64,000 nt of DNA from assembly GCA_020349245.1 (NCBI GenBank), contig CP070764.1:1078817-1142816 (forward strand), in the 5' to 3' direction. The stretch comes from Chloroflexota bacterium (lineage in GTDB: Bacteria; Chloroflexota; Anaerolineae; Anaerolineales; UBA4823). Both the position numbers and the translations under genes were made by a program. The notes under the pieces are model-generated. The model was not told where the DNA came from. It saw nothing but the letters and a program-made list of their open reading frames with translations, and did no database searches. The stretch's first letter is position 1. Each line of letters begins with the position of its first letter. Positions 1 through 64,000 of the stretch are shown here, in pieces.

Positions 1-99
1 TTGATCGTGCCGGTGGCGCTGGAGCAGGGCTCCAAGTTCGCCATCCGTGAAGGCGGTCTGACCGTCGGCGCTGGTGTGATCACTAAGATCATTAAATAG
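1..99 (+). CDS. tuf: Elongation factor Tu, C-terminal end (partial)
   Basis: The first 99 bases encode the last 32 residues of EF-Tu and a TAG stop; the gene begins upstream of the window. The tail, with [18 protein letters not shown], is the conserved end of EF-Tu beta-barrel domain 3. EF-Tu delivers aminoacyl-tRNA to the ribosome as a GTP complex. It lies 7 nt before rpsJ, so the str-operon end and rpsJ look co-transcribed. About three quarters of the codons in this piece end in G or C, visibly more than in the r-protein genes that follow. Confidence 0.95.
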
Positions 100-106
100 A
101 GGAAAT

Positions 107-415
107 ATGGCAAAGCAGAAAATCCGAATCCGCCTGAAAGCCTATGATCATCGTGTTCTCGACCAGTCTGCAAAGCGTATTGTAGATACAGCAGAACGAA
201 CTGGTGCACGTGTGGTTGGCCCGGTACCTCTTCCGACCAAGATTGAGAAATTCACAGTTCGTCGATCGACTTTTATTGACAAAGATTCGCATGAACATTT
301 TGAAATTCGCACTCATAATCGGTTGATTGACGTACTCGACCCAGATTCGAAGACAATAGATATGCTGATGCGGTTGAACCTACCTGCAGGTGTTGATATT
401 GAAATCAAGATTTAG
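107..415 (+). CDS. rpsJ: 30S ribosomal protein S10
   Basis: The protein has 102 residues, the normal S10 length. It starts with the family-typical [15 protein letters not shown] and contains GPVPLPTK and the [13 protein letters not shown] segment. S10 sits in the 30S head and, in other bacteria, also pairs with NusB in antitermination. An AGGAA ribosome site lies just before the ATG. It is attached to tuf (7 nt) and separated from rplC by 205 bases, so it may be transcribed with the str operon rather than with the r-proteins downstream. Confidence 0.98.
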
Positions 416-432
416 CTTGTGGTTGAGTAAAC

Positions 433-461
433 TTGAAAGATATTTGAAAGCAGATTATATA
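433..461 (+). promoter_or_regulatory. Candidate sigma70-type promoter ahead of rplC
   Basis: TTGAAA (433-438) and TATATA (456-461) are separated by exactly 17 bases in the spacer after rpsJ. Transcription would begin near 468 and give a leader of about 150 nt before rplC. Prediction only; the region is AT-rich, so a chance match is possible. Confidence 0.45.
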
Positions 462-620
462 TATATCGTTTAGATATAAAGAAGGCAACGTAAGAACTGG
501 ACTGTACGTAAAAGAAAAATCAAATCTTCTTCGGCAGACAGATTGACTGCGTTGACCTAGGGATGATGAAGCATAGCCCAAGCTGGCAGTCCCTGAATTT
601 TGAAAGTAGGAGTAAATAAG
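462..620 (+). promoter_or_regulatory. Probable structured leader of the L3-to-L17 operon
   Basis: This long non-coding stretch inside an otherwise tightly packed operon can form a stem between AGGGA (559-563) and TCCCT (590-594), with a smaller AGC/GCT pairing inside, ending just before the rplC ribosome site (AGGAG, 608-612). R-protein operons are commonly autoregulated through such leaders. No known leader family is recognised, so a regulatory role is inferred from position and pairing alone. Confidence 0.35.
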
Positions 621-1253
621 ATGATGAAAGGGCTGATTGGAAAGAAGATCGGGATGACCCAGATTTTCGATGAGAACGGACGTGCGATACCAGTGACCCT
701 CATTGAAGCTGGGCCTTGTTACGTTACCCAAATCCGCACTCCTGAAACGGACGGATACAACGCTGTCCAACTTGGATTCCAAGAGGTGAAACCGAAACGC
801 CTGACAGGTGGTCAGCTGGGACATCTGAAGAACAACGAGCTACCCCCGCTGCGCTTCTTAAGAGAATTCCGGGTTAAAGATCCACAAGTGAATGAAGGTG
901 ACATGTTGGCTGTCGGCGATGTGTTTTCAGTCGGCGAACAGGTCGATGTTGTTGGTACCAGCAAAGGTAAAGGTTTTCAGGGTACAGTCAAGCGGCATGG
1001 ATTTGCTGGGGGTCCCAAGACCCATGGACAATCTGACAGATTGCGAGCACCAGGATCCATTGGTTCAACGACCACCCCAGGTCGTGTGTTTAAAGGAAAG
1101 AAAATGCCTGGCCGCATGGGTTTTGATCGGGTAACTATTCATAACCTGCGTGTGGAATACATTGACTCGGATCGAAATTTATTGGGTGTGCGCGGAGCTA
1201 TTCCCGGTCCCAAGGGCGGCATCGTCATGATCAAAGAAGCGCGCAAACGGTAA
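621..1253 (+). CDS. rplC: 50S ribosomal protein L3
   Basis: The 210-residue protein begins [20 protein letters not shown], the classic L3 opening. It carries the central loop with [17 protein letters not shown] and [14 protein letters not shown] that reaches the peptidyl-transferase centre. The ATG at 621 is chosen because AGGAG (608-612) lies 8 nt upstream; an in-frame TTG at 600 would add seven untypical residues. L3 is an early 50S assembly protein. The next gene, rplD, follows after 16 nt. Confidence 0.97.
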
Positions 1254-1269
1254 TTGGAGTGATATAACC

Positions 1270-1899
1270 ATGAAAGTTGATGTTGTGAATTCAGAAGGCA
1301 AAAAACTCAAGACGGTTGATTTACCGGCAAGGATTTTTGAAGCCCCTGTAAATACAAGTTTGATGCATCAGGCATATATCCGCCAGATTGCAAATGCCCG
1401 TCTGGGAACCCACAAGACAAAAACCCGCAGTGAGGTTTCGGGTGGTGGTAGAAAACCCTGGCGTCATAAGGGTACTGGTCGAGCTAGGCAAGGATCTATC
1501 CGAGCACCCCACTGGGTAGGCGGCGGCAAGGCTCATACACCAAGACCACGCGATTACAGCCAGAAGATGCCTCGCAAGATGCGCCGGGCAGCCCTAAGGT
1601 CAGCACTTTCCGTGAAGGCAAAGGAAAACCAGATCCTCGTCCTTGATGACCTTGCACTCTCTGAACCTAAGACTAGGGAAATGGCCCAAATGATGGAAAA
1701 ACTGGTCGGAGGCTCAAGCGTCTTATTGGTTATTCCGGAAAAAAATGAGACTTACGACCCGATTTACCAGGCAGCAAAAAACTTACCATTCTTGAAGCTG
1801 TTGAATGCAAATTATATGAACATCCGAGATCTGCTTAGTTTTGATAAGGTGATCATTCCTCTGGCTGCTCTGGATGTCATCGAGTCGTATTTAGGATAA
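1270..1899 (+). CDS. rplD: 50S ribosomal protein L4
   Basis: A 209-residue L4 with the exit-tunnel loop: GGGRKPWRHKGTGRARQGS followed by WVGGGKAHTPRPRDYS. L4 lines the polypeptide exit tunnel. In E. coli it also represses its own operon through the S10 leader; whether it acts on the leader before rplC here is unknown. The ATG follows a GGAG site. Confidence 0.98.
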   Translation: MKVDVVNSEGKKLKTVDLPARIFEAPVNTSLMHQAYIRQIANARLGTHKTKTRSEVSGGGRKPWRHKGTGRARQGSIRAPHWVGGGKAHTPRPRDYSQKMPRKMRRAALRSALSVKAKENQILVLDDLALSEPKTREMAQMMEKLVGGSSVLLVIPEKNETYDPIYQAAKNLPFLKLLNANYMNIRDLLSFDKVIIPLAALDVIESYLG

Positions 1900-1911
1900 G
1901 GAGAGACAGAA

Positions 1912-2214
1912 ATGAAAACAGTATTCGATGTTCTCCGACGACCGATAATCACCGAGAAATCAAATTATCAGGCTGGCGATCTCAACCAGTATGTATTTGA
2001 AGTGAGTATTGAGGCGACCAAGCAAATGGTCAAGGAAGCTGTGGAGACTGTATTTGATGTTGATGTAGCCCGGGTCAATATGATTAATGTTCCCCCGAAA
2101 CGCAGTCGTCGCTGGCGAAATCGCCGGCTCAAGGTTCGCCGCAGTGCCTATAAGAAAGCGGTTGTGACCTTGGAGCCAGGTGAAACCATCGATGTGTTTG
2201 AAGGAGTTCGCTAA
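1912..2214 (+). CDS. rplW: 50S ribosomal protein L23
   Basis: A 100-residue L23 with the start [13 protein letters not shown] and the [18 protein letters not shown] basic segment that binds 23S rRNA at the tunnel exit, where trigger factor and SRP dock in other bacteria. A GGAGAG site precedes the ATG. Its TAA shares one base with the ATG of rplB (TAATG), so the two are probably translationally coupled. Confidence 0.97.
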
Positions 2215-3050
2215 TGGCAGTAAAGAAATATAAACCCGTTACCCCGAGCTTAAGGGGTATGACGGGTCATACATTTGAAGAGATCACGAAATCCAAACCC
2301 GAACGCTCATTATTAACTCCCAAGAAACGTACTAGTGGGAGAAACATGTATGGGCGAATTACAGTAAGGCATCGTGGTGGTGGGCATCGTCGACATATCC
2401 GGGAAGTTGATTTTAAACGCAACAAGCACGGTATCCCTGCTCAGGTGGCTGCTATTGAATATGATCCCAACCGTACCGCAAGAATCGCACTGCTGCACTA
2501 TGTAGATGGTGAAAAGAGATATATCATTGCACCTTTAGATTTACGTGTCGGCGATCAGGTAAATGCTGGACCGAAAGCGGAAATCCGTCCCGGGAATGCC
2601 TTGCCGATCTCTCGGATTCCTGTTGGTACATTGATTCATAATATCGAACTGAAAGAGGGTCGCGGTGGCCAGCTGGTGCGGGCAGCAGGTAATTCAGCAC
2701 AGCTTTTAGCTAAAGAAGGCGAATACGCCCAGGTCCGCCTGCCATCTGGCGAGGTGCGTCTCATCAGGCAGACTTGTTATGCGACCATTGGCCAGATTGG
2801 CAACGTTGATAATAGCAATATCAAACTCGGAAAAGCTGGGCGTAAACGCCACCTGGGTATTCGACCGACTGTGCGTGGTTCTGCGATGAGCCCACGTGAC
2901 CACCCGCATGGTGGAGGTGAAGGACGCCAACCGATTGGGTTGCCTGGCCCGAAGAGTCCTTGGGGTGCCCCGACCTTGGGGAAGAAGACTCGTCGCAACA
3001 AGGATACAGAAAAGTATATTGTCCGACATCGCCGGAAGAAGAGAAGATAG
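2214..3050 (+). CDS. rplB: 50S ribosomal protein L2
   Basis: The 278-residue protein is full length. It opens [18 protein letters not shown] and contains [19 protein letters not shown], the [19 protein letters not shown] stretch and the C-terminal [13 protein letters not shown], whose histidine lies near the peptidyl-transferase centre. L2 is needed for subunit joining. It overlaps the stop of rplW by one base; 82 non-coding bases separate it from rpsS. Confidence 0.98.
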
Positions 3051-3132
3051 TTTCAGGTTCCGCTGGATGGTCTGATTCGGTCAGCATCGCTAGCATGTTG
3101 GAAATCCTGATAAGTGATATGGAGATTCGATA

Positions 3133-3408
3133 ATGGGAAGATCGTTGAAAAAGGGTCCTTTCATTGACCCAAAGTTACTTAAGAAAGTTGAGCTCATGAA
3201 TGAGCGCGGAGAAAAGAAAGTGATTCGCACTTGGAGTCGTGCCAGCAGTATATTTCCTCAAATGGTTGGACATACGATTGCCATACATGATGGTCGTCGC
3301 CATGTTCCCATTTATATTACCGAGAACATGGTTGGGCATAAGCTGGGAGAGTTTGCTCCAACACGGACCTATCGCGGCCATGTTGTTGAACGCAAGTTAA
3401 GGAGATAA
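3133..3408 (+). CDS. rpsS: 30S ribosomal protein S19
   Basis: A 91-residue S19: [18 protein letters not shown] at the N terminus, then the [18 protein letters not shown] core and [15 protein letters not shown] near the C terminus. S19 sits in the 30S head with S13 and contacts the A site. A GGAG site lies 9 nt before the ATG. rplV follows after 2 nt. Confidence 0.98.
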
Positions 3409-3410
3409 TT

Positions 3411-3755
3411 ATGGCAGAAGATATCCGAGCCCAAGCGAAATATATTCCCTACTCTCCTCAGAAAGTAAGGCTGGTGATCGATCTTGTGCGTGGAAAGGAT
3501 GTCACCGCAGCTATTGATTCCCTGAGATTCCTTCAGAATAAAGCTGCGTTGCCAGTGTCCAAAGTGCTTGCCTCAGCAATGGCAAACGGCGAAGAGAATT
3601 TTGGTGTCAGTAGAGATGATTTATATGTTTATGAGATATTCGCGGATGAAGCCCCTTCCCGCCGCTGGCGAAGATTTGGCGCTCGCGGGAGATTCAAACC
3701 GCTAATTCGTCGGGCATCTCATATTACAGTCGTACTGCGAGAAAGAGAATCATAA
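3411..3755 (+). CDS. rplV: 50S ribosomal protein L22
   Basis: A 114-residue L22 with the N-terminal KYIPYSPQKVRLVIDLVRGK and the C-terminal beta-hairpin (RRFGARGRFKPLIRRASHI) that extends into the exit tunnel and is the erythromycin-sensitive constriction. The ATG follows AAGGAG. It is 2 nt after rpsS and 56 nt before rpsC. Confidence 0.97.
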   Translation: MAEDIRAQAKYIPYSPQKVRLVIDLVRGKDVTAAIDSLRFLQNKAALPVSKVLASAMANGEENFGVSRDDLYVYEIFADEAPSRRWRRFGARGRFKPLIRRASHITVVLRERES

Positions 3756-3811
3756 CAAAGTAGAAATCATGATTATCAAGGAATCGGTTTCAAATCTCGA
3801 GAGGAGAAAAC

Positions 3812-4489
3812 ATGGGACGTAAAGTTCATCCGATTGGATTTCGATTGAAAGTTAATAAAACTTGGGAAGGACGCTGGTACGCTGAAGGCCAAGAGTATGT
3901 AAATCAGCTCCGTCAGGACATTGAGCTGCGAGAGATGATCCGCGAGGAAACTGACCGAGCAGGTGTTTCCCGGATAGAGATAGAGCGTTTTCCCGGTAAG
4001 GTAAAAATCACGGTGCATACTGCAAAACCAGGTATTCTGATTGGTCGCAAGGGAGAAAACGTCAAGAAATTGCGAACCAACCTAGAAGAGACCGTTGGGA
4101 AGAAGATTGACCTGGATATCAAGGAAATTAAAGCACCAGATATTGATGCATTCTTGGTTGCACAGAACATTGCGGATCAGCTCGAACGAAGGATCAGCTA
4201 TCAAAGGGCGATGAAACGTGCTATCCAACAAGCGATGCGGCAGGGTGCAGAAGGAATACGTATAGAAGTAGCTGGCAGGTTGAGCGGTGCTGAAATGGCA
4301 CGCACAATCCACATGCGGGAAGGCCAGGTCCCTCGCCAGACTCTCAGAGCAGATATTGATTTCGCCCGCGCTGAAGCGTTAACGACGTACGGTCGTATTG
4401 GAGTTAAGGTTTGGATTTATAAAGGCATCGTTCTGCCAGAAATGGAAGAATTTGTTGAATCAACGGAGGGTGTGTACGTTAGCGAGTAA
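3812..4489 (+). CDS. rpsC: 30S ribosomal protein S3
   Basis: A 225-residue S3 opening [14 protein letters not shown]. The KH domain carries the loop [14 protein letters not shown], and the C-terminal domain has [20 protein letters not shown]3 lies at the mRNA entry channel and contributes to its helicase activity with S4 and S5. A GAGAGGAG site precedes the ATG. Confidence 0.98.
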
Positions 4490-4553
4490 CGTATAAAACA
4501 CCGACACCGATTAGTTCAATCAATTTCTAGGTCAAGTAGATGAGGTATTTATT

Positions 4554-4985
4554 ATGTTAATGCCAAAGCGAGTTAAATACCGCAAACAAATGCGGGGCAG
4601 GATGCGAGGGAAAGCTCAACGAGGAAACGAAGTCCATTTTGGCGATATGGGCTTGATGGCTGTTGAACCTTCTTGGATAACAGCACGCCAAATTGAGGCT
4701 GCCAGAAGAGCGATCGTCAGGGCATTGCGCAGGCGTGGAAAGGTCTGGATTCGCATATTTCCTGAAAAACCGGTGACTAAAAGAGCCGCCGAGACCCGTA
4801 TGGGTAAAGGTAAAGGAAATGTCGAGTACTGGGTATCGGTTGTTAAACCTGGTCGGATAATGTTTGAGGTCGGTGGTGGTGTACCGGAAGAAACTGCCAG
4901 AGAAGCACTGCGATTAGCTTCATATAAGCTTCCGATAAAAACAAAAATTGTCTATCGGTATGGCGTGAAAGGAAGTGAAGGATGA
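4554..4985 (+). CDS. rplP: 50S ribosomal protein L16
   Basis: A 143-residue L16 beginning [19 protein letters not shown]. It contains [20 protein letters not shown], the loop near the A-site tRNA. An in-frame ATG two codons later is possible, but MLMPKR is the common family start. The TGA overlaps the ATG of rpmC by four bases (ATGA), the first of three such couplings in a row. Confidence 0.97.
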
Positions 4986-5194
4986 GATCGGAAGAGATTA
5001 GAGCTTTATCCATTGGTGAGATCCAATCGAATATAGCAGATGCTAAAGAAGAATTAATGAATCTGCGGTTTCAGCTGGCAACAGGTGAATTAACCGATTA
5101 CACCCGTTTGAGCTATACTCGGCGCTTGATTGCAAGGTATCTCACGATACTTAACGAGCGGGAATTGGAAGAAGAAATGGAAGGTGAAGCATGA
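4982..5194 (+). CDS. rpmC: 50S ribosomal protein L29
   Basis: A 70-residue, mostly helical L29 with the family signature [16 protein letters not shown] and a short acidic tail. L29 packs against L23 at the tunnel exit. It overlaps rplP upstream and rpsQ downstream by 4 bases each, so translation of L16, L29 and S17 is likely coupled. Confidence 0.95.
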
Positions 5195-5469
5195 ACAATC
5201 GTCGTCGAATAACCGGTGTGGTAACAAGTACCAAGATGGACAAATCCGTCATGGTTGAAATATCACGAACATACCGCCATCCCTTGTACAAGAAAGTAGT
5301 TCACAGCAAAAAGAAAGTTATGGCTCATGATGAACTCGGCAGTGAAGTTGGTGATTTGGTGAAAATTGTTGAGAGTCGTCCAATTTCGAAGAGAAAGCAT
5401 TGGGTGATTGAAGAAATCCTGCAAAAGGAAATTATTGGCAAGGAAGTTGAGCTGGAGGAACCAGTATGA
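5191..5469 (+). CDS. rpsQ: 30S ribosomal protein S17
   Basis: A 92-residue S17: [38 protein letters not shown] and the [13 protein letters not shown] motif of the OB-fold protein that organises helix 11 of 16S rRNA. It overlaps rpmC and rplN by 4 bases on either side. The acidic C-terminal tail after residue 83 is slightly longer than in many homologues. Confidence 0.96.
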
Positions 5470-5837
5470 TTCAACATGAAAGCCGTTTGAAGGTCGCTGA
5501 TAATTCCGGGGCGAGGGAGATCTTGGTTATCCATGTATTGGGTGGCTCTACTCGCCGGTATGGATCGATTGGTGATGTGGTTGTAGGCACCGTAAAGAGT
5601 GCAACACCGCATAGTGGTGTTAGCAAAAGTGATATCGTAAGAGCTGTGATTGTCAGGACTGCCAAGGAATGGCGACGAGAAGACGGTTCTTACATCCGGT
5701 TTGATGATAACGCAGCAGTCATTCTCGATACCGATGGTCGCAATCCGAAGGGCACACGCATCTTTGGGCCTGTTGCCCGGGAACTTCGTGAAAAGGGATA
5801 CATGAAAATTGTATCTTTAGCACCTGAGGTTTTGTAA
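5466..5837 (+). CDS. rplN: 50S ribosomal protein L14
   Basis: A 123-residue L14 starting [18 protein letters not shown], with VVRAV-type strand [19 protein letters not shown] and the [18 protein letters not shown]-terminal signature. L14 lies at the subunit interface and is the docking site for the silencing factor RsfS in other bacteria. It is translationally coupled to rpsQ by an ATGA overlap. Confidence 0.98.
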
Positions 5838-5867
5838 TTGTTATCTGCATACCGAGGAGCAAACACA

Positions 5868-6197
5868 GTGAAATTAAAGATAAAAAAAGGTGATACCGTT
5901 GAAGTTATCAGCGGTAGAGAAATTGATAAGGGAAAGCGTGGTGAAGTGATCCGCGTGATCCCGAAAGCGAACCGCGTGGTTATCCAGGGTGTGAACATGC
6001 GCAAGAAGCATCAACGCCAGGTACAAACCCAGGGCAGGACAATTTCACCGGGGATCATCGAATTTGAAGGTTCAGTCGATGTATCGAATGTAATGTTAGT
6101 GTGTCCGAAATGTGATGAGCCCACCAGAGTGGCAATACAGCGGGAGGATGGAGCATCGCGACGGGTATGCAAACATTGTGAGGCATTGATCGATTAA
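5868..6197 (+). CDS. rplX: 50S ribosomal protein L24
   Basis: The GTG at 5868 is taken as start because AGGAG (5855-5859) lies 8 nt upstream and the product then begins with the family sequence [16 protein letters not shown]; a TTG at 5838 would add ten unrelated residues. The 109-residue protein has a KOW fold and ends with two CxxC pairs (CPKC and CKHC), probably a zinc ribbon, seen in many but not all L24 proteins. L24 initiates 50S assembly. Confidence 0.95.
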
Positions 6198-6219
6198 TAC
6201 ATCGATTTGGAGAGAAGCT

Positions 6220-6771
6220 ATGGCTCATTACATGAAAGAACGATATCAGGAAGAAATCACCCCAGCACTGATGAAAACATTAAATCTTGGGAATGTGATG
6301 GAAGTTCCCCGGTTGGAGAAAATTGTTGTGAATATTGGTGTTGGGGAAGCATTGGAAAATGCTCGCGCCTTAGATGCCGCGGTCGCAGATTTAATCATCA
6401 TTACTGGACAAAAACCAGTGGTCACCAAGGCACGAAAAAGCATCGCGAACTTTAAACTCCGGGAAGGTCGCTCGATCGGGGTGAAAGTGACCCTGCGTCG
6501 TGATCGCATGTGGGCATTTCTTGATCGCTTGATCAATGTGGCTTTGCCCCGGGTGCGCGACTTTCGTGGCGTATCCCCAAATGCTTTTGACGGGCGTGGG
6601 AATTACACCCTCGGACTACGGGAACAATTGGTGTTTCCAGAAATTGATTACGATAAGATCGATAAAGTCCGGGGAATGGAAGTGACCATTGTTACCACTG
6701 CAAAGACCGACGAAGCAGGTACGCAATTATTAGATTTACTGGGTATGCCATTCAGGAAGGAAGGATTATAA
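6220..6771 (+). CDS. rplE: 50S ribosomal protein L5
   Basis: A 183-residue L5 with [16 protein letters not shown], the [20 protein letters not shown] segment that contacts 5S rRNA and P-site tRNA, and the [16 protein letters not shown] signature. A GGAGAG site precedes the ATG. The stop is directly adjacent to the start of the S14 gene (no gap). Confidence 0.98.
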
Positions 6772-6954
6772 ATGGCGAAGAAAAGTATGATCATACGTGA
6801 AGAGCGGCGAAAATATCCAACTCGAGTGCGAAACCGATGTTCAATCTGTGGTCGGCCAAGAGGCTATATTCGTCGGTTTGGCTTGTGTCGGATTTGTTTC
6901 AGAGAACTTGCGCTTGAGGGAAAAATCCCAGGCGTCGTTAAATCTTCCTGGTAA
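6772..6954 (+). CDS. rpsZ: 30S ribosomal protein S14, zinc-binding short type
   Basis: A 60-residue S14 of the short zinc type: [20 protein letters not shown] provides two CxxC pairs for one Zn, and [10 protein letters not shown] is the typical end. It starts immediately after rplE. The zinc-free long paralogue that some bacteria use in zinc starvation is not in this window. Confidence 0.97.
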
Positions 6955-6974
6955 TAGAGCGGAGGAATATTAGT

Positions 6975-7388
6975 ATGAGTATGACTGATCCTATAGCGGA
7001 TATGTTGACCCGAATTCGAAATGCGATAGCAGTTGGCCACACTTCGGTAGCTATGCCGAACTCGAGAATCAAAGCGGAAATTGCCCGCATACTCAAAGAA
7101 GAAGGTTATATTGCTGGCTATGAAGTTGCTGAAGCTGACTCTTCTGGTCACAAAATACTGCGGTTGCGTCTCCGTTACGTTGGCGAGAGACGTTCAAAAC
7201 GCCCCGTCATCACCGGCCTTGAAAGGGTGAGCACACCTGGAAGACGGGTTTATACAAAGAAAAGAGACATTCCCTGGGTGTTATCCGGGATGGGTGTATC
7301 GATTCTCACCACACCCAAGGGTGTGATGACAGGTCAGCGCGCCCGCCAGCTGGGTATTGGCGGCGAAATCCTTTGTAAGGTTTGGTAA
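6975..7388 (+). CDS. rpsH: 30S ribosomal protein S8
   Basis: A 137-residue S8 with [15 protein letters not shown] near the start and LSTPKGVMT-type C-terminal signature ([20 protein letters not shown]). S8 is a primary binder of 16S helix 21 and, in E. coli, the translational repressor of the spc operon. The first ATG (6975) is preceded by GGAGG; a second in-frame ATG two codons on is also possible. Confidence 0.97.
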
Positions 7389-7400
7389 GGAGGATTAATC

Positions 7401-7943
7401 GTGTCACGAATTGGACGAATGCCAGTTGAAATACCATCTGGCGTCGATGTGCTGGTAAAGGGGACTCACGTTTCTGTGAAAGGTCCAAAAGGTGAATTGC
7501 AGCATACTTTTCCAGCTGATATGGATATCAGCGTCAAGGAAGGAGTAGTGACTGTCAATCGACCGACAGATGAACCAACACATCGAGCGCTTCATGGTAT
7601 GACCAGGGCATTAATAAATAATATGGTAGTAGGTGTTAGCACAGGTTTCTCAAAAGTGTTGGAAGTTAATGGCGTTGGATATCGTGCGGAAATGAATGGG
7701 AACAACCTAGTGCTTAATGTTGGTTACTCCCACCCGGTGGAGGTCGAACCTCCGAAAGGGATTGAATTTGAGGTCGATGAGCGCACCCGGCAAATCACGG
7801 TAAAAGGCTACGACAAACAGATGGTTGGACACGTAGCAGCTAATGTCCGTAAGATCCGCCCTCCGGAGCCTTATAAAGGAAAAGGGATCAAATATTTAGA
7901 TGAGCGAATCCGTCGCAAGGCGGGTAAAGCAGGCAAGGTATAG
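7401..7943 (+). CDS. rplF: 50S ribosomal protein L6
   Basis: A 180-residue L6 from a GTG start with AAGGAGG upstream. It has the two alpha/beta repeats of the family: [16 protein letters not shown] and KGPKGEL in the first, [19 protein letters not shown] and the [16 protein letters not shown] signature in the second. L6 sits near the GTPase-associated centre. Four bases separate it from rplR. Confidence 0.97.
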
Positions 7944-7947
7944 AAGA

Positions 7948-8316
7948 ATGGGTAAAAAAGTATCTCGTTCAAAAGCACGTCAGCGTAGACATATTCGAGT
8001 ACGAAAACGCATTTTCGGCACTCCAGACCGCCCGCGACTCAATGTTTTTCGCAGCTTATCGGAGATATATGCTCAGGTAATCGATGATGAGGAAGGAAGA
8101 ACTTTGGTCTCTGCGTCCTCCATCGATAATGCACTTCGCAAGAGCATGGCTGGAAAAACAAAAACTGAGCAAGCGGAGCTCGTTGGACAGGCGTTAGCAG
8201 AAAGAGCTAAATCTGCCGGAATTAAACAGGTAGTGTTTGATCGTTCCGGTTACCGGTATATTGGCCGTATTAAAGCGCTGGCTGACGGCGCGCGAGCTGG
8301 TGGCTTGCAGTTCTAG
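7948..8316 (+). CDS. rplR: 50S ribosomal protein L18
   Basis: A 122-residue L18 starting [20 protein letters not shown], with [20 protein letters not shown] and [20 protein letters not shown] at the end. L18 binds 5S rRNA with L5. The ATG at 7948 gives the family start; an in-frame upstream ATG at 7900 lies inside rplF and would add 16 residues not seen in L18. The ribosome site is weak, so coupling to rplF is likely. Confidence 0.95.
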
Positions 8317-8336
8317 CAGGAGAAACAGGAGATCAT

Positions 8337-8870
8337 ATGTCAGATTTTAAATCATCGGATTTCGAACAAGAGTTTGATGAGCGTATCATCGAGATCGCGC
8401 GCGTGGCGAAAGTCGTTAAAGGTGGACGGCGTTTTTCTTTCCGAGTCACGGTTGTTGTTGGTGACAATCGCGGCAAAGTAGGTGTGGGAGTTGGAAAAGC
8501 AAACTCCGTGCCAGATGCGATGCGCAAAGCATCCGAGAGGGCGCGCAAAGACATGCACCGCGTTTCCTTATTCGGTTCAACGATCCCCCATGAGGTCTTG
8601 GGTGAGGTATCCGGAGCAAAGGTTATGTTGAAACCGGCTTCCCGGGGTACAGGTGTGATCGCTGCGGGTGGTGTTCGTGCAGTCTTAGAAGCAGCTGGTA
8701 TTTCAGATATATTGACCAAATCGCTGGGTAGCAATAATATCCTCAACGTCGTCTATGCGACGATGGATGCGCTGGGTCAGTTAAAGTCTCCCGAGGAAAT
8801 AGCCATGCTCCGCGGAAAGCCGGTTAAAGAGGTGACACCTTTCTGGGAACGAAGGAAGCAAAATGCCTAA
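8337..8870 (+). CDS. rpsE: 30S ribosomal protein S5
   Basis: A 177-residue S5 with the dsRNA-binding-like N domain ([20 protein letters not shown]), [20 protein letters not shown], and the C domain with [20 protein letters not shown] and KSLGSNN. S5 takes part in decoding fidelity with S4. The last bases overlap rpmD by 8. Confidence 0.98.
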
Positions 8871-9084
8871 AACTGAATCGAAGACAAAACGAAAAACTAA
8901 GAAAGCAGAGAAACTTGTCAGAGTTACCTTGGTCAAGAGCCCTATCGGATATGAGTTATCCCAAAAAAGGACGGTGAGAGCTTTGGGTCTGCGGAAGTTA
9001 AATCAAACCGTTGAACACAAAGACTCTGCGACCTTGCGAGGTATGCTTGCCAAGGTAAGCCATTTACTTCAAGTTGAAGAATAG
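8863..9084 (+). CDS. rpmD: 50S ribosomal protein L30
   Basis: A 73-residue L30. The conserved part ([20 protein letters not shown], then [16 protein letters not shown]) begins near residue 19. The first 18 residues are a lysine-rich extension absent from many L30 proteins, probably rRNA-binding. It overlaps rpsE by 8 bases and is followed by rplO after 8. Confidence 0.94.
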
Positions 9085-9092
9085 GATTAGTG

Positions 9093-9560
9093 ATGAAATT
9101 GCATGATCTGAAACCGAATGAAGGTGCGAAGAAAGATCGCAAAAGAGTTGGCCGGGGAACCGCAGCAGGTCAGGGGAAGACCGCTGGTAGAGGTACCAAG
9201 GGACAGGGAGCCCGTGCCGGAGGTGGCACCCGTTTGTACCATCAGGGTGGCAATCTACCCTTCTTCCGCAGACTGCCTTTTGTCCGTGGGAAAGGATTTA
9301 CGCCAATTAATCGAGTGGATTACGATGAAGTAAACGTCGGGCAGCTGGAATCATTCAAAGGTGGAAGCGAAGTAAGCCCGGAGACGTTAGCGGAAGCGCG
9401 ATTAATCAAGAATCTCAATAATCCTGTTGTCCTGCTTGGCGAGGGAGAGGTGAAAGCTGCCTTGAAAGTAAGGGTTCACCGAATTTCAAAAAGTGCCCAA
9501 GCAAAGATTGAGGCTGCCGGGGGCAGCGTGGAAATTCTCCCCAAGCAGAAAGGTAAATAA
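9093..9560 (+). CDS. rplO: 50S ribosomal protein L15
   Basis: A 155-residue L15 starting MKLHDLKPNEGAKKDRKRVG, with the glycine- and arginine-rich stretch GRGTKGQGARAGGG that winds through 23S rRNA, then FFRRLPFVRGKGF. A GTG one codon upstream of the chosen ATG is also possible. It ends 11 nt before secY, the conserved order. Confidence 0.97.
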   Translation: MKLHDLKPNEGAKKDRKRVGRGTAAGQGKTAGRGTKGQGARAGGGTRLYHQGGNLPFFRRLPFVRGKGFTPINRVDYDEVNVGQLESFKGGSEVSPETLAEARLIKNLNNPVVLLGEGEVKAALKVRVHRISKSAQAKIEAAGGSVEILPKQKGK

Positions 9561-9571
9561 GGAGCCCACAC

Positions 9572-10912
9572 ATGAAGCGTTCAGCCTGGCGCTATCTATG
9601 GACTGCTCGAGACATCCGCAGAAGGTTGCTGATAACAGTTGGATTATTAGCCATCTATCGATTTGCTGCACACGTGCCGGTACCTGGAGTGAATAGGGAA
9701 GCGATCACCGCGATCATGGAGGGTGGCGGTGCGTCCGGAACTTTGGTCAACCTGCTCGATCTGCTCTCTGGTGGTACGGTATCGAATTTTTCTGTGCTGG
9801 CGATGGGAGTTTATCCATACATTACTGCCCAGATTATTTTGAATTTGCTGGTTCCCATTATTCCGTCTCTGCAAAGAAGGATGGAAGAAGATCCTCGAGA
9901 GGGACGCAAATGGATGGAGAAATGGACCTATATACTGGCAGTTCCAATGGCAGCCCTGAATGCAGTTGGACAGATCAATTTGTTCACCCAATTCACCGGC
10001 GGGGTACCGATCCTCGATAACTTTGGTCTGAGCGCAGGTAATATACTTTCTTCCTTGGCGGTAATAGCCAGCATGACAGCTGGGACAATGTTCGCGATTT
10101 GGTTGGGTGAGCTGATCTCAGAATTTGGTATTCGCAATCAGGGGTTATCTTTGATAATTTTTGCCGGAATCGTTTCTCGGGTACCGATAACCCTGGCAAG
10201 CATCTTGGCGGATGAGCAAAATCGTTGGATAGGATTAATTTTCTTGGTGATTTTCACCACCCTGACGATATTCGCGATTGTCTTTGTCCAGCAAGGGCAG
10301 CGCAATGTCCCCGTGATGTATCCCGGCAGAAGAGTTGGAAATCGTATGTCGATGCCGGTGAAAGGTACCTTGCCGTTGCGAGTAAACATGGCAGGCATGA
10401 TCCCACTTATTTTTGCTCAAGCCTTGCTGACATTTCCTGCGATCATAGCTAGTTTTTTCGCAGCCTCACAAACTGAGTGGGTCGCAAACCTATCTGCCAC
10501 CATTCAATCCGTCTTTGGAGGTACCAGCAATATTTACTGGGTACTCTATTTCTTCATGGTGGTTGGATTCACTTTCTTCTATACCGATGTTTTGTTTGCC
10601 CAACAAAATTACGGTGAGAATTTAAAGAAGGTTGGTGCTCAAATTCCTGGAGTAAGCCGCGGAGCCCCGACTCAGAAATACCTCACAAGGGTCTTAAGGC
10701 GCATAACCTTGCCTGGAGCACTTTTCTTAGGTGTGGTAGCAATACTTCCTTGGCTGTTAGGGCTGATAGTTCCCTTTGGAGCAAATACCGGCTTGCTGCT
10801 GGTCTCCTCGGCTGGTTTGCTGATCGTAGTTGGAGTTGTTCGCGATACATTCTTCAATATAGAAGCGGAGCTGAAGCTCCACGGATATGACGACACGCTT
10901 CTAATTCGTTGA
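9572..10912 (+). CDS. secY: Protein translocase subunit SecY
   Basis: A 446-residue SecY with about ten hydrophobic helices. Recognisable parts are the plug region after TM1 (HVPVPGVNREAI), VYPYITAQIILNLL in TM2, GGRNQGLS-like FGIRNQGLSLIIFAGI and the cytosolic loop with YPGRRVG and LPLRVNMAGMIPLIFA. SecY is the channel through which Sec substrates cross or enter the membrane, with SecE and SecG encoded elsewhere. It is co-transcribed with the r-proteins; adk follows after 12 nt. Confidence 0.98.
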   Translation: MKRSAWRYLWTARDIRRRLLITVGLLAIYRFAAHVPVPGVNREAITAIMEGGGASGTLVNLLDLLSGGTVSNFSVLAMGVYPYITAQIILNLLVPIIPSLQRRMEEDPREGRKWMEKWTYILAVPMAALNAVGQINLFTQFTGGVPILDNFGLSAGNILSSLAVIASMTAGTMFAIWLGELISEFGIRNQGLSLIIFAGIVSRVPITLASILADEQNRWIGLIFLVIFTTLTIFAIVFVQQGQRNVPVMYPGRRVGNRMSMPVKGTLPLRVNMAGMIPLIFAQALLTFPAIIASFFAASQTEWVANLSATIQSVFGGTSNIYWVLYFFMVVGFTFFYTDVLFAQQNYGENLKKVGAQIPGVSRGAPTQKYLTRVLRRITLPGALFLGVVAILPWLLGLIVPFGANTGLLLVSSAGLLIVVGVVRDTFFNIEAELKLHGYDDTLLIR

Positions 10913-10924
10913 TGGTGAATTGAC

Positions 10925-11593
10925 GTGAGAGATTTTTATGTTTTCCTAGGACCCCCGGGTGCTGGTAAGGGGACTCAAGCCAAGATAGTCGCGGCAAGGA
11001 TGGGTATCCCGCAGATCTCGTCCGGCGATATATTTCGTGAGAACCTTACGAACCAGACTGAAATGGGGATCCTGGCAAACAAATATATTAAAGTTGGTGA
11101 ACTGGTCCCAGATGATATCACCATCAGTATGGTTCGGGGACGAATTTCCAAAGCGGATTGTGCCCGGGGTGCTATTCTCGATGGGTTTCCGCGAACCCCT
11201 GCACAGGCAGAAGCATTTGATGGGATATTGAAAGAGAATGGTTGCAGGATCAATAAAGTGCCCTTCATCAAGGTTCCTGAAAATGTACTCATTGAGCGCC
11301 TCTCTGGAAGATTGACCTGCCGGGCAGAAGGACATGTTTTTCACAAGGTTAATAATCCCCCAAGAGAGGCTGGTATCTGCGACTATGATGGATCGGCTCT
11401 GTATCAGAGAGAGGATGATAAGCCAGAGACAGTTGCCCGGCGAATCCGGGTTTATGAGCAGCAAACCCGACCCCTCATCGAGTATTACATGGAGCGAGGT
11501 TTATTGGTGGAGATCGATGGCGATCGTTCAATTGATTTAGTTTCAGCGGAATTGACCAAAATTCTACTTGATGACGAGGGGAATGATGTCTGA
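10925..11593 (+). CDS. adk: Adenylate kinase, long form with atypical LID ligands
   Basis: A 222-residue adenylate kinase (ATP + AMP = 2 ADP) from a GTG start. The P-loop is GPPGAGKGTQ (residues 9-18), the AMP-binding part has SSGDIFREN and DGFPRTPAQAE, and the long LID carries HKVNNPPREAGICDYDGS. The zinc-site positions read C132-x2-E135 and C152-x2-D155 instead of four cysteines, so metal binding is uncertain. It overlaps map by 8 bases. Confidence 0.97.
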   Translation: MRDFYVFLGPPGAGKGTQAKIVAARMGIPQISSGDIFRENLTNQTEMGILANKYIKVGELVPDDITISMVRGRISKADCARGAILDGFPRTPAQAEAFDGILKENGCRINKVPFIKVPENVLIERLSGRLTCRAEGHVFHKVNNPPREAGICDYDGSALYQREDDKPETVARRIRVYEQQTRPLIEYYMERGLLVEIDGDRSIDLVSAELTKILLDDEGNDV

Positions 11594-12353
11594 TAGACCT
11601 ATCGTGATCAAGAATCAGCCTGAAATCGAGTTGATGCGTGAAGCAGGAAAGGTGAATGCGCTGGTGCTCAAGACCCTAGAGGAAATGATCCAGCCAGGCA
11701 TATCAACCCAGGAACTGGATGCAGTGGCTGAAGATATCATTTTACAGAACAGAGGTAAGCCCGCATTCAAGAATTACCCGGGACCGTACCCATATCCAGC
11801 AACATTGACGATATCCATAAATGAAGAACTTGTGCATGGAATCCCGGGGAAAAGGAAGTTAAAGGAAGGAGATCTGGTATCCATAGATTGCGGCACCGTA
11901 CTGGATGGATTTGTCGCCGACTCAGCCTTCAGCACTGGCGTTGGAGAAATCTCTCCAGAAGTACGCAAGCTGCTGGAAGTTACTGAAAAAGCATTGTACC
12001 TGGGTATTGAGAAACTGCGCCTTGGCAACCGTGTTGGTGATGTCTCTGCAGCCATCCAAACATTTGTGGAAAGTCACAATTTCCATGTACCGCGCGAATA
12101 CACTGGACATGGCGTCGGTCGCAATATGCATGAAGGTCCTTTGGTCCCAAATTTTGGCACAAGTGGTCGAGGGATTCCCCTTCGACCCGGGATTACCGTC
12201 GCTGTGGAGCCGATGGTCATGGTCGGAACGCACAAAACTCGGGTTCTTGAAGACCAATGGACAGTGATTTCAGCGGACCGATCATTGACCGCTCATTTTG
12301 AGCATTCGGTCGCTGTTACTGAGGCTGAACCGATTATCTTAACCGCCTTATAA
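11586..12353 (+). CDS. map: Methionine aminopeptidase, type I
   Basis: A 255-residue enzyme that removes the initiator methionine. The metal ligands are visible in order: D of SIDCGTVLDGF, D of VADSAFS, H of YTGHGVGRNMHEGP, E of VAVEPMV and E near the end (HFEHSVAVTEAEP). The ATG at 11586 is chosen for spacing to GAGGGG; ATGs at 11583 and 11568 are alternatives. The overlap with adk suggests coupled translation. infA, often found just downstream, is absent. Confidence 0.96.
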   Translation: MSDRPIVIKNQPEIELMREAGKVNALVLKTLEEMIQPGISTQELDAVAEDIILQNRGKPAFKNYPGPYPYPATLTISINEELVHGIPGKRKLKEGDLVSIDCGTVLDGFVADSAFSTGVGEISPEVRKLLEVTEKALYLGIEKLRLGNRVGDVSAAIQTFVESHNFHVPREYTGHGVGRNMHEGPLVPNFGTSGRGIPLRPGITVAVEPMVMVGTHKTRVLEDQWTVISADRSLTAHFEHSVAVTEAEPIILTAL

Positions 12354-12456
12354 TGCGGTATGGACATAAAGGATTAGGAAAAGTATAATTAAAACTTCGG
12401 CTACTGATCACCCATGAATGATGAATCAAGGGTCTGCAGTAAGGAGAAATTGGCAA

Positions 12457-12570
12457 ATGAAAGTATCTGCATCGGTAAAGAAACGCTGTTCAAAATGTAA
12501 AGTCGTCAAAAGACGCGGCGTAGTTTATGTAATTTGTGAAAACCCAAAACACAAACAAAGACAGGGATGA
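12457..12570 (+). CDS. rpmJ: 50S ribosomal protein L36
   Basis: A 37-residue L36: [20 protein letters not shown], then [13 protein letters not shown]. The CxxC, C and H residues form the zinc ribbon of the C+ form. AAGGAG (12441-12446) lies 10 nt upstream of the ATG. rpsM starts 6 nt after the stop. Confidence 0.97.
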
Positions 12571-12576
12571 GAAATT

Positions 12577-12966
12577 ATGGCGAGAATTGAAGGCGTTGAC
12601 CTGCCCCGAAACAAGCGTGTTGAAATTGGATTGCGATACCTATATGGTATCGGTCCAACCCGGTCAAAAGAAATATTACAGGCGACTCAGATCAATCCTG
12701 ATACCAGGATAAAAGATCTAACTGATTCAGAAGTCGCCATGTTACGTGAATTCATCAACCAGAATTACAAGGTGGAAGGTGATTTGCGGCGGGATGTCCA
12801 AATGCATATCAAGCGATTGATTGAAATTGGCAGCTACAAAGGGTTACGGCATCGCCGAAACCTACCTGTTCATGGACAGCGTACCCGCACAAATGCCCGC
12901 ACCCGGAAAGGCCCCAAGAAGACAGTTGCTGGACGTGGTCGCCGCCGAGGAGCGAAGAAGAAGTAA
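12577..12966 (+). CDS. rpsM: 30S ribosomal protein S13
   Basis: A 129-residue S13 starting [19 protein letters not shown], with the helix-hairpin-helix [14 protein letters not shown] and the basic tail [21 protein letters not shown]13 makes the head bridges to L5 and touches P-site tRNA with its C-terminal tail. It is 6 nt after rpmJ. Confidence 0.98.
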
Positions 12967-13034
12967 TCAGCTTGATCGAGGGACCAGTTATCCTTCTGTT
13001 CAAGTAAGTAGACGAGTTTAAATAGCGAGGAACT

Positions 13035-13433
13035 ATGGCATCAGGAGACAAATCGCGCCGTTCAAGTGGTCGCAAAACGAAAAGAACAATATCCGCTGGT
13101 CAGGTCCATATCAATGCAACCTTTAATAACACCATTGTGACCATCACGGATAAACAAGGGAATACTGTCGTGTGGGGAAGTTCGGGATCTGCTGGATTCA
13201 AAGGATCTCGCAAGAGTACCCCCTTTGCTGCTCGGTTAGCAGCTGAAAAAGCCCTAAAAGCTGCACAGGCTATTGGCTTGCAAGAGGTTGAGATTATCGT
13301 CAAGGGACCAGGTCCTGGACGAGAATCAGCGATTCGAGCGGTACAGGCTGCTGGATTGAAGGTTACAGCAATCACGGATAAAACACCTGTACCACATAAT
13401 GGGTGTCGCCCACCAAAGAAACGACGCGTGTAA
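13035..13433 (+). CDS. rpsK: 30S ribosomal protein S11
   Basis: A 132-residue S11 with [20 protein letters not shown], the [16 protein letters not shown] loop and the C-terminal signature [21 protein letters not shown]11 lines the mRNA path on the 30S platform. The ATG follows GAGGAA. Confidence 0.98.
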
Positions 13434-13466
13434 TAGAAAATCTTATTTTGATAGAAGGAAGTGCGA

Positions 13467-14105
13467 ATGGCTAGATATACTGGACCGGTATGCAAATTAT
13501 GCCGGCGAGAAGGCGAAAAATTATTTTTGAAGGGTGAACGTTGCTTCACTCCAAAGTGTTCATTCGAGCGTCGCGGCTATCCACCTGGACTTCATGGAAA
13601 GAGCGCTCAATACCGGCGGAGACGTGAATCGGATTATCACCGTCAGCTGCGCGCAAAACAGAAAGCACGCCGGACATACGGCGTGTTGGAGAGACAATTT
13701 CGACGATATTATGATGTATCTCTAAAGCGTAGAGGCCTCACCGGTGTGAACCTACTGCAGATTCTCGAATCTCGTCTGGATAATGTTGTCTTTCGTTTGG
13801 GATTCGCGGCCAATCGTGCCCAGGCTCGCCTCTTGGTAACCCACGGGCATTTCGATGTCAACGGTCGTAGGACAGATGTCCCCTCCATGCTGATCTCACC
13901 CGGAGATGAAATTGCTGTACGCGAAGGTTCGCGCAAAAGACCCTTCTTCAAGGAGTTAGCAACAGTTGCCGAGGAGAGAAACATACCCGATTGGGTGAGC
14001 AGGGATGTGAAGAGCCTTAAAGGGACGGTAACTCGTCTGCCTGAGCGATCCGAGATTGATGGTAATCTCAACGAGCAATTGATCGTGGAATATTACAAAC
14101 GATAA
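13467..14105 (+). CDS. rpsD: 30S ribosomal protein S4, zinc-binding type
   Basis: A 212-residue S4 beginning [19 protein letters not shown]. The cysteines of CKLC and of [10 protein letters not shown] form the N-terminal zinc knuckle of C+ S4 proteins. The S4 RNA-binding domain follows ([20 protein letters not shown] and [12 protein letters not shown]). The ATG at 13467 is preceded by AAGGAAG; a GTG two codons upstream is less likely. S4 nucleates 30S assembly and represses the alpha operon in E. coli. Confidence 0.97.
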
Positions 14106-14173
14106 GTTTTGGTTGTTTGTTCTCCTTCATTTCCTGAGGGAGAAAAGGTTTGATTATTTAAATGAGGTGAACC

Positions 14174-15145
14174 GTGATAGGTTTGACAAATATGGTGACG
14201 CCGAAAATTGAGCGTGAAGCGGAAGCCAGGAATTATGGTAAATTCGTGATCAGCCCACTTGAACGTGGATATGGAATTACTCTCGGAAATGCACTCCGCC
14301 GGGTATTGCTTTCCTCCTTAGAGGGTGCGGCGGTCACCTCGATCCGGCTTGCAAATGTCCAACATGAATTCAGTGAAATCCCAGGTGTACGCGAGGATGT
14401 GATTCGCGTCATGTTGCAAATCAAGCAGCTGCGAATGAAGATGTTCGATGTTGACACGGCCCGGCTTCATCTGGAAGTCCGGGGGGCGGGTATCGTCACC
14501 GCAGCTGATATCATCGCTCCACCAGAGGTGGAGATTGTAAACCCCGATCTCTATCTCTTTACTGTGGATTCGAGCGATGCGAGTCTGGAAATAGAGTTGA
14601 CTGCTGAACGTGGACGCGGCTATTCCCCAGCTGATGAACGTGGTGGGCGTTTGCCGATTGGAGAACTTCCGGTAGATGCCATTTTCAGTCCAGTGAAACG
14701 TATAAATTGGGAAGCTGGTTATGCTCGCGTTGGACAGAGCACGAACTTTGACCGCCTACAGATGGAAGTATGGACAGATGGAACCATCGGACCGGAAGAT
14801 GCATTGAGCACCAGTGCGAAAATCTTGATTGAACATCTGCGTCATCTTGCCGGGGTCAGTGAGGAATCACTCACCATCATTGCCCAGGAAGAAGAAGAAA
14901 GCAGCCGGCTAACCAGCGAGATGATTGAGACGCCGATCGAGAATCTTGATTTGTCGGTAAGAGTGTTTAATTCACTCAAGCGCACCGGCATAACTACAGT
15001 CGGTGAAGTGCTGGAGCTGCTGGATAAAGGTGATGAAGCGGTGATGTCCATCCGCAACTTTGGTGAAAAAAGCCTGGATGAGCTCAGATCAAAAATGAGT
15101 GAGAAAGGCTATCTAGAAGATGATGAAGAAGAAGAAGCGGAGTAG
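14174..15145 (+). CDS. rpoA: RNA polymerase alpha subunit
   Basis: A 323-residue alpha subunit. The N-terminal dimerisation domain has FVISPLERGYGITLGNALRR and VLLSSLEGAAVTSI. After an acidic linker near residue 240 the C-terminal domain has LDLSVRVFNSLKRTGITTVG and RNFGEKSLDEL, the helices that bind UP elements and activators. A GTG start at 14174 is supported by GAGGTGA just upstream; an ATG six codons later is the alternative. It lies between rpsD and rplQ as usual. Confidence 0.97.
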   Translation: MIGLTNMVTPKIEREAEARNYGKFVISPLERGYGITLGNALRRVLLSSLEGAAVTSIRLANVQHEFSEIPGVREDVIRVMLQIKQLRMKMFDVDTARLHLEVRGAGIVTAADIIAPPEVEIVNPDLYLFTVDSSDASLEIELTAERGRGYSPADERGGRLPIGELPVDAIFSPVKRINWEAGYARVGQSTNFDRLQMEVWTDGTIGPEDALSTSAKILIEHLRHLAGVSEESLTIIAQEEEESSRLTSEMIETPIENLDLSVRVFNSLKRTGITTVGEVLELLDKGDEAVMSIRNFGEKSLDELRSKMSEKGYLEDDEEEEAE

Positions 15146-15152
15146 GTAAACG

Positions 15153-15530
15153 ATGCGTCATAAAGTATCAGGAAAAAAATTAAACCGCAGCAAAGACCAG
15201 CGAAGAGCATTGCGGCGGATAATGGTAAACCAGCTCTTCACGCATGAAAGAATCAAGACCACACGCGCAAAAGCTCAAGCCGTCCGGACACAAGCTGAGA
15301 GACTGATAACCCTTGCGAAACGCGGAAATTCTGCTGGTGAGGAAAAAATGGTTCATGCTCGCCGACTGGCTGCAGCTCGAATGGGCGATCCTGAAATGGT
15401 TAAGAAGTTGTTTGATGATATCGCACCACGCTATGAGGACAGGCAAGGTGGATATACCCGCATTTTGAAACTGGGTCCACGATATGGAGACTCTGCGGAA
15501 ATGGTCTTGCTCGAACTGATTGAAGAATAG
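15153..15530 (+). CDS. rplQ: 50S ribosomal protein L17
   Basis: A 125-residue L17: MRHKVSGKKLNRSKDQRRAL, the HERIKTTRAKAQ segment and a C-terminal GGYTRILKLGPRYGDSAEM. L17 sits at the tunnel exit. It is 7 nt downstream of rpoA and closes the alpha operon proper. Confidence 0.98.
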   Translation: MRHKVSGKKLNRSKDQRRALRRIMVNQLFTHERIKTTRAKAQAVRTQAERLITLAKRGNSAGEEKMVHARRLAAARMGDPEMVKKLFDDIAPRYEDRQGGYTRILKLGPRYGDSAEMVLLELIEE

Positions 15531-15583
15531 AACAAATTCAATTGGTTCATGATTTGGACGCATTTTCAGTCCAAAGTTAGTAC

Positions 15584-16324
15584 ATGGCACATTACAAAGT
15601 TATCCTGACCTATGATGGCACTGATTTTCAGGGATTTCAACGTCAGGTAGAAGGAAGAACTGTTCAAGCCTCTGTCGAAGCAGCATTGGAAAGGATCGGT
15701 TGGCAAGAATCCAGCATCCTCTTTGCAGGAAGGACAGATGCAGGTGTGCATGCTGCGGGCCAGGTGATTGGGTTTAATCTTGATTGGAAACATTCACCTG
15801 AAGAATTGCAGGATGCCGTGAACGCCAATCTGCCTGTTGATGTTTCTGCGCTGTCGGTTGCAGAAGCGGAGGAAAACTTCCATCCCCGCTTTTCCGCAGT
15901 GGCTCGTTGTTATCATTATCGTATATTCTGTGAGCCTGTTCGTCAGCCCCTTAGAGAGCGATATGCTTGGCGGGTTTGGCCTGCAGTTCGTACAAAACCA
16001 CTCGAGGAGACTGCTGATTACTTGATTGGCAGGCATGATTTTTCGGCTTTTGGTTCAGCTCCACAAGAGGGTGGAACCACGATTAGGGAAATCTTCTCCT
16101 CAATTTGGAAGGTCCTTGAAAATGACCTCGTATTTCAAATTACAGGGAACGCCTTTTTGTACAGAATGGTCCGCCGTTTAGTGAGTTTTCAGATTGAGGT
16201 CGGTCAGGGAAAACGAAATCCGGAAGAAATAAAGTTATTTCTCGATGGTGGCAGTAAGGAGGTGGTTCAAGGACTTGCTCCACCACAAGGATTGGTATTG
16301 GAAGAAGTTTTTTATCCAAAGTAA
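15584..16324 (+). CDS. truA: tRNA pseudouridine(38-40) synthase
   Basis: A 246-residue TruA. The N-terminal part has LTYDGTDFQGFQRQ and TVQASVEAAL, followed by the catalytic motif FAGRTDAGVHAAGQV whose Asp attacks the uracil. The second half has HDFSAFGS and a GNAFLYRMVRRLVS strand typical of the family. The enzyme modifies U38-U40 of the tRNA anticodon arm. It lies between rplQ and rplM, a common placement. Confidence 0.97.
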   Translation: MAHYKVILTYDGTDFQGFQRQVEGRTVQASVEAALERIGWQESSILFAGRTDAGVHAAGQVIGFNLDWKHSPEELQDAVNANLPVDVSALSVAEAEENFHPRFSAVARCYHYRIFCEPVRQPLRERYAWRVWPAVRTKPLEETADYLIGRHDFSAFGSAPQEGGTTIREIFSSIWKVLENDLVFQITGNAFLYRMVRRLVSFQIEVGQGKRNPEEIKLFLDGGSKEVVQGLAPPQGLVLEEVFYPK

Positions 16325-16390
16325 GTGGATAAGATTAAACAATTATGTAGAAGATTGATCAAGAGTAATCATTGCAGTGGAGAGTGAACT

Positions 16391-16822
16391 GTGCAAAAGA
16401 CGTATGTACCCAAATCTGGCGATATAACCCACGAGTGGAAATTGGTGGATGCAAATGGCCAAAACCTTGGACGTTTGGCAACCCAGATCGCCAGCATGCT
16501 ACTGGGCAAGGATAAACCGACATTTACACCAGGAGTTGATACTGGTGACTATGTGGTCGTCGTCAATGCTGAGCGTATTACAGTAACTGGAAATAAGCTA
16601 AACGACAAGTATTATTATCACCATACTGGCTATCCTGGTGGGATAAAAGGTATAAATTTGCGAGATCAATTAATGAAATTTCCTGACAGGGTGATCAGGC
16701 AGGCAGTCTGGGGGATGCTGCCCCACAATCGGTTCGGGCGCAAGTTATTAAAGAAGCTAAAGATTTATGCTGGACCGGATCATCCTCACGATGCCCAGAA
16801 CCCTCAATTGGTTGAGTTATAA
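16391..16822 (+). CDS. rplM: 50S ribosomal protein L13
   Basis: A 143-residue L13 from a GTG start with GGAGAG upstream. It shows WKLVDANGQNLGRLATQIA, KPTFTPGVDTGDYVVVVNA, YYHHTGYPGGIK and AVWGMLPHNRFGRKLLKKLK. L13 is an early-assembly 50S protein. rpsI follows after 9 nt, the usual pair. Confidence 0.97.
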   Translation: MQKTYVPKSGDITHEWKLVDANGQNLGRLATQIASMLLGKDKPTFTPGVDTGDYVVVVNAERITVTGNKLNDKYYYHHTGYPGGIKGINLRDQLMKFPDRVIRQAVWGMLPHNRFGRKLLKKLKIYAGPDHPHDAQNPQLVEL

Positions 16823-16831
16823 GGAGTGACA

Positions 16832-17227
16832 ATGGCAGTACAGTATTATGAAGGTGTTGGTCGACGGAAGCAGAGTACCGCGAGAGTGAGAATAATGAGC
16901 GGTTCCGGAAACTTTGTGGTTAACGGGAAAGCACTTCAGGAATACTTTCCTCGAGTGGGCGACAAAGAGCATGTGTTATCACCCTTGGTAACTACAGGAG
17001 AGAGTAAAGAACAGCTCGATATCACAGTCTTGGTCAAGGGGGGAGGCGTGACCGGGCAAACGGACGCAGTAAAACTTGGATTAGCGCGGGCACTGACAAA
17101 AATGGTTCCTGACCATCAACCAATTTTGCGCAAGGCTGGTCTGCTCACTCGCGACCCACGTGAAAAAGAGCGGAAAAAGCCTGGACTCAAAAGGGCAAGA
17201 AAAGCTCCGACCTACACAAAGCGGTAA
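16832..17227 (+). CDS. rpsI: 30S ribosomal protein S9
   Basis: A 131-residue S9 beginning MAVQYYEGVGRRKQSTARVR and ending in the basic tail KPGLKRARKAPTYTKR that reaches P-site tRNA. The GGGVTGQTDAVKLGLARAL motif is typical. The ATG at 16832 is taken because AAGGAG (16821-16826) sits 5 nt upstream; a GTG at 16826 lies within that site. A strong terminator follows. Confidence 0.97.
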   Translation: MAVQYYEGVGRRKQSTARVRIMSGSGNFVVNGKALQEYFPRVGDKEHVLSPLVTTGESKEQLDITVLVKGGGVTGQTDAVKLGLARALTKMVPDHQPILRKAGLLTRDPREKERKKPGLKRARKAPTYTKR

Positions 17228-17247
17228 GGTCATTTAAAAGGAAATCG

Positions 17248-17301
17248 ATGCGTGAGCAAGTTTTCGTGGGAAAATTCCGCGAATCAAACTCACGCATTTT
17301 T
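17248..17301 (+). terminator. Rho-independent terminator after rpsI
   Basis: ATGCGTGAG (17248-17256) pairs perfectly with CTCACGCAT (17289-17297), and inside it TTCGTGG pairs with CCGCGAA. A run of T follows (17297-17301). It closes the transcription unit that runs from tuf to rpsI. Confidence 0.85.
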
Positions 17302-17407
17302 GATTTAATTACCTCACCGAAATTGGTGATTTGCAGCTATCAATTTATCAAGTCTTGTGGCAATTACCTCATTGGGAAAGGTATTGGGAAAAAGGATGGA
17401 GGATGAA

Positions 17408-18859
17408 ATGAAGAATCTGGGGATAACTCTTCTCGGTCTTGGTCCAGGTGATCCGGATTTACTGACCCGTCAAGCATGGCAGGTCTTGATCAGTTCCGGG
17501 GAGATATATCTGCGCACGCGCCTGCATCCGACTGTCATTGGATTCCCACCTGAACTGCGGGTACATTCCTTCGACCGGTTTTATGAGGAAGGAAATTCCT
17601 TTGATGAAGTATATGAAAGGATTATTGAGCAAATTTTGGAACTGGGGCAAGAAGAATCTGGAGTTGTATATGGAGTCCCCGGTCATCCGTATGTCGCAGA
17701 AGCGACTGCTCCAGAGATCACTCGCAGAGCAAAAATGATGGGTATTCCGGTGACACTAGTTGAAGGATTGAGTTTTATAGAACCAATTTTTGGCTTGCTG
17801 GGGATAGATCCATTTCCCCATACCGCTTTCGTTGACGCACTGGAGCTGGTTACCTTGCATCACCCTCCTTTTCCGCCTGATTTTCCAGCAGTCATTGCCC
17901 AAATTCATTCACCAGGGATTGCCTCAGATGTGAAATTAACCCTGCTTGCAGTTTACCCGGATGATCATCAGGTTCAGCTGGTTCACGGGGCTGGGACATC
18001 ATCAGCCAAGGTTGAATTGCTTAAATTATACGAAATCGACCGCAGCTCAAATATTGGTTTGTTAACAGCCCTGTACCTGCCTGGATTAGATCAAAAGGCG
18101 TCCTTTGAAGGGTTCCAAGATGTGGTCGCTCATCTACGAGCACCAGATGGGTGCCCCTGGGATCGCGATCAGACTCACCTATCCTTGCGGCCATATTTAT
18201 TGGAAGAGGCGTACGAGGTGCTTACGGCCTTGGACAACGAAGATCAAAAAGGTCTGCAGGAAGAATTAGGGGATCTGCTCCTGCAAATCGTCCTGCATGC
18301 ACAAATCGCAAGTGAATACGGTGATTTCTCAATGGTAGATGTCATCCATGGCATTAGTGAGAAACTGGTTCATCGCCACCCTCATGTCTTTGGGGATCTG
18401 GAAATTCACGATCAGAAGAAAGTTGTAGAAAACTGGCAGAAATTAAAGTCCGCTGAACGCGAAGTAAAACCCGGGAAGAATGGTATCTTGGATGGAGTCA
18501 GTCCAGCGTTGCCAGCTCTTGTTCAGGCAGAGACATACCAGGAGCGGGTAAATCGAGTTGGTTTTGATTGGGTCAATGTTCAGGGGGTGTTTGCCAAGAT
18601 TACAGAAGAAATTGCAGAAATCCAGAATGCCGATTCAGATGAAGAATACGAAGCGGAGATTGGAGATCTTTTATTCGCAGTTGTCAATCTCGCCCGTTGG
18701 CTGGATATCGATGCAGAAAGTGCTTTACGGGCGGCCAATAATCGTTTCCGGATGAGATTTGAAAAAATTGAAGCTGCTGCCCGGAAAGGGGAAAGAGAGA
18801 TCTCCGAACTCACTTTGGAGGAATTGGATGAATTGTGGGATGCAGCAAAAAAAAATTAG
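17408..18859 (+). CDS. mazG: Tetrapyrrole-methylase-like/MazG nucleotide pyrophosphohydrolase fusion
   Basis: A 483-residue two-part protein like B. subtilis YabN. Residues 1-220 resemble SAM-dependent tetrapyrrole methylases (ITLLGLGPGDPDLLT at the start, VYGVPGHPYVAEA). From about residue 240 a MazG domain follows, with LRAPDGCPWDRDQTHLS, LLEEAYEVL and EELGDLLLQIVLHAQ carrying the Mg-binding acidic residues; a second helical MazG half ends the protein. MazG enzymes hydrolyse (d)NTPs to NMPs and PPi. The substrate of the methylase-like half is unknown. Start 17408 has GGAGG 5 nt upstream. Confidence 0.9.
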   Translation: MKNLGITLLGLGPGDPDLLTRQAWQVLISSGEIYLRTRLHPTVIGFPPELRVHSFDRFYEEGNSFDEVYERIIEQILELGQEESGVVYGVPGHPYVAEATAPEITRRAKMMGIPVTLVEGLSFIEPIFGLLGIDPFPHTAFVDALELVTLHHPPFPPDFPAVIAQIHSPGIASDVKLTLLAVYPDDHQVQLVHGAGTSSAKVELLKLYEIDRSSNIGLLTALYLPGLDQKASFEGFQDVVAHLRAPDGCPWDRDQTHLSLRPYLLEEAYEVLTALDNEDQKGLQEELGDLLLQIVLHAQIASEYGDFSMVDVIHGISEKLVHRHPHVFGDLEIHDQKKVVENWQKLKSAEREVKPGKNGILDGVSPALPALVQAETYQERVNRVGFDWVNVQGVFAKITEEIAEIQNADSDEEYEAEIGDLLFAVVNLARWLDIDAESALRAANNRFRMRFEKIEAAARKGEREISELTLEELDELWDAAKKN

Positions 18860-18958
18860 AAACATTATTTTCCACTTGATTTCTGAAATAAAAAGAATAG
18901 AAATAGTTGTGTGGCTAATTGATGCTGGGTGGGAGATTCACATGATGAAAGGTAAGCT

Positions 18959-19267
18959 CTATTCATCATAAATATCTCTTTCGAGGTCTAAGGCCTCTTT
19001 CAGGGATTGAGCGCAATCTTCACTGCAGGAAAAAAAGAACAAATCAAAGCCCTGCATTCCTACTGTGGATGCTATTTCGGGGACAAATGCAAACACTGTT
19101 TTATCCTGTAGGACTAAGGTCAGTGATACAAATTGCCCTACTTTATCACTCAGGTCAATGCCTTCGCTGGCTTTCGCAGCGAAACCGAAGATATCCTCAT
19201 CTTGCATTATCTCCTGCTGACACCATGAGCAGGTTCGCAGCAGTCGGTGGAGGTCAATATTCGTCAT
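18959..19267 (-). CDS. Small cysteine-pair protein, unknown function
   Basis: A 102-residue protein I do not recognise. It has CSWC (C13, C16) near the N terminus and CSEDC (C81, C85) near the C terminus, a spacing that could form a single zinc site of treble-clef or ribbon type, separated by a beta-rich middle (FVSLTLVLQDKTVFAFVPEI). The tail is acidic. It is downstream of the tryptophanase-like gene on the same strand (about 70 nt gap) and may be co-transcribed with it. Codon use and the paired cysteines favour a real gene. Confidence 0.6.
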   Translation of the reverse strand: MTNIDLHRLLRTCSWCQQEIMQDEDIFGFAAKASEGIDLSDKVGQFVSLTLVLQDKTVFAFVPEIASTVGMQGFDLFFFSCSEDCAQSLKEALDLERDIYDE

Positions 19268-19336
19268 GATTTCCGTACCCTTGCATGTTTCTTAGATTCA
19301 ATTCAGCTTTACGCTGGCTTTCGTATTTGTTACAGG

Positions 19337-20719
19337 TCAGGATTCAAGCGGTTTAAACCAAGCTGTGAAATGCCGCAGAAGTTCCGGCGCTTCAATAATC
19401 TTAAGACCGTGGATATTGTCTTTGCGAGTTGCGATCTTAGTGAGGGTTTCCACCACAAAATCCAAGTGGCTTTGCGTATAGACCCTGCGAGGGATAGCCA
19501 ACCGCACGAGCTCGAGGCTTGGATAAATCATATCTTTTGTCTCAGGATCAGGATACGCAAACATCACGGAGCCGATTTCGACAGATCGGATACCTCCCTC
19601 AAGATATAATTCAATACTCAAGGCCTGGGCAGGATATTGATGCTGAGGAATATGGGGCAAGAATGCTTTAGCATCGATATAAACCGCATGACCCCCGGGG
19701 GGATTCATGATTGGGATTCCGATCTCGTTGAGTTTATTCGCCAAGTATTCGGTTTGGGCAAGGCGGTATGAAAGGTATTCCTCTTCTAGGCTTTCCTTCA
19801 AACCCACGGCGATAGCATCGAGATCTCGACCAGCCAAGCCACCGTAAGTCAAGAAACCTTCCCGCAGAATTAATTCATTACCAGCTCGCAAAAATAAATC
19901 CCCATCGTTCATCGCCAGGAATCCGCCAATATTTACATTGCCATCTTTCTTGGCACTCATGGTGGCTCCATCCGCCAGGGCGAAAATCTCCCTGGCAATT
20001 TCCCGGGTGGATATATCGAGATAGCCGGGCTCTCGTAACTTAATGAAGTAAGAATTCTCAGCGTAACGGCAGGCATCGATAAAGAATGGGATATTGTGTT
20101 TACGGTAGATGGCTGAGACTGATTTTATATTGTTCAGAGAGACAGGCTGGCCACCACCAGCGTTGTTGGTTATGGTCAGCATTCCGAAGGGGATCTTCGC
20201 AGCGCCTGTTTGGGATATGAAGTTTTCTAATTTAACCAGGTCCATGTTCCCTTTGAATGGGGATTTGTCTGTTGGATCATACGCAGAATCGACAACAAGA
20301 TTAACCGGTCTCCCTTTCCTGGCACGGATATTTGCGTCCGTGGTATCGAAATGGGTATTGGAAGGGATGGACTGGCCTTCTTTTAGCAGTATGGCGCAGA
20401 GAATGTTTTCTGCTGCTCTGCCCTGGTGGGTCGGAATGAAGTATTTGAAACCGAAAATTTCTTCCATAGTTCTTGCTAAGCGATTAAAGGAACGTGAGCC
20501 AGCATATGATTCATCACCGAGCATGAGAGCAGACCACTGCTCTTGGCTCATCGCACCCGTACCAGAATCAGTAAGCAAATCGATAAATATATCTTCAGCG
20601 TTCATTCTAAATAAATTATATCCAGCCCCGATCAATGCGGAGTGCCTTTGCTCTCTAGGGATTAGCTTGATTGGCTCAACCATCTTAATGCGAAAAGGTT
20701 CAGGTGGATGAGTTGGCAT
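19337..20719 (-). CDS. tnaA: Tryptophanase-type PLP C-C lyase
   Basis: A 460-residue enzyme of the tryptophanase / tyrosine phenol-lyase family, complete at both ends: PEPFRIKMVEP at the start, DLLTDSGTGAMS, PTHQGRAAEN, and the PLP lysine in MSAKKDGNVNIGG (K258 by alignment from memory). Long stretches resemble tyrosine phenol-lyase (AGYNLF, SYAGSRSF, NIGGFLAMND, GGLAGRDL). The positions that separate the two activities are tryptophanase-like: D125 in FDTT, I382 in VEIGS (Arg in tyrosine phenol-lyase) and H450 in LRHFTA. Likely reaction: tryptophan to indole, pyruvate and ammonia. CCTCC on the + strand gives a good ribosome site. Confidence 0.85.
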   Translation of the reverse strand: MPTHPPEPFRIKMVEPIKLIPREQRHSALIGAGYNLFRMNAEDIFIDLLTDSGTGAMSQEQWSALMLGDESYAGSRSFNRLARTMEEIFGFKYFIPTHQGRAAENILCAILLKEGQSIPSNTHFDTTDANIRARKGRPVNLVVDSAYDPTDKSPFKGNMDLVKLENFISQTGAAKIPFGMLTITNNAGGGQPVSLNNIKSVSAIYRKHNIPFFIDACRYAENSYFIKLREPGYLDISTREIAREIFALADGATMSAKKDGNVNIGGFLAMNDGDLFLRAGNELILREGFLTYGGLAGRDLDAIAVGLKESLEEEYLSYRLAQTEYLANKLNEIGIPIMNPPGGHAVYIDAKAFLPHIPQHQYPAQALSIELYLEGGIRSVEIGSVMFAYPDPETKDMIYPSLELVRLAIPRRVYTQSHLDFVVETLTKIATRKDNIHGLKIIEAPELLRHFTAWFKPLES

Positions 20720-20750
20720 CCATAACCTCCATATGATTTTAGGATGCTAC

Positions 20751-20779
20751 AGTTTAGCATGCTTTACCAAGGATTCCAA
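20751..20779 (-). promoter_or_regulatory. Candidate promoter of the tryptophanase-type gene
   Basis: On the minus strand TTGGAA (+ strand 20774-20779) and TAAACT (20751-20756) are 17 bases apart, about 32 nt before the ATG at 20719. No room is left for a TnaC-like leader peptide of the E. coli kind. Confidence 0.45.
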
Positions 20780-20795
20780 GGACAGAGTGCAGGTA

Positions 20796-20822
20796 TTGCG
20801 TTCCTCTTCGTTCAAGTATAAT
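20796..20822 (+). promoter_or_regulatory. Candidate promoter giving a nearly leaderless mRNA
   Basis: A consensus TATAAT (20817-20822) ends 6 bases before the ATG at 20829, with a weak TTGCGT (20796-20801) 15 bases upstream. No Shine-Dalgarno sequence is seen. Transcription would begin at or next to the start codon. Confidence 0.4.
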
Positions 20823-20828
20823 TTTCAC

Positions 20829-21482
20829 ATGAAGAGGCCGGTACTCCTGCACATTGCAGCATCGATCGTCCTTTCTCTTTCCCTTTTGTTCCTCTTATGG
20901 GGATTTAATCCGGATTCCAAGAAGATTCAAACGATCAAGGTGCCGGGATTAGGGACACAAATCCTGGCTTGGACCCCGCGAATCAGGATCGGGGACAGGG
21001 GCACTTTGCGACTTGAATTTGACGCGGAGGATTTGTTCAGCAGCGGACAGATAAAGGTTGGGGAAAATAATTCTACGAATCAGATTTCCCGCCCCCTAAA
21101 TAAAGGTGACAACCTACTTGTCCATGCCAGGGTAGAATCAGTCGGTTTGATTCTTGAACCTGGAGAGGAGTTAATCCAACCGCTTCGAGCTGGGGAAAAT
21201 TTGACCTTTGTTTGGCAGATTCAACCGCTATTAAGAAGGGAGATCAAGGGGGAGGTCTGGTCATACCTGCAGATAGTATCTCTAGGGGAAAATAGTCAGG
21301 ATCGCTACCCAATTACGATTGTTAATTTTGATCTCGAATCGATCGATCTGCTTGGAATGACTGGACAAACTGCAAGAATGTTTGGGATAATTGGCATTTG
21401 TATTGCCTTTTTCCTCTGGAGAGGCCAAATTGTGAGATACATGCCTCATCTTGCTGGCAGGAGCAGGCAAAATAGTGAATAG
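20829..21482 (+). CDS. Two-helix membrane protein, unknown function
   Basis: A 217-residue protein I do not recognise. An N-terminal hydrophobic helix (residues about 5-24) is followed by a beta-rich domain of about 150 residues and a second helix near residues 178-195 (GIIGICIAFFLWRG), with a basic C-terminal tail. The middle is therefore probably outside the membrane; it has repeated Leu-Glu-Pro-Gly-Glu and Leu-Arg-Ala-Gly-Glu-Asn motifs that look immunoglobulin-like. Start 20829 is chosen over 20733 because the region before it lacks family-like sequence and holds the promoter. The metallo-hydrolase gene follows after 23 nt. Confidence 0.65.
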   Translation: MKRPVLLHIAASIVLSLSLLFLLWGFNPDSKKIQTIKVPGLGTQILAWTPRIRIGDRGTLRLEFDAEDLFSSGQIKVGENNSTNQISRPLNKGDNLLVHARVESVGLILEPGEELIQPLRAGENLTFVWQIQPLLRREIKGEVWSYLQIVSLGENSQDRYPITIVNFDLESIDLLGMTGQTARMFGIIGICIAFFLWRGQIVRYMPHLAGRSRQNSE

Positions 21483-21505
21483 GTTATTCGTTTCAGGGAT
21501 TTAGC

Positions 21506-22138
21506 ATGTTTACAATTGTTGCCTTTACATTGGGACCAGTGATGACAAATACTTACTTAATCGGAGATGATCAGACTGGCGATGCTGTCGTGATCGACCC
21601 TGCGGATGTGGGAGAAATTATTGTATCGGAAGCAGAGGAACGCGGTTGGAGAATCGTGAGTATCTGGCTGACCCATGCTCATTTTGACCATCTCGGCGGG
21701 GCAGCTGCTGTGGCTGATGCCTGCAAACCAATGCCACCAGTGGCACTTCACGCTGATGATTACGGGTTGTGGCGAATGCAAGGTGGGGCAGGATTTTTTG
21801 GAATGGAGATTGATCCCGGCCCTGAACCGACCGTCGAGCTCAAGCACAACCAGGTTCTCCATCTGGGAGAAAATACCTTTCAGGTTCTCCATGCTCCCGG
21901 ACATACACGTGGGCATGTGATGTTTTATAGTGCAAAAGAAGAAGTTTTGTTTTGCGGTGATGTGATATTTCAGGGCAGTATCGGGAGAACAGATTTACCT
22001 GGTGGGGATTTTAATACACTGATCAACAGCATTCAAACCCAGATATTGACCCTTCCAGATGATACTCGCTTGCTGACAGGTCATGGACCGGAGACCACTG
22101 TTGGCGATGAACGCCGATACAACCCATTCATCCGCTAA
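21506..22138 (+). CDS. Metallo-beta-lactamase-fold hydrolase (glyoxalase II-like)
   Basis: A 210-residue MBL-fold enzyme. Metal ligands are plain: THAHFDH (H57, H59, D61, H62), the H of APGHTRGH, D of LFCGDVIF and the final H of TGHGPETT. The arrangement matches small hydroxyacylglutathione-hydrolase-like proteins such as E. coli YcbL, which hydrolyse thioesters. True substrate unknown. It probably shares a transcript with the membrane protein upstream and is closed by a bidirectional terminator. Confidence 0.88.
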   Translation: MFTIVAFTLGPVMTNTYLIGDDQTGDAVVIDPADVGEIIVSEAEERGWRIVSIWLTHAHFDHLGGAAAVADACKPMPPVALHADDYGLWRMQGGAGFFGMEIDPGPEPTVELKHNQVLHLGENTFQVLHAPGHTRGHVMFYSAKEEVLFCGDVIFQGSIGRTDLPGGDFNTLINSIQTQILTLPDDTRLLTGHGPETTVGDERRYNPFIR

Positions 22139-22144
22139 AATTAA

Positions 22145-22190
22145 AACTTCCTGGGTATATTGGAGCCAACCCGCCATTTCCCAGGAAGTT
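22145..22190. terminator. Bidirectional terminator between convergent genes
   Basis: AACTTCCTGGG (22145-22155) pairs perfectly with CCCAGGAAGTT (22180-22190), flanked by AAAA/TTAATTAAA tracts on both sides. It lies between the metallo-hydrolase (+) and rny (-) and could serve both. Confidence 0.75.
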
Positions 22191-22211
22191 AATTAAATAT
22201 ATCTAATTAAA

Positions 22212-23738
22212 TTATTTTGCGTAATCCACCGCTCGTGTTTCGCGGATGACGGTGACCTTAATTTGTACCGGATATTGCATGGAATCTTCAATTTGCTTGG
22301 CGATATCACGGGCTAAACGAATAGCATCAAGATCATCGATATCTTCTGGTCGCACAAAGATCCGGATCTCACGACCTGCCTGTAAAGCATAACTTTGGCC
22401 AACACCTGTATAGGAATTTGCTACCTCTTCTAGGGCGCGGACACGCTTGATATACTGCTCCAAACTCTCTCTTCTGGCACCAGGTCTGGCACCAGAAATC
22501 GCATCAGCTGCTTCTATAATCACTGCTTCGACTGTTTCTTGCTCTACCTCATGGTGATGGGAGGCGATCGCATTAACCACCTTGGTAGATACCCCATATC
22601 GCTTGGCGAAGTCTGCACCGATTTGGGCATGAGTACCTTCAACATTATGATCCATCGCTTTACCCAGATCGTGGAGCAAAGCTCCAGCCTTTGAAACTTC
22701 AACATCTGCACCCAATTCTGCTGCAATTACACCTGCCAGCTGGGCAGTTTCAACTGCATGGTCTAATTGGTTTTGTCCGTAAGATGTGCGGTATTTAAGA
22801 CGACCCAGTGTTCTTAATATTTCCGGATGCAATCCTGGTACACCTGCATCGTAGGCAGCCTGATCGCCTGCTTCGACAATAATCCGCTCCACTTCTTCTT
22901 TTTCTTTCTGGATTATTTTTTCGATATGCGCCGGGTGAATGCGTCCATCCAAGACCAATTTCGCCATCGATCGAACTGCAATTTCCCTTCTAACTGAATC
23001 AAAACAGGAAATGGTGATCGCTTCAGGAGTATCATCGACGATAACATCAACACCAGCTGCCTGTTCAAAAGCGTGGATATTTCGACCATTCCGCCCGATG
23101 ATGCGTCCGTTCATCTCATCATTTGGTAAGGGTACAAAGGACGTGGTTACTTCTTGAACATGTTCTGAGGCTACTCTTTGAATAGCACTGGCGACTAGCT
23201 TGCGAGCTCTCTTTTCGCCATCCTCTCGAGCTTCAGCTTCAATCTGGCGCATGATCCGGGCCATATCTGCGCGGGCTTCTTTCTCAACCTCCTGCAAGAG
23301 ACTTTCTCGGGCTTCTTCTTTGCTCATTTGAGATATCCGCTGCAGTTCCTCCAGTTCCTGGGTGTACATTTTATCCAGTTCATTCGATTGCTTATCCAAA
23401 GCACTCTGCCGCTTGTTCTGAGTTTGTTCCCGCTTGTCCAACCGCTCTGTCCGGGCATCGATCTCATTACGCCGATTTAACAGTCGATCCTCCTCCTTAT
23501 TTAACTCTGATCGCCTGCGATTGATTTCTGCATCAGCAGTCTGTCTGATCTCCAGGGCTTTGTCTCTTGCCTGCAACTCAATGTTCTTGGCTTCCTCATT
23601 GGCTTTATTAAGAATACTTCTCCCTTGGTCTTTCTCCTTAGCTGCTTTATTTGCATACAATAATTGTCTGATGATGAAACCAATTGCGACTCCCGCAAGC
23701 AGGCTGAGAATTATTATCACTACATCGCTTGAATTCAT
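22212..23738 (-). CDS. rny: Ribonuclease Y
   Basis: A 508-residue membrane-anchored endoribonuclease. Residues 5-27 form one transmembrane helix; a long charged coiled coil runs to about 190; the KH domain has GRIIGRNGRNIHAFE; the HD domain has AGALLHDLGKAMDHN and ASHHHEVE. Length and order match RNase Y, which starts mRNA decay in many bacteria lacking RNase E. AGGTGAG precedes the ATG. It is downstream of recX by 31 nt, a pairing that may be an operon. Confidence 0.96.
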   Translation of the reverse strand: MNSSDVVIIILSLLAGVAIGFIIRQLLYANKAAKEKDQGRSILNKANEEAKNIELQARDKALEIRQTADAEINRRRSELNKEEDRLLNRRNEIDARTERLDKREQTQNKRQSALDKQSNELDKMYTQELEELQRISQMSKEEARESLLQEVEKEARADMARIMRQIEAEAREDGEKRARKLVASAIQRVASEHVQEVTTSFVPLPNDEMNGRIIGRNGRNIHAFEQAAGVDVIVDDTPEAITISCFDSVRREIAVRSMAKLVLDGRIHPAHIEKIIQKEKEEVERIIVEAGDQAAYDAGVPGLHPEILRTLGRLKYRTSYGQNQLDHAVETAQLAGVIAAELGADVEVSKAGALLHDLGKAMDHNVEGTHAQIGADFAKRYGVSTKVVNAIASHHHEVEQETVEAVIIEAADAISGARPGARRESLEQYIKRVRALEEVANSYTGVGQSYALQAGREIRIFVRPEDIDDLDAIRLARDIAKQIEDSMQYPVQIKVTVIRETRAVDYAK

Positions 23739-23769
23739 ATTTACTCACCTTTCTCTGCCTTCATTTTAT

Positions 23770-24438
23770 TTAAGATAATCCTTCCTGATCAGGATAGATA
23801 TTTTCAGATTGTTGCTCTTTCCAAACTTTTTTTACCGTGGGTTTGATTAACGAGTAAGAAAAACCTCTCCGGGCTAAATAAGAACTTAACCTCTTTTGAA
23901 AAATTTGCCACTCAATATTTTTATATTTTCTTGCTTGCTTTCTCGCGGCAATATAAACCAGCTCTTCGTCTTCGGATGCATTTTGGAGGGTTTGAGAAAT
24001 TAATTCGGCTGGAATTCCTTTGTGTGTCAATTCAACTTTGAGCATTCGCCGGGAGCGTGGTCGGAATTCGCTTCGATTATCAATCCACATTTTCGCGAAA
24101 TTTGCATCATCCAGCAATCCGTTTTGCTGTAAACGTTCAACCACACCTGCGATTGTGCTATCATCGATCCCATTCTGGTGTAAATAGCTTTGCACTTCTG
24201 ATACCGACCTCATCCGATAGCTGATAAATTTCAATGTCCGCTGATATGCAGATTCAAATTCATCCTGTTTGATCAGTTCTGTGATTTTTTCCTCGGATAA
24301 TTCTTGACCAACCTGCAACCAGGCGGCAACAAAGCGGGATAAGCCAAAAGCGAATTCTCCATCAAGGTATACATTGACTCTTTGATGGTTACGCTTCTGT
24401 GCTTTGAGTGATGTGACTCGCTTTCCCATAATCTCCAC
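23770..24438 (-). CDS. recX: Regulatory protein RecX
   Basis: A 222-residue RecX-like protein: three helical repeats with VYLDGEFAFGLSRF, AYQRTLKFISYRMRSVSEVQ and LLDDANFAKMWIDNRSEFRP. RecX binds and modulates RecA filaments. recA is not adjacent. The start is unclear: GTG at 24438 or ATG at 24429 (MGKRVTSLKAQ), the latter having GGAG only 3 nt away. A LexA box is not visible upstream. Confidence 0.85.
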   Translation of the reverse strand: MEIMGKRVTSLKAQKRNHQRVNVYLDGEFAFGLSRFVAAWLQVGQELSEEKITELIKQDEFESAYQRTLKFISYRMRSVSEVQSYLHQNGIDDSTIAGVVERLQQNGLLDDANFAKMWIDNRSEFRPRSRRMLKVELTHKGIPAELISQTLQNASEDEELVYIAARKQARKYKNIEWQIFQKRLSSYLARRGFSYSLIKPTVKKVWKEQQSENIYPDQEGLS

Positions 24439-25013
24439 AATTTGGTTATAAATGCTGTCTTAATAATCTAATTAAAATAGCCGCAGTCCTTTATCGGCCA
24501 CGGCTGAATGAATCCGGCATCAAATAAGAGTTTGGTTTTGGTGATCTGAATTACAGAAAAGCTTTATTAGCTAGAAAATTCAAATGATATTTCTTTTTCA
24601 AACAAAATAAATTCAATAATTGGCCCTTTGGTCAGGTGTCATCGTAAAAGAGAGCCGGTTATTTACTGGCATCATCAAAAATTTTCTTCGCATTTACGGT
24701 ATAAATCTACCAAAACTTTATTTCTCAGTTGAATTTTTCTTTTCAAACCGTGGCTAAACAAATCTTGCTTGAAGGAAAATATTTAGCGGCTATGATCGTG
24801 GCCGGATTTGTTCAACCTCTTCAGAAAGTATTTTTATTTTCAAGATCCAACTGTTCATGTCATGTACAGTTTAGATTATACAATTATACATGATACTTTT
24901 ATAAATTGTATGTTTTGGTAGAATGTTAAATAATTAGTAAACTTCACAGAGTATAATCCATTCTTATGCTTCATAAATACATGAGAGCCAGACTCAAGGT
25001 TGGAGGTATGTGA
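24439..25013. other. 575-base AT-rich intergenic region between divergent genes
   Basis: No gene, tRNA or long open frame is convincing here. It separates divergent recX and maeB. Near maeB there is an inverted repeat, ATACAATT (24878-24885) and AATTGTAT (24904-24911), followed by TAGAAT (24919-24924) and TATAAT (24952-24957), either of which could be a -10 element, though neither has a good -35. The maeB ribosome site is GGAGG just before 25014. Confidence 0.5.
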
Positions 25014-27269
25014 ATGAGCAGTTTACGAGAAGATGCCTTAGAGTATCACCGAATCGATGGCAAGCCTGGAAAAATATCCATTTTACCTACAAAACCCCTA
25101 GCAACCCAGCGTGACCTATCTTTAGCTTATTCACCTGGTGTTGCTTACCCAGTTCTGGAGATTGAGAAATCTCCAGAACTGGCGTATGAATACACCTCAA
25201 AAGGAAATTTGGTCGCGGTGATTTCCAATGGTACCGCGATATTGGGTTTGGGTGATCGAGGTGGATTGGCGTCTAAACCGGTTATGGAAGGCAAAGGAGT
25301 CTTGTTCAAGGTATTTTCGGATATTGATGTCTTTGATATCGAAGTGGACTCAATAGATCCGGATGAATTTATCCGGGTGGTCGCGGCAATTTCGCCCACG
25401 TTTGGTGGGATTAATTTAGAGGATATCAAAGCACCAGAATGTTTTTATATCGAAGAAACGCTCAAGCAAATGTTGAATATCCCAGTTTTTCATGACGACC
25501 AACATGGGACTGCAATAATCGCGAGCGCTGGATTATTAAATAGCTTGGAGATTGTGGATAAACGCATGGATGAAATCCGCTTGGCTATATCTGGTGCAGG
25601 TGCTTCGGCGATCTCGTGTGCAGAATTGGCAGTTCGTTTAGGGGTAAAGCGTGAAAATATTCTATTGGTTGATAGCCGGGGTGTTATCAGTGCTGACCGC
25701 AAAGATAGCTTGAATAAGTATAAACAAAGGTTCGCTCATGACACTGATGCCCGTACTTTAGCTGACGCGGTTAGGGATGCAGATGTGTTTTATGGTCTTT
25801 CTGTCGCCGATGTTCTCACCCCCGGGATGGTGAAGTCCATGGCAGATCTACCCATAATTTTCGCGATGGCAAACCCTGATCCAGAGATCAAGTATGAATT
25901 AGCAAAGGAAGTTCGTCCTGAAGCGATTGTTGCCACCGGGAGGTCTGATTTCCCAAACCAGGTGAACAATGTATTGGGATTTCCATTCATCTTCAGAGGT
26001 GCTCTGGATGTTCAAGCCAAGGCTATTAATGAAGAGATGAAGGTTGCCGCTGCCCATGCTCTGGCTGCATTAACCAAGGAAGACGTTCCAGATAGTGTGC
26101 TGAGTGCCTATGGGTTGAGGAGCCTCAAATTTGGACCAGAATATATCATTCCCAAGCCATTGGACCCAAGAGTCATGATTTGGGAGTCACCTGCAGTCGC
26201 CGAGGCAGCAATGGAAAGCGGTGTAGCTAGGAAAACCCTTGATCTTGATGAATATCGTCAGCAGCTGACTTTCCGTCAGGGCATGGGTCAACAAATTCGG
26301 TATTACATAATGAATAAAGCTAAATCGGCACCTACCAAGAAACGAGTTGTATTTGCCGAAGGAGAGGAATCAAAAATTATCCGAGCTGCCGCTCAAATTC
26401 AAGATGAAGGGATTGCTATCCCAATTCTTGTTGGTCGTCCGCAGGTAATTAATAACATGATCGATAGTCTGGGTCTTGATTATCACCCGAACATCATTTA
26501 TCCAGAGGAATTCGACAAAATTGAGCAATATGCCCAATCGTATTATCAGCTGCGTAGGCGGAAAGGTGTGGCTGTATCAGATGCATTAAAAACAGTATCC
26601 CGCCCAAACGTTTTTGGTCCCATGATGGTGAAAATGGGTGATGCAGATGCTTTTGTATCAGGTCTGACATATGATTATCCCGAGGTTATACGTCCAGCTC
26701 TTCAAATTCACCACACCTATCCGGGGGCGAAACGTGCAGCCGGAGTGTACATCATCATTGTGGATACAAAGGTTTACATATTCACAGATGCAACCGTAAA
26801 TATCGATCCTTCTGCTGAAGACCTTGCTGAGATTGCCTGCTTATCAGCGGATTTTGCACGCCAGTTAGGTCTTGAGCCGAGAGTTGCACTGCTATCATTC
26901 TCGAATTTTGGCAGCACACCTCATCACCTGTCTCAAAAAGTAAGTCGAGCTGTCAACATCCTCCAGGAGAAATGTCCTGATTTCGAGTTCGATGGTGAAA
27001 TGCAGGCAGACACGGCAGTCGTATCAGATATCGTTGAAAACAGATATCCGTTCAGCCGGGTAAAAGATGCCAATGTTTTGGTGTTCCCCTCGCTTGAATC
27101 TGCAAATATTGCCTACAAGTTACTGGCAAGGTTGGGAAATGCCCAAGCGATTGGACCTATCCTGCTCGGTGTAGGAGCACCTGTGCATGTTCTCCAAACA
27201 GGTGATGAGGTGCGGGATATTGTCAACATTGCTGCAGTTGCTGTTATGGATGCGCTTAGCCGCGAATAA
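25014..27269 (+). CDS. maeB: Malic enzyme with C-terminal phosphotransacetylase-like domain
   Basis: A 751-residue protein with the MaeB layout. Residues 1-425 are malic enzyme: [16 protein letters not shown], the metal-binding DDQHGTAI, the nucleotide-binding [15 protein letters not shown] and FAMANPDPE. Residues 430-751 resemble phosphotransacetylase ([38 protein letters not shown]), which in MaeB proteins is regarded as a regulatory acetyl-CoA-sensing module. Reaction: malate to pyruvate, CO2 and NAD(P)H; cofactor not decidable by eye. A terminator follows. Confidence 0.95.
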
Positions 27270-27301
27270 TAATCTGTTCTAGTAATATAAATTTTCGCAT
27301 T

Positions 27302-27333
27302 CTCCCTGGTGTGATTCACCGGGGAGTTTTTTT
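27302..27333 (+). terminator. Rho-independent terminator after maeB
   Basis: CTCCCTGGTG (27302-27311) pairs with CACCGGGGAG (27317-27326) around a TGATT loop (one G-T pair), followed by seven T (27327-27333). Confidence 0.9.
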
Positions 27334-27522
27334 CCCATATTCAATAACCATCAGAAAGTGACTATCGACCAGACTGTTCCATGAGAGCAGAGAGAACTTC
27401 CTGCTGCAAAATCGATGGATTGAATATTCAATTGAAAAGTACTGCAGGTCAACCGCGAGGTGAAAGATTACAACTTGCAGATATGCAAAGCTAATAAAGG
27501 TGGGGAATTTGGAGAAAAATAC

Positions 27523-27551
27523 TTGCAATTAAAGCTAAATTAGTATATACT
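27523..27551 (+). promoter_or_regulatory. Promoter of the dcw (division and cell wall) cluster
   Basis: TTGCAA (27523-27528), 17-base spacer, TATACT (27546-27551). Transcription would begin around 27558, at the first MraZ box. The roughly 190 bases between the maeB terminator and this promoter hold nothing I can identify. Confidence 0.75.
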
Positions 27552-27558
27552 GTGTCTG

Positions 27559-27585
27559 ATTGTGGGAGAAAGTGGATCAAAGTGG
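27559..27585 (+). promoter_or_regulatory. MraZ operator: three direct repeats with 10-base period
   Basis: ATTGTGG (27559-27565), AAAGTGG (27569-27575) and AAAGTGG (27579-27585) are separated by 3-base spacers. This matches the described MraZ box pattern (AAAGTG[T/G] repeats with 3-base spacers in mollicutes, TGGGN repeats in E. coli). The array begins at the predicted transcription start, so MraZ bound here would control its own operon. Confidence 0.8.
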
Positions 27586-27606
27586 AACGCCGGTCAATCC
27601 GGCGTT
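27586..27606 (+). other. Perfect stem-loop in the mraZ leader
   Basis: AACGCCGG (27586-27593) and CCGGCGTT (27599-27606) form an 8-bp stem with a TCAAT loop. It starts at the base after the third MraZ box and ends 26 bases before the mraZ ATG. No T run follows, so it is not an ordinary terminator. Confidence 0.6.
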
Positions 27607-27632
27607 CCGGCATTAAAGGCAAATTAGAACAA

Positions 27633-28076
27633 ATGTTTCTGGGTCGGTATCACCACACAATCGATGACAAAGGGCGCCTGACTATCCCGGCGCGCTATCG
27701 TGATCTACTCGCTGCAGACGGTGCCTACCTGACTCAGGGTTTTGATCAAAATATCAATGTCTATCCTCCGGAAATTTTTGAGCGTATCTCAAAACGGGTG
27801 AACAAGTTAAGCATGACAGATCCGAGTGCGCGGATACTTCGCCGCCTGATGTTCTCGAATGCTGAGATGGTAGCCTTGGATAAGACTGGGAGAATACTTA
27901 TCCCGCAATTTTTACGGGAAGAGTTAAATTTTGATAATGAAGCCGTCATCGTCGGAATGGGTGATTATTTTGAAATCTGGTCCCCTGGCCAGTGGGTTGG
28001 GCAGACTTCGATGATGGAGGAGAGCGAACCGATCGCCATGCGATTCGTGGATTTGGATCTCTCTACAGGTGAGTGA
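27633..28076 (+). CDS. mraZ: Transcriptional regulator MraZ
   Basis: A 147-residue MraZ starting MFLGRYHHTIDDKGRLTIPA. It has two AbrB-like SpoVT repeats, the second around ALDKTGRILIPQFLREEL. MraZ binds its own promoter and regulates the dcw cluster as a ring-shaped oligomer. The ATG at 27633 gives the family start; the in-frame GTG at 27552 would put the operator inside the gene. The ribosome site is weak. Confidence 0.95.
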   Translation: MFLGRYHHTIDDKGRLTIPARYRDLLAADGAYLTQGFDQNINVYPPEIFERISKRVNKLSMTDPSARILRRLMFSNAEMVALDKTGRILIPQFLREELNFDNEAVIVGMGDYFEIWSPGQWVGQTSMMEESEPIAMRFVDLDLSTGE

Positions 28077-28106
28077 TGTTGGTCCTGGATAAACATTATC
28101 CACGGA

Positions 28107-29054
28107 ATGCCCAAGCCCATGGAAATGCCGACTCCTCACCAACCAGTTCTTTACAATGAAATTATACACCTACTGCAACCACGGTCACCAGGAAAGTATA
28201 TAGATTGTACACTGGGTGCGGGAGGCCATGCTTGGGGAATTCTTGAATCTTCTGAACCGGGCGGTCTCCTTCTGGGTTTTGACATTGACACCTATGCATT
28301 GCAGCTAGCCCGATCAAAACTGGACTTTTTCGGCAACCGGGCTATCCTGGTTCACTCGTCATTCACAAATTTAATAGAAGAGCTCAATGGATTGGGGTGG
28401 CATAAAGTGGACGGTATCTTACTTGATCTGGGCTTGTCTTCGATGCAACTGGATATCCCGGAGCGAGGCTTTTCCTTTAGGGGAGATGCTGTGCTTGATA
28501 TGCGATTCGACACCCGGAACCCGGTACGTGCCATCGACCTGGTAAATAATTTACCGGAGCGAGAACTTGCAGATTTGATCTTTAAATTTGGTGAAGAAAG
28601 ACAGTCGAGACAAATCGCCAAAGCAATTGTTCGCGCCCGTCCGATAAACACCACCCGTGAGCTGGCAGAAGTTGTCTCGAAATCTGTGGGTAGAGGTCAA
28701 AAAAAGATCCATCCTGCAACGAAGACTTTTCAAGCGCTAAGAATTGCGGTTAATCATGAACTGGAGGCATTAGAGGCAGTCCTTCCCCAAGCGATACAGG
28801 TATTACGGCCTCAGGGTAGATTGGCGATTATCAGCTACCACTCCCTGGAAGATCGGATTGTAAAGCAGTTCTTTCGTAATGAGAGTAAAGATTGTATCTG
28901 TCCACCAAAACAACCCATATGTGATTGCGGTCATGTAGCGAGTATAAAAATCATCACCAAGCATCCCATTCGCCCGCAAGAAGGCGAAATTAAGATAAAT
29001 CCTCGAGCCCGCAGCGCCCGGCTTAGAGTGGTTGAGAAGCTTTCAACTGAATAA
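28107..29054 (+). CDS. rsmH: 16S rRNA m4C1402 methyltransferase RsmH
   Basis: A 315-residue RsmH (MraW): HQPVLYNEIIHLLQP, the SAM motif DCTLGAGGHAWGILE, VDGILLDLGLSSMQLD, RGFSFRGDAVLDMR and, near the end, AIISYHSLEDRIVKQFF. It N4-methylates C1402 in the decoding centre together with RsmI. Second gene of the dcw cluster, its normal place. Other ATGs at 28119 and 28125 could be the start. Confidence 0.96.
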   Translation: MPKPMEMPTPHQPVLYNEIIHLLQPRSPGKYIDCTLGAGGHAWGILESSEPGGLLLGFDIDTYALQLARSKLDFFGNRAILVHSSFTNLIEELNGLGWHKVDGILLDLGLSSMQLDIPERGFSFRGDAVLDMRFDTRNPVRAIDLVNNLPERELADLIFKFGEERQSRQIAKAIVRARPINTTRELAEVVSKSVGRGQKKIHPATKTFQALRIAVNHELEALEAVLPQAIQVLRPQGRLAIISYHSLEDRIVKQFFRNESKDCICPPKQPICDCGHVASIKIITKHPIRPQEGEIKINPRARSARLRVVEKLSTE

Positions 29055-29141
29055 TTTTGGCATTACTCTTGCAAGAAATTTCTTACTGGTAACAAAAAAT
29101 GGCGAAATTCTCGTCATTAACCCTTTTCACAAGAGTAAATT

Positions 29142-29624
29142 ATGTATCGTGTTCAGAACATCACACAGGCTTATACGCAAGCTCCATGGAGAAAACAACT
29201 CCAGTGGATAGGTTTATTCATGCTGGTATTGATAATACTGGCAATGGTAGCCGGGATTTATTTAAGTGTGAGTGCTCAAGCATCCACCGCCGGGCGTGAA
29301 ATTCAAATCATGTATTCTGAGATGGAGGAAATCCGCAGAAATATTGAGGATATGGAATCTCAAATTGCATTTTTGCTTTCAAATTCGGTCATGGAAAAAA
29401 GGGCTGAAGAGTTAGGCTTTGTTCAAGTGGCATCGGACGAGATCTTCTATATCTATGTGCCGGGATACGTAAAACCAAATCAGGTCGAATTAGCCGAACC
29501 CCCTAAATCCACCCTGCCAGAGATTTCAACAATATCACCGGAATATACTCAATCACTGTTTGATTGGTTGCGGGAGCGTGTATTCGATCCTGCCTCCCCG
29601 CTAATCCAGGAGGTAGAACCATGA
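29142..29624 (+). CDS. ftsL: FtsL/DivIC-like division protein
   Basis: A 160-residue bitopic protein: short cytosolic N terminus, one transmembrane helix (about residues 22-43) and an extracellular heptad coiled coil (residues 50-85, MYSEMEEIRRNIEDMESQIA), then a EELGFVQ motif typical of septum-formation initiators. FtsL forms the FtsQ-L-B complex. Identification rests on topology and position between rsmH and ftsI. Its stop overlaps the ftsI ATG by four bases. Confidence 0.8.
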   Translation: MYRVQNITQAYTQAPWRKQLQWIGLFMLVLIILAMVAGIYLSVSAQASTAGREIQIMYSEMEEIRRNIEDMESQIAFLLSNSVMEKRAEELGFVQVASDEIFYIYVPGYVKPNQVELAEPPKSTLPEISTISPEYTQSLFDWLRERVFDPASPLIQEVEP

Positions 29625-31384
29625 ACGAGCAAAGTTCATGGAGATACACCACACTGGGAATTCTTCTTTCCGCGTTCGCGGTTTTCATTGTCGTACAGAT
29701 GCTGCGTATCCAATTGAGTCCGCAGGCAGAAGCCTTGCGGGATAAAGGAGAGCTTTATTCAGGTACCTGGCGAACACTGACCCCTGCGCGCGGTCAAATT
29801 TATGATCGCTGGGGCCATTTATTGGCAGGAAATGAAACGGTTTACGAAGTAGGGGTCATTTTAAACCAAGTAGAAAATCCATCAACAATCGCTTTAGCAA
29901 TGAACGCTGTGGTTGATGCAGATTACGATGCTGTGTTTGCTGCGGCTAGTACAGCTCCTTCCGAAGATGCAATTTACGCAACTCTGGCAAGATTTGTGAC
30001 GGAAGATCAAAAAACGCGCTTGGAGCAACTGGCTAAGGAGATGCAGACGACTTATGGAGATCGGCGAGATCCAAATCGCCCCAGCCTGAAAGGGATTACT
30101 TTCGAGCCAAGACTTCAGCGCAGCTACCCGGAGAAAGACTTGGCATCGAATCTTCTTGGTTTTGTTAACTGGGAAGGCCAGGGTTTCTTTGGTATTGAAG
30201 AAAAATTTAACCATGAATTAGCTGGATCCCCTAAAAGGGTATGGATTCCCTTTGATCCGAATCGGGTGGAAGAGTTTCCACAGATACCACAAGGCACTAG
30301 CCTGATACTGACGATCGATCGGGAGATTCAAGCTGAGGTGGAACAAATTGTCGAGAAAGCCATGGAAGAGAGCGGCTCTGAATCGGCAACCATCGTGGTC
30401 ATGGATCCCCATAATGGTGACATTTTGGCAGCTGCGACATCGCCGCGGTTGGATCTGAATGAATTTTGGCGCTACGATGAGGTTTTTGAAGATGAAACAC
30501 CTTTCAACCGTGTTGTCAGTGAGATCTATGAACCGGGCTCAGTCTTCAAGGTACTGACAATGGCTTCTGCACTTGATGGAGGTGCCGTAAAACCGAAAAC
30601 ATCATTCCTGGATACCGGTTTTATCGAGGTGGGAGGGACAATCATCCGCAACTGGAATGGGGGTGCTTGGGGTCCTCAAGACATGCTCGGCTGTATGCAG
30701 CATTCTTTGAATGTTTGTCTGGCTTGGGTAGCAACTGAGCTGGGTGCGAATAAGTTTTATCAGTACCTTCAAAATTTCGGTGTAGGGCGACTCACGGGAG
30801 TCGACCTTGCTGGAGAGAACCCGGGCCGCTTGAAGCTGCCGGGAGATGAAGATTGGTATGAAGCCGACTTGGGTACGAACTCATTTGGTCAGGGTGTTGC
30901 GGTCACACCAATGCAGATGGTGATGGCGGTTTCTGCGATTGCGAATGAAGGCAAGATGGTATCACCCCGGATTGTCTTATCCATGATCAGTGATGGAAAG
31001 CAGTACAATACCACACCGAGGATTTCTGGGACGCCTATCTCCGCAAAAACCGCAAATCAACTTACCAACATGCTGACCACCTCCCTGGAAACAGAATCCT
31101 CAGCTGCCCTTGTTGAGGGCTACCGCATCGCTGGAAAAACTGGGACAGCGGAAATCCCGACTCCATTCGGTTATACCAGCAATCAAACCAATGCATCTTT
31201 TGTGGGCTGGGGACCGATCGATGATCCCAGATTCCTGGTGTACGTCTGGTTGGAAAAACCGACGACATCTCCCTGGGGTAGTGTAGTAGCTGCCCCCGTT
31301 TTCCGAGAAGTGGTGGAGAGATTGGTTGTCCTGATGAATATTCCTAATGATCAAATGAAGCAACAATTATTAGAAGGTCAATAG
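29621..31384 (+). CDS. ftsI: Septal peptidoglycan transpeptidase (PBP3/FtsI class)
   Basis: A 587-residue class B penicillin-binding protein. One transmembrane helix (about 10-28) is followed by the dimerisation domain (TPARGQIYDRWGHLLA) and the transpeptidase domain, with the catalytic Ser in EPGSVFKVLTMA, the SxN motif in QHSLNVCLA and KTG in IAGKTGTAE. It cross-links septal peptidoglycan. No PASTA domain is visible. Start 29621 is favoured by AGGAGGT upstream and the ATGA overlap with ftsL. Confidence 0.95.
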   Translation: MNEQSSWRYTTLGILLSAFAVFIVVQMLRIQLSPQAEALRDKGELYSGTWRTLTPARGQIYDRWGHLLAGNETVYEVGVILNQVENPSTIALAMNAVVDADYDAVFAAASTAPSEDAIYATLARFVTEDQKTRLEQLAKEMQTTYGDRRDPNRPSLKGITFEPRLQRSYPEKDLASNLLGFVNWEGQGFFGIEEKFNHELAGSPKRVWIPFDPNRVEEFPQIPQGTSLILTIDREIQAEVEQIVEKAMEESGSESATIVVMDPHNGDILAAATSPRLDLNEFWRYDEVFEDETPFNRVVSEIYEPGSVFKVLTMASALDGGAVKPKTSFLDTGFIEVGGTIIRNWNGGAWGPQDMLGCMQHSLNVCLAWVATELGANKFYQYLQNFGVGRLTGVDLAGENPGRLKLPGDEDWYEADLGTNSFGQGVAVTPMQMVMAVSAIANEGKMVSPRIVLSMISDGKQYNTTPRISGTPISAKTANQLTNMLTTSLETESSAALVEGYRIAGKTGTAEIPTPFGYTSNQTNASFVGWGPIDDPRFLVYVWLEKPTTSPWGSVVAAPVFREVVERLVVLMNIPNDQMKQQLLEGQ

Positions 31385-31396
31385 GATTAGATATTT

Positions 31397-32821
31397 ATGT
31401 TGAGGTTAAGTGTAGTCATCGAAGCGTTGACCGGGGTAGCGCCAATTGGAGAGGATCGTGAAATACACGATGCGGCGATTGATTCTCGCCAGGTGAAACC
31501 TCAATCAATGTTCATAGCCCTGCCTGGAGAGCGGGTCGATGGCCACGACTTTATCCAGGAAGCCTTCCATCGCGGGGCGACTGTAGCTTTAATCTCAAGA
31601 CCCGCTCCAGCAGGTTGCCTGCAATATGATCTCCGAGAAGGTTGGAAATCTGATCAGGAGCTGCGTATAGGCAGCGACCGCGTGTGTTTACTGGTCAATG
31701 ATAGCCTTGAAGCCATGCAGAAGTCGGCAAAGTTCTGGCGGAAAAGACTCAATTTAGGGGTAATTGGAATTACTGGAAGTGTTGGAAAATCAACTACCAA
31801 GGAACTGGTTGCCGAGGTGCTTGGACGGCGATACAGGACCCTGAAGAGTCCTGGGAACTTAAACAATGAGATTGGCTTACCGCTGACAGTCCTGAAATTG
31901 AATGAACAGCATCAGCGTGCAGTTTTAGAGATGGGATTCTATGTTCCTGGTGAGATAAAATTTCTGTGTGATATCGGTATGCCCCAGGTTGGCGTTGTTA
32001 CCAATATCGGAACAGTCCATGCCGAAAGGGCGGGAACTATCGAAGATATCATTAGGGGGAAGACAGAAATCGTGCAGGCACTCCCCCCTGCGCCAGATGG
32101 ATTGGCGATCCTCAATTTCGATGATCCGAAAGTTAGAGGAATGTCAGAACACACCGCTGCGAGGATATTTTATTACGGGATGAGTCCCGAAGCACACTTG
32201 TGGGCCGATGAGGTGGAAGGTTTGGGATTGGATGGCATCCGCCTCAGACTGCATTATAGGAATGAAATTATCCACCTGCGTGTACCGCTGATTGGAAGGC
32301 ATTCCGTGCATACCGTATTGCGTGCTGCTGCGGTTGGATTAAATGATGGCCTGTCCTGGCAGGAGATTGTCAGCGGATTGCAATCTGGAAAAGCTCAATT
32401 GCGACTGGTTGCAGTGCGTGCAAGTAGCGGCGCTATTATTCTTGATGATACCTATAACGCCTCACCAGAATCGACACTGGCTGCGTTGAATTTATTGGAT
32501 GACCTGGATGGAAGAAAGATTGCGGTCTTAGGAGATATGTTGGAGCTCGGTCGGTATGAGCAACAAGGTCATCTCATGGTTGGTGCTCGAGCAGCGGAGG
32601 TTGCCAGTGAGCTGATCACAATTGGGGAACGGGCAAAGTGGATTGCTTCGTCCGCCGCGCAATCGGGAATGACAGTGGAAATGATCAAGCAGTATGATAC
32701 ACCGGAACAGTCCATCGCCTATTTGAAAGATCATTTATCGGAGAAGGATGTAGTGTTGGTTAAAGGGTCACGGGGCATGCAGATGGATAGTATTGTCTCT
32801 GCGCTGGAGGCGGAATCATGA
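31397..32821 (+). CDS. murF: UDP-MurNAc-tripeptide:D-Ala-D-Ala ligase MurF
   Basis: A 474-residue Mur ligase. ATP site GITGSVGKSTTKELVAEVL; GNLNNEIGLPLTVL and DDTYNASPESTLAALN identify MurF rather than MurE; the C-terminal domain carries DMLELGRYEQQGH. It adds D-Ala-D-Ala to the stem peptide. MurE, normally before MurF, is missing here. ATGA overlap with mraY. Confidence 0.95.
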   Translation: MLRLSVVIEALTGVAPIGEDREIHDAAIDSRQVKPQSMFIALPGERVDGHDFIQEAFHRGATVALISRPAPAGCLQYDLREGWKSDQELRIGSDRVCLLVNDSLEAMQKSAKFWRKRLNLGVIGITGSVGKSTTKELVAEVLGRRYRTLKSPGNLNNEIGLPLTVLKLNEQHQRAVLEMGFYVPGEIKFLCDIGMPQVGVVTNIGTVHAERAGTIEDIIRGKTEIVQALPPAPDGLAILNFDDPKVRGMSEHTAARIFYYGMSPEAHLWADEVEGLGLDGIRLRLHYRNEIIHLRVPLIGRHSVHTVLRAAAVGLNDGLSWQEIVSGLQSGKAQLRLVAVRASSGAIILDDTYNASPESTLAALNLLDDLDGRKIAVLGDMLELGRYEQQGHLMVGARAAEVASELITIGERAKWIASSAAQSGMTVEMIKQYDTPEQSIAYLKDHLSEKDVVLVKGSRGMQMDSIVSALEAES

Positions 32822-33810
32822 CGCAGATAGCTCTGGCGATTGGGCTGGCAGGTGTGAGTTTCTTGCTTACCGTGATTTGGGGCCCACCCCTGTTACGGGT
32901 GCTGCGACACTTTAACATCGGGGAGACGATCCGCGTTGAAGGGCCTGAACGGCATTTTTCGAAATTTGGTACACCAACGATGGGTGGGATCATGATTGTT
33001 GTTCCAGTGCTGCTGGTCACGATCTTGATGAATGCAGCATCCTTAATCGGATTCAATGTAACCGGACGCTCCATCTTGCTACCTTTGGGAGTTATGCTGA
33101 TCTTCTGCATTCTGGGAATGATTGATGATTGGGAAGGTATCCGCGGAAACCGTAGGGGAATCGGTATGCGTGCAAGAGTGAAATTCCCCATCCAGGTGTT
33201 ATTGGCTTTGATCGTCACCATAGGGCTGGTTTATTTTCTGGATGTCCCTCGACTATATATCCCCGGAGCGAAAAAAGCTGTGGACATTGGCATCTGGTAT
33301 ATTCCCATCGCGATCTTTATTATCGTCGGCACATCAAATGCGATGAATTTTACCGATGGATTGGATGGCCTGGCTGGTTTGATCTCTGCAACTGCATTCG
33401 TTGCCTACGGCGCTATTGCCTTGCTCCAAGGTCAGATCTTCCTGGCTAGATTTTGTTTCATTCTTGCGGGAGCAACATTCGGTTTTCTGTGGTTCAACGT
33501 ACACCCCGCAGATCTTTTCATGGGAGATACGGGATCATTGCCGCTGGGCGCGACTCTGGCGGTGGTTGCACTGATGACTGGTCATTGGATTCTGCTTCCG
33601 TTGATCGCGATCATTCCAGTTAGTGAAACTCTGAGCATCATTTTTCAGATTCTATATTTTCGATTGACTGGTGGAAGACGCTTATTAAAAATGGCCCCTC
33701 TCCATCACCATTTTGAATTGAGCGGCTGGAGTGAAACCCAGGTTGTCCAGCGATTTTGGTTGATTAGTTTGCTGTTTGCCATGATCGGTATCGCCCTTGC
33801 GATCACCTGA
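32818..33810 (+). CDS. mraY: Phospho-MurNAc-pentapeptide transferase MraY
   Basis: A 330-residue integral membrane enzyme with about ten helices. Motifs: KFGTPTMGGIMI, GMIDDWEGI (catalytic Asp pair region), NAMNFTDGLDGLAG and the PLHHHFELSGWSETQVV loop. It transfers phospho-MurNAc-pentapeptide to undecaprenyl phosphate to make lipid I. It overlaps murF by four bases. Confidence 0.97.
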   Translation: MTQIALAIGLAGVSFLLTVIWGPPLLRVLRHFNIGETIRVEGPERHFSKFGTPTMGGIMIVVPVLLVTILMNAASLIGFNVTGRSILLPLGVMLIFCILGMIDDWEGIRGNRRGIGMRARVKFPIQVLLALIVTIGLVYFLDVPRLYIPGAKKAVDIGIWYIPIAIFIIVGTSNAMNFTDGLDGLAGLISATAFVAYGAIALLQGQIFLARFCFILAGATFGFLWFNVHPADLFMGDTGSLPLGATLAVVALMTGHWILLPLIAIIPVSETLSIIFQILYFRLTGGRRLLKMAPLHHHFELSGWSETQVVQRFWLISLLFAMIGIALAIT

Positions 33811-33874
33811 TTTCCTGTGACACTTCCTGAGTGTATTAGAAATGTTGATGTATACGATACGAGAAAACGTTATT

Positions 33875-35353
33875 ATGGACCGGAATGCTGGATGGAACGG
33901 AAAGAGGGTTGTTGTCATCGGTGCAGCCCGGCAGGGAACAGCCTTAGCCCGATATTTCCTTCGCCAGGGTGCCAAGGTGGTGATTAACGATCGCCTTCCA
34001 TTGGAACGCTTAGTCAGCGCTCAAAAGGAGCTGGCTGGAGAACCAGTTGAATGGATTGCGGGAAGCCATCCGCTTTCAATGCTAGCGGGAGCAGATTTAC
34101 TCTGCATTTCCGGAGGTGTGCCCTTTAATTTGCCTATCGTTCGGGAAGCCCAAAACCGTGGGATCAAAATATCTAACGATTCTCAGATTTTCCTTGAGGT
34201 ATGTCCCTGCCGAGTCATTGGTATAACGGGATCTGCAGGAAAAACGACCACAACAACTCTGGTTGGCTTGATAGCCCAGGCAGCGATCGATGAATTGTTG
34301 GTTGAGCTAAATCAACCTGAGGTCAGTGATTTCCATGGTCTCTCAAATTTCGATAGCTTGTCTGCGGAATCGAAAGTTTGGGTCGGTGGCAATATCGGAT
34401 CACCTTTGATTTCTTGGGTGGAACAAATGAGGCCTGCAGATATTGTTGTCATGGAACTATCCAGCTTCCAATTGGAAGTCATGCAGCGGTCTCCCGAGAT
34501 TGCCGCAGTTTTGAATATCACGCCCAATCACCTGGATCGGCACGAAAGTATGCGAATCTATATTGAGATAAAATCGAGAATTCTTGCGTACCAATCTTCA
34601 GAGGATGCTGCGGTCCTCAACAGGGATGATCAAGAATCCTGGGCTTTGAGGAACAGAGTGCAAGGACGTTTGGTTTCCTTCGGTTCTCAAACCCCACCTG
34701 ATTCTCAGGAGGGCATTTACTTTGATCAAGATCTCGATGCCATTATGATCCGACTCCCATCTGGAGAAGAAAATCCAGACATCCATGTGATGAATCGAGA
34801 TGAGATTCCTTTGCGAGGAGAACACAATTTGCATAATGTTCTAGCCGCATGTGCTATAGCCTTGGCAGCTGGGTTTTCGCCAAATGCAATGGCTGCTGGT
34901 GTAAGGAGATTGACAGGTATTCCTCACCGGTTGGAATTTGTGCGTTCTTGGGGAGGTGGAGACTGGTACAACGACTCGATCGCCACCGCTCCTGAGCGTG
35001 CAATTGCAGCGATTAATTCCTTCTCTGAACCACTGATTTTACTTGCTGGGGGGAAAGATAAAAACTTACCTTGGGATAAGTTTGCCTCATTAGTGAGTAA
35101 AAGGGTTAGGCACCTGATCTTATTTGGTGAAGCGGCAGGACGAATATCAGCTGTTATGCACAAGTATGAAGGAGATTCAGATCTTGTAATCACATTCTGT
35201 TCAAGCCTGAAAGAAGCTGTGCAAACTGCAGCGGATAAGGTTTCGAATGGGGATGTGATCCTACTTTCGCCTGGAGGAACCAGCTTTGATGAATTTCAGG
35301 ATTTTGAGGATCGAGGGGAGGCTTATAAAAAATGGGTAATGGAGCTCCCATGA
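33875..35353 (+). CDS. murD: UDP-MurNAc-L-Ala:D-Glu ligase MurD
   Basis: A 492-residue Mur ligase. N-terminal Rossmann motif VVVIGAARQGTALARYF, ATP site GITGSAGKTTTTTLVGL, then ELSSFQLEVM, NITPNHLDRH and the C-terminal VILLSPGGTSFDEFQDFEDR, all MurD signatures. It adds D-glutamate. Around residues 135-155 there is a short insertion after the P-loop (LNQPEVSDFHG). Start is uncertain: ATG 33875 (MDRNAGWNGKR) or 33842; neither has a strong ribosome site. Confidence 0.93.
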   Translation: MDRNAGWNGKRVVVIGAARQGTALARYFLRQGAKVVINDRLPLERLVSAQKELAGEPVEWIAGSHPLSMLAGADLLCISGGVPFNLPIVREAQNRGIKISNDSQIFLEVCPCRVIGITGSAGKTTTTTLVGLIAQAAIDELLVELNQPEVSDFHGLSNFDSLSAESKVWVGGNIGSPLISWVEQMRPADIVVMELSSFQLEVMQRSPEIAAVLNITPNHLDRHESMRIYIEIKSRILAYQSSEDAAVLNRDDQESWALRNRVQGRLVSFGSQTPPDSQEGIYFDQDLDAIMIRLPSGEENPDIHVMNRDEIPLRGEHNLHNVLAACAIALAAGFSPNAMAAGVRRLTGIPHRLEFVRSWGGGDWYNDSIATAPERAIAAINSFSEPLILLAGGKDKNLPWDKFASLVSKRVRHLILFGEAAGRISAVMHKYEGDSDLVITFCSSLKEAVQTAADKVSNGDVILLSPGGTSFDEFQDFEDRGEAYKKWVMELP

Positions 35354-36600
35354 GTATCGGCCGCGAGATACCCAATTCTACGAATACTGCGCGGACAGCT
35401 TGGAAGCCTTTACGCCTTCGACTGGATATTTGGTTGATCCTGGCTGTATTTACCTTGCTTATTTTTGGCATGTTAATGGTCTATTCTGCAAGCACGGATT
35501 ATTCGATGGTTGTTCTCGGTGAAGCACCGAGTTACATGTTTCGCAGGCAGTTATTGTTCGCAATTGGAGGAGTGGTCCTGGCGGCTGTTCTCACTTGGCT
35601 TGATTACCATGTGTACAAGAAGGTAGCGATACCCATCATTATCGTGACGATTGTTGGTCTTGCCAGTGTATTAGTTGTTAACGAAGTCATCAATAATGCT
35701 GCCCGGACTATCTTTCAAGGTTCTGGTCAGCCTTCAGAAGCGGCAAAGCTTGCCGTGGTTCTTTACCTGGCGGTCTGGCTGTATGCCAGGCGGGAACAAT
35801 TGAGCAGTGTAAGTTTTGGACTAATACCGTTGAGCATCATCCTCGGTTTACTGGGCGGATTGATTTTGCTCCAGCCAGATCTCAGTGCCACTGCAACCAT
35901 CTTCATTATTGGTGGGATCATGTTTTTCTTGGCGGGAGGTGATATTCGCCAAATAGTATTCTTCTTACTTGTCGGATTGATTGTCGGTTGGTTGGTATTC
36001 AGATTCCATCCCACGGGCAACCAGCGACTCGCAGAATATTTAATCAGTATAAAGGATTTAACCCAAGCACCCTTGCACCTTTCGAGGTCTCTTGAAGCCT
36101 TGGTGAAAGGAAGCTGGTTTGGTGTAGGAATAGGGCGTGCAGATACAAAGCTTACAGGGTTACCCGTCCCACCAACAGACAGTATATTTGCTGTCATCGG
36201 AGAGGAAGTGGGTGTGTTGGGTGCTTCTGTTGTGGTTTTGCTTAATCTGGTCATATTATGGCGCGGTTTGAAAATTTCTCAACTTGCACCTGATGGGCTA
36301 GGAAAATTGATGGCAGCTGGATTAAGCATATGGTTAGCCCTGGAAGCGTTGATTAACATGGCTGTGATCGTTGGTCTGGTACCTTTTGCCGGTAATGCAT
36401 TACCGTTTATCAGCTATGGTGGTTCAAACCTGCTGGTTTCGCTAGCAGCTATCGGTATTCTATTAAACATTTCCCGGGTCTCATCCAGTAGCCAGGAAAA
36501 GGAAGAGAGGTCCCTAAATGCGGTTATTGATTTGCGCCGGCGGGACCGGGGGTGGGGTGTATCCCGCTCTCGCCGTGCTAAAGGCGCTGCAGGACGATGA
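35350..36600 (+). CDS. ftsW: Septal peptidoglycan polymerase FtsW
   Basis: A 416-residue SEDS-family protein with about ten helices; FGMLMVYSAS in TM1, LLQPDLSATATIFIIGG and NALPFISYGGSNLLVSL near the end are family marks. It polymerises lipid II with FtsI. Start 35350 has GGAGC just upstream and an ATGA overlap with murD. The C-terminal 28 residues, very rich in arginine, are encoded in the 83 bases that overlap murG in another frame. Confidence 0.94.
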   Translation: MSIGREIPNSTNTARTAWKPLRLRLDIWLILAVFTLLIFGMLMVYSASTDYSMVVLGEAPSYMFRRQLLFAIGGVVLAAVLTWLDYHVYKKVAIPIIIVTIVGLASVLVVNEVINNAARTIFQGSGQPSEAAKLAVVLYLAVWLYARREQLSSVSFGLIPLSIILGLLGGLILLQPDLSATATIFIIGGIMFFLAGGDIRQIVFFLLVGLIVGWLVFRFHPTGNQRLAEYLISIKDLTQAPLHLSRSLEALVKGSWFGVGIGRADTKLTGLPVPPTDSIFAVIGEEVGVLGASVVVLLNLVILWRGLKISQLAPDGLGKLMAAGLSIWLALEALINMAVIVGLVPFAGNALPFISYGGSNLLVSLAAIGILLNISRVSSSSQEKEERSLNAVIDLRRRDRGWGVSRSRRAKGAAGR

Positions 36601-37699
36601 GGAACGGCTTAGGAAATCAATTGAGCCAAAAAATCTCGCGCAACCTGATATAGATGAAATGGAGGTGGTTTGGGTTGGAGGAGAAGGCGGAATTGAGGTC
36701 GAATTATTAAGAGGTGAGAAGGTAGATTTTAGAGCCATACCCGCTGCGGGAGTTCACGGAGTTGGTTTGAATGCACTACCCGGAAATTTATGGAAGATAT
36801 TGAAAGGTTTTTTTGCCGCAAGGAAAATCATCAAGCAATTCTCCCCCAAGGTGATGTTCTTTACCGGGGGTTACCTTGCTGTCCCGGTTGCCATCGCTGG
36901 GCGCACATTTCTATCAAAGATGCAGAGACCAAGGATTTTGTTATATGTACCGGATATTGAACCAGGATTGGCGTTGAAAACCCTTTCAAATCTATCTGAT
37001 GAGATTGCCCTGACCGTAGAGGATTCCATGAAATATTTTGATTTTCGATCCAATCTGCATGTTACCGGTTATCCAGTTCGACCAAATCTGCGCGCATATT
37101 CACGTGAACAAGCTCAGCAGGAATTTAATTTATTACCTCATTTACCTACCTTATTGGTATTTGGGGGGAGTAAAGGGGCGCGATCGATTAACCGGGCACT
37201 GGCAGCAATTCTGCCGCAGTTGTTAATCGATATCCAGGTTATCCATATCAGCGGGCATCTTGATTGGGAAGAGATGGAATCCTTGAAAGAACAATTGCCC
37301 GATCCTATCCAGTCTCGCTACCATGTCTATGCATATCTTTATCAAGAAATGGATGCTGCCCTGAGCGCAGCTGACCTCGTGGTCTCAAGATCAGGTGCCT
37401 CAGTTCTGGGCGAATTTCCCTTGTTTGGATTACCAGCCATCTTGGTCCCTTATCCGCATGCATGGCGATACCAGGAAGTAAATGCCCGGTATCTCGAGGA
37501 GAACGGTGCTGCAGTGGTTCTCCAGGATGATGAACTCAACAATAAATTGTTAGCCACAATACAGGATTTGATCATGGATTTGGATAGAAGAAAGCGAATG
37601 GGTCAGACAATGACCAAGTTAGCAAATCCTCATGCTGCTGAAAATATTGCCGAGCTGATTTATGAGAGGACCTCATTGCCAGCTCCGGGAAGGATTTGA
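36518..37699 (+). CDS. murG: Lipid II synthase MurG
   Basis: A 393-residue GT28 glycosyltransferase adding GlcNAc to lipid I. It begins MRLLICAGGTGGGVYPALAV (donor/acceptor loop one) and has FTGGYLAVPVAIAG, VFGGSKGARSINRAL and SRSGASVLGEFPLFGLPAIL with PYPHAWRYQEVNA. A loop near residues 25-50 (EERLRKSIEPKN) is longer than usual. GAGAGGT precedes the ATG at 36518, which lies inside ftsW. Confidence 0.94.
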   Translation: MRLLICAGGTGGGVYPALAVLKALQDDEERLRKSIEPKNLAQPDIDEMEVVWVGGEGGIEVELLRGEKVDFRAIPAAGVHGVGLNALPGNLWKILKGFFAARKIIKQFSPKVMFFTGGYLAVPVAIAGRTFLSKMQRPRILLYVPDIEPGLALKTLSNLSDEIALTVEDSMKYFDFRSNLHVTGYPVRPNLRAYSREQAQQEFNLLPHLPTLLVFGGSKGARSINRALAAILPQLLIDIQVIHISGHLDWEEMESLKEQLPDPIQSRYHVYAYLYQEMDAALSAADLVVSRSGASVLGEFPLFGLPAILVPYPHAWRYQEVNARYLEENGAAVVLQDDELNNKLLATIQDLIMDLDRRKRMGQTMTKLANPHAAENIAELIYERTSLPAPGRI

Positions 37700-37702
37700 T
37701 CC

Positions 37703-38239
37703 ATGGTTAGCTTCACTGTCTTGTTTTGGCTTTTTGTAATCCTTTTTGCAATCATTGGTGCGATGCGCGGGTGGGCAAAGGAGATTTTGGTCACTTTCAG
37801 CGTGTTGCTGGCGGTTTTTATTATCGTGTTAATGGAGACCTATCTACCTTTATTATCACCAGATTCGGATATCAGCCAGGCGACAAGATTTTGGATTCAA
37901 ACAGGAGCAATTGGTTTACTTGTGTTTTTTGGTTACCAGACCCCAAATCTGCGGGCGATCGCGGGGCCGCGATTTGCCAGGGATAGGGTTCAGGATGTGC
38001 TCTTAGGATTGATCTTAGGTGCAGTTAATGGTTATTTGATCGTCGGTTCAATTTGGTTTTATATGTCAGAAAGCGGGTATCCTTTCCAACCTTATTTTGT
38101 ACCCCCTGATCCCAACACTGTCATGGGTCAGGCAGCACTGACTCTACTGGATAAAATGCCCCCTGTATTTCTGGTACCGCCCTGGATCTATTTTGCAGTT
38201 GCGGTCGCGTTTCTATTCGTCGTGGTGGTGTTCATCTAA
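37703..38239 (+). CDS. CvpA-like membrane protein
   Basis: A 178-residue, four-helix hydrophobic protein. GAMRGWAKEILVTFSVLLAV near the N terminus resembles the Gx2RGx2KE motif of CvpA/colicin V production proteins, and the RDRVQDVLLGLILGAVNGY segment the second CvpA-like helix pair. Family role is unclear; CvpA has been linked to envelope integrity. It is 3 nt after murG and its stop shares one base with the ATG of murC, so it is embedded in the dcw cluster. Confidence 0.65.
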   Translation: MVSFTVLFWLFVILFAIIGAMRGWAKEILVTFSVLLAVFIIVLMETYLPLLSPDSDISQATRFWIQTGAIGLLVFFGYQTPNLRAIAGPRFARDRVQDVLLGLILGAVNGYLIVGSIWFYMSESGYPFQPYFVPPDPNTVMGQAALTLLDKMPPVFLVPPWIYFAVAVAFLFVVVVFI

Positions 38240-39639
38240 TGGCGCAAGTCTATTTGATAGGAATTGGTGGCAGCGGTATGTCGGCAATCGCACGGATCTT
38301 GATAGAGCGTGGATACTCAGTCAGCGGCTCAGATCTGGAGTTGTCCTCTTTTACGAGGGAACTCCAGGATCTAGGAGCGAAGGTGAATATTGGCCACCGC
38401 CCGGAGCAGGTTTTTGGCGCAGAAGAGGTGGTCCGCTCATCTGCGGTTCCCGAGACGAATGTTGAAGTGCAAGCTGCGCTTTCCGCTGGTATACCGATCT
38501 ATAAACGCTCGGAATATATTGCTAAATTAATTGGGAATCGAACGGGAGTAGCCGTTGCGGGAACTCATGGAAAAACCACGACGACGGCAATGATCAGCTG
38601 GGTGTTAACCGCGCTGAAACAGGATCCTTCTTATATTATCGGCGGGGTTTCAAGAAATTTGAATAATAATGCTCATGCTGGTACCGGACCGGTGTTCGTG
38701 ATTGAAGCAGATGAATATGATTACATGTTTCTAGGCCTACGCCCAAACATAGCAGTAATTACGAATATTGAACATGATCATCCGGATTGTTTTCCCACAG
38801 CGGAAGATTTTTTCCAGGCTTTTGTTGATTTCGCTCATCAAATACCCCCAAATGGGATTTTGATTGTGTGTGCAGACGATGATGGTTGTTTGAGATTATC
38901 CGAGATGTCTAGGGAGTTTGACTGCCAGATCCTCACGTATGGGTTTGTGGATAACGAAAAACAGGTTTCTCCTGATTATTTTTGTACTGACGTATCGATG
39001 AATCAGCAGGGGGAATATCACTTTAGTTATTTCTTTGACAGAGATATTCTCGGGCGCGTCTCTCTCAGTGTACCTGGTATCCATAATGTCAGTAATGCGC
39101 TGGCAACATTGGCAGTTGCCCATCAGTTGGGGATCCCCGTCGAGCAAACTGGTCACGTGTTGGGAGATTACCTGGGCACAAGGAGGCGTTTCGAGCTGCG
39201 GGCTGAGGTTGCTGGAATTGCGATTATCGATGATTACGCCCACCATCCGACGGAGATACGGATGACTCTCGGTGCAGCCAGAAATCGTTATCCAGGTCGT
39301 CAATTGTGGGCAGTCTGGCAACCACACACGTATTCGAGAACGAAATCACTGTTCGAGGATTACTTGACTGCATTTCAACAAGCAGACCATGTGCTTGTTA
39401 CTGAGGTCTTTGCTTCAAGAGAACCTGTCAATACGAATTTCTCTTCACGCCAATTAGTATTATCCATGGATCACCCGGATGTACACTTCATTGCGAACAA
39501 TGGAGAGGTCGCAGAGTATCTGGTTAATCATTTGCATGCAGGTGATGTTTTATTGGTACTCTCAGCCGGCGACGCTTACCAGATCAGTGAAAAAGTGGTT
39601 GATTTATTATCAGTAAATGGGAATAAAAATTATGGTTGA
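38239..39639 (+). CDS. murC: UDP-MurNAc:L-alanine ligase MurC
   Basis: A 466-residue Mur ligase: YLIGIGGSGMSAIARILIER with the Rossmann loop, ATP site GTHGKTTTTAMISW, EADEYDYMFLGL, NIEHDHPDCF and IIDDYAHHPTEIRMTL. It adds the first residue, L-alanine, to UDP-MurNAc. It begins on the last base of the CvpA-like gene (TAATG). Confidence 0.97.
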   Translation: MAQVYLIGIGGSGMSAIARILIERGYSVSGSDLELSSFTRELQDLGAKVNIGHRPEQVFGAEEVVRSSAVPETNVEVQAALSAGIPIYKRSEYIAKLIGNRTGVAVAGTHGKTTTTAMISWVLTALKQDPSYIIGGVSRNLNNNAHAGTGPVFVIEADEYDYMFLGLRPNIAVITNIEHDHPDCFPTAEDFFQAFVDFAHQIPPNGILIVCADDDGCLRLSEMSREFDCQILTYGFVDNEKQVSPDYFCTDVSMNQQGEYHFSYFFDRDILGRVSLSVPGIHNVSNALATLAVAHQLGIPVEQTGHVLGDYLGTRRRFELRAEVAGIAIIDDYAHHPTEIRMTLGAARNRYPGRQLWAVWQPHTYSRTKSLFEDYLTAFQQADHVLVTEVFASREPVNTNFSSRQLVLSMDHPDVHFIANNGEVAEYLVNHLHAGDVLLVLSAGDAYQISEKVVDLLSVNGNKNYG

Positions 39640-39808
39640 CATGCTGATGACATCCGCTTCGATAACCAAGGAGCGTAATGCAGACCTTTCGAGAAATGGC
39701 AAGAGTGGTCCACCACAAAATACAAATTCCTTGTGGAAGTTCATCCATTTGTTAGTGAAGTCAAGTATTGATTTTTCCAAGCATTTTACTGGATCTGAAG
39801 CACGGTGA
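39632..39808 (+). CDS. Possible 58-codon coupled small ORF between murC and murB
   Basis: An ATG (39632) overlaps the end of murC and the TGA (39806-39808) overlaps the GTG of murB (GTGA), so the frame fills the gap exactly. The 58-residue product is hydrophilic with a central helix-like stretch and matches nothing I know. No ribosome site is seen. It may be chance; without it the 165-base gap is otherwise empty. Confidence 0.25.
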   Translation: MVDMLMTSASITKERNADLSRNGKSGPPQNTNSLWKFIHLLVKSSIDFSKHFTGSEAR

Positions 39809-40893
39809 TTACTAATCACGAGGTCCTCTTGGTGGACAGGGAAACTAGAGATAATCTGATGTCACATCCGTTTGATGCGCAAGAGATGAAAGAAACATTT
39901 GGCGCACTATTTGAGATAAATGTCTCGCTTGCCCGCTACACCTCCTCGCGTATTGGTGGATTAGCAGATGGCTTGCTGGTCGCAGAATCAATAGAGGACC
40001 TGGTTCGTATAGCCACATATCTCTGGGAGAAGGAGATTCCGTTTGTAATCCTTGGAGGAGGTTCCAATGTACTGGTGAGTGATTCTGGGGTACGCGGAAT
40101 CGTGCTCCTCAATCGAGCTCGACAGATTAGATTTCAAGAGGAAAACGATCCACCATTGGTTTGGGCAGCTTCCGGGACAAATTTCGGCCTCTTGGCTCGA
40201 CAGGCTGCAACTTTCGGTTTTAGTGGTTTGGAATGGGCTTCTGGTATTCCTGGCACCCTGGGTGGTGCAATTGTGGGAAATGCTGGGGCTCATGGCGGAG
40301 ATATCGCAGGTAACCTTCTGATGGCAGAAATCTTGCATCTTGAATATGCAGATAGGAGGTCAGCAAACGGCAATCCACCTTCAAGAGAGATTCGGCGAGA
40401 GAATTGGCCAACCGAGCAATTTGGTTTTGGCTACCGCTCGAGCAAATTAAAGCCAGCTGGACAGCCTCTTGGAGATGATGTGAGTCAAAAGGGGCGGATT
40501 GAAATTCGGCAACCTGAGTTTATTGTATTGGCCGGTTTACTCCAGCTGGTTCGCAGTTCAAAAGAACTCGTAGAGGGACGCCTGGAAGAATTGATCGCTC
40601 AGCGGAGATTGACGCAACCACCTGGAGCTAGCATGGGCTCGATGTTTAAGAATCCTAAAGGGGATTTTGCGGGTCGTTTAATTGAACAGGCTGGGTTGAA
40701 AGGAACTCGTGTGGGTGATGCTGCCATCAGCACACTGCACGCCAATTTCTTTATTAATTATGGGAATGCCTCTGCAGCTGATGTCTGGGATCTGATCAAT
40801 ATTGCCCGGAGTGTTGTTGCAAAGAAATTTGGAGTTGAATTGGAATTGGAAATTGAATTGATTGGCTCCTGGGGAGTCGATTACAGGTCATGA
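39805..40893 (+). CDS. murB: UDP-N-acetylenolpyruvoylglucosamine reductase MurB
   Basis: FAD enzyme that reduces UDP-GlcNAc-enolpyruvate to UDP-MurNAc. FAD-binding part: YTSSRIGGLADGLLV, FVILGGGSNVLVSDSGV and GLEWASGIPGTLGGAIVGN; then FGFGYRSSKLK and the catalytic Ser in ASMGSMFKNPKGD with a late Glu in the ELEIELIG end. 362 residues from GTG 39805, or 344 from ATG 39859 (MSHPFDAQEM), which is nearer the family start. ATGA overlap with ddl. Confidence 0.94.
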   Translation: MITNHEVLLVDRETRDNLMSHPFDAQEMKETFGALFEINVSLARYTSSRIGGLADGLLVAESIEDLVRIATYLWEKEIPFVILGGGSNVLVSDSGVRGIVLLNRARQIRFQEENDPPLVWAASGTNFGLLARQAATFGFSGLEWASGIPGTLGGAIVGNAGAHGGDIAGNLLMAEILHLEYADRRSANGNPPSREIRRENWPTEQFGFGYRSSKLKPAGQPLGDDVSQKGRIEIRQPEFIVLAGLLQLVRSSKELVEGRLEELIAQRRLTQPPGASMGSMFKNPKGDFAGRLIEQAGLKGTRVGDAAISTLHANFFINYGNASAADVWDLINIARSVVAKKFGVELELEIELIGSWGVDYRS

Positions 40894-42008
40894 GCGCGCA
40901 GAACTTGAGAGTTGGGCTTTTATTTGGAGGTCGATCTGGCGAACATGAAATTTCGCTTCTCTCAGCACGCTCCATTCTCTCCGCTTTGAATCCGACGAAA
41001 TACGAGGTGATTGAGATCGGTATAACCCATGAAGGCACTTGGCTGGTTGGTGAGGATATCCTGAATATCTTTAGCACTGGAACCCAATTGAGTAAACTCA
41101 CCGTTGCTACGCTGTTTGCCGATCCATCACGACAGGGAATTTATATATTCAAGGGTTCTGAGCAAGAACAAATAGTGGAACTGCTGACGAAACTAGATGT
41201 TGTTTTTCCCATTTTGCACGGGACATATGGCGAAGATGGCACCATTCAAGGATTATTGGAGCTCGCTGAAATTGCTTACGTTGGCGCAGGTGTTTTAGGA
41301 TCATCCGTTGGTATGGATAAAGGTATATTCCGGGATGTTATGCGGGCAAATGATATCCCCCAGGTGGATACGATTATCGTGCTCAGGAGAGATATCGAAA
41401 ACACGATGGATGAGGTTATAACGCAAGCAGAAGCACTCGCGCCATACCCCTTGTTTACCAAGCCTGCAAATTTAGGTTCATCTGTTGGAATTACAAAATG
41501 CATGAATAGATCGGATTTGGTCGAGGGTTTACTGGAATCTGCACGCTATGATCGGCGAGTCCTGGTCGAGAGGGGTATTCATGCTCGAGAGATCGAAGTC
41601 AGCGTTCTGGGCAATGAAGATCCGATTGCCTCAGTCCCCGGTGAAGTGGTACCTTCTGCGGATTTCTATTCCTACGAGGCGAAATACATTGACGATCGCT
41701 CTGATTTGTTAATCCCGGCCCCAATTCCTTTTGAAATCTCTCAGCAAGTCAGGAATCTAGCTGTGAGGGCATACCGAGCTGTTGATTGCGCAGGTATGGC
41801 GCGGGTAGACTTCCTTCTGGACAAGGACACCGGCGAATTGTTCTTGAACGAGATAAACACCATACCTGGCTTTACCAAGATCAGCATGTATCCCAAGCTC
41901 TGGGAAGCCAGTGGTCTAACTTATGAGGAGTTGGTGGACCGATTAATTGCGCTTGCTTTGGAGCGCAGATCGGAACGGGATAGGACAGAATGGCGTTACC
42001 AAGGATAA
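40890..42008 (+). CDS. ddl: D-alanine-D-alanine ligase
   Basis: A 372-residue ATP-grasp ligase: VGLLFGGRSGEHEISLLSAR, VFPILHGTYGEDGTIQGLLE, the FTKPANLGSSVGITK lysine loop and LFLNEINTIPGFTKISMYPK. It makes the D-Ala-D-Ala used by MurF. The length and the long middle insertion fit the Ddl form also found in VanA-like relatives; the Y/F position in the omega loop (DFYSYEAKY) with the following sequence argues for D-Ala-D-Ala specificity. Confidence 0.94.
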   Translation: MSAQNLRVGLLFGGRSGEHEISLLSARSILSALNPTKYEVIEIGITHEGTWLVGEDILNIFSTGTQLSKLTVATLFADPSRQGIYIFKGSEQEQIVELLTKLDVVFPILHGTYGEDGTIQGLLELAEIAYVGAGVLGSSVGMDKGIFRDVMRANDIPQVDTIIVLRRDIENTMDEVITQAEALAPYPLFTKPANLGSSVGITKCMNRSDLVEGLLESARYDRRVLVERGIHAREIEVSVLGNEDPIASVPGEVVPSADFYSYEAKYIDDRSDLLIPAPIPFEISQQVRNLAVRAYRAVDCAGMARVDFLLDKDTGELFLNEINTIPGFTKISMYPKLWEASGLTYEELVDRLIALALERRSERDRTEWRYQG

Positions 42009-42015
42009 ACATTGC

Positions 42016-43002
42016 ATGGTAGTAGAGGATAAACCAACGAGAGCAGAATTACTGCGAATGCAGCGTGAACAACGGGTGCGGAAACGCACACCGAGGGCTC
42101 GCCACCGCTCAGAGAGCAAAACTAGCAGCCACCTGCCGCCAGTGCTTGTGCGCGGCGGACTCGCGGCAACTGCTACCCAAACCCGGAGAAAAAGCAAAAA
42201 GAATCGGCGTCGCTTTGATATAGCTCTCAATGGACAAGGTGCGGAAATGCGGTTGCCCTCCATACCAATGGTTGGGATGAGCTGGCGGTTGTTATCCGCG
42301 GCTCTGGTTGCAGTTTTAGGTTTTCTCATTTATATGCTCTGGAGTTCGCCATTTTTCACCGTGCAATCGATAGATGTAGCCGGCTTGGCTCGACTGACGA
42401 ATGCAGAGATTGATTCTGTTGTAAATGTAATTGGGAATTCGATCATACATGTAGATCCTGAAGACATGGAACAAAAATTACAGGAAGCCTTCCCGGAATT
42501 GGTGAGTATATCTGTGGAAACTGATGTCCCGAACAAGGTGCTGATGAAGCTTGGAGAAAGGCAGCCTGTGCTTGCCTGGCAGCAGGATGGGCAGACTTTT
42601 TGGGTTGATGACCAGGGATTCGCCTTTCCAGCTCATGGGGAGGGTGGTCCAGGGATCACTGTTCAAGGGAGTAAATTACTATCAATCGCTCCCCCGGAAG
42701 CGGAAATGAGCGAAGAAGATGTGGACACTTTGCAAGCGCTTCCCAAGAGCTTGGTGGACGCCATTTTGATTCTCAGCCCCGAAGTACCTGAAAATACACC
42801 GATCGTTTTCGATAGCGAGCATGGATTGGGCTGGTTGGATCCAAGAGGATGGCAGGTATATTTTGGTAGCAGTGATGAAGATATGGCGGTAAAATTGAAA
42901 GTTTATTGGAAAACCTATAAACGTTTGAAGAAGGCAGGAATACAACCTGCATTGATCAGCGTGGAGTATGTCCACGCACCGTATTATCGCTTGGAGCGGT
43001 AA
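42016..43002 (+). CDS. ftsQ: Cell division protein FtsQ/DivIB
   Basis: A 328-residue bitopic protein. A long, very basic cytosolic N terminus (about 95 residues) precedes one transmembrane helix (LLSAALVAVLGFLIYMLW), a POTRA domain (FFTVQSIDVAGLARLTNAEI) and the FtsQ beta domain (LMKLGERQPVLAWQQDGQTF). FtsQ links FtsL/B to the divisome. Start 42016 has AAGGA 10 nt upstream. The basic cytosolic region is longer than in most FtsQ. Confidence 0.9.
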   Translation: MVVEDKPTRAELLRMQREQRVRKRTPRARHRSESKTSSHLPPVLVRGGLAATATQTRRKSKKNRRRFDIALNGQGAEMRLPSIPMVGMSWRLLSAALVAVLGFLIYMLWSSPFFTVQSIDVAGLARLTNAEIDSVVNVIGNSIIHVDPEDMEQKLQEAFPELVSISVETDVPNKVLMKLGERQPVLAWQQDGQTFWVDDQGFAFPAHGEGGPGITVQGSKLLSIAPPEAEMSEEDVDTLQALPKSLVDAILILSPEVPENTPIVFDSEHGLGWLDPRGWQVYFGSSDEDMAVKLKVYWKTYKRLKKAGIQPALISVEYVHAPYYRLER

Positions 43003-43005
43003 GAC

Positions 43006-44241
43006 ATGGATGAACCGATAATCGTTGGTGTTGATGTTGGGACAACTAAAGTCTGCACCCTGGTAGGGCGGGTAGAAGGGGAAGGGGTCCTGCGCATACT
43101 TGGAGTAGGCATCGAACCATCCCAAGGTATACGGAAAGGTGTTCCGGTGGATGTTCGAGCGCTGACTCAGGCTGTATCCCGCTCAATAGAGAAAGCTGAA
43201 CGTACTTCAGGGATGGAGATCACCTCAGCAGTTGTAAGCCTGGCGGGTTCCCAGGTCTCATCAGTTAACAGCCGGGGCGTGGTGGGTGTCTCGGGGAGAA
43301 CAATCGGTGAGGATGATGTGATTCGCTCAATGGAAGCGGCAAGAGCCGTGGCAATCCCGCATAATAGGGAGATCATCCACGTCATCCAGCGGGGCTTTAC
43401 GGTCGATGGTCAACCTGGGATTCGCATGCCGTTAGGTATGCATGGATACCGACTTGAGGTTGAAACCCACATCATCACAGTTGCCGCGTCGGCAGTTGAA
43501 AACCTGCGCAATTGTGTGCTTGAAGCCGGGGTCAATACCAGCCAGTTTGTCTTAAATCCCTTGGCTTCTGCTGAGGTAGTCCTCTCCGAGACAGAACGTG
43601 AAATGGGGGTGGTGGTATGCGACGTGGGAGGTGGAACGACTGACATGGCGATATTCATCGAAGGAGATGTCTGGCACACGATGGTACTGGGTGTTGGTGG
43701 AGATTTGATCACCTCGGATATCGCTCACGGGCTAAGGCTCCCGATCTCACAAGCGGAGGACATTAAGAAGCAGCATGGTTACGCAGTTGAATCCGAAGTT
43801 GGAGAGAATGAAGAGTTTCATGTTCGTCCATTTGGGGAAGAGATGCCCCTCCAGATCCGGCGGCGGGAACTTGCTTTGATCATCGAAGCTCGAGTCGAGG
43901 AGATATTTGGATTAGTTCTGCAGGAGATAAAGCGCTCTGGTTATGATGGTTTGCTTCCAGCCGGTATGGTCCTCACTGGGGGCTCCAGCAATTTACCGGG
44001 CATTCGTAATGTCGGTTCAAAAGTTCTCGGCTTACCAGTAAGAATAGGAAAGCCAGAAAACCTGGTAGGTATGACAGATAATTTGTATTCACCTGCCTTT
44101 TCAACCAGTGTTGGTTTATTGAAATGGCAAATGCTGATGACTGAGATCGGCGGGGAGACTCCACAGAGAATAATTCGCTCACAAGGAGGAGGTTTCGATT
44201 GGGAATATGTGAAAAGTTTAATCCGTCGCTTGTTTCCATAA
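43006..44241 (+). CDS. ftsA: Cell division protein FtsA
   Basis: A 411-residue actin-like ATPase. Phosphate loops IVGVDVGTTKVCTLVG and VVCDVGGGTTDMAIF, adenosine loop VLTGGSSNLPG, and the 1C domain between. The last residues, WEYVKSLIRRLFP, form the amphipathic membrane-targeting helix. FtsA tethers FtsZ to the membrane. It is 3 nt after ftsQ. Confidence 0.96.
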   Translation: MDEPIIVGVDVGTTKVCTLVGRVEGEGVLRILGVGIEPSQGIRKGVPVDVRALTQAVSRSIEKAERTSGMEITSAVVSLAGSQVSSVNSRGVVGVSGRTIGEDDVIRSMEAARAVAIPHNREIIHVIQRGFTVDGQPGIRMPLGMHGYRLEVETHIITVAASAVENLRNCVLEAGVNTSQFVLNPLASAEVVLSETEREMGVVVCDVGGGTTDMAIFIEGDVWHTMVLGVGGDLITSDIAHGLRLPISQAEDIKKQHGYAVESEVGENEEFHVRPFGEEMPLQIRRRELALIIEARVEEIFGLVLQEIKRSGYDGLLPAGMVLTGGSSNLPGIRNVGSKVLGLPVRIGKPENLVGMTDNLYSPAFSTSVGLLKWQMLMTEIGGETPQRIIRSQGGGFDWEYVKSLIRRLFP

Positions 44242-44327
44242 ATTTACAGTAAAAATCGGTCATTCTCAATTGTACTTATAGGAGAAGAAAAAATCTTATA
44301 CCACATGATTCGAAAGAGGAGTATCGT

Positions 44328-45467
44328 ATGAATGCTATGGTTAACCCCCCCAACCACGTTGAATCCTTCGCCAATATCAAGGTTGTTGGTGTTGGTGGAG
44401 GCGGATGCAATGCAGTAGATAGGATGATAGAGGAAGGATTACAAGGAGTCGAATTTGTTGCTGTTAATACTGATGCTCAGGCATTGATGTTGTCAAAGGC
44501 ACCCGTAAGGGTCCGGATTGGTGACAAATTAACCCGTGGTTTAGGTTCTGGTGGTGATCCAGGAGTCGGGCGCAAAGCTGGTGAGGAGTCAGCAGAAGAA
44601 TTATATGATGTCCTCCGAGGCGCAGATATGGTTTTCATCACCGGAGGTATGGGCGGCGGTACAGGGACTGGTGCCTGTCCAATCGTAGCCCAGATTGCCA
44701 AAGAAGTTGGTGCATTGACGATCGGTGTTGTAACTCGCCCCTTCACTTTTGAAGGTTCTCGGCGGATCCAATCTGCTGAAGGTGGAATCACCGAGCTCAA
44801 GGAAAAAGCGGATACCCTGATCGTGATTCCCAATGACCGCTTACTGCAGATCGTTGATAAGCGAGCGAACCTCCATGATGCCTTTAAAATGGCAGATGAC
44901 GTTCTTCGCCAAGGTGTGCAAGGGATTTCTGAACTGATCACAGTCCCAGGCTTGATCAACCTTGATTTTGCTGATGTCCGCACGATCATGTCCGAAGGCG
45001 GGGCAGCCTTGATGGCAGTCGGGAACGCAAAAGGTGATGAGCGAGCTCGAGAAGCCGCTGAGGAAGCCATTTCCAGCAAACTTTTGGATATCACAATTGA
45101 CGGTGCCCGCGGGATTCTGTTCAATGTCACTGGCGGCCCGGATTTGACTTTATTTGAAGTCAACCAAGCTGCCGCAATCATCAAGGAGACTGCTCACCCA
45201 GATGTCAACCTGATCTTCGGCGCAGTAATTGATCCTAACATGGGAGATGAACTTCGCATCACCGTGATTGCAACAGGTTTCGAACGGACCGGTATCCCAA
45301 GGCGGCTCTTGGAAAAACCTGCCGCACGGCGAGAGAATCAAACCTCACAGGTGATGGAAAACAGCGAGGTTTCAGTATCTTCAGGGAAACCTAACGATTT
45401 CCAGCCACGCACCTTTAATACCGAGGACCTGGATATACCGACCTTCCTAAGAAATCGTACCCGCTAA
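44328..45467 (+). CDS. ftsZ: Cell division GTPase FtsZ
   Basis: A 379-residue tubulin homologue: [20 protein letters not shown], the G-box [20 protein letters not shown], the T7 loop [15 protein letters not shown], a spacer from about residue 325, and the C-terminal peptide [13 protein letters not shown] that binds FtsA/SepF. GAGGAG (44313-44318) precedes the ATG. It closes the dcw cluster. Confidence 0.98.
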
Positions 45468-45616
45468 AGATTACCTTGGATGGGTTTTTGGTGGCATATA
45501 ATGATTTGACGATTCGCATATAATCTGCGAAGTATTTTTCGCGACAGTGAATGGGTAGTTTGATTATCCTAGGAAGATGGTCTTGTTGAAAGGCTCTGAC
45601 TCGAATCATGAAACTG

Positions 45617-45670
45617 CTCATCCCCTTCCCGGGCTTGCCTTCCCCTGGGAGGGGGATGAGTGAGGTTTTT
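45617..45670 (+). terminator. Long hairpin with T run downstream of ftsZ
   Basis: CTCATCCCCTTCCC (45617-45630) pairs with GGGAGGGGGATGAG (45647-45660), 14 pairs with one G-T, followed by GGTTTTT. It lies 150 bases after ftsZ and may terminate the dcw transcript. The bases between ftsZ and the hairpin hold nothing recognised. Confidence 0.65.
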
Positions 45671-45708
45671 GTGTTCAATATTTTAAGGTGAGATTAGACA
45701 AAACTACC

Positions 45709-45737
45709 TTGCAAATTAAACTCAGGTATGCTAGAAT
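45709..45737 (+). promoter_or_regulatory. Promoter of nrdR-nrdJ
   Basis: TTGCAA (45709-45714), 17-base spacer, TAGAAT (45732-45737). The -35 hexamer and spacing equal those of the mraZ promoter. Start of transcription would be near 45744, giving a leader of about 80 nt. Confidence 0.7.
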
Positions 45738-45780
45738 ACTTGCCCACCAACTGGCACATGTAGGGGTAAATTAAATAAAA

Positions 45781-45796
45781 CCGCCATATATGGCGG
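45781..45796 (+). promoter_or_regulatory. 16-base perfect palindrome, candidate NrdR box
   Basis: CCGCCATATATGGCGG is a perfect palindrome of NrdR-box length with the ATATAT centre and the C/G positions of the consensus ACACWATATATWGTGT, but G/C-rich arms. It is 28 bases before the nrdR ATG and downstream of the predicted start site. Only one copy is seen, whereas NrdR boxes usually come in pairs; a small mRNA hairpin is the alternative. Confidence 0.4.
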
Positions 45797-45824
45797 CAAC
45801 AATTGTTCTAATTAGGGTGTTTTG

Positions 45825-46274
45825 ATGCACTGTCCTTATTGTCAAGGTGAAGATTCTCGCGTTGTAGATACCTCTCATGATTCAAGAGGTGGAATTCGCC
45901 GGAGGCGGGAATGCAACATCTGCCATCAAAGATTTAGCACATATGAAAGAGCCATCCTGGCCAATCCCCTAATTGTCAAACAAGATGGAACTCGGGAAGA
46001 ATATGATCGAGACAAATTACTCGGCGGTATACGCATCGCCTGTGCGAAGAGACCGGTATCCGCTGCAGAAATTGAACGTCTAGGTGGGGAGATAGAATCT
46101 GCTCTCCAAGCTATGGGTCGGGCAGAGGTGTCTTCGCGGGTAGTGGGGGATATGGTTATTGCCGGTTTAAAAGATCTAGACCAGGTTGCTTACATCCGTT
46201 ATGCGATAGTTTATCTCGGTTTGGATGATTTAATGTCAATCCGAGATGAGATTGATCAATTGCTAGAAAGTTAA
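45825..46274 (+). CDS. nrdR: Transcriptional repressor NrdR
   Basis: A 149-residue NrdR: zinc ribbon MHCPYC (C3, C6) with C30 and C33 in ECNICHQRF, then the ATP-cone ([43 protein letters not shown]). It senses ATP/dATP and represses ribonucleotide reductase genes. ATG 45825 gives the family start. nrdJ follows after about 80 nt. Confidence 0.96.
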
Positions 46275-46353
46275 ATGGAACCATCAGAAATTATTTTTGT
46301 TCGATTGGGTAATATTTGACAATTGGGACGTGAATACCGCAGGAGGTATTTTA

Positions 46354-48924
46354 ATGTTGAGAGAAGAGAATGAGAAGCTGTCGAAATCTGGTGTTCTGCC
46401 GACACCTCCCCTGCCTGCTGGTTTAAAAATAGTAGATCTTACAGAAAATGCCCAGCAGGTGTTTCTGCGTCGTTATGTCCGCCGCGATGGATATGGTGAT
46501 CCGGTAGAAGCTGTTGAAGAGACTTTCTGGAGAGTCGCTTACCACGTAGCGAAAGCCGAGATGGAATGGGGAAATGACATTGAAGCGATCTCAGTAGATT
46601 TTTACAATTTATTATCCAGCAGGCGTTTCTTTCCAAATTCACCTACTTTTACCGGTGCTGGTACACCCCTCGGGCAGTTAGCTGCCTGTTTTGTGCTTCC
46701 TGTTTCCGATGACATGGGTAAGAATTCTTCAGGAATTTTCCAAACACTGCGGGATGCAGCATTAATTCAGCAAACTGGCGGGGGAAACGGTTTTTCTTTC
46801 TCTAGATTGCGACCGAAAGGGACTCTGGTAAAAACTTCCGCAGGGCAAGCGACAGGCCCCGTAGGTTTTTTACGGGTGTATGATAAGGCTTTTGGGGAAA
46901 TTGCCCAGGGGGGTACACGCCGGGGAGCAAACATGGGAGTCCTCCGGGTTGATCATCCCGATATAGATGACTTCATAACTTGCAAGACAAATGAAGATGC
47001 GATCACGAATTTTAATATCTCCGTTGGGATAACAGATGCCTTCATGGAAGCTGTCCGCCAGGATGGAGAATGGGACCTGGTTTTCCCTGATGTATCCTCA
47101 AGTGAATACAAGGATTTTAATGGCACAATCGAGCAAGCTGAAGAATCTGGTATACCGATAAAAGTTCATAGGCGAGTCCGGGCAAGAGACTTGTTTGAGA
47201 AGATCGTCCGCCAAGCCCATCACAATGGTGAACCAGGAGTCCTTTTCCTCGATGCGGCTAATCGTTCTAATCCCGTTACCCACCTGTACATGTTAGAGGC
47301 CACCAATCCATGCGGGGAACAGTGGCTTGGACCATATGAGAATTGTTGTCTGGGATCGATAAACCTAGCTCAGCATGCAGGATCGGAGAACTCCGTGGAT
47401 TGGGAAAGCCTTCGCCGAAGTGTAGAGCTAGCCACGAGATTTCTCGACGATGTCGTCCAGGCGAATGCATATGTGCCTGCCGTTTCACAGCTGCGAGAAG
47501 CTGCCTTCCAGGCACGCAGAATCGGCCTAGGGATCATGGGATTGGCTGACTTGATGTATCACGTTGGAGTTCGCTACGGCTCCCCAGCGGGACAAGAATT
47601 CTCGGCTCAGGTGATGGAATTTATCCGTTTTCATTCGATGTTGACTAGCATCGAACTAGCTAAGCAAAGAGGATCTTTCGAAGCCATCGAGGGTTCAATT
47701 TATGATCCTGAAGAAATGAGCTGGCAACCTCCACGCCCATTGGAAGAGTTTAGCCGGGAATGGAACCGTCCAGAGATCAATTGGTATGAGGTAGTGGAAG
47801 GTATCCAGAAGCACGGCATTCGTAATGCCGCTCAAACAACGGTTGCACCAACCGGGACTATTGCCACGGTAGCTGGCTGCGAGGGATATGGGTGTGAACC
47901 GGTATTTGCCTTAGCTTATATTCGCCATGTAAATGATAATGGTCAAGACCTGCAGTTGCAATACACAAGCCCATTATTCGACCAGGCTTTGATCGACGCT
48001 GGATTGGATGAGGGAGCCAGGGATGAGATCTATGACAAGGTGATGGAAAGCGGCACCTGCCAAGAGATCCTAGACATTCCACAGGATATTCGCGAGGTAT
48101 TTGTTGTCTCCCAGGATATTTCAGCTGAAGAACATGTACGTATGCAAGCAGCGATGCAAGCCTTCGTGGATAACAGTTTATCAAAAACAATAAATTTTCC
48201 AGAAACCGCAACAGAGGATGATATTGCCCAAGCCTATATGCTTGCCTGGGAGTTAGAATGTAAGGGTATCACAGTCTATGTGACTGGTTCTCGCCAAAAA
48301 GTTGTTCTGGAAACCCATTCAGTTGCCAAAGGGAAGCGGAGCAAATCCTCTCATACCCCAGAAGAAATTTCCAGTGATCCCGGCAGCTGGCAGAAAGCAA
48401 AAAAACCACGTCCACGCAGGTTGCCTGGGAATACAATTTATGTCGATACGCCATTAGGTAAGACCTTTGTAACGGTAAACGAAAATGGTGGTCATCAACC
48501 GTTCGAGGTATTTGTAAACACCGCCAAGGCAGGTTCAGAGACCGCTGCAGTCTCAGAAGCAATTGGGCGGTTGATTTCCTATATCCTCCGTCTGGTATCC
48601 CCAATCAGTCCTCGTGAACGGTTGGTTGAAGTTTGGCGGCAGCTGTCCGGGATAGGCGGTGGACGGCCATTGGGATTTGGGCCAAACCGTGTGCGATCAT
48701 TACCGGACGGGGTTGCCCAAGCTTTGGAGGAGTATCTAAAGAACTCGGAATCAAGGGAAATGACATTTGATGATGAGGACAATGGTTTCTATCCAACCAC
48801 GGATCTGGGTGCAGAACAATCACAATTTCGCACTGGAGATTTGTGTCCTGACTGCGGGGAAGCTGCCGTGGTATATGAAGAAGGTTGCCGTAAATGCTAT
48901 GCATGTGCATACAGTGAATGCTAG
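46354..48924 (+). CDS. nrdJ: Class II (adenosylcobalamin-dependent) ribonucleotide reductase
   Basis: An 856-residue NrdJ. It reduces ribonucleotides using a B12-derived thiyl radical and needs no oxygen. Seen: [48 protein letters not shown], the active-site [40 protein letters not shown] and a C-terminal cysteine ribbon (CPDCGEA then [12 protein letters not shown]) thought to relay reducing power. No N-terminal ATP cone. Start 46354 has AGGAGGT 6 nt upstream. Confidence 0.95.
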
Positions 48925-48994
48925 TTCTTTCATTTTGGATTAGAAGTAATCTCAATTCGCTTGGCTGGATTTATCCAAAACCTCAAGATCTTGA

Positions 48995-49660
48995 GTGCTC
49001 AAAGTGGCAAAAAGGCTGATTGTCGTCGCGGGGAACATTGGCGCTGGTAAGACTTCCCTAACGGAGCGTCTAGGGTCTCGCCTTGGTTGGGAGACAGCTT
49101 TTGAATCAGTTTCCGATAACCCTTACCTGCCTGATTTTTATGCTGATATGCGGTCGTGGTCATTCCATCTGCAGATTTTTTTTCTTGGACACCGTGCCGA
49201 GCAATACCTGGAGCTGGCGAAATCGTCCCAATCCGCAATTTTGGATCGAAGCATCTACGAAGATGCTTATATCTTTGCCCGTGCTCTATACCACATGGGC
49301 AATATTGATGAAAGAGATTACCATGCATATCGGCGTGTATTCGATTTATTGGTTGCGACTCTTCCACCACCGAACCTGCTGATCTACCTAAAAGCACCAG
49401 TCTCGGTTCTTCTCGAGCGGATAAGACGTCGAGGTCGAAATATTGAAACCGGGATTAGCGAAGAATATTTAGGCTTGCTGGATACATTCTACGATGATTG
49501 GATGACATCTTTTGACCTGTGCCCAGTTCTCACAATTCACACTGGAGATCTGGGTCGCGAGGTCCCTCTGGATTTTGTTCACAATCCTCAACACCTGGAT
49601 ATTGTCGTAGATCGCATCCAGAATAAATTAGCAGGTAAAGAGGACGTGATCTTCCCTTGA
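48995..49660 (+). CDS. Deoxynucleoside kinase (dGK/dAK family)
   Basis: A 221-residue kinase phosphorylating a deoxynucleoside. P-loop VVAGNIGAGKTSLTERLG, QIFFLGHRAEQ, the DRS motif in AILDRSIYEDAYIFA and the arginine-rich lid LLERIRRRGRNIETG are typical of the deoxyguanosine/deoxyadenosine kinases. Exact substrate cannot be read. It is 70 nt after nrdJ, combining de novo synthesis and salvage of dNTPs. GTG start; GTG three codons on is possible. Confidence 0.88.
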   Translation: MLKVAKRLIVVAGNIGAGKTSLTERLGSRLGWETAFESVSDNPYLPDFYADMRSWSFHLQIFFLGHRAEQYLELAKSSQSAILDRSIYEDAYIFARALYHMGNIDERDYHAYRRVFDLLVATLPPPNLLIYLKAPVSVLLERIRRRGRNIETGISEEYLGLLDTFYDDWMTSFDLCPVLTIHTGDLGREVPLDFVHNPQHLDIVVDRIQNKLAGKEDVIFP

Positions 49661-49683
49661 TATTGCGGAATTGTTAATATCGG

Positions 49684-49716
49684 AAGCGGACCGGTGAAGT
49701 ATTACCCGGTCCGCTT
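49684..49716. terminator. Stem-loop between convergent kinase and ubiA genes
   Basis: AAGCGGACCGG (49684-49694) pairs perfectly with CCGGTCCGCTT (49706-49716). The following TAATTCTG is only moderately T-rich. Placed to terminate transcription from both sides. Confidence 0.65.
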
Positions 49717-49753
49717 AATTCTGTAAATATGACTCGAATTGCTTCGGGATAAT

Positions 49754-50761
49754 TTAGAAATAATTTGCCAGTAAGTAAACTGCAATAGTGTCCAGGATCA
49801 ATCCCAGCATGAAAAGTAAACCGAAACGGCGATTATGAACGAATGCCGCAGCGACAAAGTAATTCGGCCAAACATCTGGATAATCGGCTGGCTTCTCTTC
49901 GGGTTTTGGATTGCGGAAGAGCGGGATGATTTGGAGAAGAACTGGTATAGAGAAAAGAACGATCAGCATCAAGGGCGTAAAAAATCCGATCAGAACAAGA
50001 TATCCGACCAAAATGTATTGCAGGAAAATCATCCCCGTAGCAGTATATCGGGATACTTTCTCACCGATTATGACAGGCAATGTATGGATACCCCGCGATT
50101 TGTCCATGTCATACTTATCAATATGTTTTCCAAAAATCACGCCTGTTACTCCGAGTGCATACGGCATACTGGCGAGAATTACATTCCATTCCCAGACACC
50201 TGTAATCACAAAATAACCGCCCCCGATCATCAAGGGACCCCATACGATGAGCACCGCGATTTCACCCAGTCCGATATATTTCAAAGGCCAGGTATAGAAC
50301 AAGACGAAAAAAGCACCCATGGCTAGCAGGATCCAAGTTATTCCACCTTGCAGAAGGATCAAAGCTACACCCGCTAATAAGGCGATCAATCCACTTACTG
50401 CCGCGTAGGTGAGAAGTTGTCTGGTTGTCATGAGTCCATGTACCAAGCACTGGGGACCATACTGAGAGCGATAATAATTGTCTTCGTCGACCCCGCGTTT
50501 GTAATCTGTGTAATCATTCAGCAGGTTATTTGTGGCATGAGCCATGATTAAACCGATCGTGAGAAGTAGCCACCTTCCCAAGTTGAAGGACCCATCATGG
50601 GCAGCAAGGATCCCGGCAATCGCGGCAGAGATAAAGGTCATGATCAGAACTGCTGCTCGACTGGAAATTAACCACTTGGAAATTACATCCAGCTGTTGCC
50701 ATTCTTCTAAACTGATGCGAGGGATAACTTGTAAGGCTTTTCGCCACATGGTTACATTCAT
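49754..50761 (-). CDS. UbiA-family prenyltransferase (MenA-like)
   Basis: A 335-residue membrane protein with about eight or nine helices. The first Asp motif is NNLLNDYTDYKRGVDED (residues 79-94) and the second DKYDMDKSRGIHTLPV; both bind Mg-prenyl diphosphate. The pattern is nearest to MenA, which prenylates dihydroxynaphthoate, but the acceptor cannot be told. It is the last gene of the minus-strand glycan group, 83 nt after the aminotransferase; AGGAG precedes the ATG at 10 nt. Confidence 0.85.
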   Translation of the reverse strand: MNVTMWRKALQVIPRISLEEWQQLDVISKWLISSRAAVLIMTFISAAIAGILAAHDGSFNLGRWLLLTIGLIMAHATNNLLNDYTDYKRGVDEDNYYRSQYGPQCLVHGLMTTRQLLTYAAVSGLIALLAGVALILLQGGITWILLAMGAFFVLFYTWPLKYIGLGEIAVLIVWGPLMIGGGYFVITGVWEWNVILASMPYALGVTGVIFGKHIDKYDMDKSRGIHTLPVIIGEKVSRYTATGMIFLQYILVGYLVLIGFFTPLMLIVLFSIPVLLQIIPLFRNPKPEEKPADYPDVWPNYFVAAAFVHNRRFGLLFMLGLILDTIAVYLLANYF

Positions 50762-50844
50762 TCTGATTTCAACTCCTGCAGATAATGGATATTTAGATAA
50801 ATTTTACCCAGATTTTACGGAATTTGTTTCCGGGCATGGATTTC

Positions 50845-52032
50845 TTACATACTGTTAATGACCTTGTTCACGGAGTGGTAAACATAATCGACTTGATCTT
50901 CTGTCATTATGCTCGAAAACGGCAATGCTAAACTTCGCTCACCAAGATCTTCGGTTACAGGGAAATCACCAGGTTGATAACCGAATTGAGAGACCATATA
51001 CGGTTGCAGGTGAATTGGTAAGAAATATGGCCGGGCTGGGACACCGTAATCGATTAATTTTTGGGCAACTGAATTTCGATCAATTCCCTTCACAAAACGA
51101 ATCACGTAGACGAACCAGCTCATACGGGTTGTGGTAGGCGCAATCGACGGGATTTCGACCCCTGGTATCGTCCGCAACCTCTCGTTGTACCAGTCTGCAA
51201 CTTTTGCCCTATTATCAATCAGAGAGTCAAGACGGGTGACCTGAACGGCACCCAGAGCAGCCCGCATCTCGTCCAAGCGGTAGTTATACCCGAGGTGTGT
51301 ATGTTGCAGCCATGTATCTCCAGGAGCCCGGCCTTGATTTCGTAAGGCACGCATATAATCTGCTGCATTATCGTCCTCAGTGATGATGATAGCGCCCTCT
51401 CCAGTAGTCATCTGCTTATTGGGATAAAATGCAAATACTCCATAATTTCCCAGCGTGCCTGCTTTTTTCCCCTTGTACTCAGCTCCCAGGGCTTCGCAAG
51501 AATCTTCAATTATGATCAATCCATTCTTTGAAGCAATTTTAACCAGCGGATCAAAGTTTGCAGGTTGACCAAACACATCGACCGGAAGTAAGGCTTTCAA
51601 TTGCTTGGCGTTCTCTGCACCTCTGCGGGGCAACCATCTTTTCTGGGCAGCCTCTCCCATATGGAGGTCTTGAACCGCCTGGTTGACGAGCTGAGGATCG
51701 ATATTACCAGAAATTGGATCAATATCCACAAAGACCGGGATCGCCTGTTCAAAGAGGATAACATTACTTGAAGCAACAAATGAAAATGGTGTGGTGATCA
51801 CCATGTCCCCCTGCTCAATCCCGGCAGCGCGCACACACAAATGGAGGCCAGCAGTACCTGAACTTACTCCGATCGCATGTTTTGTACCCACGTAAGATTG
51901 AATAGCAGTCTCGAAATCCCCAATTCGAGCCCCCATGCTTAAAATGGGTGTCTGCAGCACCTCTGCAACAGCCTGCCTTTCAGCTTCAGTAATATCTGGA
52001 GATGACATCGGGATTTGCATTTTTATATTCAC
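50845..52032 (-). CDS. DegT/DnrJ/EryC1 sugar aminotransferase (PglE-like)
   Basis: A 395-residue PLP enzyme that aminates a keto-sugar nucleotide. GVSSGTAGLHLCVRAAGI, TPFSFVASSNVILF, the PLP-stacking IIEDSCEALGAEYKGKKAG and the Schiff-base lysine in AFYPNKQMTTGEGAIIIT are all present, as is the YNYRLDEMRAALG motif. Together with the acyltransferase and phosphoglycosyl transferase upstream it recalls PglE of the bacillosamine pathway; the 4,6-dehydratase (PglF) is not in the window. GTG start at 52032 is chosen for the GGAG 6 nt upstream; ATG 52020 is possible. Confidence 0.9.
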   Translation of the reverse strand: MNIKMQIPMSSPDITEAERQAVAEVLQTPILSMGARIGDFETAIQSYVGTKHAIGVSSGTAGLHLCVRAAGIEQGDMVITTPFSFVASSNVILFEQAIPVFVDIDPISGNIDPQLVNQAVQDLHMGEAAQKRWLPRRGAENAKQLKALLPVDVFGQPANFDPLVKIASKNGLIIIEDSCEALGAEYKGKKAGTLGNYGVFAFYPNKQMTTGEGAIIITEDDNAADYMRALRNQGRAPGDTWLQHTHLGYNYRLDEMRAALGAVQVTRLDSLIDNRAKVADWYNERLRTIPGVEIPSIAPTTTRMSWFVYVIRFVKGIDRNSVAQKLIDYGVPARPYFLPIHLQPYMVSQFGYQPGDFPVTEDLGERSLALPFSSIMTEDQVDYVYHSVNKVINSM

Positions 52033-52074
52033 ATGCTGCTCCAAATCGGGAGAGGAGGTAGGCGTTCTTTCAAT

Positions 52075-53196
52075 TCAGTCTGGCCAGATCATTCCTGCTC
52101 TGACAATTCCATGATCAGGAACATCAGATTTTATTGTCGCAGAGTTTCCTATCCGGGCGTATTCTCCAATCGAGACACCCAGGTTGATGGTCACTCCCAT
52201 CCCGACTAGGGTTCCCTGCCCAATTGTTACCCCTCCAGCTAATATTGCCCCGGGGGAGATATTGGCAAAGGTATCTAGCTTGCAATCGTGGGACACCACG
52301 GCACCCGTGTTTACAATTACGCCAAAACCAAGACTGACTTCACTGCCGATATATGCTTGGGGAAATATCTGAACACCAGAAGAAATCTGTGTGCTGCGCT
52401 CAACCACTGCTGAGGGATGAATGATGGGAGGGCAAACAAACCCTTGTTCTGCGAGCAATTGGAATATTTTTATTCTGCTGGAGATATCGCCAATTCCGCC
52501 CACTGCGTTTGCTGCCTGCCGGATGCCTCTTGCAAAAAGATCTGGCAAAATCTGGCTGTTTCCTAACACAGGTATACCCATCACGGAAGTGTTTGGGTCT
52601 AATCCATCATCTACGATTCCATGGATATTGTAGATTCCTTGAGCTAGGATCGTATCGATCACGGATTTGCCGTGACCTCCACCACCATAAACAATGATTT
52701 CTGAAGGGATAGATTCGAATTCCATATCCTGTAATTTTGAGGGTTTATCTAAGTATTCCCGAATTATGTTTTCTGTAACTAGAGGTCCAAAAGGTAATTT
52801 TTCCAAATCAAGATTATTTCGTAATGCCAATTCCAAAGCTGGCTTGGAAATTCGCAGCCCCTCCGGGATTGCAATTTCCCCGGTCTCATCTCGATAGAGG
52901 GTATTACCCTTGGGAATTTTCTTGTCTTCTGCATCCGGTTGCCAATCTCTATCGCTTGCCAAGTAGCAAAATTGGGAACCTGCATAGGCTGTATCTCCCT
53001 CGGCATAATTCAACCCGATTATAAAACCCTCACGTTCAGCAAGCACTTCTGCCGTTGACTTGGTGGTTTCGAGAGTGCAGAGCAGCTCTCCATGTTGGAC
53101 ATATTGACCTTCTGCAATTGCGAGAGATACGATCCTGGATTCGGGTTCGTTTGGATTTAGCAGCGGGATGTTCACTCGGATGGCAGGTGTGTTCAT
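52075..53196 (-). CDS. Lipoyl domain-subunit-binding domain-NeuD/PglD acyltransferase fusion
   Basis: A 373-residue three-part protein. Residues 5-80 are a lipoyl/biotinyl domain with the modified lysine K46 in LETTKSTAEV. Residues about 113-150 (GLRISKPALELALRNNLD then FGPLVTENIIREYL) resemble the peripheral subunit-binding domain of dehydrogenase E2 proteins. Residues 166-373 are a NeuD/PglD sugar acyltransferase: Rossmann-like IIVYGGGGHGKSVIDTI, then a left-handed beta-helix with NTGAVVSHDCKLD (catalytic His303) and ISPGAILAGGVTIG. The usual CoA-dependent catalytic domain of E2 is absent. It follows E1 beta by 41 nt. Inferred role: moving an acyl group from a 2-oxoacid to an amino sugar. 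Confidence 0.88.
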   Translation of the reverse strand: MNTPAIRVNIPLLNPNEPESRIVSLAIAEGQYVQHGELLCTLETTKSTAEVLAEREGFIIGLNYAEGDTAYAGSQFCYLASDRDWQPDAEDKKIPKGNTLYRDETGEIAIPEGLRISKPALELALRNNLDLEKLPFGPLVTENIIREYLDKPSKLQDMEFESIPSEIIVYGGGGHGKSVIDTILAQGIYNIHGIVDDGLDPNTSVMGIPVLGNSQILPDLFARGIRQAANAVGGIGDISSRIKIFQLLAEQGFVCPPIIHPSAVVERSTQISSGVQIFPQAYIGSEVSLGFGVIVNTGAVVSHDCKLDTFANISPGAILAGGVTIGQGTLVGMGVTINLGVSIGEYARIGNSATIKSDVPDHGIVRAGMIWPD

Positions 53197-53237
53197 GGAC
53201 TGTGGAGCTCAATCAGGATTATATTCAAAGCCATTAT

Positions 53238-54254
53238 TTATACCATCTTTTTTACTGCCTGAACAATATCGCCAACATTGGGGAGAACTGCACTCTCTAA
53301 TGTCAACGAGGCGGGTATGGGATTGTCTGAACTCGCAACCCGGCTGGCAGAAAGTATTTTACCGCTGAGCAATTCGACACTGCGTGCCAGCACTTCAGCT
53401 CCCCAACCTAGAGTGTAGGTACCTTCTTCTATGACTAATAATTTATTCGTACGATTTACCGAATCTATGATTGGTTGCATTTGTAATGGAGCAATTTGGG
53501 TAAAAACAATTAATTCGACGAAGATCTCGTCTTGGTATGCCAGCTGCAGAGCAGCTTGAAGGCTGAGCTCAGCCATGTAACCATAAGTTACAAAAGTAGC
53601 TATTGGTTCCGGTGCATCTCGAATTCGAAGTATGGTAGTAGGGGCGTAATCGAGTTTATGCTGGATATCGATATTGTTAAGCGTGAAATCATCCTGTTTG
53701 CCTGGATTCAACAGGGGTTTGGCATATTGAATCTTATTTTCAATGTATAAAACCGGATCATCATCCTGAAAAATCGCATCGAGTAAGAGCTGCCCCGGAT
53801 CTGAAAATGTACACGGGGCCAGTATGCGGATTCCAGGGATGCCGATGAATAGCTTCTCGAGCGATTGGCTGTGAGTCGGTCCATATCCTCTGCGACCCCC
53901 CATCGGTACCCGAACTACCAGGGGAACAGAAACCTGGTCATTGTACATGAAGCGAAATTTGGCTGCATGGTTAATTAATTGGTCCGCGACCAGGGTTACA
54001 AAATCTCCAAACATGATCTCCACGACCGGTCGTAAACCGCGCAACGCCATACCTGTAGCAACACCAAATATCCCGGCTTCGGATACCGGGGTTGTCAAGA
54101 CTCGATCAGGGTAAGCACTGGATAATCCTTGGGTAACTTTAAACGCACCACCATATGGGTCGAGGATATCCTCACCCAGAATGAAGACCCGGTTGTCTGT
54201 TTCCAGTGCTGTGTGAAGAGCCCTGTTCAGGGAGTTTAGAACTGTTATCATCAT
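53238..54254 (-). CDS. 2-oxoacid dehydrogenase E1 component, beta subunit
   Basis: A 338-residue transketolase-like beta subunit. FILGEDILDPYGGAFKVT, the thiamine-contacting Glu59 in TTPVSEAGIFGVATG, the GRRGYGPTHSQSLEKLF segment with His128, and DDDPVLYIENKIQY are conserved, so the active site looks intact. With E1 alpha it would decarboxylate pyruvate or a related 2-oxoacid on thiamine diphosphate and acylate a lipoyl group. Its only lipoyl partner here is the sugar acyltransferase fusion downstream. ATG 54254 or 54251. Confidence 0.92.
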   Translation of the reverse strand: MMITVLNSLNRALHTALETDNRVFILGEDILDPYGGAFKVTQGLSSAYPDRVLTTPVSEAGIFGVATGMALRGLRPVVEIMFGDFVTLVADQLINHAAKFRFMYNDQVSVPLVVRVPMGGRRGYGPTHSQSLEKLFIGIPGIRILAPCTFSDPGQLLLDAIFQDDDPVLYIENKIQYAKPLLNPGKQDDFTLNNIDIQHKLDYAPTTILRIRDAPEPIATFVTYGYMAELSLQAALQLAYQDEIFVELIVFTQIAPLQMQPIIDSVNRTNKLLVIEEGTYTLGWGAEVLARSVELLSGKILSASRVASSDNPIPASLTLESAVLPNVGDIVQAVKKMV

Positions 54255-54287
54255 AAATCAACTAATTTGAATACATCAATCTCCAGA

Positions 54288-55214
54288 TCAGGTTGCCGGT
54301 GAGTCTGATTTTGCTTTTTGGAAGGCGTCCACAACTTGCTCAGCGACCTCGTTTTGAATCTGTTTGATTGCTTCAGGGTCAAGCCGGGGAGTCATAATTG
54401 ATATCGGATCGTGATTTTCACGGATGTCTTGGATCTCTCTTTCTGGACGGGTATCATCACCTTTCGAATGTGGGCCGAAACGATATGTATTGAGAATTAG
54501 CCCGCGAGGTGAGCAGTTTTCTCTCACTTCAGTGACCAATCGAGCAGCCGTAGATCGGATTATCAAGACATCACTGGTTTCAAGTACTTTCGTTTCTATC
54601 CCGAAAGCAGAAAAGCGCTCAGGAATGCTTCCTGCAAGGTGGTGTTCAATTGGGGTGGTTTGCGCGATGCGGTTATTCTCCAACACGAAAAGCACTGGTG
54701 CAGACCACAAGGAGGCTAAATTGAGTGACTCGTACAGGACACCTTCTCCCAGTGCACCGTCACCGATAAAGAGAATAGTAATTGCCTCACGGTGATTAAA
54801 TTTCTCGGCTAGAGCCATTCCGGTTCCGATGGGTGAAGTGCCCCCTAAAACGCCATTTGAGTAAAAATTCTTCCAATGCAGGTGTTGTGACCCACCGCGG
54901 CCTGCACAGACTCCGCTTGGCTTTCCCATTAATTCAGCGAACAAAGCCCGCATATCACCACCGTAAGCGAGAAAATGCCCATGGCTGCGGTGATTACTGA
55001 CGACAATGTCTTCAGCGCTGATATTATCCAACACTCCGACGGCATTTGCTTCTTGACCTAGATAAGTATGGGTTGTTCCAAAAAAATACCCCTTCGAAAA
55101 CTCCTCTAACACTGTTTCCTCAAAGCGGCGGATGCGCAGCATTGCCCTGAAAAGTTTTTTGAGCTGGTCTTGTGAATATTGTTCAGGATTGAGAGTAAAG
55201 GCTGGGTTCATCAT
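54288..55214 (-). CDS. 2-oxoacid dehydrogenase E1 component, alpha subunit
   Basis: A 308-residue alpha subunit with MLRIRRFEETVLEEFSKGY, VVSNHRSHGHFLAYG, and the thiamine diphosphate motif from GDGALGEGVLYESLNLAS (residue 151) to LENN (178-181). Where classical E1 alpha proteins have a phosphorylation-loop-like GHS motif, this one reads GPHSKGDDTR. The substrate 2-oxoacid cannot be determined. It starts 24 nt after the phosphoglycosyl transferase and leads directly to E1 beta; no E3 gene is nearby. Confidence 0.92.
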   Translation of the reverse strand: MMNPAFTLNPEQYSQDQLKKLFRAMLRIRRFEETVLEEFSKGYFFGTTHTYLGQEANAVGVLDNISAEDIVVSNHRSHGHFLAYGGDMRALFAELMGKPSGVCAGRGGSQHLHWKNFYSNGVLGGTSPIGTGMALAEKFNHREAITILFIGDGALGEGVLYESLNLASLWSAPVLFVLENNRIAQTTPIEHHLAGSIPERFSAFGIETKVLETSDVLIIRSTAARLVTEVRENCSPRGLILNTYRFGPHSKGDDTRPEREIQDIRENHDPISIMTPRLDPEAIKQIQNEVAEQVVDAFQKAKSDSPAT

Positions 55215-55238
55215 GATAACTTAGAGGATTATCGAAAT

Positions 55239-55886
55239 TCAATCCAGATGATCGGTTTCATTGCTTTGTTTTGTGCCCATGAACTCCACCGCTGAAATGT
55301 GGCCCGGTTCATTGATCCCTTCCCGCAGAATCACTTTCCAGATAGTCTGGGCAATAATTTTCATATCCAATCCAAATGTCCAATGGTCCACATACCAGAC
55401 ATCATACGAAAACTTCTCCTCCCAGGTAATTGCATTTCGGCCGTTGATTTGTGCCCAACCTGTCATTCCCGGGAGAACGTCATGCCGCCGCGCTTGTTCC
55501 GGGGTATAGCGGGATAAATACTGCATCAAAAGGGGCCGGGGACCAACAATACTCATTTCGCCTTTGAAGATATTGATCAATTCTGGAAGTTCGTCTAGAC
55601 TTGAAGCCCGTAAGAATTTACCCACCCCCAGCAAGCGATCTTCATCAGAAAGCAGCCGACCTTGTGGATCTCTTTCGCTGGTCATCGTGCGAAATTTATA
55701 ATTAGTAAACGGCTTGCCTTTATAACCTGGTCGCATCTGTCGAAAGAAAATCGGAAATCCATCAACAAGAATAATCACCAAACCTATGACAATCAATAAT
55801 GGTGATAGAAGTAGCAATCCCATTGAGGAGAAAGTTATATCAAATAATCTTTTACTGGTAGGAACGTCTTGAGGGAAAAACGTCAT
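55239..55886 (-). CDS. PglC-like phosphoglycosyl transferase
   Basis: A 215-residue monotopic enzyme: one N-terminal re-entrant hydrophobic helix (about residues 15-42), PIFFRQMRPGYKGKPF, YKFRTM, the catalytic Asp-Glu pair D98-E99 in SSLDELPELINI, and MSIVGPRPLL. It transfers a phospho-sugar from a UDP-sugar to a polyprenyl phosphate. Its short single-domain length is like PglC rather than WbaP/WcaJ. ATG 55886 is 5 nt after the pilin stop; a TTG at 55895 would overlap it. Confidence 0.93.
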   Translation of the reverse strand: MTFFPQDVPTSKRLFDITFSSMGLLLLSPLLIVIGLVIILVDGFPIFFRQMRPGYKGKPFTNYKFRTMTSERDPQGRLLSDEDRLLGVGKFLRASSLDELPELINIFKGEMSIVGPRPLLMQYLSRYTPEQARRHDVLPGMTGWAQINGRNAITWEEKFSYDVWYVDHWTFGLDMKIIAQTIWKVILREGINEPGHISAVEFMGTKQSNETDHLD

Positions 55887-55891
55887 TCGGA

Positions 55892-56038
55892 TCAAATACT
55901 TTGAATGATGTTGCTGTAGAGGTTACCAATTGCGGGACCAAATAGATAGATAACAATAATCACTATTATGGCGACCAAAATCAAGATCAATGCATATTCC
56001 AATAAACTCTGTCCTTTTGCTTTGTTGGAAGTCGTCAT
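55892..56038 (-). CDS. Flp/Fap-type pilin
   Basis: A 48-residue protein: a short basic leader ending KAKG, then QSLLEYALILILVAIIVIIV and a tail of about 18 residues. The leader-Gly followed by a hydrophobic helix with Glu at position 5 is the signature of class IVb Flp pilins, processed by a prepilin peptidase. AAGGAG lies 6 nt before the ATG. No tad secretion genes are in the window. It is 5 nt upstream of the phosphoglycosyl transferase on the same strand. Confidence 0.85.
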   Translation of the reverse strand: MTTSNKAKGQSLLEYALILILVAIIVIIVIYLFGPAIGNLYSNIIQSI

Positions 56039-56359
56039 TTTCGGCTCCTTCTTTTTCTGAGGCAGGTTTATTTTACCTGTAAATACAATAAATTGTGTTT
56101 TTATTCGCGTGCAAGTATTGAACCGCTATGGTCTTTCATGAGTTTTCAGATTTCCACAAAATATCAAAGTCAAGTGATTTATGTGTGTGTTTCTGCGATA
56201 TTTTGCTGAACTAAGTCGTTTTTTGTCCATTTCACGTTATAATCTTTATTATATGTAGAACGGTAATTAGCGGGGATTTTTTTCGGACAATCAATACTGG
56301 TTTCAAGATAATCTAGAAGTTTCAAGAGAATCAGTCCTTGTTGGGGTAAAGGACTAGTC
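56039..56359. other. Divergent intergenic region between pilin and lamin-tail genes
   Basis: About 320 AT-rich bases holding the upstream regions of two divergent genes. TATAAT occurs at 56238-56243 towards the lamin-tail gene but without a -35 at proper distance. No RNA gene or repeat is recognised. Confidence 0.4.
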
Positions 56360-58414
56360 ATGAATTTGAGGTTTGCTCGTAGGGAAGCACTTCATTTCAT
56401 CGCAGTGGTGGCTATTCTTGTCATAACTCTCGGATATTTATTTGGCTCATCTGGGGCGGTAATTAATACCCTCTATTACCCGTTGGCCAATCACTTAAAT
56501 CCAGTTCCTGCAGATATATCAGTGCGATTGCTTATCTCTGAAGTCATGTCAAATCCCAGCGGCCAAGAACCAGCTCTGGAGTGGGTGGAGATTCATAATA
56601 GAAGCGGGCAAAGCATTAATTTATTTGAGTATAAGGTTGGAGACGGTGAAACGATGGGTGACACGGAGGGAATGTACCAATTCCCGGCTGGTGCTGTCAT
56701 TGAGCCAGGGCAGGTAGTTGTCATGGCAAACCAGGGATTGCCGTTCAGCCAGATTTACGGCTATTTACCAGATTATGAGCTCACCGATAGCCATCCGGTG
56801 ATCTCGGATATGATCAAGTATCGTGATTGGTCAACTGGGTCAATCAATCTGAATAATTCTGGAGATGAAATCCTACTGCTGGATAAAGGGAATCGGATTC
56901 TGGATTCAATTTCCTGGGGTAATTCAATATTTGCTTTTTCTCCAGCAGTCAGTTCAGCAAAGGATGGTCAATCACACGAGAGATTTCCTGCAAATGTTGA
57001 TCGCAACCTTGCAGCTGACTGGATCGCGCAGTCTTCTCCCCAACCAGGCTCAGTCAGGATAAGTCCTCCAACACCAGAAAATTCACCTACCCCAACTGGG
57101 ATCCCAACTTATTGCGACTCATCTTCACTGCTGATCTCAGAGGTATTGTATGACCCAAGTCATAGCACCGACCCCATTGGCGAATGGATTGAAATATTTA
57201 ATTGGGGGAATGCAGCGGTTTACTTGGGATGTTTCTTTATCGGAGATGAAGAAACAAAAGGGGGAGGAGAGGGGATGTATACATTTCCCGAGGAGACGAG
57301 TATTCAATCCGGTGAAGTCATAATCGTGGCATACCAAGCCTCTGATTTTCTTTCCCAATATGGATTCAACCCAAGTTTTGAATTAGCAGAATCAAATCCC
57401 CAGGTTCCAAATCTCATCAAGAACAAATCTTGGGCTTCGGGGAGCATCCAGCTAAGCAATAGCGGTGATGATGTATTGCTGATGAATATGGAGGAGAATA
57501 TTGTTGATGCTGTCTCCTGGGGAAACTCTGAATTTGCTTTTTCCCCCTCAGTGCCGTTGGTTAATCCGGGTTTATCCCTGATGCGCCAACCTGCGGATGT
57601 TGATTCTAATTCTGCCGAGGACTGGGTGGAAAATTCTTCACCAAATCCTGGAAGGATTGATTTCAATCCGCCAGATTCTTCACCAGTTTCTACTAGCACG
57701 TCTAGACCAGACGAAACAAGAACACCGGTAAATTCGTCCACACCTAGAAAAACTCCGACCAGAACAAGGCCTCCAACCAAGACTCCGACGAAAATACCAA
57801 CCATGACGAAGACTCCGACTGCAACCGCGACTCTCACAATCACTCCCACAAGGACATTGACGACAACGGCCACACCTTCTGTAGAACCACTCCCAAGCGT
57901 GGTAATTAACGAGATACACGCTGATCCGCATCCAAGCTTGGGTGATGCCAATCTCGATGGGACTGTGGATTCTGCGGATGATGAGTTTATCGAGCTAGTC
58001 AATGATTCCTCCTTCCCTCTTGATGTGAGCGGATGGGTGCTACGAGATGCGATGGCGGATAGACATATATTTCCTGGAGACTCCATCATCAGGGCAGGTT
58101 GCAGTCTAGTTGTTTTTTCGGGTGGTGATCCCACAGGGACTTTTGGCAACAGTAGTGTTCAACTAGCATCCAGTGGAAATTTAGGATTGAACGATCGTGG
58201 GGATATTATCAATCTATATGATTCACAAATGGAGCTTGTTGCTAACCTAATTTATGGTGAGGAGGCTGGCGACGATCAATCGATTACACGTGAACCGGAT
58301 ATTACCGGAGGAGAACCGCTAAGAAAACACAGCTTAGCGGCTGACTCAAATGGTTCGTTGTATTCACCTGGTACGAAAATTGACGGAAGTTACTTTCCAG
58401 GCTGCTCAGATTAG
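56360..58414 (+). CDS. Surface protein with three lamin-tail domains
   Basis: A 684-residue exported protein. An N-terminal hydrophobic helix (residues 11-33) is an uncleaved anchor or signal. Three lamin-tail (LTD) domains start near residues 55, 255 and 513 (VRLLISEVMSNP, SSLLISEVLYDP, SVVINEIHADP). The first two are close copies: SWGNSIFAFSPAV and SWGNSEFAFSPSV. A Thr/Pro/Lys linker (about 445-510) precedes the third, which contains a calcium-loop-like insert with D529, N531, D533, G534, D537 and D540. Function unknown; LTDs in bacteria occur in cell-surface proteins and nucleases, and no nuclease domain is seen. Confidence 0.85.
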   Translation: MNLRFARREALHFIAVVAILVITLGYLFGSSGAVINTLYYPLANHLNPVPADISVRLLISEVMSNPSGQEPALEWVEIHNRSGQSINLFEYKVGDGETMGDTEGMYQFPAGAVIEPGQVVVMANQGLPFSQIYGYLPDYELTDSHPVISDMIKYRDWSTGSINLNNSGDEILLLDKGNRILDSISWGNSIFAFSPAVSSAKDGQSHERFPANVDRNLAADWIAQSSPQPGSVRISPPTPENSPTPTGIPTYCDSSSLLISEVLYDPSHSTDPIGEWIEIFNWGNAAVYLGCFFIGDEETKGGGEGMYTFPEETSIQSGEVIIVAYQASDFLSQYGFNPSFELAESNPQVPNLIKNKSWASGSIQLSNSGDDVLLMNMEENIVDAVSWGNSEFAFSPSVPLVNPGLSLMRQPADVDSNSAEDWVENSSPNPGRIDFNPPDSSPVSTSTSRPDETRTPVNSSTPRKTPTRTRPPTKTPTKIPTMTKTPTATATLTITPTRTLTTTATPSVEPLPSVVINEIHADPHPSLGDANLDGTVDSADDEFIELVNDSSFPLDVSGWVLRDAMADRHIFPGDSIIRAGCSLVVFSGGDPTGTFGNSSVQLASSGNLGLNDRGDIINLYDSQMELVANLIYGEEAGDDQSITREPDITGGEPLRKHSLAADSNGSLYSPGTKIDGSYFPGCSD
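57700..57890 (+). repeat. Degenerate repeat coding for the Thr/Pro linker
   Basis: About 190 bases encode recurring TPT, TKTPT and TRTLT-like units. The DNA repeat is imperfect, with variable unit length, as expected for a low-complexity protein linker that may be O-glycosylated. Confidence 0.6.
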
Positions 58415-58436
58415 TGGAGTGGGTTGTATTTAATTG

Positions 58437-58470
58437 GCAATAGGCCGTCGAAAGCAGCACGGCCTATTGC
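58437..58470. terminator. Perfect 12-bp stem-loop between convergent genes
   Basis: GCAATAGGCCGT (58437-58448) pairs with ACGGCCTATTGC (58459-58470). It lies between the lamin-tail gene (+) and lexA (-). T tracts on both sides are weak (TTG and AATTAAAT). Confidence 0.65.
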
Positions 58471-58530
58471 TTGTACGAAGGAGGAGCAAAAGTACTCCCG
58501 TGGGAGCCTGCAAGGTGTTTGTTGATTATT

Positions 58531-59253
58531 TCATGAAGGCAAACCCGAAACCTGGCGGATAACCATGACGACCTTGCCACGAACTTCAAGTGTGCTTGGA
58601 TCGTCTATAATGATGGCTTCCATCGTTGGATTTGCAGGTTGGAGACGAACTTTTCCATTTTCACGGAAGAAGTATTTTAGGGTGGTCTCATTATTTTCGC
58701 TGATCCAGATAGCAACCATTTCACCATTTCGGGCTTCATTAGCAGGTTTCAAGATGACGATATCACCATCATTTACCATGGCATCGATCATCGAATCTCC
58801 CTGGACCTCCAAGGCAAATAAATCCTTTCCCTTCTCACGCCCGGGGAGCTGGCTTTGGGGGATTTCAATCACGCTTTCCGCATCGTAATAAGCGAAATCC
58901 GAGGAAGGGATGGGCATCAATTCACCTGCTGCAATTCGACCTAAGACTGGTATTTGCAACAACTCAGAAACTGCTTCGACAGCCTGTTTAATCTGGGCTG
59001 AAACGGTTTGAACCGATTCGTCTAATGGTTTCAGCAGCCGAACACCCCGTGAAATTCGTCGATCTCGCTCAATATATCCCATCTCTTCCAATTGTTCCAA
59101 GTAGTAATTGACCACAGAGGTGGAGGAGATACTTGCTTTGGTGCAAATCTCGCGAATCGAGGGGGGATAACCATTTTGAACTTGAAAGGTTTCGAGCACT
59201 TCCAAGATTTTTTTCTGTCGCTCACTGAGTCCTTTTTTCCGTTTTCTTGGCAT
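58531..59253 (-). CDS. lexA: SOS repressor LexA
   Basis: A 240-residue LexA. The winged-helix N domain has LSERQKKILEVLETFQVQNG and SISSTSVVNYYLEQL; the S24-type protease domain shows the self-cleavage site Ala109-Gly110 (RIAAGELMP), nucleophile Ser154 in GDSMIDAMV and Lys193 in TTLKYFF. It represses DNA-damage genes and cleaves itself when RecA is activated. ATG 59253 has GGAG 8 nt upstream. A linker of about 30 residues between domains is longer than in E. coli. Confidence 0.96.
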   Translation of the reverse strand: MPRKRKKGLSERQKKILEVLETFQVQNGYPPSIREICTKASISSTSVVNYYLEQLEEMGYIERDRRISRGVRLLKPLDESVQTVSAQIKQAVEAVSELLQIPVLGRIAAGELMPIPSSDFAYYDAESVIEIPQSQLPGREKGKDLFALEVQGDSMIDAMVNDGDIVILKPANEARNGEMVAIWISENNETTLKYFFRENGKVRLQPANPTMEAIIIDDPSTLEVRGKVVMVIRQVSGLPS

Positions 59254-59296
59254 GCTCAACTCTCCTAATAAAATAAAGGAAACACTTGTGCTATAA

Positions 59297-59325
59297 ATAA
59301 TACACGAACATACGTTCTGTGTCAA
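59297..59325 (-). promoter_or_regulatory. lexA promoter
   Basis: On the minus strand TTGACA (+ strand 59320-59325) and TATTAT (59297-59302) are exactly 17 bases apart, a near-consensus sigma70 promoter about 44 bases before the lexA ATG. Confidence 0.85.
59305..59317. promoter_or_regulatory. LexA operator (SOS box)
   Basis: CGAACATACGTTC contains GAAC-N4-GTTC, the Gram-positive-type SOS box. It lies entirely within the spacer of the lexA promoter, so LexA binding would block its own transcription. It is also 27 bases before the GTG of the divergent acetyltransferase. Confidence 0.85.
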
Positions 59326-59343
59326 GGTGAAATAAAAGAACTT

Positions 59344-59835
59344 GTGATCGGCAATATATGGTTTAATTGGTCTGCAATGGCGCGAAGACAGGATTTTTAT
59401 ACTCGCTTGGTTTACCTGAGGTACAATCGAGTTTTTGGCCAAATAGCTTATTACCTTCTCAAGATTCTTGGTGTTGAGATACCGAATTCCGTGGTTATCG
59501 GGAAGGATTTTGAATTGGCTCATGGGGGTTTTGGCGTTGTTCTGCATCCCCGTTCAGTAGTGGGTGAAGGTGTGAAAATCTACCCTGGAGTAGTTCTGGG
59601 AAGATCTGATATTTTTCAACCAATTGAATCCTCCGGATTTGAAGGCATCCTTATCGGCGATAAAGCCATATTATCTCCGGGCGTAAAAGTTCTTTGTAAA
59701 TCCGGAAACCTACTTGTTGGGCAGGGAACAGTGATCGGTGCGAATGCTGTGCTATTGGAATCGACGGGAGAATACGAAATTTGGGCCGGGATTCCCGCGA
59801 AAAAAATTGGTGAGCGAAAAATGCCAATAGAGTAG
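59344..59835 (+). CDS. Hexapeptide-repeat acetyltransferase (serine acetyltransferase-like)
   Basis: A 163-residue left-handed beta-helix enzyme: FELAHGGFGVVLHPRSVVGE, VKIYPGVVLGR, VLIGDKAILSPG-like coils and a typical end EIWAGIPAKKIGER. It resembles the CysE-like acetyltransferases of surface-polysaccharide clusters; the substrate is unknown, and cysteine synthesis is less likely given its glycosyltransferase neighbours. Start is unclear: GTG 59344 or ATG 59377, neither with a good ribosome site. Confidence 0.8.
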   Translation: MIGNIWFNWSAMARRQDFYTRLVYLRYNRVFGQIAYYLLKILGVEIPNSVVIGKDFELAHGGFGVVLHPRSVVGEGVKIYPGVVLGRSDIFQPIESSGFEGILIGDKAILSPGVKVLCKSGNLLVGQGTVIGANAVLLESTGEYEIWAGIPAKKIGERKMPIE

Positions 59836-59872
59836 TACGATTCAGACATGATTTGGGAACGTTTAAATTAGG

Positions 59873-60925
59873 ATGAAAAACCGCGCAAAGATTTGCCTGA
59901 CTCCAAAGTTGTCCGGAATAGGGGGCATGGTTACTTTCCAGGGGAAGCTGGCTGCCGGGTTAAATGCAAGGGGGATTGAAATTACTTATGATCTGGATGA
60001 CTTGCCGTATGAGTCAATCCTGGTGATCGGGGGGACCAGAAAGATTCTTCAGTTACGGCAATTGAAAAGAAGGGGAATACCCATCGTGCAACGACTAGAT
60101 GGGATGAATTGGATCCATCGAGTGATCAGGACCGGAGGCCGCCATTGGATCCGTGCGGAATATGGCAACTTGATCTTAGCTACCATCCGTTCATCTCTTG
60201 CAGATAAGATCGCCTACCAGAGCGATTTTGCGCGAAATTGGTGGGAGCGGGAAAAGGGAAAGACAAAATGTCTGTCTATTGTTATCCACAATGGAGTGGA
60301 CCTGGAGGATTTCTCTCCATCTGGTGAGGAAAACTATTCAAATGGTTCGTTACGTGTGTTGATCGTGGAGGGGAGTCTGCTGGGTGGCTATGAGTTTGGT
60401 TTAAAAAATGCGGTTAAGCTTTGTGCAAGGATTGCGCATAGCCATAATAATGACCGCCAAGTGGAATTATTAGTGGCTGGAAAAGTTTCACCAGCGCAGA
60501 AAGAACGAACTCGGGATTGGATTCATTTGCATGGTCATGCTGATCACTTGATTATCAATTGGTTGGGAGAGGTCCCTCATAACAGAATCGTGGAAGTATA
60601 CCGCGGCGCTCATATGTTATTCTCTGCAGATATTAATGCTGCCTGTCCAAATTCTGTTATTGAATCCCTTGCTTGTGGCACGCCTGTAATCGCTTTTGAG
60701 ACAGGCTCACTGGCTGAATTGTTGGGTGATGAAGGCGGAATAACTGTCCCTTATGGTGGTGACCCTTGGCAGCTAGAAACTCCTGATTTTCAGTCATTGA
60801 CTGAGAAAACACAAGTTCTCTTGAAGAATTACGATAATTATCGCCAAAAAGCAAGAAAACGGGCAGAATCTGAATTTGGATTGGACCAGATGGTAGAGAA
60901 ATACCTTGAATTACTTCTTGGCTGA
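59873..60925 (+). CDS. Glycosyltransferase, GT4-like
   Basis: A 350-residue GT-B enzyme. N-terminal acceptor half with LSGIGGMVTFQGKLAAGLNA and PIVQRLDGMNWIHR; C-terminal donor half with INWLGEVPHNRIVEVYRGAH and the E-x7-E region CPNSVIESLACGTPVIAFET. It adds a sugar to a surface glycan; donor and acceptor unknown. First glycosyltransferase of the + strand cluster, 37 nt after the acetyltransferase. Confidence 0.88.
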   Translation: MKNRAKICLTPKLSGIGGMVTFQGKLAAGLNARGIEITYDLDDLPYESILVIGGTRKILQLRQLKRRGIPIVQRLDGMNWIHRVIRTGGRHWIRAEYGNLILATIRSSLADKIAYQSDFARNWWEREKGKTKCLSIVIHNGVDLEDFSPSGEENYSNGSLRVLIVEGSLLGGYEFGLKNAVKLCARIAHSHNNDRQVELLVAGKVSPAQKERTRDWIHLHGHADHLIINWLGEVPHNRIVEVYRGAHMLFSADINAACPNSVIESLACGTPVIAFETGSLAELLGDEGGITVPYGGDPWQLETPDFQSLTEKTQVLLKNYDNYRQKARKRAESEFGLDQMVEKYLELLLG

Positions 60926-60951
60926 TCTGAATAGAACAAATCCTCAAAGTT

Positions 60952-61818
60952 ATGAAATTTCCCAATCCAATTCTTACTCTCACCAGTTTTTTTGCCCGGA
61001 ATCTACCGGATTCCATTAAACGTGCACTATATGCGAATGAAGCCATGGCAAACCTTGTACGCCAAAGTTTAAACCGTGCAGCACCCCAAGGAGTCAGCGA
61101 AGTAACGATTGCCGCTGGAGGGAATAAAGATCTAAAGATGTTACTTGATTTGCAAAGTGAGAAGGATTATTGGTTGGGGACATATGAACCAGACCTTCAA
61201 GCGGTAATTGCAGACCTTGTTAAACCAGGAAATGTTGTCTATGATATCGGTGCGAATATTGGGTATGTCACGCTCCTTTTTGCCCGGAGAACCAGTCAGA
61301 AAGGTCATGTGTATGCTTTTGAAGCATTGCCAGGGAATGTGACTCGTCTTGGAAAAAATATTGCTCTCAACCATTATTCTGCTATTGTTACCATTATCCC
61401 GGCTGCTGTTCAGGATCGATCTTCACAGGCTGAATTTTGGGTTGGCCCTTCGGATGGAATGGGTAAGGTTGCCGGGTCAGCGGGGAGATTATCTGTAGAT
61501 TATCCACAGAAATTACAGGTGACTGGACTGGCATTAGATGATTTTTACAAAGAAGGTGCCGTGCACATACCGGATATAATCAAGATAGACATAGAGGGCG
61601 GTGAAGTATTAGCCCTGCCTGGGATGATCGAGCTGCTCCGTGAACATCGACCAATACTGATGGTTGAGCTGCATGGTGAAGAAGCATCCCGGGTTGTTTG
61701 GGACCTCCTGATATTAGAAAATTACCGCATATGCATGATGGACCCTGGATACAAGCAGATCAGTGATGTTCAAGAATTGAAATGGAAATCCTACATCGTC
61801 GCCTTCCCAAATGATTGA
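60952..61818 (+). CDS. FkbM-family methyltransferase
   Basis: A 288-residue SAM-dependent methyltransferase: motif I YDIGANIGYVTLLFARR, VYAFEALPGNVTRLGKNIAL and the FkbM mark IIKIDIEGGEVLALPGM. FkbM enzymes O-methylate sugars or polyketides; here the glycan cluster points to a sugar hydroxyl. The N-terminal 80 residues carry a helical extension. It overlaps the next glycosyltransferase by 8 bases. Confidence 0.9.
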   Translation: MKFPNPILTLTSFFARNLPDSIKRALYANEAMANLVRQSLNRAAPQGVSEVTIAAGGNKDLKMLLDLQSEKDYWLGTYEPDLQAVIADLVKPGNVVYDIGANIGYVTLLFARRTSQKGHVYAFEALPGNVTRLGKNIALNHYSAIVTIIPAAVQDRSSQAEFWVGPSDGMGKVAGSAGRLSVDYPQKLQVTGLALDDFYKEGAVHIPDIIKIDIEGGEVLALPGMIELLREHRPILMVELHGEEASRVVWDLLILENYRICMMDPGYKQISDVQELKWKSYIVAFPND

Positions 61819-62962
61819 GGACAGCAATATTTTTCACGGGAGAATAGCCATTCAACAGCGGGTGCTGGCAAAATACCGGGTTGGTTTTTTTGATTCTCTC
61901 GCCAAAGCCTGTGAAAATGGGCTCGGCGTCTTCGCTGGTGATGTATACCAGGAGGAATCGATACCAACCGCTGAAAGATTGCAGATTGCAGAGTATTTTA
62001 AATTACGGAATATCCACTTCCTTACCACTGAGTCACCGTATTATCTCCTTTGGCAAGCTGGTCTCATTGACAAATTACGGGAATGGAATCCGGACGTACT
62101 GATCGTGGAGGCAAATCCGAGATACCTCAGTACGGATCGGGGTATCCGCTGGATGAAAAGAAGGGGGCGAGCAGTTATCGGGTGGGGATTAGGGGCACCG
62201 CCAATAGCAAGGCCTCCAGCGTGGTTTGGGGGAAAATTCGCTGATAGGCGGATCAGGAGCAGGCGAATGTTTATCCAGCAATTAGACGGACTAATTGCGT
62301 ATAGCCATAGAGGTGCCGCGGAATATCTCTCAATCGCCAAGCCAAACCAGAAAGTGTTTGTAGCTACGAATGCTGTCGCTTCGCGACCTAGTGGTCAATT
62401 TTCCCAACGACCGCCTGAATTTGAAGCCCGAGCCAGGGTGCTTTATGTCGGTCGCCTGCAGTCCCGCAAGAGAATTGACAATCTCATCCGTGCCTGTTCT
62501 GCATTACCCGATAAATTACAACCTATGCTTTGGATTGTCGGCGATGGACCTGCGCGGAGGTCACTTGAGGAGTTAGCGAATCGCATATTTCCTGCCGCAG
62601 AATTTCCAGGCAGTAAATTTGGTGCTGAGCTGGAAATGTTTTTTTCTAAAGCTGACCTATTTGTTTTACCTGGTACAGGTGGTCTAGCAGTTCAACAAGC
62701 GATGGCTCATGGTCTACCGGTGATCGTGGCTGAGGGGGATGGCACTCAAGAAGATTTGGTGAAAGCAAACAATGGCTGGTTGATCCCTGCGGATGACGAA
62801 GCGGGATTGAGAAATGCGCTTCAAGAAGCGCTTTCCGATCCAGAAAGATTAAGGATAATGGGCGGGAGATCATACAAAGTGGTGCAGGAAGAAGTAAATG
62901 TCGATCAAATGGTGAAAGTTTTTGTCCAGGCTGTTAAATCCATCGGGGGAGATATATCGTGA
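61811..62962 (+). CDS. Glycosyltransferase, GT4-like
   Basis: A 383-residue GT-B enzyme with GRIAIQQRVLAKYRVGFFDS at the start, ARVLYVGRLQSRKRIDNLIR and the donor-site region LFVLPGTGGLAVQQAMAHGL followed by PVIVAEGDGTQEDL. The E-x7-E pair is altered: the family's first Glu is replaced (GTGGLAVQQAM), also seen in some GT4 members. It overlaps its neighbours on both sides (8 and 4 bases). Confidence 0.87.
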   Translation: MIEDSNIFHGRIAIQQRVLAKYRVGFFDSLAKACENGLGVFAGDVYQEESIPTAERLQIAEYFKLRNIHFLTTESPYYLLWQAGLIDKLREWNPDVLIVEANPRYLSTDRGIRWMKRRGRAVIGWGLGAPPIARPPAWFGGKFADRRIRSRRMFIQQLDGLIAYSHRGAAEYLSIAKPNQKVFVATNAVASRPSGQFSQRPPEFEARARVLYVGRLQSRKRIDNLIRACSALPDKLQPMLWIVGDGPARRSLEELANRIFPAAEFPGSKFGAELEMFFSKADLFVLPGTGGLAVQQAMAHGLPVIVAEGDGTQEDLVKANNGWLIPADDEAGLRNALQEALSDPERLRIMGGRSYKVVQEEVNVDQMVKVFVQAVKSIGGDIS

Positions 62963-64000
62963 GAATATTATTCATTGCAGATGGGCGTTCGCCGATTGCG
63001 TTGAACTGGATTTCATATTTTTTTGACAAAGATGTTGAGGTTCATTTAGCCACAACCTACGACTGTATTCCCGAGGGAAACTTCGCTTCCGTACAGTTTA
63101 TTCCGGTTGCTTTCAGCCAGGCGAAAAAAAAGGCTCCTGCTCGAAAAGGTGAGTTGCGAAGAATAAATTGGTTTTGGGGATCACCTTTGGTGAAATTCAG
63201 GACTTCCTTCCGGCGGATATTCTTTCCACTCACTCTTCGATCAGCTGCAGACCAATTGAAAGAGCTGATTTCGTCAATTCAACCGGACATTGCGCATGCC
63301 ATGCGGATACCGTTCGAGGGAATTTTAACTTCCCGGGTTCTTCGGAACACAATTGGCTTTCCTTTGGTGATTTCGGTCTGGGGGAATGATTTTACCTTAC
63401 ACGCTGGGGCTACTCCTTGGATGAAACGTTATACATCAGGAACTTTGGCCCGCACAAACGGGTTGCACACAGATTGTCACCGGGATCTCCAGTTGGCATA
63501 CCAATGGGGTTATCCAGAAGAGGGTCCTGCATTGGTTGTTCCGGGAAATGGTGGAGTGCAATCGAAAATTTTCCATCCCCCGAAAAAATTAGAAGGTGAG
63601 CGGGAGCATATTGTGATCAATCCCCGCGGGGTCCGATCTTATATCCGCAACGATACATTTTTTGCTGCAATTCCGATTATCTTGAATGAAATTCCCAGGG
63701 CAAAATTCATCTGTCTTGGTATGGAAGGGGACCAGGAAATAAATAGATTAATCAACAATTATGGGGTTCGTTCAGCTGTGACGCTTTTCCCAGACATTCC
63801 ACGAGATAAGGTTGCAGATCAATTTCGTAATGCGGCTGTTGCCGTTTCCCCCAGTACGCACGATGGAACCCCAAACACTCTATTAGAAGCCATGGCTTGC
63901 GGCAGTTTCCCAGTTGCAGGTGATTTGCAATCGATCCGCGAGTGGATCAATCCTGGTGTTAACGGATTACTGATCGATCCAGCCGATCCTGCAGCACTTG
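62959..64000 (+). CDS. Glycosyltransferase, GT4-like (partial, runs off the window)
   Basis: From a GTG overlapping the previous stop (GTGA), an open frame of 347 codons continues to the window end. It begins MRILFIADGRSPIALNWISY and contains PDIAHAMRIPFEG, VISVWGNDFTLHA, VINPRGVRSYIRND, and VSPSTHDGTPNTLLEAMACG with the E-x7-E donor motif, followed by PVAGDLQSIREWI. The end of the C-terminal domain lies outside. Role in the same surface glycan is inferred from position. Confidence 0.9.
   Translation, partial: MRILFIADGRSPIALNWISYFFDKDVEVHLATTYDCIPEGNFASVQFIPVAFSQAKKKAPARKGELRRINWFWGSPLVKFRTSFRRIFFPLTLRSAADQLKELISSIQPDIAHAMRIPFEGILTSRVLRNTIGFPLVISVWGNDFTLHAGATPWMKRYTSGTLARTNGLHTDCHRDLQLAYQWGYPEEGPALVVPGNGGVQSKIFHPPKKLEGEREHIVINPRGVRSYIRNDTFFAAIPIILNEIPRAKFICLGMEGDQEINRLINNYGVRSAVTLFPDIPRDKVADQFRNAAVAVSPSTHDGTPNTLLEAMACGSFPVAGDLQSIREWINPGVNGLLIDPADPAAL

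Follow-up and report, generated by a model that had tools for sequence, protein, structure and literature searches.

Organization of the operon

Why would a bacterium place the two E1 genes of a 2-oxoacid dehydrogenase next to a gene whose product carries an E2-like lipoyl domain but a sugar acyltransferase core? The question is raised by an operon in the window, by which we mean the whole 64,000-nucleotide stretch of Chloroflexota DNA that we analyzed (contig CP070764.1, positions 1,078,817 to 1,142,816). On the minus strand, this operon encodes in order a Bac_transf protein, E1 alpha, E1 beta, a 373-aa fusion protein, a DegT protein and a UbiA protein, with successive gaps of 24, 33, 41, 30 and 83 bases (Table 1). 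The original prediction, made from the sequence alone, had placed E1 alpha, E1 beta and a third gene on one strand with the second and third of these gaps between them, and the coordinates agree; the thiamine-site residues that it had named in E1 beta, together with the GDG...ENN motif of E1 alpha, were all present. The UbiA-family gene may be a mere neighbor of the operon. We found no E3 gene in the operon, and Pfam searches indicated that the E2 CoA-acyltransferase core (PF00198) is absent from both the fusion and the operon. Divergent from the operon, at 56360-58414 on the plus strand, lies a gene whose 684-aa product combines three lamin-tail (LTD) domains with a stretch rich in Thr and Pro.

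Table 1. Positions in the window of the operon genes and of the modules and key residues of the fusion protein
Feature	Position	Strand	Evidence
PglC/EPS-type phosphoglycosyl transferase (Bac_transf), first gene of the operon	55239..55895	-	Pfam Bac_transf 1.2e-63
E1 alpha, ThDP site intact (GDG 151-153, NN 180-181, H249)	54288..55214	-	E1_dh 1.1e-52
E1 beta, E59 and H128 conserved	53238..54254	-	Transket_pyr 7.1e-29, Transketolase_C 4.5e-15
E2-like fusion: lipoyl domain, linker, peripheral-subunit-binding domain (PSBD), linker, NeuD/PglD N-acyltransferase	52075..53196	-	
Fusion lipoyl domain, residues 1-88	52933..53196	-	Pfam Biotin_lipoyl; pLDDT 83-98; PDB lipoyl fold matches
K46 codon, expected lipoyl-lysine at hairpin turn	53059..53061	-	K in 46/46 fusions
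Fusion PSBD, residues 112-150	52747..52863	-	Fold search, hhalign
Fusion NeuD/PglD catalytic part, residues 165-373	52078..52704	-	NeuD_NnaD above cut-off; PerB fold match
Catalytic H303 codon (equivalent to PglD H125, PerB H141)	52288..52290	-	H in 45/46 fusions; PMC8040287
DegT/PglE/PseC-like sugar 4-aminotransferase, presumed maker of the amino acceptor	50845..52044	-	DegT_DnrJ_EryC1 9.7e-107
UbiA-family prenyltransferase, downstream	49754..50761	-	UbiA 1.2e-33

Domain composition of the fusion protein

Pfam assigned Biotin_lipoyl to residues 18-75 of the fusion (3.6e-8) and called this domain in 27 out of 27 fusions; it also assigned PglD_N to residues 167-246 (8.6e-14) and matched Hexapep. 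Against the NCBIfam model NeuD_NnaD (TIGR03570), the fusion scored 169.5 bits, above the curated cut-off of 160.8. An AlphaFold2 monomer prediction, obtained from an alignment of 27 fusions, recovered every module when combined with a fold search. The predicted lipoyl barrel was ordered, with K46 at the turn between strands 38-43 and 48-52; low-confidence linkers (95-106 and 152-162) flanked an ordered two-helix domain (118-150), and the PglD part came last. A Foldseek search of the PDB with this model returned PerB (1.9e-8, 32% identity) and the E2 models ODO2 (2.6e-7) and ODP2 (5.8e-7), with NgPglB and PDH lipoyl domains also among the matches. These results bear out the earlier description of an E2-like lipoyl domain with K46 in the motif ETTKS, followed by a catalytic part of the NeuD/PglD type, with H303 in the motif VSHDC, rather than an E2 transacetylase.

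The original prediction had also proposed a subunit-binding domain at about residues 113-150. Pfam did not call E3_binding on the two-helix domain, and the usual GTGPGGR loop was missing. Yet its 11 best PDB matches were all solved PSBDs or PSBD-containing E2 models (E values of at least 0.35, TM 0.6-0.75), and the domain modeled alone reached a pLDDT of 90. Of the three best PDB hits of a profile built from the domain, two were PSBD chains of E2, albeit weak ones (E 0.038), and hhalign gave 90% against the PSBDs in the E2s encoded by the window's own genome. The proposed domain thus held up, and the series of lipoyl domain, linker, PSBD, linker and PglD part therefore points to an E2 chassis carrying another core.

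Conservation of the active sites

The lipoyl lysine K46 was kept in 46 out of 46 fusions, which excludes the lipoyl domain being a dead relic. H303 was kept in 45 out of 46 fusions, and the E1 catalytic residues were kept in 26 out of 26 loci. In the structures of Pcryo_0637 and PglD, two Asp residues bind UDP, the active-site His is His142 or His125, respectively, and Gly160 forms the oxyanion hole (PMC8040287). Aligned to these proteins, the fusion has D196/D197, H303 and G321 as equivalents, all of them conserved, and the UDP-sugar-binding residues D196/D197 and H175 were invariant.

Alignment of the fusion PglD domain with standalone PglD proteins yielded no residue signature of CoA loss, and the CoA-contacting features of the domain showed no obvious loss either. 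L330, found in 46 out of 46 fusions, was Gln in 22 out of 22 standalones, and T297 was lost in the standalones (P0001 numbering); because the CoA-dependent PerB and PglD also carry Thr at position 297, we do not claim these residues as a mark of CoA loss.

The nearest solved relatives of the E1 were pyruvate-type enzymes, and acetyl is therefore the default acyl group. We searched Pei 2008 (PMC2663715) for E1 specificity residues and found none. The suggestion that the 2-oxoacid sets unusual acyl groups thus gained no positive support.

Distribution of the fusion and its linkage to E1

We sampled 400 genomes across Chloroflexota and 400 within the window's order, most of them drafts, and searched for the same domain architecture and its neighbors. 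In the phylum-wide sample, full-length fusions occurred only in the window's own order; in the sample from the order, about 120 out of 400 genomes carried one (counted as rows matching from the lipoyl domain onward). This recurrence excludes a chance fusion or an assembly artifact. No fusion was found in plasmid records, and viral contigs yielded standalone relatives only. One scan of genome contigs gave a single hit, from the same genus as the window's genome.

Among the relatives' loci read in context, 35 out of 37 had the fusion preceded by E1 alpha and then E1 beta, all on the same strand; of the two exceptions, one ends at a contig edge and the other (L094) has no E1. A sugar transferase was present in 19 out of 37 contexts, an aminotransferase in 16 and a UbiA gene in 11, so that E1 is linked to the fusion more tightly than either the sugar transferase or the aminotransferase. 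By contrast, E1 accompanied a close standalone PglD in 0 out of 22 loci (Fisher p ~3e-15 for fusion versus standalone loci, the rows being related by descent and not independent). The whole operon recurred in identical order at locus L006, from a Chloroflexota MAG of the same genus. The fusion-linked E1 of the window falls in a clade apart from the conventional E1s of the window's own genome.

Several variants of the layout were also observed. E1 alpha and E1 beta form one open frame of 675-700 aa at L093:4591-6618 and L105:5163-7265. In the window's family, a zinc-ribbon/NHL beta-propeller gene lies between E1 beta and the fusion at L093:6673-7953 and L142:8031-9302, and gaps of comparable length at three further loci point to the same insertion there. 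At L059:2-1324, from a more distant relative, Bac_transf and PglD are fused in a 440-aa protein, followed by a DegT gene.

Evolutionary history of the fusion

In a tree of PglD domains rooted with outgroups, the standalone forms nested within the fusion clade and may represent one clade. The lipoyl domain, the PSBD and E1 were therefore lost together, once or twice. One half-decayed copy was found (L120:7857-8798, genome G638): its motif LETTKS has become LESRRG, with loss of the lipoyl lysine, the PSBD is gone and the locus has no E1, while the PglD part is intact. The sole fusion without E1 in its locus (L094:8082-9188, genome G402) has Gln in place of H303.

E2, E3 and lipoate genes in fusion-bearing genomes

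Three genomes, G571 (99% complete), G579 (93%) and G367 (94%), each had a single full-length E1 alpha gene, which lies beside the fusion; G571 had one additional E1 alpha match, weak and partial. A search for the E2 core found no match in G579, one weak match in G367 and only weak matches in G571, one of them a 278-aa lone domain distant from E1. All three genomes kept lipoyl synthase and lipoamide dehydrogenase. E3 lipoamide dehydrogenase scored above the cut-off in 18 out of 18 genomes checked, including those without E1 and E2. Lipoyl synthase (LipA) was kept in fusion genomes and was missing from several E2-less standalone-PglD genomes, but because GcvH was present in all genomes checked, LipA alone proves nothing and is weakly supportive at most. 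The standalone-PglD genomes without lipoyl synthase belong to genus g9 of family f3 and also include G697; four g9 genomes lacked full-length E1 and E2 as well but retained GcvH, which suggests lipoate salvage in these genomes.

Conventional E2 genes were present in most fusion-bearing genomes, and the window's own genome also has conventional E1-E2 loci, which we counted against our best explanation. About 1.6 kb past the end of the window, an E2-core fragment adjoins an E3 gene (L132:8462-9058). We rejected this core as a partner of the E1: its upstream part is lost in a masked stretch (N) next to an IS3-like transposase frame, and it does not recur alongside the fusion.

The conventional E2 genes would fit a different reading, in which the fusion uses acetyl-CoA like any ordinary PglD and its lipoyl-PSBD part docks to E1/E3 or to another complex and channels acyl-CoA made by a separate E2. 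Acetyl-CoA is indeed the donor for the characterized PglD, PerB and NeuD enzymes (PMC8040287), and the PglD active-site residues of the fusion are intact. We nevertheless consider this reading unlikely, as the three genomes described above have the fusion's E1 and no normal E2, mere docking does not need the invariant lipoyl lysine, and the sole decayed copy lost that lysine at a locus without E1.

Even less probable, in our view, is a purely regulatory role: through E1 and the lipoyl arm, redox conditions or the 2-oxoacid would switch a PglD that still uses acyl-CoA, and the acyl group itself would not be transferred. The acylation state of a lipoyl group does depend on the 2-oxoacid and on NAD+/NADH, and the predicted structure attaches the PglD domain through flexible linkers, but a switch requires neither the full conservation of the acyl-loading and acyl-transfer machinery nor a dedicated E1 clade co-encoded in 35 out of 37 loci.

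At some cassettes (L042-L047 and L106-L109), neither a sugar transferase nor an aminotransferase was hit in the neighborhood, which makes their acceptor less certain; the notion that lipoyl-bound acyl goes to some other amine or hydroxyl compound, the pgl-like neighbors in the window being a regional accident, is nonetheless the least likely of all, given the invariance of D196/D197 and H175, the NeuD_NnaD score and the location of the standalone relatives L113, L114 and L130 in pglC-pglD-pglE-like clusters.

Proposed mechanism and relation to known systems

We therefore return to the reading that we regard as probable: an assembly of the 2-oxoacid dehydrogenase type that carries a NeuD/PglD sugar N-acyltransferase in place of the E2 core, and in which the acyl group would pass from dihydrolipoyl directly to a UDP-4-amino-sugar. 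The computed evidence for it consists of the architecture, the intact active sites, the strict coupling of E1 and fusion, and their joint loss; from this evidence we infer lipoylation, direct transfer and the likely identities of acyl group and sugar. The fusion almost always comes with an E1 of its own, and the acyl group from the 2-oxoacid therefore probably goes directly to a cell-surface amino sugar. Of the two parts of the original proposal, the first, that E1 works with the fusion as a stand-in for E2, is well supported by co-occurrence, joint loss, the E2-less genomes and the intact residues. The second, that the lipoyl arm gives its acyl group to the amino sugar with no free acyl-CoA in between, would be the simplest explanation, set against a PglD domain that shows no sign of having lost CoA binding.

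In the proposed cycle, an alpha2-beta2 E1 would decarboxylate its 2-oxoacid substrate, for which pyruvate is the likeliest candidate, and load the lipoyl group on K46 by reductive acylation, with the PSBD holding E1 (or E3) in place. The lipoyl arm would then swing into the PglD active site, where H303 would help the 4-amino group of the UDP-amino-sugar, presumably supplied by the operon's DegT enzyme, to accept the acyl group as an amide. The dihydrolipoyl arm would be reoxidized by a lipoamide dehydrogenase encoded elsewhere in the genome, and the PglC-like transferase would pass the N-acyl sugar on to a lipid carrier, destined for a surface glycan. The net reaction would be 2-oxoacid + amino sugar + NAD+ -> N-acyl sugar + CO2 + NADH.

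Like PDH and BCKDH (E1ab-E2-E3), the cassette has a heterotetrameric-type E1 with ThDP residues and, at the operon's E2 position, a lipoyl domain, flexible linker, PSBD, flexible linker and catalytic core. Unlike them, it has a left-handed beta-helix sugar N-acyltransferase in place of the PF00198 core, which transfers to CoA, and its operon has no E3. Because the PF00198 core is absent, the cassette works like a 2-oxoacid dehydrogenase complex but is not a member of that group. With NeuD, PglD, PerB and VioB (TIGR03570), the fusion shares PglD_N, the hexapeptide helix, the catalytic His, the UDP-binding Asp pair, the oxyanion Gly and pglC/pglE-like neighbors. The described members take free acetyl-CoA, whereas the fusion adds N-terminal lipoyl and PSBD modules and a dedicated E1; the fused carrier would argue for a donor other than acetyl-CoA.

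LpxA and LpxD are left-handed beta-helix acyltransferases with UDP-amino-sugar acceptors and an acyl group tethered to ACP. They offer a functional precedent for a beta-helix acyltransferase that takes its acyl group from a carrier, although the tether proposed here is a fused lipoyl domain loaded by E1 rather than phosphopantetheine-ACP. Neisseria PglB (phosphoglycosyl transferase plus acetyltransferase) and similar bifunctional fusions likewise join a PglD-type domain to another pathway module, but the partner in our fusion is an acyl-carrier module and not a glycosyltransferase.

Implications

Our search of the open literature found no lipoyl-PglD protein and no E1-driven sugar acylation. 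The parts are known; as far as could be checked, the combination is new. On balance, and with somewhat less assurance than we attach to the mechanism itself, we think that the cassette represents a dedicated acyl line that does not depend on CoA. It would be the first assembly resembling a 2-oxoacid dehydrogenase in which a lipoyl-bound acyl group is transferred directly, with formation of an amide, to the amine of a small molecule, here a nucleotide amino sugar; it would be ancestral in a clade of one Chloroflexota order and would later have been dismantled in some lineages. The proposal is testable using a few purified proteins. If true, it would break the textbook rule that the E2 of a 2-oxoacid dehydrogenase gives its acyl group to CoA, and it would mean that the lipoyl-PSBD chassis can take a different catalytic core. 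Many genes now likely read as a stray PDH E1 or a plain acetyltransferase would be re-annotated. For these bacteria, it would couple the oxidation of 2-oxoacids chemically and directly to the building of surface glycans, with a modular setting of amino-sugar N-acyl groups through the choice of 2-oxoacid.
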